IMG/VR virus record: IMGVR_UViG_3300007539_000088
Location: 1-33,621 of that record
From: a virus
Direction: 5' to 3' (one strand)
DNA: 33,621 nucleotides
Under the pieces are notes generated by a model, which was given only the letters and a program-made list of their open reading frames with translations, was not told where the DNA came from and did no database searches. The translations under genes were made by a program, and so were the position numbers. Below are positions 1 through 33,621 of the stretch, piece after piece; the stretch's first letter is position 1, and each line of letters opens with the position of its first letter.

Positions 1-3000
1 CCAACCGGTGTTGCTAATTTAATACAGAACGTTGGACAGGTTGGTAGGGTAAGTACATCAAGCGATGGCAATATTGTCGTGTCTGCTATTCTTAGAAGTA
101 ATGACGTACCCAACCTTACAACTGGTAAAATATGGGTTGGATCTACTGGTAATACCATTGAGTCAGCAACAGTACACTTAGATGAGGCTAATGGACGTAT
201 GGGTATTGGAACAGATAGCCCTGGTTCTTTACTACATATTAAAGGGGCGGACCCTATATTAACAATACAAGACACTTCTACAGGCACATTAGACGCGAGT
301 TCTACTTTGCGTTTAGGAGAGTCAGGAGCTGGAGGGGTGTTAGACGTTTATTGGGATATAAAGCAAGCGTCGGATAATCTTAATACTCATTTAGAAATAA
401 ATCACAGTTCTAACGGAAATCATTTTACAATACTTGATGGCGGCAACGTCGGGATTGGAACGACAAACCCCACTACAAAACTTGAAATAAACGGACCAAA
501 CCACGACGCAAACTTTACATCTGGGTGCTTAATGATACAGCAACAACCTCAGGGAGACCGCATGTTTATTGACGGTAACGATATTGATTGTGCTGATGGT
601 ATTTTATTTTTAAATGATTATTCACTAAATCCAGTCCGTCTAGGTGGTGATCTTCAAATGCCAAATGGTGATATTGGAGTTGGGTTTACAACCGCTCCAA
701 CGGAGAGACTCCACGTAGACGGTAACGTAAGGGTAACTGGCGCTTACTATGATAGCAATAACGAACCTGGAACTTCCGGGCAGGTTTTAAGCTCTACGGC
801 CACAGGAACAGATTGGGTGTCGGTGTCTGAGCTTCCTACAGATACAAGATATGTATTAGTTGCTGGTGATACAATGACTGGGACTTTAACTATGTCAAAT
901 GCCCAGATACAAATAAATGACAGCGGTGCACAAGCAAGGTTGAATTTAAATAATACTGGGACTGGCGACCCACAAATCAATTTTCAGTTAGTCGGTAGTA
1001 GCAAGTTTACCATAGGTGTAGATAATAGCGATAGTGATAAATTTAAAATATCAGCTGGCAGCACTGTAGGTAGTAGTGACAGAATAGTCGTAGATTCAAG
1101 CGGCAACGTGGGTATTGGAACGACCAGTCCTAGTGAAAAACTAGAAGTTGCTGGGAATATTATTCTAGACTCATCAAATGCTAATCTTAAAATAAAAGCA
1201 GGCACTACTGGCACAAAAGGTGATATTCAATGGACTTTTAGTACAGACTCTACTGTATATGCTTCTGCTGGTATTACTTATGATAATAGAAGTACTGATG
1301 GATTTTTAATTGACTCTGGGTATCCAATTACTCTTGATTACGCAAGCAGTTATATTCGTTTTTCAAATAACGGGAGCGAAAAAATGCGTATTAACACCAG
1401 CGGCAATGTTGGTATTGGAACGACTAGTCCAACTGCAAAGCTACACGTTGGTGGCTCTACAGACCAAACAGCTGTATTAAAAATAGAAGCTGGTAATAAC
1501 GCTGGCTTTCCAGCTGCAACAACAGAGCTTAGAATGATAGGTTATGGAAGTAGAGGGCAAGGCGTATTCTTTGAAGATACAAGTAATTCGGGTGAAGAAT
1601 GGTTTGCTGGATTAAATTACGCCAGCAGCTGGAATAAATACTCTATTGGATATGATGCCTCAGGAGGCCAGGCAGAATACGTCGCTAATGCAATATTAAC
1701 TGTTGTTGGTGATACCGGAAGAGTTGGGGTTGGAACACCAAATCCAAGTTCCGAGTTGCATGTTTCTGGGGCAATACAAAATGATCAATTTACAATACCA
1801 AATACAGCCGGAACAAGCGGGCAGGTTTTGAAATGGCCTGCTTCTGGAACAACTTTAGAATGGGGTGATGCCGGTGGTGGGGGCGGTGCTTCTTCACTAA
1901 ATGATTTGTCAGATGTCTTAGTTGATACGGCTTCTTTATATGTTGGGACTGTTCCGTCTTCATTATTATTAAATCCGCAAAATAATACTACATTAGGCAT
2001 AACAGCGGGTAGTAGCTTGACGTCAGGGGTTAATAATACTATTATTGGATCTAACGCAGCTAACGCAAGTACTAACGGTGTCGACAATGTTATTATTGGT
2101 TACAATGCGGCATATAATGATTTAACAATAAATGATAGCGTTTATATTGGCTCGGAAGTTGGCGGCGCTGATACTTCGCTTGGTGATCAAACTGTAGCTA
2201 TAGGCTATAGGGTAGGATACACAACAGGCACAAATGCTTCACAAGTTTTGATAGGTGATCAAGTTTCATATAGTGATTATGCTGGGACTGGGGCTGTTGC
2301 TATTGGAAAAGAATCTATGTATTCAGGGCCGAGGGGTAATTATGATGTAGCAATTGGATTTAGATCATCATACAATGGGACTAGGTCTTACAGTAACAGC
2401 GTTCATATTGGGGGATTTGCCGGTTATTTTGGCTATGGGGATTATAATGTAAGCGTTGGTTATCAATCTTTTTATAGCAATACAAATAAAAATGGCACGG
2501 TCTGTATTGGGCATCAAGCGGGTAGAAGTGGCATGTACGACTACAATATTGTAATAGGCTATCAAAGTTCTTACAATGGGGTGCTTGGTACTAACAACAC
2601 TGTTATAGGCGGATATAGAGCTGGTTATTCATCTACACTTAGACCTGGTAGCAATTGTGTTTTATTAGGATCAAATACAACAGCTAGTTCTTCTGGCGCT
2701 AACAACGAAATAACATTAGGAGATTCTAGTATAGCTACTCTTAGATGCCAAGTAACTAGTATTACGTCTTTGTCAGATAGAAGAGATAAAAAAGATATTG
2801 AAGATTTACCATATGGTCTTGAATTTATTAATTCATTAAAACCTAAAAAATTTATTTGGGATAATAGAGCTGAAGTTGATGGTGATGGCAAAGAGTTTTT
2901 TAGTGATAAAAAAGGTAGCAAAGATATAGGCTTTATTGCTCAAGACCTCCAGGAAGTTGATAATGAATGGACACAGCTTGTTTATGAAAGTAACCCAGAT

Positions 3001-3093
3001 AAATTAGAAGCAAGCTATGGAAGATTAGTGCCCGTCCTTGTACAGGCTATTAAAGAGCTAAAAGCAGAAATTGAATTATTAAAAAATAAATAA
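1..3093 (+). CDS. Tail fibre / receptor-binding protein with C-terminal S74 intramolecular chaperone (5' partial)
   Basis: The frame is open from base 1, so the gene begins upstream; the GTG at 79 is only the first in-window start codon. At least 1030 residues are visible. The first 590 residues carry six imperfect motifs of the type GNVGIGTTSP...KLEV, and twice a TSGQVL motif, as in long trimeric phage fibres. A Gly-rich hinge (DAGGGGGAS, near base 1870) leads into about ten VxIG(Y/S) repeats resembling the beta-roll head of trimeric adhesins. The C-terminus from about base 2770 is a peptidase S74 / endosialidase-type intramolecular chaperone domain: SDRRDKKDI, then FIWDNR and IGFIAQDLQEV, ending in a helical coiled coil. 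In this family a Ser and a Lys five residues later drive self-cleavage after trimer folding; both are present (Ser at 2773-2775). The likely role is host-surface binding at the tail tip. Confidence 0.9.
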   Translation, partial: PTGVANLIQNVGQVGRVSTSSDGNIVVSAILRSNDVPNLTTGKIWVGSTGNTIESATVHLDEANGRMGIGTDSPGSLLHIKGADPILTIQDTSTGTLDASSTLRLGESGAGGVLDVYWDIKQASDNLNTHLEINHSSNGNHFTILDGGNVGIGTTNPTTKLEINGPNHDANFTSGCLMIQQQPQGDRMFIDGNDIDCADGILFLNDYSLNPVRLGGDLQMPNGDIGVGFTTAPTERLHVDGNVRVTGAYYDSNNEPGTSGQVLSSTATGTDWVSVSELPTDTRYVLVAGDTMTGTLTMSNAQIQINDSGAQARLNLNNTGTGDPQINFQLVGSSKFTIGVDNSDSDKFKISAGSTVGSSDRIVVDSSGNVGIGTTSPSEKLEVAGNIILDSSNANLKIKAGTTGTKGDIQWTFSTDSTVYASAGITYDNRSTDGFLIDSGYPITLDYASSYIRFSNNGSEKMRINTSGNVGIGTTSPTAKLHVGGSTDQTAVLKIEAGNNAGFPAATTELRMIGYGSRGQGVFFEDTSNSGEEWFAGLNYASSWNKYSIGYDASGGQAEYVANAILTVVGDTGRVGVGTPNPSSELHVSGAIQNDQFTIPNTAGTSGQVLKWPASGTTLEWGDAGGGGGASSLNDLSDVLVDTASLYVGTVPSSLLLNPQNNTTLGITAGSSLTSGVNNTIIGSNAANASTNGVDNVIIGYNAAYNDLTINDSVYIGSEVGGADTSLGDQTVAIGYRVGYTTGTNASQVLIGDQVSYSDYAGTGAVAIGKESMYSGPRGNYDVAIGFRSSYNGTRSYSNSVHIGGFAGYFGYGDYNVSVGYQSFYSNTNKNGTVCIGHQAGRSGMYDYNIVIGYQSSYNGVLGTNNTVIGGYRAGYSSTLRPGSNCVLLGSNTTASSSGANNEITLGDSSIATLRCQVTSITSLSDRRDKKDIEDLPYGLEFINSLKPKKFIWDNRAEVDGDGKEFFSDKKGSKDIGFIAQDLQEVDNEWTQLVYESNPDKLEASYGRLVPVLVQAIKELKAEIELLKNK
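190..1780 (+). repeat. Six imperfect GxVGIGT..P...L(E/H)V repeats inside the fibre gene
   Basis: Copies occur near bases 197, 440, 670, 1100, 1400 and 1722. The copies near 440, 1100 and 1400 are also similar at DNA level, sharing a stretch of the form CGGCAAYGTNGGNATTGGAACGAC. They are separated by 240-330 bases of unrelated beta-rich sequence. This is a modular fibre pattern that could support recombination between blocks. Confidence 0.75.
2020..2700 (+). repeat. Adhesin-head-like VxIG repeats in the fibre gene
   Basis: About ten units of 20-30 residues each contain (I/V)xIG(Y/S/G) followed by a small or aromatic residue (for example VIIGYNAAY, VAIGKESMY, VSVGYQSFY, IVIGYQSSY). The spacing and motif resemble left-handed beta-roll head repeats of trimeric autotransporter adhesins. 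The block lies directly before the S74 domain. Confidence 0.65.
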
Positions 3094-3094
3094 A

Positions 3095-3418
3095 ATGACA
3101 ACAGGGATTTGGGCAGTAGATTCTTTAAGTAGTATAAAAAATAATGGTTATATTACAAAAATTAAAATATCGTATACCTTATCGCAGGATTGGCATACGC
3201 AAGTAGAAGAATGGGTAATGCATATAGATGAAAATAATATACCAGAAAACTATATACCGTTTAATGAAGTAACCGAAGAAACGGTTTTAAATTGGTGTTT
3301 TGAAGAAATGGGAGAAGTCAAAAAAAATATGATAGAGCAAGACGCACAAGATATAACAAACACAATATTACAACAAAAAGCAGAATTAGATTCAAAATCT
3401 AATAGTTTACCTTGGTAA
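3095..3418 (+). CDS. Small fibre-associated hypothetical protein (paralogue of the next gene)
   Basis: This 107-residue protein starts one base after the fibre stop codon. Its N-terminal half is beta-rich (IKISYTLSQDW) and its C-terminal half is helical and acidic. The block YIPFNEVTEETVLNWCFEEMG matches FIPFDQLTNEIVVDWTKEAMG in the next gene, so the two probably share a fold and arose by duplication. Similar small proteins with a beta half and a FIPF..LT...V..W....LG signature occur beside tail genes of marine phages; this recollection (DUF7936-like) was not tested. The function is unknown. Its position suggests a fibre or tail-tip accessory role. Confidence 0.75.
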   Translation: MTTGIWAVDSLSSIKNNGYITKIKISYTLSQDWHTQVEEWVMHIDENNIPENYIPFNEVTEETVLNWCFEEMGEVKKNMIEQDAQDITNTILQQKAELDSKSNSLPW

Positions 3419-3441
3419 AAAAAAATAAATAAATATAAAAA

Positions 3442-3786
3442 ATGGCAATAACTTACGAATGGAATTGTAAAACAGTAGATGTTTACCCAGTAGAAGAAGA
3501 ATACACGGATGTGGTTTACAATGTACACTGGTCGTTAACGGGTGTGTCAGATCAATTAGATTCTAATGGAAATCCTTATCAAGCCTCAAGTATTGGAACA
3601 CAAGCTGTGGCGTTAAACCCTGAAAGCGAATTTATACCTTTTGATCAACTTACAAATGAAATAGTGGTTGATTGGACCAAAGAAGCTATGGGGGCAGAAC
3701 AAGTTGCTGAACTAAAGCAATCACTTGCAAATCAAATAGAAGAAAAAATAAACCCAACTTCTGTAACTATGACAATAGGAAATTAA
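3442..3786 (+). CDS. Small fibre-associated hypothetical protein (DUF7936-like)
   Basis: This 114-residue protein has a beta-rich start (ITYEWNCKTVDVYP, then VVYNVHWSLTGVSDQ) and the C-terminal signature FIPFDQLTNEIVVDWTKEAMG, followed by a helix ending in QIEEKINP. It keeps the complete family pattern, while the upstream paralogue (3095-3418) has a shorter middle part. It is preceded by an A-rich leader with no Shine-Dalgarno. The function is unknown, and the tail-tip context is the only clue. Confidence 0.78.
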   Translation: MAITYEWNCKTVDVYPVEEEYTDVVYNVHWSLTGVSDQLDSNGNPYQASSIGTQAVALNPESEFIPFDQLTNEIVVDWTKEAMGAEQVAELKQSLANQIEEKINPTSVTMTIGN

Positions 3787-3820
3787 GTAAAAATCACTAA
3801 AATCAAGTGATATATAAGAT

Positions 3821-4060
3821 ATGGCACAAAAGTTATCATTGAAAGCCCGCATAGCTAAAAAAGCGCGAGACAAAAAGTTTGCCATGACTCCTGATAGGAG
3901 AAAAAAGAAAGCAGAAAACCAAAGATTACGTAGGAAAGCCATAAAAGAAGATAAAGACATAAAAGGCAAAGACTACGATCATAAAGACAGACGTTTTGAA
4001 TCTGTTAAGAAAAACCGCGGAAACGACGGGAAAGGAACCAAAAAAGAAGGTAAAAGATAA
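3821..4060 (+). CDS. Small, extremely basic hypothetical protein
   Basis: This 79-residue protein is dominated by Lys and Arg, with many charged pairs (DRRKKKAENQRLRRK) and no hydrophobic core. It is probably disordered and nucleic-acid-binding or bound to an acidic partner. Marine phages often carry short Lys-rich proteins like this near fibre genes. No family can be assigned. The ATG follows the previous stop by 34 bases. Confidence 0.65.
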   Translation: MAQKLSLKARIAKKARDKKFAMTPDRRKKKAENQRLRRKAIKEDKDIKGKDYDHKDRRFESVKKNRGNDGKGTKKEGKR

Positions 4061-4108
4061 CCTGGCCCAGGAAGGGCAAACCAATTATTAATTTAAAACC
4101 AAAACCAA

Positions 4109-4405
4109 ATGACACTTTATTACAGAACCTACTCTTGGGGTGGTCAAGCTACTCCAAAAGTAACCGATGAAGAAATCCAGTATTTAAACCACTTAGTGGA
4201 AAAGAAAAACTGGAGAATTGTACAACTACCAAATGGGTATTATCAAACCGAATACCTCAATCCGCAAAAAGAAAACGACTGGGTTGATGTTACGCGAAGA
4301 GAAACGGTTAAAGGTGCTGAAGCTGCTATTGATGCTTCAATTGAACACTATGAAAAACGTTTGGGCTTTGCTAAAGGACCAATAGTTGTAAAAACATTTG
4401 AATAA
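4109..4405 (+). CDS. Hypothetical phage protein, 98 aa
   Basis: The protein begins MTLYYRTYSWGG and has alternating beta segments (WRIVQLPNGYYQTEYL) then an alpha-helix (GAEAAIDASIEHYEKRLG). There is no signal peptide or membrane segment. The WxDVTRRETVKGAEAAID region gives an aromatic and charged beta-alpha arrangement seen in small phage accessory proteins. It lies directly upstream of groEL (35 bases) and may be co-transcribed with it. The function is not recognised. Confidence 0.7.
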   Translation: MTLYYRTYSWGGQATPKVTDEEIQYLNHLVEKKNWRIVQLPNGYYQTEYLNPQKENDWVDVTRRETVKGAEAAIDASIEHYEKRLGFAKGPIVVKTFE

Positions 4406-4440
4406 GCACAAACTATAAATCAAATTTAATTAAATCTAAT

Positions 4441-5997
4441 ATGTCTGACGCAATTGTTAAGAATTTAAACTTTGGCAATGAAGCCAGAGATAAAGTATTT
4501 GAAGGAATACAAAAACTCACAAAAGCCGTTAGCTCCACACTTGGGGCTAGCGGTCAATGTGTGATCCTAGAAAATGATCAAGGAAAACCTGTTATTACCA
4601 AAGATGGTGTAACGGTTGCTGATTCGGTTATACTCTTAGATCCTGTAGAAAACATGGGTGCGACGCTTTTAAAAGAAGCAGCTAGGAAAACTGTCAAAGA
4701 AGCTGGCGATGGAACAACAACGGCTACAGTGCTAGCGCACTCAATTTTAACAGAAGCCTACAAAAGATCTAAAGAAGATAATCCGAGAAATATTAAAAAT
4801 GGAATTAATTCTGCTGTAGAAAAAGCTATAAACTATTTGCAGAAAATTAGTATACCTGTTGAGGGTAAAATGCTAAACGACGTAGCTACGATTAGTTGTA
4901 ATAACGATAAAGAGCTTGGCGCTATTATTGGTGAAGCTTTTAGAACTGTAGGTGAAAACGGTGTTGTTACAATGGAGTCAACTCAAGATGATAAAACTTA
5001 TTTTGAACTTGTAGATGGTGTAGAGTATGACAAAGGATTATCTAATCCACATTTTATTACAAACGTCGAAAAAAATGTAGCTGAACTGGAAAATGCTCTT
5101 GTACTTATATTAGAATCAAGAGTTGAATCGGTTAGAAAAATACAAAGCGTACTTGAGTACGTTATAAAAGAAAAGAAACCTTTACTTATTGTTGGTGATT
5201 TAGAACAGCCAGTGTTGGCTACGCTAGCAATGAACAAAGCTAAAGGTAATTTAAAAGTTAACGTTGTTGAAGCTCCTGTGTATGGTATTAATAAAAAAGA
5301 TACACTGAGTGATCTTGCTATTTTAACAGGTGCTACAGTTATCAACGAAGATTTAGGCGATGATTTAGATGTTATACGCCCTGAGTTTTTAGGTTATTGT
5401 GATAAAGCAACAACAAGTAACGAATCAACAATTATACAAGTTGATACCGACACAGAGCAAGTTAAAGCTTTAATAGAAAGCGTTAAAGAACAACTTGATA
5501 AAGCTAAGTCTCCAGGTGAGGTAATAAGACTAGAAAAACGTTTAGCTAGACTATCTGCTAAAGTTGCGGTAGTAAAAGTTGGAGCAAACTCAGAAATTGA
5601 ATTAAAAGAAAAAGCAGATAGAGTTGAAGATGCTATCTGTGCTACTAAAGCCGCGGTAAAAGAAGGTATAGTTTCTGGTGGTGGTATAGCGCTTTTCGAT
5701 GCTTCTAAAAAGATTAAAGCTAAAAGTGTTGGTGAAGAAATACTACTTGAAGCAATAAAGGCACCATTTAATACTATACTTAAAAATGCTGGACTTGAGA
5801 ACGATGGTACGCCCAAATACGGTTATGGCGTTGATGTTATTACAGGTAAATTTGTCAATATGGTTAAAAACGGAATTATTGACCCACTGTTAGTAACTAA
5901 AAGCGCGCTTAGAAACGCGGCTTCAGTAGCTACTACTATTTTATCTACAGATTGTGTAATCAATAATTTAAGAGTTGGAGATGAAAGCAATAGGTAG
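4441..5997 (+). CDS. groEL: Phage-encoded chaperonin GroEL (Hsp60, Cpn60)
   Basis: This 518-residue group I chaperonin aligns end to end with bacterial GroEL. The ATP-site motifs are present: TLG at 33-35, KDG at 54-56, DGTTTAT at 90-96 (D90 matches E. coli D87) and VEDA with D397 matching the catalytic D398, then the GGG of the intermediate domain at 413-415. The apical domain (about 190-375) is complete. Differences from E. coli GroEL include Ala36 where the nucleotide loop normally has Pro33, and apical substitutions L200 and H204 at positions of Y199 and Y203, which bind substrate and GroES. The protein lacks the usual GGM-rich tail and ends in a polar [11 protein letters not shown]. It presumably folds phage proteins in the cytoplasm with the adjacent GroES. 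The groES gene follows rather than precedes it, the reverse of the bacterial operon. Confidence 0.97.
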
Positions 5998-6244
5998 AAA
6001 TATAGTTATAGAAATAGAAAAAGAAGACAACATTAAGAAAACTGATGGTGGTCTTATGCTTGCTAACTCACAGAGAGTCGATGTTAGGTATAAACAGGCA
6101 AAAGTTATAAACTGCGGTAGTGATGTTCAGGGTATTAAAGAAGGTGATACAGTTTATTTTGACAGAACTCACGCACATAGACTAGAGGTTGATAAAGAAG
6201 TTTATCATGTTATTACAAATCACGACGTTGTAGTTGTTTTATGA
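5981..6244 (+). CDS. groES: Phage-encoded co-chaperonin GroES (Cpn10)
   Basis: The 87-residue protein starts at the ATG at 5981, inside the last 17 bases of groEL; a TTG at 5975 would add two residues but is less likely. It has the cpn10 layout: [11 protein letters not shown] as the first strand, a mobile loop with GGLMLA in place of the usual GGIVLT, then AKVINCG, IKEGDTVYF (the conserved GD turn) and the final strand HDVVVVL. The LML triplet is the expected hydrophobic contact with the GroEL apical domain. It should cap the phage GroEL. The gene overlap suggests translational coupling, and its own stop overlaps the next start (ATGA). Confidence 0.93.
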   Translation: MKAIGRNIVIEIEKEDNIKKTDGGLMLANSQRVDVRYKQAKVINCGSDVQGIKEGDTVYFDRTHAHRLEVDKEVYHVITNHDVVVVL

Positions 6245-6681
6245 GATTAAGTGCTAGCGACATAAAAGACCTTAACTTATTAAAACACTACCGCATAATA
6301 AGGAAGTGGGCTTGTAAGAACAACGGGCTTAACGATGCTGATCTTGAATTATTAATCTATTTAGATTGCCTAGGATTGTTTAGTAAGAGAGATTTTGAGT
6401 TAGGGTCTTATTCGTATAGTTGGGACAATAGAAGATGGAATAGATTGCTTAAAGAAGGTTGGATAGTTGTGTTTAAGACTAGAGAACAAGAAGGAAGATT
6501 TAATGTATATCAAGTTTCATTTAAATGTAAGCAGCTTATACAAAGAGTGTATAGGATAATGCTTGGTGAAGAAGATATACCAACTAGCACTAGAAGAAAT
6601 AAAATAATGAAAGGTGGAAGTTATATAGATAAAGTTTTAATAACTTCCATAAAAAACGTAAACAGCGATAAAAACAGATAA
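6241..6681 (+). CDS. Winged-helix-like (MarR-like) phage protein coupled to groES
   Basis: The 146-residue protein starts in an ATGA overlap with the groES stop. It is rich in helices and basic residues: LLKHYRIIRKWACKNN, LELLIYLDCLGLF, then WNRLLKEGWIVVFKTREQEG, which looks like a recognition helix followed by a beta wing, and YQVSFKCKQLIQRVYRIMLGEEDIP. The arrangement fits a winged helix-turn-helix of the MarR type, often seen as a DNA-binding protein in Bacteroidota phages. The C-terminal TSTRRNKIMK...DKVL region is basic. Possible roles are late-gene regulation or DNA packaging; the wHTH reading is an inference from pattern alone. Confidence 0.7.
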   Translation: MRLSASDIKDLNLLKHYRIIRKWACKNNGLNDADLELLIYLDCLGLFSKRDFELGSYSYSWDNRRWNRLLKEGWIVVFKTREQEGRFNVYQVSFKCKQLIQRVYRIMLGEEDIPTSTRRNKIMKGGSYIDKVLITSIKNVNSDKNR

Positions 6682-6682
6682 T

Positions 6683-7366
6683 ATGGCTTTTAAAATGACA
6701 CCATTCCACTTAGCGCAACCTAACAAGGTACAAGGTGGTAACTACAAAAACCCTGCTACAATTATAGACAGGAGCGCTGAGATTTTAACTCGTGGATTAC
6801 AACAGGGTGTTAATAACTTTGTTGATACCTATATGGAAACTAAAGACGGTGGAGTTTCTGACAAGGAAATAAAACCAAAAATAAATAAAGAAGCTGTTGA
6901 TAAGGAATTTGAAAAAACCAATTCTGACGATGCGTTTGAAGACACTAGTTCTTATGTCAAAAAATTTAATGACTTTAAACCTGGTAACATAGAAGTAATA
7001 AAACCTGATTCTGCTGTTGCTATGCAAATTGGTAAAGGTTCTCCTAATCAATTTTTAGGAGTAACAACGGCGGGTATAGCAGGAGCTATGGGAAGAACGT
7101 CTCTTGGAAGAACTAGCTCTAGCGATTTCCAGCAAAAATTAAGAAACAGTATATTTGGTGGTGCAGCGTATGAAGCTATGCAAGCTGCACAAGCCGCACA
7201 AACTGCTGGAGGAGCCATTGTTCCAGAAGCAGCAATGAGTAGTGGAAATATAGACCCAACAAATCCTTTCGAAGGACAAACGTTTACAATTACTCCAGCT
7301 CAAATGAAAGCTAATTTAGGAGTTTTTGGTGAAAAAGAATCTAGAGACAGATCTGTTAAAAGATAA
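6683..7366 (+). CDS. Hypothetical virion-type protein sharing an N-terminal motif with the gene at 28326
   Basis: The 227-residue protein has a short lead (MAFKMTPFHLAQP) followed at about residues 20-56 by NYKNPATIIDRSAEI and GLQQGVNNF, which match the start of the large internal protein at 28326-30035 (15 of 36 aligned positions identical by hand). The middle is a charged, low-complexity linker. The second half is Gly/Ala/Gln-rich (GGAAYEAMQAAQAAQTAGG) and hydrophobic enough to be membrane-active or buried. The composition resembles small internal or structural phage proteins. The function is unknown; packaging into the virion is an inference from the shared motif. Confidence 0.65.
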   Translation: MAFKMTPFHLAQPNKVQGGNYKNPATIIDRSAEILTRGLQQGVNNFVDTYMETKDGGVSDKEIKPKINKEAVDKEFEKTNSDDAFEDTSSYVKKFNDFKPGNIEVIKPDSAVAMQIGKGSPNQFLGVTTAGIAGAMGRTSLGRTSSSDFQQKLRNSIFGGAAYEAMQAAQAAQTAGGAIVPEAAMSSGNIDPTNPFEGQTFTITPAQMKANLGVFGEKESRDRSVKR

Positions 7367-7372
7367 ATAATT

Positions 7373-7690
7373 ATGGCAAAATGTAGTAAATGTGGTTCAG
7401 TAGCTTGTATGTGTGGATCACCAAATCATATGATTGACCCAGAAATGGCGTCGGTAGGTTTAGATCCTCAATTAACAAAGGACTTACCTCTTCAAAGCAA
7501 TCAAAAAGGTAATGCTAAACCATTGTTTAACCCAGCTGTGCAAGCTTCGGCTGAAAGCATATTTGGAACTACAGAGCAAAGACAAATGTCTATGCCCGAC
7601 GCTCCTGTTTTCTTTAAAGATCAAACAGGTGATGGGCAAGTAACACAAGCTGATGTTATAAAAGCTCGTATAGAAGGTTATAAAAAATAA
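7373..7690 (+). CDS. Small protein with Cys cluster and EF-hand-like calcium loop
   Basis: The 105-residue protein starts with CSKCGSVACMCG, a CxxC-x4-CxC cluster (C4, C7, C12, C14) that could bind zinc. Its end carries DQTGDGQVTQAD at residues 83-94, a good EF-hand/dockerin-type loop with acidic or hydroxyl ligands at positions 1, 3, 5, 9 and 12 and Gly at 6, followed by a helix. The middle is Pro/Gln-rich and probably disordered. No enzyme domain is visible. Metal binding is predicted from motifs only; a structural or adaptor role is possible. Confidence 0.72.
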   Translation: MAKCSKCGSVACMCGSPNHMIDPEMASVGLDPQLTKDLPLQSNQKGNAKPLFNPAVQASAESIFGTTEQRQMSMPDAPVFFKDQTGDGQVTQADVIKARIEGYKK

Positions 7691-7700
7691 ATACACAAAC

Positions 7701-7907
7701 ATGGATAAACGTAAATCAATTATCGACAAACCACAGCTTGAAGGTCAAGTAGGTGAATCTCATTTATGGGACGGCCCTTTAGATGTAACTGGTTTTCCAA
7801 TGGGTAAAGGTAGTAGCTCTGGTAAAAACGGAATGCAAATTAAAAAATATCCTTGCGATCCAGTATCTGGTCTACCTATAACTGAAATAGCCAAGCAAAG
7901 ATCTTAA
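7701..7907 (+). CDS. Hypothetical phage protein, 68 aa
   Basis: This is a short, mostly polar protein with Gly/Ser-rich middle (MGKGSSSGKNG) and a C-terminal PCDPVSGLPITEIAKQRS segment. It has no membrane segment or known motif. It is tightly packed between the EF-hand-type gene and the basic gene at 7909, with one base between its stop and the next ATG. The codon use matches its neighbours. The function is unknown. Confidence 0.65.
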   Translation: MDKRKSIIDKPQLEGQVGESHLWDGPLDVTGFPMGKGSSSGKNGMQIKKYPCDPVSGLPITEIAKQRS

Positions 7908-7908
7908 T

Positions 7909-8184
7909 ATGGCAACTAGGGTAGACAAAAAAAGTCTAAAGTGTAATACACCTCGTAGAACACCTAACCACCCTAAAAAGTCTCATATTGTTAAGGCTTG
8001 CTCTGGTGGTGTAGAGAAGATCATCAGGTTTGGTGAGCAAGGTGCTAAAACGGCTGGTAAACCAAAAGCAGGTGAGTCTGACAAAATGAAAGCTAAGCGG
8101 GCTAGTTTTAAAGCGCGTCACGCTAAGAATATTAAGAAAGGTAAAATGTCAGCTGCTTATTGGGCTGATAAAGTTAAGTGGTAA
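7909..8184 (+). CDS. Small basic conserved phage protein (DUF6321-like)
   Basis: This 91-residue protein is strongly basic: CNTPRRTPNHPKKSHIVKACSGG, then RFGEQGAKTAGKPKAGESDKMK and a highly distinctive C-terminus, FKARHAKNIKKGKMSAAYWA followed by DKVKW. Proteins ending this way are widespread in cyanophages and other marine phages, where they are annotated only as conserved domain proteins (recalled as DUF6321, not searched). The two Cys, His-rich N-terminal half and basic tail suggest nucleic-acid contact. Its stop overlaps the next start (TAATG). Confidence 0.8.
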   Translation: MATRVDKKSLKCNTPRRTPNHPKKSHIVKACSGGVEKIIRFGEQGAKTAGKPKAGESDKMKAKRASFKARHAKNIKKGKMSAAYWADKVKW

Positions 8185-8339
8185 TGCAATCAAAAGGCTT
8201 AGGAGACGATATAGCGAAATTTACTAAAGCTACAGGTATTAAATCTATAGTTGATAAAGTTTCAGAAGGTCTTAATATACCATGCGGTTGCGCTAATAGA
8301 CAGGCTTGGTTTAACGATAAATTTCCATATAAACAATAA
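8184..8339 (+). CDS. Tiny conserved phage protein with a CGC motif (51 aa)
   Basis: This 51-residue frame begins MQSKGLGDDIAKFTKATGIK and ends NRQAWFNDKFPYKQ. It fills exactly the space between two longer genes, overlapping by one base at both ends (TAATG at 8182-8186 and 8337-8341), a strong sign that it is translated. It reads as a short amphipathic helix (DIAKFTKATGIKSIVDKVSE) followed by PCGCANRQAW, a CxC motif with conserved-looking Asn, Arg and Asn. Similar GLGD...TGI...CGC..R...LN...P miniproteins are recalled near structural genes of Bacteroidota phages. The function is unknown; CxC may bind metal. Confidence 0.8.
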   Translation: MQSKGLGDDIAKFTKATGIKSIVDKVSEGLNIPCGCANRQAWFNDKFPYKQ

Positions 8340-8659
8340 TGGCTTTTAAACTAACAAACCCACCATATTCAGTAGAACCAACTCCTATATATCAATTAGA
8401 TATGGAAGATGGTGTACTAGGTAAAGCTAACAATAACGGTACTATTATTGTAAATAAAGATGCTCCTGTTGAAATGCAACAAGAAATTATTGCTCACGAG
8501 ATGGTTCATATAAACCAAATGCGTAGAGGTGATCTTGATTATGATGATGATAATGTATATTGGAAAGGTAGAGTAATACCTAGATCTAGTATAAAAGAAG
8601 GGGCAAAGAATCTGCCTTGGGAAAAAGAAGCTTGGAAAGCTAATAAAAAATTTAAATAA
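8339..8659 (+). CDS. Minimal HExxH zinc-metalloprotease-like protein
   Basis: The 106-residue protein contains EIIAHEMVHINQM at about 49-61: an HEMVH (HExxH, H53/E54/H57) helix, the zinc-binding signature of gluzincin-type peptidases. A downstream WEKEAW segment (94-99) could supply the third ligand Glu. An acidic loop, DLDYDDDNVYWKGR, lies between. At this size it is close to the minimum for such a fold. Small HExxH proteins occur near lysis and tail genes of Bacteroidota phages. It might cleave a virion or host-envelope protein. It starts in TAATG with the tiny gene upstream. Activity is inferred from the motif only. Confidence 0.78.
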   Translation: MAFKLTNPPYSVEPTPIYQLDMEDGVLGKANNNGTIIVNKDAPVEMQQEIIAHEMVHINQMRRGDLDYDDDNVYWKGRVIPRSSIKEGAKNLPWEKEAWKANKKFK

Positions 8660-8666
8660 TAAAAAC

Positions 8667-9611
8667 ATGGCTTACAATAAACAGCAAGGCGCAGTAACTA
8701 GAATGTATGACGCAAAAGGAAAACCAACTGGACTAATGATGAAAGGTTCTTCCAATTATTTCGACCCAACAGAAGGAAACGAGAAATTATTGTCTGAAGA
8801 AACAACAAGAACTAGAGAAACTACACCGGAAGGAATTACTGGTACTAGGATCACAAAAATCTCAAGATTTAGAACACCTGGCGGTGTAGTAAAAAGGACT
8901 CCAGAGGGAGACGCCGCTTACGCTGCTTTAAGCCCAGAAGAAAGGAAAGCTCAAGACGAGAAGTACTTAGCTAAACAACGCAGCGAAACACAAACTAGAT
9001 TTACCCCTGACTCCCCTAAAATTAAAACCACAGGTTTAGTATCTGTAAAGCCAGAAATAACAGGTAGTACGCCTGAAAAAATCGACCCCGTTATAGGCGG
9101 TGGAGATTATAAGTTTGATTTAAGCGGTAAAAAACCTTTTTACAATATTTTTCAAGAAACAAAACAAGCTTTTGGCGGTGGTACGACATCAAGGTTTGGT
9201 CAAGGAAGTAGCGACGTAGAAAATGCTATAAATCAAAGCCAAGCGGACAAAGCGTCAAGTACGGGTTCAAGAAATATTTTAAAAGTAGCAGATATAAGCG
9301 GTGATTTTTTAACAGGTAGACCCGAAAGCGAAAAAGCCCAATATTTACTAGAAAAAGAGCGCGAAAAAGAGCTTGCTTCTATTAGGCCTAGAAAATCTTT
9401 CGTTGGTGACCCCGAAGCACAAAAACTTTATACTACTGCTAAAAAAAGTATAATAGATAAATATAAAAAGCTAAGCAGCGATATTCAAGCCACTTACACT
9501 AGCGGTCATGGGCTTTTTGGTAGAGAACATAGGTATACTGAAAGGTTAAAAGCAACTAATAAGCCAGTGTATAATTCAGAAACTGGATTAAATTTGTTTA
9601 ATAGAAAATAA
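8667..9611 (+). CDS. Hypothetical structural-type protein, 314 aa
   Basis: The protein is rich in Thr, Lys, Gly and Pro, with long charged low-complexity stretches (SEETTRTRETTPEGITGTR; SPEERKAQDEKYLAKQ) and few hydrophobic segments, so it is probably mostly disordered or extended. The middle contains GGGDYKFDLSGKKPFYN and FGGGTTSRFGQGS. No catalytic motif or membrane segment is seen. It sits between the HExxH gene and the holin-like gene, whose start overlaps its stop (TAATG). The role is unknown; a minor virion protein is possible. Confidence 0.65.
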   Translation: MAYNKQQGAVTRMYDAKGKPTGLMMKGSSNYFDPTEGNEKLLSEETTRTRETTPEGITGTRITKISRFRTPGGVVKRTPEGDAAYAALSPEERKAQDEKYLAKQRSETQTRFTPDSPKIKTTGLVSVKPEITGSTPEKIDPVIGGGDYKFDLSGKKPFYNIFQETKQAFGGGTTSRFGQGSSDVENAINQSQADKASSTGSRNILKVADISGDFLTGRPESEKAQYLLEKEREKELASIRPRKSFVGDPEAQKLYTTAKKSIIDKYKKLSSDIQATYTSGHGLFGREHRYTERLKATNKPVYNSETGLNLFNRK

Positions 9612-10057
9612 TGCCAAATAAAAAATTTAATGAAACTAAAGTTGGGAAGTTTATATTACAAAAGCTTCCTGGTTTTGTTTCAGGTGCATTACCGGATAAT
9701 GGTGTATTAGGTATTGTTAAGAATTTAATTGACAACGATCCAGTCGCTACTCCAGAAGAAAAGGCGCAGATGCACAAAGAGCTTGTACAGTTGTATAAGC
9801 TCGAAGTCGCAGATCGAGATTCCGCAAGAAGGCGCGAAGTTGAAAAAGCTAAAACCGGTGGGTTTGACCTTATGTTTAATTTAACGGGTTTAACCGGGCT
9901 TGGTGCTTTTGCATTTATTATATATGCAATCGTATATTTGCAAATACCAGAAAGCAACAAAGAAGTTTGGATTCATTTAATTGGTATATGTGAAGGTATT
10001 GTACTTAGTATTTTTGGTTATTTCTTTGGCTCTGCAATAAGGAAAAACAAAGATTAA
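9611..10057 (+). CDS. Putative holin (two-TM, GTA_holin_3TM-like)
   Basis: This 148-residue protein has an amphipathic N-terminal part, a charged helix with EVADRDSARRREVEKAKTGG, and two hydrophobic segments at about 91-111 and 118-141, ending in a basic tail (RKNKD). The motif E..DR.SARxREVxxAKTGG before paired membrane helices is typical of phage holins in the GTA_holin_3TM group. It would sit in the inner membrane and time lysis. No endolysin is evident next to it in this window. It begins in TAATG with the gene upstream. Confidence 0.72.
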   Translation: MPNKKFNETKVGKFILQKLPGFVSGALPDNGVLGIVKNLIDNDPVATPEEKAQMHKELVQLYKLEVADRDSARRREVEKAKTGGFDLMFNLTGLTGLGAFAFIIYAIVYLQIPESNKEVWIHLIGICEGIVLSIFGYFFGSAIRKNKD

Positions 10058-10098
10058 TAAGTGACTATAAAATAGTAAATTAACTTAAATTAAATAAA

Positions 10099-10344
10099 AT
10101 GGCAAATTCAATTACAGCTGAAGAGCTTGAACTTATCAAAAAACAACAGGCAGAATTAAACAATGCAGTTGCTAATATCGGAGTTTTAGAAACTCAGAAA
10201 CATTCACTATTACATCAAGTCGCCGATATTAACGGTAAGCTTGAGGAAACTAAAAAAGTTTTAGAGGACAAATATGGTTCTATTAGTATTAACTTAGAAA
10301 CTGGTGAATACGAAGAAATTAAAGCTGAAGAAAAATCTGAGTAA
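10099..10344 (+). CDS. Coiled-coil hypothetical protein, 81 aa
   Basis: The protein is almost entirely helical: TAEELELIKKQQAELNNAVANI and HQVADINGKLEETKKVLEDK give regular heptads, followed by a short beta-like SISINLETGEYEEI tail. There is no membrane segment. It is preceded by an A/T-rich leader (41 bases) and overlaps the next start by one base. Short coiled-coil proteins of this kind lie between lysis and packaging genes in many phages of this type. Its function is not known. Confidence 0.72.
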   Translation: MANSITAEELELIKKQQAELNNAVANIGVLETQKHSLLHQVADINGKLEETKKVLEDKYGSISINLETGEYEEIKAEEKSE

Positions 10345-10571
10345 TGTCTGCTGTTATAAGAAAAATCAGCATTGGCTCTGATTATAAAAACGATGCGATG
10401 CACTACGCGTTAGGCCAACAAGTTTATGGCGGTCATGAAATATCGCATATATTATTTGAAGACCAAGACGGTTCTTATAACATATTTATAAAGAAAAACG
10501 GCGAGGTATTGCCATGGAAGAAATTTAACTCTAACATGGCAATATCCGTTGAATATGATTTAGAATATTAA
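10344..10571 (+). CDS. Hypothetical phage protein, 75 aa
   Basis: The sequence starts SAVIRKISIGSDYKNDAMHY and ends in an acidic YDLEY. It contains beta segments (HISHILFEDQDGSYNIFIKK-like pattern) and a short W-containing loop (LPWKKFN). It is a small mixed alpha/beta protein with no recognised domain. One-base overlaps with both neighbours (TAATG) show tight coupling to the upstream coiled-coil gene and the downstream GroES-like gene. Confidence 0.7.
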   Translation: MSAVIRKISIGSDYKNDAMHYALGQQVYGGHEISHILFEDQDGSYNIFIKKNGEVLPWKKFNSNMAISVEYDLEY

Positions 10572-11179
10572 TGAGAAGCGTTTTTGACTTTATAATAAAA
10601 CCTTCAAACAAACGATATGACAATGAAGTTTCCATAAATGGAAACAACCTTATTTTAAATTCTGGTATAGAAGATCATAAGTTTGTAAGTAGAGAAGCAA
10701 TTGTAATAGCAACACCAACAGCTTTTAAAACAGATATAAAAAAGGGTGATACAATAATTATTCATCATAATGTTTTTAGAAGATATTATAATCACCAAGG
10801 TGTACAAAAAGATAGTAGTAGACTATTTAACGATAACGAGTTTGTTTGCGGCATAGATCAAATATACGCTCGCAAAAATTATGATGGTTGGAAAACAATT
10901 GGTGAAAGATGCTTTGTAATGCCTATAAAAAATAATGATCCCTGGTCGTTAGAAAAAGAGAGAAAGAATATAGGTATAGTCAAGATTGGTAATAAGACGC
11001 TAGAGGCGCTAGAAATAAACGAGGGCGATCTAGTGGGCTTTAAATCTAACAGGGAATTTGAGTTTTTGATTGATGGTCAAAGACTTTATTGTATGGAATC
11101 AAATGATATATTAGTAAAACATGAGTTCAAAGGAAACGAGGAAGAATATAATCCAAGCTGGGCGGAAAGCGGTAGATGA
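10571..11179 (+). CDS. Tandem GroES-like (Cpn20-type) protein, two cpn10 folds
   Basis: The 202-residue protein reads as two GroES-like units. Unit 2 (about 108-187) has IGIVKIG, then INEGDLVGFKSN and YCMESNDILVKHE, which parallels the GroES core with its GD turn and SESDIL-type last strand (E. coli LIMSESDILAIVE). Unit 1 (about 15-102) has NGNNLILNSG like a mobile loop, then EAIVIATP, IKKGDTIIIHHNVFR and NEFVCGIDQIYARK. The phage's own GroES has the same layout (IKEGDTVYF...HDVVVVL). Unit 1 keeps a loop with LIL; unit 2 has no obvious mobile loop. Tandem cpn10 is known from plant Cpn20. It lies directly upstream of the terminase genes. Function is inferred: co-chaperonin for the phage GroEL, or a GroES fold reused for packaging or assembly. 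Confidence 0.75.
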   Translation: MRSVFDFIIKPSNKRYDNEVSINGNNLILNSGIEDHKFVSREAIVIATPTAFKTDIKKGDTIIIHHNVFRRYYNHQGVQKDSSRLFNDNEFVCGIDQIYARKNYDGWKTIGERCFVMPIKNNDPWSLEKERKNIGIVKIGNKTLEALEINEGDLVGFKSNREFEFLIDGQRLYCMESNDILVKHEFKGNEEEYNPSWAESGR

Positions 11180-11396
11180 GCTTATTAAAGTAGCAGAAGA
11201 AAAAATCATTACAAACACAGATGATGATGTTTCTGCTGATAGGCTTAAAAACGCAGCTGCAACTAAAAAACTAGCTATATTCGATGCTTTTGAAATATTA
11301 ATGCGCATCGAAGAAGAGGAGAATACCTTAAAATCTGAAGACAATAAAACTGAACAAAAAACGTTCAGAGGTTTTGCTGAAGGAAGATCTAAGTGA
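11121..11396 (+). CDS. Putative terminase small subunit
   Basis: The 91-residue helical protein starts inside the last 59 bases of the GroES-like gene, in another frame. Sequence such as KNIIQAGRKAVDELIKVAEEK followed by RLKNAAATKKLAIFDAFEIL and an acidic tail fits a small helical DNA-packaging subunit. Its position, ending in a TGATG overlap with TerL, is the classic location of TerS. No helix-turn-helix can be asserted by eye. The long overlap may mean a downstream start is used, but the first other ATG is only at residue 61. Confidence 0.62.
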   Translation: MSSKETRKNIIQAGRKAVDELIKVAEEKIITNTDDDVSADRLKNAAATKKLAIFDAFEILMRIEEEENTLKSEDNKTEQKTFRGFAEGRSK

Positions 11397-13618
11397 TGTA
11401 CGAGCAAACATTAGTAAGAACAGTACATGACCACATTAAACCATCTATACTAAAAAAAAATAATAAATACAAAAAATGGGAGTACGGATATGATCCTGAA
11501 CATGATGTAGTTATTATTAGTAAAGACGGTACAATAGGTGAGATAATAGAAATACAAAATTTAATTATAGCGCTACCAGCTATTCCTGAAAATGTATACG
11601 CTTGCTCTGATAAACAAGATGAGCAAATGTGGCAAAAGCTTGATTATCCTAAAGAATTAGATAAAATTAAAAGTAGGTTTGAATGGGAGAGGTTTCCATT
11701 AAACTTTAAGGAAAAATGGTATGATTACATAGATAATGAGTTTACAAAAAGAGATGAAGGTTTTTGGTTTTATAACAATGGTAAACCTACTTACATCACT
11801 GGTACTCATTACATGTATTTGCAGTGGTCTAAAATTGATGTTGGAGCGCCAGATTATAGAGAATCAAACAGATTATTCTTTATATTCTGGGAAGCTTGTA
11901 AAGCAGACCAAAGATGTTATGGCATGTGCTACCTCAAAAATAGACGGTCTGGTTTCTCCTTTATGGCATCTGGAGAAACAGTTAATCAAGCAACAATATC
12001 TAGCGACTCTAGATTTGGTATATTATCAAAAACTGGAGCTGATGCCAAAAAAATGTTTACCGATAAAGTTGTACCAATATCGATCAACTACCCGTTTTTC
12101 TTTAAACCAATACAAGACGGAATGGATCGGCCAAAGACAGAGCTTGCTTATAGAATACCAGCTTCTAAACTCACTAGAAGAAAGTTTGATGATGGAGAAA
12201 CAGCGGAGCAGCTTGAGGGACTTGATACAACTATTGACTGGAAAAATACAGGAGACAACAGCTACGACGGTGAAAAGCTTAAACTCCTTGTTCACGATGA
12301 AAGTGGTAAATGGGAAAAACCTGATAATATATTAAATAACTGGCGAGTAACAAAAACTACATTAAGACTTGGTGCTAGAGTAGTTGGAAAATGTATGATG
12401 GGCTCGACCTCTAACGCATTAGATAAAGGTGGAGCAAACTTTAAAAAGTTATACGAAGATTCAGATGTTACTAAACGAAACCGCAATGGACAGACTGCTT
12501 CGGGATTATATTCTTTGTTCATACCTATGGAATGGAACTACGAGGGATTCATTGATGCTTATGGATACCCTGTATTTGAAACACCAACAGGAACAATTAA
12601 AGACGCTAATGGAGATTTAATAAGAATTGGCGTTGTAGAACATTGGGAAAATGAAGTTGATGGTCTTAGAAATGATCAAGACGGTTTAAATGAATATTAT
12701 CGTCAATTTCCGCGTACAGAAAAACACGCGTTTAGAGACGAAACAAAAGAGTCTTTATTTAATCTAACTAGGATATACGAACAGATAGATTATAATGAAG
12801 ATATAAAAAATCAAGTGTTAGTCACACGCGGAAGCTTTCAATGGGAAGGTGAGGTAAGAGATACTAGAGTAAGATTTGTACCGAATAAAAACGGTAGATT
12901 TTTAGTTTCTTGGGTTCCACCAGCAGAAATGCAAAATCGTGTTATAGTAAAGAATGGTTTAAAGTATCCAGGCAACGAACACGTAGGAGCGTTTGGTTGT
13001 GACTCTTACGATATATCTGGCACTGTTGACAAAAGAGGTTCAAAAGGATCTTTGCATGGACTAACAAAGTTTAGTATGGAAAACGCTCCAGCTAATATGT
13101 TTTTCTTAGAATATATTGCAAGACCTGAAACCGCTGAAATATTTTTTGAAGATGTGCTTATGGCGTTACATTTTTATGGTATGCCAATACTAGCAGAAAA
13201 TAACAAACCAAGGTTACTATACTATTTAAAAAGAAGAGGTTATAGAAACTTCTCAATAAATAGACCTGATAAAGTTTACAACAAACTATCAGTTACAGAA
13301 AAAGATATAGGAGGTATACCAAACTCCTCAGAAGATATCAAACAAGCTCACGCAGCTGCTATTGAAAGTTACATCGAAGATCACGTTGGTATTAATAATG
13401 ATACTTACGGTCAAATGTATTTTCAAAGAACATTAGAAGATTGGGCGGCGTTTAATATAAACAATAGAACAAAGCACGATGCTTCTATTAGCTCTGGCTT
13501 AGCTATAATGGCGTGTAACAAAAACAAATACGCTCCAGTTTATAACATTAAAAAAGAACCTGTTAATCTTTCATTTAAGAAATACAACAACAGTGGATAT
13601 AGTTCAAAAATAATATAA
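11396..13618 (+). CDS. terL: Terminase large subunit (TerL)
   Basis: The protein has 740 residues when the ATG at 11396 is used (a GTG at 11393 adds one). An N-terminal packaging ATPase is seen: the loop LKNRRSGFSF at about 180-189 is a divergent Walker A, LKLLVHDE at 295-302 is the Walker B with catalytic Glu, and MGSTSN near 335 is the coupling motif. A RNase H-like nuclease follows, with GCDSYD near 535 and TKHDASISSGLA near 693 supplying acidic metal ligands. It pumps phage DNA into the procapsid through the portal encoded next. It ends TAA TAG, then ATG of the portal. The length and divergent Walker A fit the large terminases of Bacteroidota and crAss-like phages. Confidence 0.93.
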   Translation: MYEQTLVRTVHDHIKPSILKKNNKYKKWEYGYDPEHDVVIISKDGTIGEIIEIQNLIIALPAIPENVYACSDKQDEQMWQKLDYPKELDKIKSRFEWERFPLNFKEKWYDYIDNEFTKRDEGFWFYNNGKPTYITGTHYMYLQWSKIDVGAPDYRESNRLFFIFWEACKADQRCYGMCYLKNRRSGFSFMASGETVNQATISSDSRFGILSKTGADAKKMFTDKVVPISINYPFFFKPIQDGMDRPKTELAYRIPASKLTRRKFDDGETAEQLEGLDTTIDWKNTGDNSYDGEKLKLLVHDESGKWEKPDNILNNWRVTKTTLRLGARVVGKCMMGSTSNALDKGGANFKKLYEDSDVTKRNRNGQTASGLYSLFIPMEWNYEGFIDAYGYPVFETPTGTIKDANGDLIRIGVVEHWENEVDGLRNDQDGLNEYYRQFPRTEKHAFRDETKESLFNLTRIYEQIDYNEDIKNQVLVTRGSFQWEGEVRDTRVRFVPNKNGRFLVSWVPPAEMQNRVIVKNGLKYPGNEHVGAFGCDSYDISGTVDKRGSKGSLHGLTKFSMENAPANMFFLEYIARPETAEIFFEDVLMALHFYGMPILAENNKPRLLYYLKRRGYRNFSINRPDKVYNKLSVTEKDIGGIPNSSEDIKQAHAAAIESYIEDHVGINNDTYGQMYFQRTLEDWAAFNINNRTKHDASISSGLAIMACNKNKYAPVYNIKKEPVNLSFKKYNNSGYSSKII

Positions 13619-13621
13619 TAG

Positions 13622-16045
13622 ATGATTTATACTAACGTTAATAGTTCTTTCCCAAGTCAGGTAGTACCTGATGAAGAGAAATCAACGTATGACTACGGCT
13701 TAGCTGTAGGAAGAGCTATCGAGAATGAATGGTTCAGAGGTGATAGAGGAACTAACATAGGTGGCAGATTTGGTAATAGCTGGCAAAGATTTCATCAGCT
13801 AAGACTTTACGCTAGAGGAGAACAAAGCGTTCAAAAATATAAAGATGAGCTGTCTATTAACGGTGACTTGTCTTATCTTAATTTAGACTGGAAGCCAGTT
13901 GCTGTTTTATCTAAGTTTGTAGATATTGTAGTAAATGGTATGACAGATAAAGGTTATAAAATAAATTCATTTGCTACAGATCCATTTGCGACAAAAGAAA
14001 GAACAGCTCACGCTACAGCCATAGCTCAGGATGCTTTCGCAAAAGATCTAATGGCTCAAACTAAAGATCTTCTTGGTGTAGATTTAAAAAGAAGTAATGT
14101 ACCAGAAGATCAATTGCCAACGACTAAGGAAGAGTTAGAGCTTCATATGCAGCTTACTTATAAGCAAGCTATTGAAATAGCTGAAGAAGAGCTTATAGAA
14201 AATGTATTTAGTTTTAATAAATACGAAGAAATAAAGAAAAGATTAGCTTACGATTTAACTGTACTTGGTATTGCTGCTAGTAAAACTGATTTTAACTTAG
14301 CTAATGGTATTGAAGTTAAATATGTAGATCCAGCAAACTTAGTATATTCTTATACAGAAGATCCTAACTTCGAAGATATATATTATGTAGGTGAAGTAAA
14401 AAGTATTACATTACAGGAGGTTAAAAAGTTATTTCCTTATTTAACAGATAGTGAATTAGAGGAAATACAAAAATACCCAGGTAATATTAACTATACTAGA
14501 AACACCGCTGGAAATGATGATGATTATAGTCAAGTTCAGGTTTTGTTCTTTGAATATAAGACTTATAATAATCAAGTATTTAAAATTAAGCATACTGAAC
14601 AAGGTTTAGAAAAAGCTTTAGAAAAACCAGATACTTTCTTAGAAGCTCCAGAAAGTGATAACTTTGAAAGAGTTCATAGAGCTATAGAGGTTTTGTATAG
14701 CGGCGCTAAAATACTTGGTCACGAAAAAATGCTTAAATGGGAGTTAGCTGAAAATATGACTCGCCCATATAGTGATCAGACTAAGGTTAGAATGAATTAC
14801 AATATCGTTGCTCCTAGAATATATAAAGGACGCATCGAAAGCTTAGTAAGCAAGTGTATTGGTTTTGCCGATATGATTCAACTAACACATCTTAAAATAC
14901 AACAGGTGTTGTCTAGAATGGTTCCTGATGGTGTTTTCGTAGATGTTGATGGTTTAGCTGAAGTTGATCTTGGAAATGGCACAACTTACAATCCACAGGA
15001 AGCACTTAACATGTATTTCCAAACAGGTAGTATCGTTGGTAGAAGCATGACACAAGATGGTGATGGTAACAGAGGTATGATACCTATTCAAGAGTTACAA
15101 TCATCTTCTGGTATTGCTAAGATTCAAGCGCTTACACAAACGTATCAATATTATTTACAAATGATACGTGATGTAACGGGATTAAATGAGGCTAGAGATG
15201 GTAGTCAACCTAGCAAAGATTCTTTAGTTGGTTTACAAAAACTCGCTGCAGCTGCTTCAAATACAGCTACAAAACATATACTACAGTCTCTTATGTACTT
15301 AACAGTACGTAATGCTGAGAATATCAGCTTGAGAGCTGCGGATATGGTTAGTTTCCCGTTAACAAAACAAGCGTTAATGAATAGTATTAGTACTTTCAAC
15401 GTAAATACGCTTGAGCAAATGGAAAAACTAAATATGCATGAGTTTGGTATTTTCTTAGAATTAGAACCAGAAGAGCAAGATAAACAAGTGTTAGAACAAA
15501 ATATACAAGTAGCTCTTCAAACCGGTCAAATTGATTTAGAAGATGTAATAGATCTAAGAGAGATTAATAACATTAAGTTAGCTAATCAATTGCTTAAGAT
15601 AAAACGTAAGCAAAAACAACAAAGAGATCAGCAAGCTCAAATGGCTAATATTCAAGCTCAAGCACAAGCAAATGCTCAAGCATCAGAGCAAGCTGCTTTA
15701 GCTGAAATGCAGAAACAACAAGCTTTAGCTGAAACACAATTACAAATAGAGCAAGGTAAGTCTCAGTTCGAAATACAACGTATGCAAACAGAAGCTGAGA
15801 TTAAAAAACAATTAATGGCTGAAGAGTTTAATTATAACATTCAACTTGCTGAAGCTAGAGCTAAAGCAGAAACTAATAAATTGAAAGATATAGAAGATAG
15901 AAAAGATGAGCGTACTAGAATACAAGCCACGCAACAATCTGAATTAATATCTCAAAGAAAAAATGATGAACTACCTAAAAACTTTGAAAGTGCAGGTTTT
16001 GATTCATTAGGAGGATTTGGACTAGAACAGTTTGAACCTCGTTAA
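13622..16045 (+). CDS. Portal protein
   Basis: The 807-residue protein follows TerL and precedes the capsid genes, the expected place for a portal. Fold-type features are an N-terminal basic/aromatic region (WQRFHQLRLYARGEQSVQKY), VDIVVNGMTDKGY, a stem-like part with MIPIQELQSSSGIAKIQALT and RDVTGLNEARDGSQPSKDSL, and a long Gln/Ala-rich C-terminal coiled coil (about 650-780: repeated QAQ, AEMQKQQ units). Large portals with such Q-rich barrels are seen in crAss-like and related podoviruses. It would form the dodecameric DNA channel at one vertex. The ending is DSLGGFGLEQFEPR. Confidence 0.85.
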   Translation: MIYTNVNSSFPSQVVPDEEKSTYDYGLAVGRAIENEWFRGDRGTNIGGRFGNSWQRFHQLRLYARGEQSVQKYKDELSINGDLSYLNLDWKPVAVLSKFVDIVVNGMTDKGYKINSFATDPFATKERTAHATAIAQDAFAKDLMAQTKDLLGVDLKRSNVPEDQLPTTKEELELHMQLTYKQAIEIAEEELIENVFSFNKYEEIKKRLAYDLTVLGIAASKTDFNLANGIEVKYVDPANLVYSYTEDPNFEDIYYVGEVKSITLQEVKKLFPYLTDSELEEIQKYPGNINYTRNTAGNDDDYSQVQVLFFEYKTYNNQVFKIKHTEQGLEKALEKPDTFLEAPESDNFERVHRAIEVLYSGAKILGHEKMLKWELAENMTRPYSDQTKVRMNYNIVAPRIYKGRIESLVSKCIGFADMIQLTHLKIQQVLSRMVPDGVFVDVDGLAEVDLGNGTTYNPQEALNMYFQTGSIVGRSMTQDGDGNRGMIPIQELQSSSGIAKIQALTQTYQYYLQMIRDVTGLNEARDGSQPSKDSLVGLQKLAAAASNTATKHILQSLMYLTVRNAENISLRAADMVSFPLTKQALMNSISTFNVNTLEQMEKLNMHEFGIFLELEPEEQDKQVLEQNIQVALQTGQIDLEDVIDLREINNIKLANQLLKIKRKQKQQRDQQAQMANIQAQAQANAQASEQAALAEMQKQQALAETQLQIEQGKSQFEIQRMQTEAEIKKQLMAEEFNYNIQLAEARAKAETNKLKDIEDRKDERTRIQATQQSELISQRKNDELPKNFESAGFDSLGGFGLEQFEPR

Positions 16046-16078
16046 AAATAATTTTTATTAATTTTATATTATCATATC

Positions 16079-17290
16079 ATGTCAGAAGAAGTAAAAAAAG
16101 AAGGAGAGTTTTCTCTTAAAGGTAAAACTGTAAAGAAACCTAAAAATTTAGGTAAAGCTTCAGAATCTATGACAAAGGTAGAAATACCGAACACAGCTAA
16201 AGAAGCTCAAGGGGAAGTAGATCCTGAAGTTATTAAAGTACAAATAGATAAAAAAGAAGAAGAAGAAGATGCCGTTCGACTCAATGAAACAAATGCAAGC
16301 GATGATACTGTCGGACAACCCGAAGACAGTAGCGACAGCAAAGAAATGGTTGAAGAAGTACGGACCTCCGACTCAGATGTCGAGTCTCCCCTCACCGCTA
16401 TCGAAGATTTGCAAGAAGAAGAAGTAACTGAAAAACAAGTTGTTGAAGCTGTAAAAGAAAGCCAACAAACAGGTAAACCTCTTCCTGAAAATATTGAAAA
16501 ACTAGTTTCTTTTATGGAGGAAACTGGCGGTACAGTTGAAGATTATGTTCGACTAAATGCCGATTACTCTAATGTAGATGGCAAAACATTACTTAGAGAA
16601 TATTATAAACAAACTAAACCTCATTTGGATTCTGAAGATGTAAACATTCTATTAGAGGATTTTTCATACGATGAAGAGCTAGATGATGAGAAAGATATAC
16701 GCAGAGCAAAAATTGCGTTTAAAGAAGAAGTTGCAAAAGCCCGTAAATTTTTAGATGGTTTAAAGAGTAAATACTACGATGAGATCAAGTTGAGACCAGG
16801 CGTAACTCAAGACCAACAAAAAGCAATGGACTTTTTCAATAGATATAACGAAGAGCAACAAGCTATAAAGCAACAACACGAGGGTTTTGTTAATCGTACA
16901 AAGAGTTTTCTAAACGATGATTTCAAAGGTTTTGATTTCAATGTCGGAGAGAAAAAGTTTAGGTATGGTGTTAAAAACCCAAGTCAAGTGGCAGATGCCC
17001 AATCTGATATTACAAATTTTATCAAGACGTTCTTGAATGAAAAAAATGAAATAACAGATATGCAAGGATACCACAAGGCTTTATACGCGGCTAGAAATGC
17101 TGATACTATAGCACAACATTTTTACGAGCAAGGCAAAGCCGATGCTGTTAAGGATGTAGTTGCTAAATCTAAAAATATTTCAACTGAACCACGAGCAACT
17201 GCTGCTGGTGATATTTCGATTGGAGGTTTTAGAGTAAAAGCTATTAATGGTGTTGATTCTTCAAGGTTAAAAATAAAAACTAGAAAATAA
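16079..17290 (+). CDS. Scaffold-like capsid assembly protein
   Basis: The 403-residue protein lies between the portal and capsid genes. The N-terminal 150 residues are highly acidic and disordered, with runs of Glu and Asp (KKEEEEDAV; GQPEDSSDSKEMVEE). The rest is helical and charged, with a basic C-terminus (FRVKAINGVDSSRLKIKTRK) that could bind the capsid shell. Disordered acidic plus helical plus basic C-terminus is the usual look of phage scaffolds. Codons from about 16262 to 16400 are more GC-rich than around them. The role is inferred from location and composition. Confidence 0.7.
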   Translation: MSEEVKKEGEFSLKGKTVKKPKNLGKASESMTKVEIPNTAKEAQGEVDPEVIKVQIDKKEEEEDAVRLNETNASDDTVGQPEDSSDSKEMVEEVRTSDSDVESPLTAIEDLQEEEVTEKQVVEAVKESQQTGKPLPENIEKLVSFMEETGGTVEDYVRLNADYSNVDGKTLLREYYKQTKPHLDSEDVNILLEDFSYDEELDDEKDIRRAKIAFKEEVAKARKFLDGLKSKYYDEIKLRPGVTQDQQKAMDFFNRYNEEQQAIKQQHEGFVNRTKSFLNDDFKGFDFNVGEKKFRYGVKNPSQVADAQSDITNFIKTFLNEKNEITDMQGYHKALYAARNADTIAQHFYEQGKADAVKDVVAKSKNISTEPRATAAGDISIGGFRVKAINGVDSSRLKIKTRK

Positions 17291-17308
17291 CTTTAAAAAT
17301 TTATTAAA

Positions 17309-18769
17309 ATGGCTTTAAGTCCTTTATTTGGTGACATCGTCCCATCTCAAAAACAACAATTGCTAGATAGTAACTATTTAGTATTTAACAACGGTACTGA
17401 CGGTACTGACACTTTCGCTCAACAATATCTACCTGAAGTATATGCAGCTGAAGTAGAGCGTTACGGAAACCGTACTCTCTCTGGATTCTTGCGTATGGTA
17501 GGTGCTGAAATGCCTATGACTTCTGACCAAGTTATCTGGTCTGAGCAAAATCGTTTGCATATCTCTTATTCTGACTGTACCAACGGTGGTGTTGCTAACA
17601 CTGTAACTATCCCTGTTTCTGCTACAGTAAGAAACGTAATCTCAGTTGGTCAAACAATCGTAATTGTAGATGCTGTTGGAGCTGAAGCTAAAGCTGTTGT
17701 TACTGGATCAAACCAAACTACTGGTGTCTTGACTGTGGCTCCTTACGGATCTGCTGATCTATCTGGTTTGGCTTCTACTGTTAAGATCTTCGTTTATGGA
17801 TCTGAATATGCTAAAGGTTCTTCTACTCCTAACAACACTGCTACAACTGGAGCATTTAATGGTTATGTAAGTGTTGATCCTGATTTCACTCAATACTCCA
17901 ACTCTCCAATCATTATCCGTAACAAATATGTTGTTTCTGGTTCTGATACTGCTCAAATCGGTTGGGTTGAAGTTGCTACTGAAGACGGAACTTCTGGATA
18001 CCTTTGGTATTTGAAAGCTGAGTCTGAAACTCGTCTACGTTTCGAAGATTATCTTGAAATGAGCGTAGTTGAAGGTGAAAAAGCTGCTGGTTCTTCTGGT
18101 GCTGAAGGTGCTGGATACAAAGGTACTGAAGGTCTCTTCGCTGCCGTTAACGATCGTGGTAACGTTGAAACTGGATTTGCTGGATTAAGTTCTGCTAACG
18201 CTCTTGCTCAGTTTGACCTTATCCTTAAAAACCTAGATACTCAAGGAGCTATTGAAGAAAACATGCTTTTCTTGAATCGCGAAACTTCTTTGACTATCGA
18301 TGATATGCTTGCTGGTTTGAACGGTGGTAACGCTGGTGCTGGTTCTGCTTACGGTTTGTTTGAAAATTCTGAAGACATGGCTCTTAACCTAGGTTTCTCT
18401 GGTTTCCGTCGTGGTTCTTACGATTTCTACAAAACTGACTGGAAATACTTGAACGATGCTTCTACTCGTGGAGGTTTTGTTGAGGCCGCTGCAACTGCTG
18501 CTCCTGTTTACGCTATCGATGGTGTACTAGTTCCTGCTGGTACCTCAACTGTTTACGATCAAATTCTTGGTACTAACATCCGTCGTCCATTCTTACACGT
18601 ACGATATAGAGCGTCTCAAACTGACGATCGTCGTATGAAGTCTTGGTTGACTGGATCTGTTGGTGGTGCTGCTACATCTGATCTTGACGCTATGGAAGTA
18701 AACTTCCTTTCTGAAAGATGTTTGTGTGTACAAGGTGCTAACAACTTTGTATTGTTTACAGCTGCCTAA
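17309..18769 (+). CDS. Major capsid protein (HK97-type)
   Basis: The 486-residue protein follows the scaffold-like gene, and a hairpin terminator lies directly after it. It has an N-terminal arm (LSPLFGDIVPSQKQQLLDSN), a beta-rich insertion (about 90-190, with VTIPVSATVRNVISVGQ), a helical spine region around FEDYLEMSVVEGEKAAG and a C-terminal part ending FLSERCLCVQGANNFVLFTAA. Size, position and composition fit the capsid of crAss-like and related phages. Its codon use differs from every neighbour: CGT Arg, AAC, TTC, ATC and TAC are preferred over AGA, AAT, TTT and ATA, as expected for a very highly translated gene. Confidence 0.88.
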   Translation: MALSPLFGDIVPSQKQQLLDSNYLVFNNGTDGTDTFAQQYLPEVYAAEVERYGNRTLSGFLRMVGAEMPMTSDQVIWSEQNRLHISYSDCTNGGVANTVTIPVSATVRNVISVGQTIVIVDAVGAEAKAVVTGSNQTTGVLTVAPYGSADLSGLASTVKIFVYGSEYAKGSSTPNNTATTGAFNGYVSVDPDFTQYSNSPIIIRNKYVVSGSDTAQIGWVEVATEDGTSGYLWYLKAESETRLRFEDYLEMSVVEGEKAAGSSGAEGAGYKGTEGLFAAVNDRGNVETGFAGLSSANALAQFDLILKNLDTQGAIEENMLFLNRETSLTIDDMLAGLNGGNAGAGSAYGLFENSEDMALNLGFSGFRRGSYDFYKTDWKYLNDASTRGGFVEAAATAAPVYAIDGVLVPAGTSTVYDQILGTNIRRPFLHVRYRASQTDDRRMKSWLTGSVGGAATSDLDAMEVNFLSERCLCVQGANNFVLFTAA

Positions 18770-18792
18770 TAAGCAGTAAATTACGTAAGTTT

Positions 18793-18820
18793 TTACCCTC
18801 GTCTTTATCGGCGAGGGTAA
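18793..18820 (+). terminator. Hairpin terminator after the major capsid gene
   Basis: A perfect 9-bp stem TTACCCTCG / CGAGGGTAA encloses a 10-base loop and is followed by a T-rich stretch (TTCTTACTTTT). It lies 23 bases after the capsid stop codon. It would end or reduce transcription and protect the capsid mRNA 3' end. Confidence 0.75.
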
Positions 18821-18856
18821 TTCTTACTTTTATTAACATTTTTATTATATTATATC

Positions 18857-19627
18857 ATGGCAAAAACAAAAGAAGCTCCTAGCGTTGAACAGGGTTGGGA
18901 GATTAAAGATAGAACATACTTCGTTAAAGGAAAATACAAACCATTAACACTTAGGATACCAGCTAGACATAGCAGAAAATTTCCACTACTGTGGTTTGAT
19001 CCAGAGACTAACGAACAAAAAGAATTAAGGTACGCTACAAATATGTCTTCTCCATTTGTTGAAGATCAATATGGTGAAGTTACATTAGGTACTATTTTAT
19101 TTAAAGATGGTGCTTTGTTTGTTTCAAAAGAACATCAAGCATTACAAAAACTACTTTCATTATATCACCCGTTAAAAAATATACGATATACAGAATATAA
19201 TGCTGTAGTAGAAGCTGAAGATGAATTAGACATCATGGAACTTCAGATTGACGCTCTTAACGCTGCTAGAATTATGGACATTGATCAAGCAGAAGCTATA
19301 TTAAGAGTTGAAGTTGGAAGTAAAGTAAATCAAATGTCTTCTAAAGAGGTTAAACGAGATCTATTAATATTTGCTAGAAAAAACCCAAAATTGTTTATAG
19401 AACTTGCTAACGATGATAATGTACAGCTTAGAAACTTTGCTATTAAAGCAACTGAAGCTAAAATTATTTTGCTAGCTGATGATCAAAGATCATTTGCTTG
19501 GGCGTCTAATGGTAAGAAACTTATGAATGTTCCATTTGACGAAAACCCATACTCAGCAATGGCTGCTTTCTTTAAGACTGACGAAGGTGTAGAAGTCTTC
19601 AAGTCTATAGAGAAAAAACTTAAATAA
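18857..19627 (+). CDS. Conserved virion-associated hypothetical protein, 256 aa
   Basis: The protein begins with a beta-rich half (RTYFVKGKYKPLTLRIPARH; EVTLGTILFKDGALFVSKEH) and continues with an alpha-helical half (DIMELQIDALNAARIMDIDQ; KEVKRDLLIFARKNPKLF) and a C-terminal KSIEKKLK. The N-terminal part resembles a small beta domain such as head-completion or decoration proteins; no family is certain. It is a single gene bracketed by two hairpins (18793-18820 and 19646-19667), so it may be expressed as its own transcript between capsid and tail genes. Its leader TTATATTATATCATG resembles that of the scaffold gene. Confidence 0.72.
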   Translation: MAKTKEAPSVEQGWEIKDRTYFVKGKYKPLTLRIPARHSRKFPLLWFDPETNEQKELRYATNMSSPFVEDQYGEVTLGTILFKDGALFVSKEHQALQKLLSLYHPLKNIRYTEYNAVVEAEDELDIMELQIDALNAARIMDIDQAEAILRVEVGSKVNQMSSKEVKRDLLIFARKNPKLFIELANDDNVQLRNFAIKATEAKIILLADDQRSFAWASNGKKLMNVPFDENPYSAMAAFFKTDEGVEVFKSIEKKLK

Positions 19628-19645
19628 CATGTAACAATAGTATAT

Positions 19646-19667
19646 AGGGCTCGTTCACTCGGGCCCT
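19646..19667 (+). terminator. Hairpin terminator-like element
   Basis: The stem AGGGCTCG / CGGGCCCT (one G-T wobble) has a 6-base loop and AT-rich flanks that can lengthen it past a bulged T. It lies 19 bases after the stop at 19627 and 22 bases before the next start. There is no long T run, so an mRNA-processing or attenuation role is also possible. Confidence 0.6.
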
Positions 19668-19688
19668 TATATTTAAATAAAAATATAA

Positions 19689-20474
19689 ATGGCAATAAAC
19701 GTAAACAATGTGTATCAAACCGTTTTGCTTATATTAAACAAAGAGCAACGTGGTTACATGACGCCTGATGAGTTTAATAAAACAGCTACACAAGTACAAC
19801 TAGATATATTCGAACAATACTTTGATGATCTAAATCAACAATTAAGAGTGCAGCAAGCTGATTATGATTACGCTGATAGGCAAATGAGTATAGATGAAAA
19901 AATATCTAAATTTAAATGTATTGGTGATTGTGTTTATTCTAACGGTAGATTTAATCTTCCTACTACGGATCTTATAACAGGCGCTAGCGTTGTGTACGAT
20001 GACAACTATCAAACCATAGCACCATGGAACGGAACTCAAGGTGGTTTTTCTTTTTACAAATTGGGCACTGTAGTTTATAATGGTGGTGGTAGTTATCCAG
20101 TTGAACTACAAAGATTACAGCGAGATGATTTTTATGAAATACAAAAATCTAAGTTAACAACGCCTAGCACGAGCTTTCCAGTATATCTTTACGAAAGTGG
20201 TTTACTAAACGTAGCTCCAGCAGCTATAACAAGTAACGTGCAGGCAAATTTTATAAGAAGACCAGTTAATGTTGTTTGGGCGTATGGTGTTGGTGGTTTA
20301 GGTCAATACAATTATAACCCAGGAGCTTCATACGATTTTGAATTATTACCAGAAGAACAAACTAATATCATACTTAGAATATTACAATACTCTGGTATAG
20401 TTATAAGAGATCCGCAAATAGTACAAGCTGCTGCTAGTGAAATAGCACAAAACGAAATGAATCAAAAAAGTTAA
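19689..20474 (+). CDS. Tail/adaptor ring-type protein, 261 aa
   Basis: The protein begins with INVNNVYQTVLLILNKEQRG and TPDEFNKTATQVQLDIFEQY, a helical part, followed by a beta-rich middle (RFNLPTTDLITGASVVYDDN; PVYLYESGLLNVAPAAITSN) and a C-terminal helix (EEQTNIILRILQYSGIVIRD). It is the first of two genes that precede the giant tail-hub gene. In short-tailed Bacteroidota phages such genes encode ring or adaptor subunits that bridge portal and tail. Its start is preceded by an A-rich leader. The assignment rests on context plus fold pattern, not on a decisive motif. Confidence 0.7.
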   Translation: MAINVNNVYQTVLLILNKEQRGYMTPDEFNKTATQVQLDIFEQYFDDLNQQLRVQQADYDYADRQMSIDEKISKFKCIGDCVYSNGRFNLPTTDLITGASVVYDDNYQTIAPWNGTQGGFSFYKLGTVVYNGGGSYPVELQRLQRDDFYEIQKSKLTTPSTSFPVYLYESGLLNVAPAAITSNVQANFIRRPVNVVWAYGVGGLGQYNYNPGASYDFELLPEEQTNIILRILQYSGIVIRDPQIVQAAASEIAQNEMNQKS

Positions 20475-20477
20475 TAA

Positions 20478-21680
20478 ATGGCTTTGCTAACAGAAAACAA
20501 TAGACAATATTACGAAGGCGCTCAAGGCTTTAGAGGCGATGGAACAACTGTTAGTTTTACAACTACATTTGATACTGATTTGGTTTTTGGAGCTGCAGAG
20601 CAAACAGACGTAAACTATCAAAAAAACAACTTTAAGTTATATACTAGTGTAGCTGGTACTCCTGGAACTTGGTCTGAAGTTGTAGCTGATTATTCAGTTA
20701 CAAACAACATTATAACATTCGATACGCCTCCAGCTAACAATCTTTTTATAGTTGTTCAGTTAAAAAGATTAGACGGCGGTAAATATGGTAACACCACTCA
20801 AGATAAAGCTTATGGCTCTGTAGTTGAGCAAAACTATGGCTCTTATGCTTATACTAAATTAGATGACGTTATAAATAATTTCTTAATAGCTTATGTTGGT
20901 CAAGACAAGCTTATACCGTCTGTAAAACGAACTGATGTTATATTCCACGCTAAGCGCGCTATGCAAGAGCTTAGTTACGATACACTTAAAGCTATAAAAT
21001 CACAAGAACTAAACATACCACACAACTTAAGTGTTGTAATGCCCCAGGATTATGTTAACTATGTTAACTTATATTGGTTTGATAATCAAGGTGTTAAACA
21101 TATTATATTACCAACAGATTTAACTAGCAACCCATACACCCAACCGCTTCAAGACTCTGAAGGCATACCTTTGCAAGATAACTTTGATAACAATACTAGT
21201 GGTACTTCTATTGCTGAGCTAAGATGGAAAGATAACGTACTCGGTGAACAAAGAAATATTGACAACATTATTGAAACATGGGAGTACGGTTACGGTTGGG
21301 GTGATCCATTTTATGGACAACAATATGGTATGGACCCAAGGTATGCTAATGCAAATGGTTACTTTACTATAAACGATAGAGAAGGTAAAATATCTTTTTC
21401 TGCGAATCTAGTTGACAAACTAATCACTTTTGAGTATATATCTGATGGCTTATCAACTGACTTAGATACTAAAGTACCTAAACTTGCTGAAGAAGCAATG
21501 TATGCATCGATATTGCACGCTATCATATCCACAAGAATAAATCAACCTGAGTATATAGTTCAAAGACTTAAGAAAGAGAAAAGTGCTAAGATTAGAAATG
21601 CTAAGCTTAGACTTTCAAATATTAAGCTTAATGAGCTTATTCAAACTATGCGTGGTAAATCTAAATGGATTAAACACTAA
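20478..21680 (+). CDS. Tail/adaptor ring protein with extra N-terminal beta module, 400 aa
   Basis: The core from about residue 125 to 190 is DVINNFLIAYVGQDKLI, VKRTDVIFHAKRAMQELSYD, KAIKSQELNIP and VVMPQDYVNYVNLYWFDNQG, a signature seen in ring/adaptor (P22 gp4-like) proteins of crAss-like and related phages. The C-terminus is a basic helical end (RLKKEKSAKIRNAKLRLS). Residues 1-115 form a separate beta-rich module with DGTTVSFTTTFDTD, DYSVT, ITFDTPPA and IVVQLKR, which resembles fibre-attachment-type modules of other phages. It ends six bases before the giant hub gene. Confidence 0.75.
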   Translation: MALLTENNRQYYEGAQGFRGDGTTVSFTTTFDTDLVFGAAEQTDVNYQKNNFKLYTSVAGTPGTWSEVVADYSVTNNIITFDTPPANNLFIVVQLKRLDGGKYGNTTQDKAYGSVVEQNYGSYAYTKLDDVINNFLIAYVGQDKLIPSVKRTDVIFHAKRAMQELSYDTLKAIKSQELNIPHNLSVVMPQDYVNYVNLYWFDNQGVKHIILPTDLTSNPYTQPLQDSEGIPLQDNFDNNTSGTSIAELRWKDNVLGEQRNIDNIIETWEYGYGWGDPFYGQQYGMDPRYANANGYFTINDREGKISFSANLVDKLITFEYISDGLSTDLDTKVPKLAEEAMYASILHAIISTRINQPEYIVQRLKKEKSAKIRNAKLRLSNIKLNELIQTMRGKSKWIKH

Positions 21681-21686
21681 AATTAA

Positions 21687-24600
21687 ATGGCTGAAGTTAA
21701 AAACTCATTCATCAAATCAAAGATGAACAAAGACCTTGACTCAAGGTTAGTTCCTCAAGGTGAATATCGCGACGCTGTTAACATACAGGTTAGCAAGTCA
21801 GAAAGTGATGACGTTGGCGCGTTGGAAAACGTTGTAGGCAACGTGTCTGTTGCTGATTTAGAGTTAGGTATTCCTAACTTAAGTTGTATAGGTAGAAAAG
21901 TAGATGAAACAAACTCTTTAGTATATTTGTTTTTTACAGATAACCCAGACACAGGTTTTAATTATACGCCAAGCGGTGCTGGTTCTAATCATTTTATATA
22001 TAGATACAACGCTATAAGTAATACTCTAACAAAATTAGTTGAGGGTCCTTTTTTAAATTTTTCAAAAGCTTTTCCTATAACAGGTATTAATATCTTAGAA
22101 AACTTATTGTTTTTTACAGATAATAGAAATCAACCTAGAAAAATCAATGTTAATTTAGCTAACCAGTTTGGTCAAGCAAACTATTATGTTAATGAGGATC
22201 AAATATCTGTAGCCAAGTATTTTCCATACCAAGCTATAGAGGTTATAAAAGAATCTACGTTGTCTCCTGGAAATTTCGAGACAACAATGAAAGATGTATT
22301 TAGCCAATACATACCTATAGATGATTCTTCTTATATTGCAAACCCATATTGGGCTGACGAAGACCCCGCGGGTAATCCTAATTTTCCAGGTGATCCTCAA
22401 TTTTTAGAAGATAAATTTGTTAGATTTAGTTATAGATTTAAATTTGATGATGGTGAATATTCACTTATAGCTCCGTTTACTCAAGTTTGTTTTATACCAA
22501 AACAAGATGGTTATTTTTTACCAGGTGACGAACAACAAACAGTAGCAAGTACTATTGTTGAGTTTATGGAAAATAAAGTAAATGAAATAGCTTTACAAAT
22601 ACCAATGCCTAAAAAACCAGATGGTACTACAGCTACTGTTGGTGAAATAAATTCTTTGTTTAAAATAACAGAGTTAGATATTATATACAAAGAATCAGAT
22701 GGTTTAGCTTTGCAAGTTGTAGAAACAATACCAGTTTCTCAAATAACTGGTACAAGTACTGTGTTTGAATACGTGTACAATTCTACAAAACCTTATAAAA
22801 CACTTCCAGAAAATGAAATAACTAGAGTCTATGATAAAGTACCTGTAAGAGCTCTAGGGCAAGAAGTAACATCTAATAGAGTTGTGTATGCTAATTTTCA
22901 AGATAAGCACACGCCACCTTCTGGTATTGATTATCAAGTAGCTGCCACTCGTAAAAATGAAAATGGTGATGTTGGTTGGGCAAAAACAAATATAGAATAT
23001 CCTAACCACACTGTAAAACAAAATAGAAATTATCAAGTTGGAGTTGTACTTGCAGACAAGTACGGTAGACAATCTACTGTTATACTGTCAAACAACACTT
23101 CTCAAACAGATGGTGATTACGGCGCTGACACTGTATACTTGCCTTATTCTAATTCTACAGCTTATGATTCAAATGCTTTTATTGGTAATTCTTTAAAAAT
23201 ATTATTTAACAAGTTTATACAGTCTACTAAGTCTAGCGCGACTGGAGAACCTGGTCTATACAACGGTGATCCTACTGACCCAGATTACATGCCTTTAGGT
23301 TGGTACAGTTATAAAATAGTTGTTAAACAGTTGGAGCAAGAATACTACAATGTATATGCGTCTGGCGCTATGAAAGGTAGTCCTTACTACGATACCAGCA
23401 TAACCTCACCAATACCTTTAACAAATGAAAACGCATCGTTTATAACTTTATTAAATGATAATATAAATAAAGTTCCAAGAGATTTATCAGAGGTAGGACC
23501 TCAAGATAAACAGTTTAGAAGTTCTGTTGAATTATTTGGTTTGGTAGAAAATAATTTTTTCATTCCATATAATGTAAGAGGTAACAAGCAGTATTTTCCA
23601 GGTAGAAAATCTTTTACTACAAATACCATAGAAGATCTTTTTGATTTATTTGACGTAGCTGATTTTGAAGGCAGTAATAATAATCCAGTGCCTATAACAA
23701 ATACAAACAACCCATATTATGCGTTTTATAGATCCGAGTCAAATCCTTTTATAGCAGAATTTATTACTTCTCAAACACCTGCAAATCAATTTGGTACAAA
23801 TAACATAGATTATAACAATAGTCCAAACACGGAGTATCAAAAATTTGAAAACTTATCAATTTTTGAAACAAAACCAACAACGTCTAGATTAGACATATTT
23901 TGGGAATCTACGACTTCCGGTTTGATTGAAGATTTAAACACAGCTATCCAGCAAGATACCAACGGAGCGTTTGGAATAATTAACTTTAATTATGACCATG
24001 AAGAAGAGGATGGAATAGGAGCAGATGTTACAGATGAGTTTTCTTTCACTGATGTTCAAGGTTCTATAATAATACCTAACAGCACTCCGGTATTAACGTC
24101 TGTTTACGACGATTTAGATCCAAACGATAATAGAAATGGTGAATTTACCTTGGTAGAAGTTAGCCCTGGTTTTTATAAACTACAAACAGCTGATTATTTT
24201 TATTATGGTATTAATGCAGCGCAGCTTGAGTCTTATACGTTTACTTTTACAGTAGAAACTTTAGACAATAATAACCAACCCGTATTTACAACACCCTCAA
24301 TAACAGGTTCTTTAACAAACAATCCGCCCATAATAAACAACTCAAACACTAGCACAATAAACGTTACAAGAGGACAATCGTTAATACTAACAATAGACGC
24401 TGTTAACGGTTCTAATCCTTTAGGCGGTAACTCTACTAATGATTTACAGTTTGCTCTTACTAGTCAATCTCGAAACATTTTTTCTATTAGCGGTCTTCAG
24501 GTATTAAATTCAGATAACACAGCTATTGGTATTGAAAGTTTTACCTTGCAAGTTACAGACGCTGGAGGAGCTACAGCTTCAAAAACATTTAATATTAACT

Positions 24601-25709
24601 TTGGAGAGCCACCTGTTGATTCTGTATTTTCTAGCTTTGCTGATTACGAAATATACTCGGGATATGGCGCTGCTTTTTGGTTTACTGGCACCAGTGGTTT
24701 TTCAAGTTTAACAGGTAATGAGGTTAGTATTTTAGGTAGTCAACCTCCTTTTCAAGGTTGGTTAAATGGTTATGAAGCGCCATCAAGTAGTTCAAACAAC
24801 CCTGTAAATAATAATTTATGTACGTCAGGAGGTTTTGATAGCGAACCGTATTTTTACAATGAAAGAATATCTGGTGCACTTACACAAGGAACGATTTTTA
24901 TTATATTATCAGTTTCAAATGCTAGAAACATAAGCCAATCTTTATTTCAAAGTTTTGTTAATTTAAGATATAGTATACAACAGCGGCCTAATGCAAATAT
25001 TGGATGGCAACCTGTATATGATTTAAATGGTATATCCACTGTAACAACGCAACCCGCTGGAGTTCCTAGTGGTACATGGGAATGGGACGTAGCAATCCCA
25101 TCAATAGATGGTTTAATAAGTACATTTAACAATAACTATGGGTCAAACTCTGGTTTGCTTGTATCTAATAAATACACTGAAGCTGAAGGTTTCGGCGCTG
25201 ATGGCGCAAAAGTTTTTGCGTTTAACACGGTTGGTGATTATAGAATAATACTAGGTAATTTACAATCTAATTATGGTTTTTATGACACTGGTGTAAATTG
25301 CAATTATACAGGAGACTCATTTGAATCTAGCGCTGGTTTACAAATAGGTGATTTCTACAATCCTCCTAGTGATATTGCAAATCCAACTGACTTTGCTACT
25401 TATGGAAGCACTTATAGATATGAAATAGTAGGTCCTAATGCTGCGTGTTCTTCAAATTTTAATAATGTTTATAAATACGCTAAAGAACCTTTTGCAAATT
25501 ACGTTACGCAACTTTATGATGATGTAAATTTTTTACAACCATCTTCATTAACAACAGGTATATATAAATTTAGAAGAATGCAACGGGTGGATTCAGCTGA
25601 TGGTAATACTGTGTTTAATCCTGAGTATACAAAAGACGGAGCTTATACAGCTTCTTTCCTCAGCAATGGATTAGTGAATTCAATACCAACACCTTGTTTA
25701 TATTCGTAA
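21687..25709 (+). CDS. Giant beta-rich tail hub (stabilisation/muzzle-like) protein, N-terminal part
   Basis: The 1340-residue protein opens with KSKMNKDLDSRLVPQGEYRD, a motif typical of the tail hub (P22 gp10-like, crAss muzzle-type) family, and continues with beta-propeller-like repeats (LVYLFFTDN; LLFFTDNRNQPRKINV). Residues of about 880-975 look like a cadherin/Ig-type module (GQSLILTIDAVNG; IESFTLQVTDAGGA). The final part has Cys residues and aromatic-rich loops. It ends at TAA (25707-25709). The next gene starts in the same frame one codon later (GAT), so the two may form one functional unit. It would form the nozzle or hub under the portal. Confidence 0.82.
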   Translation: MAEVKNSFIKSKMNKDLDSRLVPQGEYRDAVNIQVSKSESDDVGALENVVGNVSVADLELGIPNLSCIGRKVDETNSLVYLFFTDNPDTGFNYTPSGAGSNHFIYRYNAISNTLTKLVEGPFLNFSKAFPITGINILENLLFFTDNRNQPRKINVNLANQFGQANYYVNEDQISVAKYFPYQAIEVIKESTLSPGNFETTMKDVFSQYIPIDDSSYIANPYWADEDPAGNPNFPGDPQFLEDKFVRFSYRFKFDDGEYSLIAPFTQVCFIPKQDGYFLPGDEQQTVASTIVEFMENKVNEIALQIPMPKKPDGTTATVGEINSLFKITELDIIYKESDGLALQVVETIPVSQITGTSTVFEYVYNSTKPYKTLPENEITRVYDKVPVRALGQEVTSNRVVYANFQDKHTPPSGIDYQVAATRKNENGDVGWAKTNIEYPNHTVKQNRNYQVGVVLADKYGRQSTVILSNNTSQTDGDYGADTVYLPYSNSTAYDSNAFIGNSLKILFNKFIQSTKSSATGEPGLYNGDPTDPDYMPLGWYSYKIVVKQLEQEYYNVYASGAMKGSPYYDTSITSPIPLTNENASFITLLNDNINKVPRDLSEVGPQDKQFRSSVELFGLVENNFFIPYNVRGNKQYFPGRKSFTTNTIEDLFDLFDVADFEGSNNNPVPITNTNNPYYAFYRSESNPFIAEFITSQTPANQFGTNNIDYNNSPNTEYQKFENLSIFETKPTTSRLDIFWESTTSGLIEDLNTAIQQDTNGAFGIINFNYDHEEEDGIGADVTDEFSFTDVQGSIIIPNSTPVLTSVYDDLDPNDNRNGEFTLVEVSPGFYKLQTADYFYYGINAAQLESYTFTFTVETLDNNNQPVFTTPSITGSLTNNPPIINNSNTSTINVTRGQSLILTIDAVNGSNPLGGNSTNDLQFALTSQSRNIFSISGLQVLNSDNTAIGIESFTLQVTDAGGATASKTFNINFGEPPVDSVFSSFADYEIYSGYGAAFWFTGTSGFSSLTGNEVSILGSQPPFQGWLNGYEAPSSSSNNPVNNNLCTSGGFDSEPYFYNERISGALTQGTIFIILSVSNARNISQSLFQSFVNLRYSIQQRPNANIGWQPVYDLNGISTVTTQPAGVPSGTWEWDVAIPSIDGLISTFNNNYGSNSGLLVSNKYTEAEGFGADGAKVFAFNTVGDYRIILGNLQSNYGFYDTGVNCNYTGDSFESSAGLQIGDFYNPPSDIANPTDFATYGSTYRYEIVGPNAACSSNFNNVYKYAKEPFANYVTQLYDDVNFLQPSSLTTGIYKFRRMQRVDSADGNTVFNPEYTKDGAYTASFLSNGLVNSIPTPCLYS

Positions 25710-25712
25710 GAT

Positions 25713-27164
25713 ATGGGAGCAGTAGTAGAAGTAAAGTATTTTAACTCTTTTATATTAAAGAAGGCGTTAAACGAAAGACAAGTAGGTGTAGATCAAGTGC
25801 CCACGTGGCTTGGTAGCACAGGCGTGCCTAGTGGTGAAGGCGGTGGTTATCCAGTTGTTCCCCTAGCAAACATGGAAGCACAAGATAGTTGGCTTGTAGA
25901 AGAAGCTAGAATACGTGGTGGTTACAACAATACTAATGTTGATTATGGTGTTCGAGCTTATTTAGTAGATGAAGAACCTAACTCAAGCATTAGATTTAAC
26001 TCATTAATATACTCTGGTGTATTTAACTCGCGAACGGGTATAAATAATACCAATGTATTTAGTGTAGGTGAAGATATAACCAAGTCTGCAGACCCAGCAA
26101 ATGGTAGTATACAAAAACTATATGCTGAAGATACAAACCTTAATATATTTCAAGAAAATAAAGTTAGTAGAGCACTTATAGACAAAGATGCTATATATTC
26201 CGCTGAAGGACAAGGATCAGCCGTAAGCACGCTTAATTTAGTTATAGGTCAAATTGTTCCTTATGCTGGCAACTTTGGTATTAGCAAGAACCCAGAGAGC
26301 TTTGCTGTGTATGGTTATAGAAAATACTTTGTAGATAAAAATAGAAACGCTGTATTAAGATTATCACAAGATGGTATTACTGAAATATCTAACTACGGTA
26401 TGTATGATTATTTTAGAGACCAACTAGGTAATTTAAGTTCTACAGAAAAAGCGTTGGGTGCTTGGGATATATATACAAAGCAATATGTAGTTAGCTTACA
26501 AGGACAAAACATACCTGTTGTAGGCAGTAATAGTTATCAAACACTATCGTTTGATGAGTCTGTGCTTGGTTGGACAACTAGATACACATATAAACCAGAG
26601 CAAATATTTAGCGTTAAAAATAAATATTATAGTGTGTATGAAGGTAAAGTTTGGCAACATAATTATTCTAGTAACGCAAATGATAATAGATCTATATTCT
26701 ATGATACTTACAGCGATTCAAGTATAACGTTTATATTTAATCCAAACGTTAGCGCTTCTAAAGTATTTAAAACAATAAACTATGAAGGATCTACAGGTTG
26801 GGAAGTTTCTGAATTTAATGCAGCTAGAAGCTTTGGGTTAACAGACATTTCTAACTCAATAAGACCAGATATTAACAACGAAAATCTATCTATAGTAAGT
26901 TATGACGAGGGTGGTTACACACAAGATGGTATACAATATTACGCTGGGTTTTACAAAAAAGAAGGTAAGTACTTTGCTAATCTTATAAATAATAGTCAAG
27001 AAACAGCTGGTGAGGTTATATGGGGTAGTAGTATTTCAGGTGTAAAAGGTTATTACGCGACTGTGACTATAAGAACAGATAATAGTACACAAGTAGTAGG
27101 TAGCGGCGGTAAAGCCCGAGAACTATTTGCAGTATCGTCAGAGTATGTAGAATCATCATATTAA
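25713..27164 (+). CDS. Tail hub protein, C-terminal part (stabilisation/muzzle-like)
   Basis: The 483-residue protein begins VVEVKYFNSFILKKAL and continues with EEARIRGGYNNTNVDYGVRA, FNSLIYSGVFNSRTGINNTN, and YGYRKYFVDKNRNAVLRLSQ followed by ISNYGMYDYFRDQ. These segments belong to the second half of the same tail-hub family, which is one polypeptide in several related phages. Here it is read in the same frame as 21687-25709 with only TAA and GAT between. A normal ATG is present and no Shine-Dalgarno is seen, so independent start is possible. It should pack against the upstream protein in the tail. Confidence 0.8.
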   Translation: MGAVVEVKYFNSFILKKALNERQVGVDQVPTWLGSTGVPSGEGGGYPVVPLANMEAQDSWLVEEARIRGGYNNTNVDYGVRAYLVDEEPNSSIRFNSLIYSGVFNSRTGINNTNVFSVGEDITKSADPANGSIQKLYAEDTNLNIFQENKVSRALIDKDAIYSAEGQGSAVSTLNLVIGQIVPYAGNFGISKNPESFAVYGYRKYFVDKNRNAVLRLSQDGITEISNYGMYDYFRDQLGNLSSTEKALGAWDIYTKQYVVSLQGQNIPVVGSNSYQTLSFDESVLGWTTRYTYKPEQIFSVKNKYYSVYEGKVWQHNYSSNANDNRSIFYDTYSDSSITFIFNPNVSASKVFKTINYEGSTGWEVSEFNAARSFGLTDISNSIRPDINNENLSIVSYDEGGYTQDGIQYYAGFYKKEGKYFANLINNSQETAGEVIWGSSISGVKGYYATVTIRTDNSTQVVGSGGKARELFAVSSEYVESSY

Positions 27165-27169
27165 ATTAA

Positions 27170-27577
27170 ATGGAATTAAATATACGTCGTCTTCAAGAAG
27201 AAGATTGGGATACATTATGTAGATGGTGGGAAGCATGGCCTAAATGGGTCAACCCGCCTAAAAGCTTTTTGCCTGATAATGGCAAGGGAGGATTTATGGT
27301 TGAAAAAGAAGGTAGGCCAATATGTGCAGGGTTTATATATTTAACAAACTCTGACGCGGTATTGTTAGAGTGGATTGTATCAGATCCAGAATACAGAGAT
27401 AAGGACAGGAAACAAGCGATAGAGCTATTAATAACATCGGCAGAGGAAGCTTGTAAATCGTTAGGAAAAGTGCACATGTTCAGTATTGGTCGAAATAGAC
27501 ATTTAATAGAAACGCATAAAAAATTAGGGTGGACTGTTGATGAAGATCCATCGCACGAATTAATAAAAAATATATAA
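27170..27577 (+). CDS. GNAT-family N-acetyltransferase
   Basis: The 135-residue protein has a GNAT fold outline: beta1 LNIRRLQEEDWDTLC, GFMVEKEGRPICAGFIYLTN (beta2-beta3), LEWIVSDPEYRDKDRKQAIE as the motif A pyrophosphate-binding turn (degenerate compared with the usual R/Q-x-x-G-x-G/A: Y-R-D-K-D-R, residues 75-80), then an alpha3 helix and HKKLGWTVDEDPSHELIKNI as motif B end. Acetyl-CoA-dependent acetylation of an unknown substrate is inferred. It sits inside a tail/internal protein operon, which suggests it modifies a virion protein or an early host target; this is a guess. Confidence 0.82.
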   Translation: MELNIRRLQEEDWDTLCRWWEAWPKWVNPPKSFLPDNGKGGFMVEKEGRPICAGFIYLTNSDAVLLEWIVSDPEYRDKDRKQAIELLITSAEEACKSLGKVHMFSIGRNRHLIETHKKLGWTVDEDPSHELIKNI

Positions 27578-27580
27578 ATT

Positions 27581-28306
27581 ATGGCAGTAGTAGCAGCAGT
27601 AGTGGCGGCAGGGGCTTCAGTAGTGGCTGGGGCAGTCGGAGCTAACCAAGCAAAACAAGCCGCTAAAGGAGCGAGAGGTAGAGCAGCAGCAGCAGCAGCC
27701 GAAGTTGAAGCTCTTAAAGCTAAAAGACAGACGGTTATAAACCCTTACGCTGGCGTAAAAGATCTTAGTACTATGGCGCAAGATCTTTCTAGTCAAATTA
27801 CAAACCCATATAATCAACTGGGTGTAGCTACTAAAGCTGCGGAAATGCAAGCTGAAGAAGCTGATATAGCTTTAGCAAATACATTAGATACGTTGAGAGC
27901 CACAGGTGCGTCAGCGGGTGGTGCTACAGCTCTTGCTCAAGCTGCTTTAAAATCTAAGCAAGGTATTTCGGCCAACATTGAACAACAAGAAGCTCAAAAC
28001 GAAAAATTAAAAGCTCAAGGAGAATCACAAATGCAACAGCTTAAAATGGCTGAACAACAAAGAATTCAATCTATTAAAATATCTGAAGGTCAAAGAGTTC
28101 AAGCTGCTGAAGCTGAAGGGAAAGCTTGGCAATTTACTCAAGAAGAAAATAGACTTAATGCTGATCTTGATAGAGCCGCTGGTAAAGAAGACGCTGCTAG
28201 AGCGCAACAAGCTTCAGCTAATCAAGCTAAAGCTGCTGCTTGGGGTGGTGTTGCTAGTTCTATTGGTAGCATAGCTGGTGCAGCTGCTGGTGGTGGTTTT
28301 AGTTGA
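27581..28306 (+). CDS. Internal virion/ejection-type protein, Ala-rich
   Basis: The 241-residue protein has an N-terminal hydrophobic Ala/Val/Gly segment (VVAAVVAAGASVVAGAVGAN), a long Ala/Gln/Glu-rich helical region (QLKMAEQQRIQSIKISEGQR) and a second Gly/Ala-rich hydrophobic tail (VASSIGSIAGAAAGGGFS). This is the pattern of small internal virion proteins such as T7 gp14, that insert in the host membrane during DNA ejection. It is followed by two larger proteins that also look internal. No enzymatic motif is visible. Confidence 0.7.
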   Translation: MAVVAAVVAAGASVVAGAVGANQAKQAAKGARGRAAAAAAEVEALKAKRQTVINPYAGVKDLSTMAQDLSSQITNPYNQLGVATKAAEMQAEEADIALANTLDTLRATGASAGGATALAQAALKSKQGISANIEQQEAQNEKLKAQGESQMQQLKMAEQQRIQSIKISEGQRVQAAEAEGKAWQFTQEENRLNADLDRAAGKEDAARAQQASANQAKAAAWGGVASSIGSIAGAAAGGGFS

Positions 28307-28325
28307 TAATAAATAAAATATAAAA

Positions 28326-30035
28326 ATGAGTTATAGAAACCCACAGATAATTTTAGATCGCTCTGCAGAATTTATGATTCAAGGTTTTCAAAAATCTAGT
28401 GAAAATTTTTTATCTAATTTCATGAAGTATAGAGATAAGCAAAGAGAAGCTGAAAAAGCTGTTCAAAAACAATTGCAAGCTAAACAGTTGTATAGTAACA
28501 AAGCGTTTCTTGAGCGGATAAAGCAATATGATGAAACAGTCGCTGCTTCAGGCATAAAAGATAAAGCGTTTTTAGAGCAATTTAAAGAGGTTGCTATAAA
28601 TCAAATGACTACTGGTGAGTTGTTTAAATATAAGGGTGTTGATTATAACATTGGTGCTATAGATGCCAAAACAGAATTAGCGTTAAATCCAAATCTAACA
28701 TCGGATCAAAGAGCCGCTTACTCTATGATTGTTAGTAACTCAGAGCAATTTCAAAAACAAACACTAGAAGCAGCTGGTGCCGTTATAGCTGGGTTAAAAC
28801 CATTAGAAGATCAGTCGCCTTACACCATTGGCACTAACTTTGATTTTGCTGGCACTGGTAAAGAAGAATTTCAAAACATGGTAGCTTCAAATGCTTTATT
28901 AAACAGACAAGCTCAAGGTGTTAAAGTTAATAAAAAATTTAGTAGAGTTGCAAACGATAATGGTACTTATGATAATATGATGAGTATATCTGCTAGTTTT
29001 GATACTAATAGTGATTTATGGAAACGTATGAAAAATATGTATCCTGAGCTTGAAGATTCAGACGCTACTTTTGAGTGGAAAAGAAATGTTGATAAATTCG
29101 CTGAAGGAGGTTCGTTGTTAACGAATTTAGGTGAATTTGATATGGGCACCAACGAAGCTTTAAGAGCTTCTCAATACATAGATGAAAATAATAATCCAAC
29201 TAAAAAAGGTTTAATAGAGCAAACTGTAACTAGAAAACCTACAAAAAGAGGTCTTAAAACTTACCAAGTAGAAGAAACACATTTTGATCCAGATATGTTG
29301 TGGAACGATAGGGTTTATAATGATACTATAAACGCTAAGATAGATGGTTTTATGACTATGCCACAAGATCAGATTTGGAAATACATGCAGTACAATTTAC
29401 CTTTACCGGATTCTAGTTCAGCTGCTAAAGAAAGGTTTTTTAATGCAGATCCAGCAAAACAAAAAGCTTATCTCAGTGATCTTATAAAACAAAAAGACGT
29501 AAGTAGATTATACGGTGCTGATTATAAATCTAGAATAGTTACACAAGAAGATGTTGATTTTTATAGAAAAAATGGTATTGAAATAGATTTACAAACTGAA
29601 AGTGGTTTACCTACAGCTATTTATTACAAAGAAAAAGCCACGGATATTACTAGTCAAATAGAAAAGCAAGTTAAAGACACAAAAGAAAAACAAGCTGTTG
29701 ATATAAGCTATATAGAAGATCTTAAAATACCCATACAGGAAGGTCCTGCTGAAGAAAGTGGTAAAAGATATGTTGATTTAGATGAACTTGAAAACTCGTT
29801 AAACGCTAAAGGCTTTGTTGTTAAGAAGGCAGAACAAGTTGGGCCTAGAGGAGTTAATAAAATTACTATAACTAAATCTGTATCTGGAGCTGACAACCAA
29901 GCTACAATAAACGAGGAAATGACACCTCAAGAAATAAAAGATCTTTTAGAACTCGTAGAAACAGGTAAAATGCCTGCTAAAAAAGGTGATAATACAAATG
30001 TAGATTCTACGCAGTATAAAGGTATATATTTATAG
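28326..30035 (+). CDS. Internal virion/ejection-type protein, 569 aa
   Basis: The N-terminus (SYRNPQIILDRSAEFMIQGF, then KSSENFLSNFM) matches the N-terminus of the gene at 6683-7366. A charged coiled coil follows (KQREAEKAVQKQLQAKQ), then mixed helical and beta parts with NTNSDLWKRMKNMYPELE-like and DQIWKYMQYNLPLPDS segments. The C-terminus is helical and acidic. No known enzyme motif is seen. It lies between the Ala-rich protein and the giant polyvalent protein, a typical order for DNA-ejection proteins of podoviruses. Size and composition resemble the middle ejection protein; the role is inferred. Confidence 0.7.
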   Translation: MSYRNPQIILDRSAEFMIQGFQKSSENFLSNFMKYRDKQREAEKAVQKQLQAKQLYSNKAFLERIKQYDETVAASGIKDKAFLEQFKEVAINQMTTGELFKYKGVDYNIGAIDAKTELALNPNLTSDQRAAYSMIVSNSEQFQKQTLEAAGAVIAGLKPLEDQSPYTIGTNFDFAGTGKEEFQNMVASNALLNRQAQGVKVNKKFSRVANDNGTYDNMMSISASFDTNSDLWKRMKNMYPELEDSDATFEWKRNVDKFAEGGSLLTNLGEFDMGTNEALRASQYIDENNNPTKKGLIEQTVTRKPTKRGLKTYQVEETHFDPDMLWNDRVYNDTINAKIDGFMTMPQDQIWKYMQYNLPLPDSSSAAKERFFNADPAKQKAYLSDLIKQKDVSRLYGADYKSRIVTQEDVDFYRKNGIEIDLQTESGLPTAIYYKEKATDITSQIEKQVKDTKEKQAVDISYIEDLKIPIQEGPAEESGKRYVDLDELENSLNAKGFVVKKAEQVGPRGVNKITITKSVSGADNQATINEEMTPQEIKDLLELVETGKMPAKKGDNTNVDSTQYKGIYL

Positions 30036-30048
30036 GAAATTAAATAGT

Positions 30049-33000
30049 ATGAACGAAGATCAAATTCAAGAGTTAAAAGTCTTAGTAGATGAACTAAAAT
30101 CTAAAGGTTTATCTACAGAAGAGATTCAAACTAAAGTTGACGAACGTAAAGCTACTTTTACAGAGGGAAAGACAAACGACACTGTGGAAACGGGTGCACC
30201 TGCGGTGTCGGAAACCGGGCAAGCACCCGAGAGTACGGAATTAGAGTCGGTAGATACTTCTTTGGAATCACAACAAATAGATAACTCTCCAGAAGCTATA
30301 TTTAAAAGACGTAAACAAGCAGCTCTTGACCAAGCAGCTATAGATAAGTTTGGTGAAATAGAACTTGAAGAAGTTGTGGTAACAGCTGATGACTCTGATA
30401 GAACTCCAGAGGATTTGCTAGAAAATATACAAAAAATAGATGATAGAATAAAACTTCTAGCTGGAGATGATATGCAGATCGACGCGTTAGATTCTCCAAA
30501 GCGTATAAGTGAATACAACAACTTGTTAAACCGTAGAAAACAAGTTAATAAAACTTTGAATGAAAAGCTAAAAGAAGAAGGTACATTTAAATCTTTATAT
30601 AGAGTTTTACGTAAAGCTGATAAAGGTTTGGGTGAGACTATATTATCTATGCCTTCTTTTATTTATGAAGTAGGATCATTAGTAAGTGATCCCGTAAATA
30701 GAGCTTTAGGTTTACCTGAAACAGATTTAAAAAAATTCGAAGAAACTATAGGTACTAGACCTTTATTAGATTCACTAATAGAAGAGCAAGAAAAGTTAGG
30801 TGCTTTGCAGCAACAGTATAAAGATTTATACGATATAGAAGGAGGTATTGGAGAAAACTTTAAAAAAGGCAATTGGTCTGATGGTTTTTATTTGCTAGGT
30901 GAAGCGTTGGTTGAATCAGCGCCTGTTAGTTTATCTTTAATGGTTGGTGGAGCAGCTGGCTTATCACGCACTGCTTTAACTTTAGGTGGTGGTCTACCTC
31001 TTGCTGCTGGTGAAATGAGAACTCAACTAGAAGAATTTCCTGAAGATACTAAAGGAGAAATGCTTTTGAAGTCTACACTAATAGGAATATCTGAAGGGTT
31101 TTTTGAAGGGGTATTTGGAGCTGGTGCTGCTGGTAAGGTTTATAAAAACATGGTCAAAGATCTTGGCGAAGAACAAGCTAAGAAAACATTTAAGCAGAGT
31201 ATTACGTCTATGTATGAAGCTGCTTTACAAAAAAGTGGTATTCCTTTAGCCGCTGTTGGTAATGGTTTAGAAGAAGTAGGTACACAAGCTACGCAAAACA
31301 TGGTTAATGGTAAGCCTTGGAACGAAGGTTTAACTGATGCTTTTTTAACAGGTGTTGGTGGTGGTGCTCTATATGGTGCACCAGTAAATTTATCTAAAGG
31401 TGTACAGCTTGGTAGAGAAACTTATCAATCAATAAAAGCAGATATGCTTTTAAAACCTACTGAATTTAAAAGTGTTAGTCAAGCTTTTGCTACAGATGTA
31501 CCAACAAGTGAAGTTCAAATAAAACTAAGTCAATCGCCTAGCGCTGAAAAAGTTTTAACTAGACAATTAAAAAAAGAAGTTCAAAAAGGTAATTTAACTG
31601 CAGAGCAAGCAGGCGAAATAGAATTAAACTTTAGACAAACGCAAGGTGCTGTTAATCAACTTAAACCTTTAAATTTAAATGAGCAAGATCAAGGTGAAAT
31701 TGTAGAGCTTGTTAAAGAAAAAAATAAACTTCAGCAAGAAATAAAGCAAGTAAACGAACCTGCTTTAACAGAACCTCAAGATCAAAGAGTTAAAGAAATA
31801 AATGATTTACTTAGAGACTTTAGTGCTAAAGCCAAGCTTAAAGAAACTGCTAAAATAGAAAGCATAGCAAAGCAAATAGATAAAGTAGGAGTTAAAACTT
31901 TATCTATAGAAGAAATACAAAACTATCTACAAGATAATAACCTTGTAAAAAATCAAGAAGACGCTATTAAAAAATCTGGTGAAGGAGCTTTTATAATACA
32001 AAATCCAGATACTCAAGAACAAGAAATAATAGTAAATAAAGATATAGGTAGTATATCAGATCCTTCTCATGAGGCATTACATGCTCTTATATTTCAAACT
32101 GTTAGGAAAAGTCCAGATACAGCAAGAAGATTAGGTGAGTCTTTACAAGAGCAATTAAATAAGATTGATTCTAATTTAATAGAAGATTCTGGCATACGTG
32201 AAAGACTAGAGTTATACAACCAAGATCCTACAGCGGTGCAGATGGAAGAGGTATTAACATTGTTTTCTGATACTGTTAGAAACGGTACTGTTAAATTTAA
32301 TGATAACGCGTTCACAAAAATAGGTGATTTTATCCGTCAGTTCTTAAGTAGCTTAGGTGTTAAAGCTAAGTTTAATAATGGTCGTGATGTATATAACTTT
32401 ATAAAAGATTACAACAAAAGCATAGAGTCTGGTAAATTAACTAGAGGCCAAGTGCGCGCGGCTAAAGAAGGTATAACAGGTAAATTAGTTGGACCTAAAG
32501 TAGAAACATTTGACGATGCTGCTATAATTAAAGAAGCTAGATCAGATGAAGCTTCGCAGCGTGTTCAAGAAATATACGATCAACAAGGTGTTGCTGGTGC
32601 CTTTGATATTATAGAACAGTTTAAGCCTATTACAAGTAAACTTGTGGAGCGCAGAAGTGAAGCTCCAGGTTTTGACAGACAATTACTTACGGACGAAATA
32701 GAAACTGGGCAACGTGGTATAATAGATTTAATTAGTGAATATAATCCAGATTCTGGTGTACCGCTCGCAGCTTATATAAATAAATTTTTACCAGCTCGAG
32801 CAATTGAAGCATCGAAAAGAGTTCTTGGCGAAGAGTTTACTGAAGATGTATCTGAAGCAAGAGGTGTTGCTGCAGAAGAAGTTACCGTTACTGAAACACC
32901 AACAAAACCAGAAGCAAAAGCTATTGATCCATTTAGGATTATGCCTGACGTTAAAGAAACTGCTACAGCTGAAGTACAAAAAAGTATTACAGATAAAGGC

Positions 33001-33621
33001 GTAGACGTTACAGAGGTTACATATAAGGAGCTTAAAGATATTGCGCCATACCAAACAGTAGCAGACTTTTTTGGTATACCTGTAAGTCGTATTTCAAACC
33101 CTAAAGACAACTTACGTAAGTCAGACAACATAGCAAATATACAGCGTTGGATATTAAAAAACGAACCTACACTTAAAAATTTATTTACTGAAGCTAATAG
33201 AGAAGTAGTTGAAATAAAAGAAGGTAATAGAGTTGTACGTAAAGGTGGTGAACCAACTGCTATACCTAGAAACTTACTTAATAAGTTTTACACTAAAGGC
33301 GAGCGTGTTGGTAATAACTTTCAGTGGAAACTTAAACCATATGATCGTAATACTTTCTTAGAATCTGTAGGTATTAAAGACGGTAAGGTTGATCCTAACT
33401 TTACACCGCGTGCTGCTGAAGCTCAAACTATTAAAGGTATACTAGACATGTATACTAGAAACTTAGGTAACGTAACTGCAAGAGATATTATAGAAGGCCG
33501 TGAAGATATTGCGCCAGCTGAAAAAGCTAGAGCAAAAGCAGAGGTTGCCAAAGGTAAACCACGTTTGATGTTTAGTAAAAACATTGATACAAACATTGAA
33601 GACAATAGATTTTCACAAATA
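30049..33621 (+). CDS. Giant multidomain (polyvalent/ejection-type) protein, 3' truncated by window end
   Basis: The frame starts at the ATG 14 bases after the previous stop and stays open to the last base, so at least 1191 codons are present and the gene continues beyond. Visible parts in order: acidic disordered N-terminus (1-120); coiled coils; Gly/Ala-rich hydrophobic segments near 290-320, 347-362 and 395-450 that may insert in membranes; helical charged region 480-620; HEALH at 674-678 (zinc-protease signature) after SISDPS; a segment at 890-921 with EYNPDSGVPLAAYINKFLPA; a conserved-looking domain from about 1000 (VADFFGIPVSRIS; NNFQWKLKPYDRNTF; TIKGILDMYTRNLG); and KPRLMFSKN near the end. 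Such proteins are carried by marine podoviruses and myoviruses as large polyvalent, probably ejected proteins. Confidence 0.88.
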   Translation, partial: MNEDQIQELKVLVDELKSKGLSTEEIQTKVDERKATFTEGKTNDTVETGAPAVSETGQAPESTELESVDTSLESQQIDNSPEAIFKRRKQAALDQAAIDKFGEIELEEVVVTADDSDRTPEDLLENIQKIDDRIKLLAGDDMQIDALDSPKRISEYNNLLNRRKQVNKTLNEKLKEEGTFKSLYRVLRKADKGLGETILSMPSFIYEVGSLVSDPVNRALGLPETDLKKFEETIGTRPLLDSLIEEQEKLGALQQQYKDLYDIEGGIGENFKKGNWSDGFYLLGEALVESAPVSLSLMVGGAAGLSRTALTLGGGLPLAAGEMRTQLEEFPEDTKGEMLLKSTLIGISEGFFEGVFGAGAAGKVYKNMVKDLGEEQAKKTFKQSITSMYEAALQKSGIPLAAVGNGLEEVGTQATQNMVNGKPWNEGLTDAFLTGVGGGALYGAPVNLSKGVQLGRETYQSIKADMLLKPTEFKSVSQAFATDVPTSEVQIKLSQSPSAEKVLTRQLKKEVQKGNLTAEQAGEIELNFRQTQGAVNQLKPLNLNEQDQGEIVELVKEKNKLQQEIKQVNEPALTEPQDQRVKEINDLLRDFSAKAKLKETAKIESIAKQIDKVGVKTLSIEEIQNYLQDNNLVKNQEDAIKKSGEGAFIIQNPDTQEQEIIVNKDIGSISDPSHEALHALIFQTVRKSPDTARRLGESLQEQLNKIDSNLIEDSGIRERLELYNQDPTAVQMEEVLTLFSDTVRNGTVKFNDNAFTKIGDFIRQFLSSLGVKAKFNNGRDVYNFIKDYNKSIESGKLTRGQVRAAKEGITGKLVGPKVETFDDAAIIKEARSDEASQRVQEIYDQQGVAGAFDIIEQFKPITSKLVERRSEAPGFDRQLLTDEIETGQRGIIDLISEYNPDSGVPLAAYINKFLPARAIEASKRVLGEEFTEDVSEARGVAAEEVTVTETPTKPEAKAIDPFRIMPDVKETATAEVQKSITDKGVDVTEVTYKELKDIAPYQTVADFFGIPVSRISNPKDNLRKSDNIANIQRWILKNEPTLKNLFTEANREVVEIKEGNRVVRKGGEPTAIPRNLLNKFYTKGERVGNNFQWKLKPYDRNTFLESVGIKDGKVDPNFTPRAAEAQTIKGILDMYTRNLGNVTARDIIEGREDIAPAEKARAKAEVAKGKPRLMFSKNIDTNIEDNRFSQI

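Follow-up and report, generated by a model that had tools for sequence, protein, structure and literature searches.

A conserved head peptide on a putative ejection protein and on a small mosaic protein of flavophage-like podoviruses: a possible reusable docking tag

Two proteins encoded 21 kb apart in the 33,621-nucleotide stretch of viral DNA analysed here (hereafter the window) share a short conserved segment, the head, with the core YxNPxxI(I/V)DRSAE, on otherwise unrelated bodies. In the product of the gene at 28326, a putative ejection protein, the head forms the N-terminus; in the product of the gene at 6683 the same peptide is joined to a small, fast-changing, predicted-disordered mosaic protein. 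The arrangement suggests that a single docking tag may be reused among proteins packaged in the virion. The features concerned are the following:

6241 to 6681, plus strand: conserved upstream neighbour that anchors the 6683 locus, 31% identical to phi38:1 gp78
6683 to 7366, plus strand: small mosaic, predicted-disordered protein of 227 aa with a grafted head (the 6683 type)
6743 to 6847, plus strand: head in 6683, residues 21-55, YKNPATIIDRSAEILTRGLQQGVNNFVDTYMETKD, with the core YxNPxxIIDRSAE
6800 to 7280, plus strand: variable middle of 6683, an exchanged cassette as judged by DNA identity to contig G001
7259 to 7363, plus strand: C-terminal module of 6683, TNPFEGQTFTITPAQMKANLGVFGEKESRDRSVKR, which occurs without the head in relatives
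7373 to 7690, plus strand: neighbour with a related P.FN......A..[IV]FG....RQ.S module
27581 to 28306, plus strand: gene for a core-like protein, directly 5' of the head-bearing gene in relatives
28326 to 30035, plus strand: putative ejection or internal virion protein of 569 aa with the head as its N-terminus
28332 to 28436, plus strand: head in 28326, residues 3-37, YRNPQIILDRSAEFMIQGFQKSSENFLSNFMKYRD
30049 to 33621, plus strand: start of the gene for a giant virion-type protein, the frame being open to the window end

The window is a fragment of a marine, flavophage-like podovirus, with its last gene continuing past the window end. Its terminase, portal, capsid and tail proteins show affinity with the short-tailed phages of Flavobacteriia: the terminase is 63% identical to that of MW202828 and about 46% identical to those of the Flavobacterium elemo phages, and the Cellulophaga phages (phi38:1, Calle) and the Maribacter phage Panino are more distant. 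Neither the 6683 nor the 28326 product matched anything in 50,697 annotated phage records, and the comparison is for this reason based on IMG/VR contigs. Both products were also without a significant match in Pfam or PHROGs, a sequence match in the PDB, or a significant fold match in the PDB and BFVD.

In a BLASTP comparison, residues 21-55 of 6683 align without gaps to residues 3-37 of 28326, with 15 of 35 positions identical (43%) and 24 of 35 similar (E=1e-8 in the single comparison). The initial annotation, which had counted 15 identities over 36 positions, was accurate to within a residue, as were its reading frames and coordinates (the codon of Tyr21 is at 6743). When all window proteins were compared with one another, these two formed the top non-self pair (E=3.6e-7), the next pair having E=2e-4. 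The two heads have diverged to saturation at synonymous positions, which indicates that the protein sequence has been preserved and that neither head is a recent copy of the other's DNA. The accompanying statement that the rest of the two proteins does not match was borne out by profile searches: a 28326-family profile deprived of the head gave no significant match to 6683-type proteins (best E about 0.5), and the full profile reaches them only via the head residues and the start of the next helix. The head peptide can be written as YRNPQIILDRSAEF with the helix after it. Taken at the level of sequence, these comparisons establish the two heads as homologous. That their likeness arose by chance, or because both converged on a common way of starting a coiled coil, is very improbable. 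The core can match unrelated proteins, as seen from (N)YDNPRLI(I/V)DRK within an unrelated nuclease-like protein of many other IMG/VR contigs (L172-L193), a chance match that limits searches using the short core alone; against chance in the present case stand the E value of 1e-8 across 35 ungapped residues and the recovery of 6683-type proteins by an independent head profile made from 28326-type proteins only, with E values of 1e-5 to 7e-9.

A scan of 2.9 million IMG/VR contigs for exact matches to the motif pattern returned 36 N-termini of 28326-type proteins among 40 matches, along with three 6683-type proteins and a single unrelated protein. Further 6683-type carriers were found by a second pattern and a family search, and the type is represented in the window and seven IMG/VR contigs (G001, L163, L169, L257, L268, L271 and L314), with L163 and L169 encoding an identical protein. 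The 6683 type was the sole second carrier class of the head found: a head profile built from 28326-type proteins with the window's clade excluded retrieved, at E<0.01, only 28326-type and 6683-type proteins among 10,131 frames from 39 records. A stricter motif pattern was absent from 84,980 bacterial and archaeal genomes, giving no sign of a prophage or host origin. In the 6683 type the motif is internal, lying at residue ~21-28 after GG(N/S), and so is not at the extreme N-terminus. The initial annotation had named, as an outcome that would undo its proposal, the confinement of the motif to one full-length family with the small gene as its truncated duplicate; most matches (36 of 40) do belong to the N-terminus of one family, but the small gene is no truncated duplicate (see below).

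In the relatives of the window, proteins of the 28326 family have YxNPxxI(I/V)DRSAE at the N-terminus; their gene sits between a small core-like gene of the 27581 type and a giant virion-type gene. Only Y3, N5 and P6 are invariant columns among 27 members of the family, a figure biased by the many members found through the motif. An unbiased, motif-blind set of 11 proteins was assembled by choosing relatives by terminase alone and then taking the gene after the 27581 homologue. In this set residues 1-14 have the top conservation (0.50, against a mean of 0.27 and 0.38 for the next-best separate stretch), and the Tyr and Pro are kept in 10 of the 11 proteins; G008 and G017 have no clear head. 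The N-termini in the terminase-chosen relatives include MSYTNPRRIVDKR, MSAYDNPTIIKDES, MSYENPQRIVNRA, MSYKNPSRIINRQ, MGAYENPPPI, MGYYENPPII and others, and most of the bodies that follow them are unmatched to the window by BLAST. The motif is at the extreme N-terminus in nearly all 28326-type proteins, the exception being G011 with an extension of ~17 residues. In the AlphaFold model of 28326 (mean pLDDT 79.6) residues 1-26 score below 50, and a helix of 55 residues spans positions 21-75; a conserved segment that is predicted not to fold alone would be typical of a partner-binding peptide. In one relative (G059, also L180), at 33518-35240, the 28326-type gene is split between two overlapping frames, one of 52 residues that holds the head and stops after a stretch of serines and one that carries the 28326-type body; this is a frameshift or a sequencing error.

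The 28326 family is likely to comprise ejection or internal virion proteins, a class assigned because of the gene order, in which a tail gene is followed by an acetyltransferase-like gene, the core-like gene, the 28326-type gene and the giant gene. The syntenic genes gp98-gp101 of phi38:1 are annotated as structural, gp100 being at the counterpart position of 28326, and membership among podovirus ejection proteins is indicated by such syntenic annotation in phi38:1 and Calle_1 only. Callevirus phi38:1 gp99/gp100 and Elemovirus gp23/gp22 have the same order and position as 27581/28326, the order common to all three being an acetyltransferase-like protein, a core-like protein, a protein of ~450-550 aa and a giant protein. 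Unlike the window's protein, phi38:1 gp100 and Elemovirus gp22 are devoid of the YxNP head; profile comparison did not connect 28326 to either of them or to the MW202828 protein, and lends homology no support, so that the name 'ejection protein' derives from gene order. A search of the literature for virion proteomics of a close relative yielded only methylation data for phi38:1, and none on gp99-gp101.

The 6683 gene, in contrast, belongs to a locus of small mosaic proteins. It lies between the chaperonin genes and the terminase, within a same-strand cluster running into the terminase and portal, and wherever the neighbourhood was mapped a 6683-type gene comes after the 6241 gene. Most relatives encode at this position a small protein without the head, the 6683-type head being a minority state at the locus, and several of these headless proteins end in NPFxG(Q/R)xFxI(T/S)PxQM and P.FN......A..FG....RQ.S modules. 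The 6683 protein resembles them both in its position after 6241 and in the shared C-terminal modules, NPFxG(Q/R)xFxI(T/S)PxQM or FG....RQ.S. It shares neither the place nor the body of the 28326 family: its gene is 21 kb away, and it has no homologous body of ~530 aa, both this body and the location between 27581 and the giant gene being present in 28326 itself. A truncated duplicate of 28326 was considered as the origin of 6683 and rejected, given the body unrelated by profile and the headless small proteins with the same modules at the same position. As far as the sequences tell, the conserved peptide became attached to a different protein, one that is small, disordered and mosaic, and in the simplest history a headless small protein would have gained the head. 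The AlphaFold model of 6683 is of low confidence throughout and has the same unfolded-then-helix layout as 28326; the middle of the protein is Ala/Gly/Gln-rich and predicted to be disordered. In L163, L257, L268, L271 and L314 the 7373-7690 neighbour is fused to the 6683-type protein, and in the head of L314 the YRNP is replaced by YRRP. A further short module, P.FN......A..[IV][FY]G....RQ.S, is also shared: it is present in the 7373-7690 product, at the C-terminus of 6683-7366 and in L201-L219; together with NPFxG(Q/R)xFxI(T/S)PxQM and SPNKFLG it occurs in varying combinations in the small proteins of the locus. The C-terminus of the 7373-7690 product, FFKDQTGDGQVTQADVIKARIEGYKK, is like an EF-hand or dockerin calcium loop and recurs in several relatives.

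Within the 6683 type, comparison of the window with L163 over the 15-codon head core gives pS 0.80 and pN 0.13, evidence from substitution patterns that the core is under purifying selection. The middle of the protein behaves as a swappable cassette when the window is aligned to G001. The genes adjoining 6683 are 95-100% identical in protein between the two, and from about 6800 to 7280 DNA identity is mostly 35-70%, with one 60-base block at 85% and flanks mostly at 90-100%. The edges of the cassette are sharp, one just 3' of the head core and the other just 5' of the C-terminal module. Several tail and ejection genes of G001 also differ from those of the window, and such exchange is hence not unique to 6683; over 21687-33621 tail and ejection genes are 37-88% identical and capsid and packaging genes 94-98%, marking a boundary of modular exchange around the tail genes. 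Scored against 28326 heads, the 6683 head of the window reaches 84 within its own clade and at most 70 outside it; for G001 the corresponding scores are 78 and 62. The better match within the clade suggests co-adaptation, with two related genomes being too few for more than a suggestion, and gene conversion or common descent could account for it in place of co-adaptation to a partner.

A short conserved head, its unrelated bodies, its recurrence, the purifying selection on it and its predicted unfolded state together make it resemble a docking or targeting peptide. The initial annotation had proposed such a peptide, for example for entry into the capsid or binding to the portal or internal core, and the peptide itself is favoured by these features, including its occurrence in independent phages; binding, the partner (capsid, portal or core), a place for the 6683 protein in the virion and a delivery or tethering role are what we infer from them. 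Under the reading we prefer, to which we give about an even chance, the head is a docking peptide common to the 28326-type ejection protein and the small accessory 6683 protein, which would serve as a tether. In the 28326-type protein, YxNPxxI(I/V)DRSAE and the start of the next helix would do the docking: this N-terminal strand, unfolded by itself, might take up its fold on a conserved component of the assembling head, portal or tail. A sub-lineage would have this peptide joined also to the small disordered 6683 protein, which could then occupy the binding site of the 28326 head, or a second copy of that site, and so link to the ejection complex any partner that binds its C-terminal module.

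A precedent for conserved segments on diverse packaged proteins is offered by phage T4, in which the internal proteins IPI-III and Alt carry a short conserved capsid targeting sequence (CTS) (PMC3012670, PMC5694885). The likeness consists in a short conserved segment common to otherwise unrelated, variable proteins of one phage, the T4 proteins being associated with the virion interior; no sequence relation is claimed, and in contrast to the CTS the head belongs to a conserved large protein and is internal in the 6683 type (residue ~21-28) rather than at the extreme N-terminus. Neither cleavage nor a prohead protease was detected: the S78 and S14 families gave no match in 10 related contigs, in searches for which positive controls worked, and no S77 protease was seen in a search run without a positive control. 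Because of the internal segment and the absence of a detected protease, membership of the head in the T4 CTS type is not claimed. In crAss001, segments of cargo proteins dock inside the portal and tail barrel (PMC10172136). There the two cargo genes C1/C2 (gp45, gp46) lie between the muzzle and giant RNAP-associated genes, an arrangement comparable to the gene order around 27581, 28326 and the giant gene; the C1 segments described as docked come from within the protein (residues 214-245 and 425-552), and a further segment of 14 residues, at the muzzle, is unassigned (PMC10172136). The proteins of the window differ from C1/C2 in giving no PDB sequence match or significant fold match.

Two of the rival explanations likewise give the head a binding function; they part from the tether in the use that the 6683 protein makes of it. 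The head could be a true signal for entry into the virion, in which case the 6683 product would be a variable payload delivered along with the DNA, like the T4 internal proteins, which are diverse with only the targeting sequence conserved (PMC3012670). We regard this as unlikely. It would suit a constant head with an exchanged middle, and the location of the gene in the cluster leading to the terminase and portal, but the Ala/Gly/Gln-rich, predicted-disordered middle offers no folded effector, the C-terminus of the 6683 type varies no more than the head, the motif lies inside the protein, and the S78 and S14 protease families went unmatched with working controls. Slightly less probable again is an unpackaged assembly factor, with a head that would hold the 28326 binding site or recruit 28326-type assemblies during morphogenesis, before the protein leaves. 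The location between chaperonin genes and the terminase, the small proteins without a head that relatives encode in its place, and a low-complexity sequence fitting a linker or chaperone-like role are in its favour; by sequence it is indistinguishable from a packaged tether. An improbable alternative is that the shared head of 6683 has no function and was left behind when recombination fused a 28326-type 5' end to a small gene. The minority status of the head at a clearly recombinogenic locus would be expected of a relic, but the core is kept in distinct 6683-type sequences from several contigs, with synonymous positions saturated and few nonsynonymous changes, and the residues conserved in 28326 are those kept in the 6683 type.

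Outside T4 and a few models, little is known of how short-tailed phages choose the proteins that they package. A conserved peptide of ~13 residues that belongs to a presumed ejection protein, and that nature has transplanted to a second one, is a candidate for a minimal address tag. As a tentative extension of the docking reading, possible rather than probable, YxNPxxI(I/V)DRSAE with its helix may be a portable address tag for the ejection machine of flavophage-like podoviruses, such that joining the tag adds proteins to the injected or core set, the 6683 type providing natural examples with a swappable middle. If so, the tag would lead to a receptor in the portal or core, account for the recruitment of accessory proteins, and supply a handle by which cargo proteins could be recognised in the many unannotated marine flavophage genomes.

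GroEL-like and GroES-like proteins are phage-encoded at 4441-5997 and 5975-6244, and adjoining the terminase, at 10571-11179, is a second, weakly GroES-like protein, the phi38:1/elemo gene at that place being annotated as GroES. Upstream of the terminase, at 8339-8659, the cluster encodes a small protein with a zincin-like HEMVH motif (a weak PF20573 match), possibly a protease.
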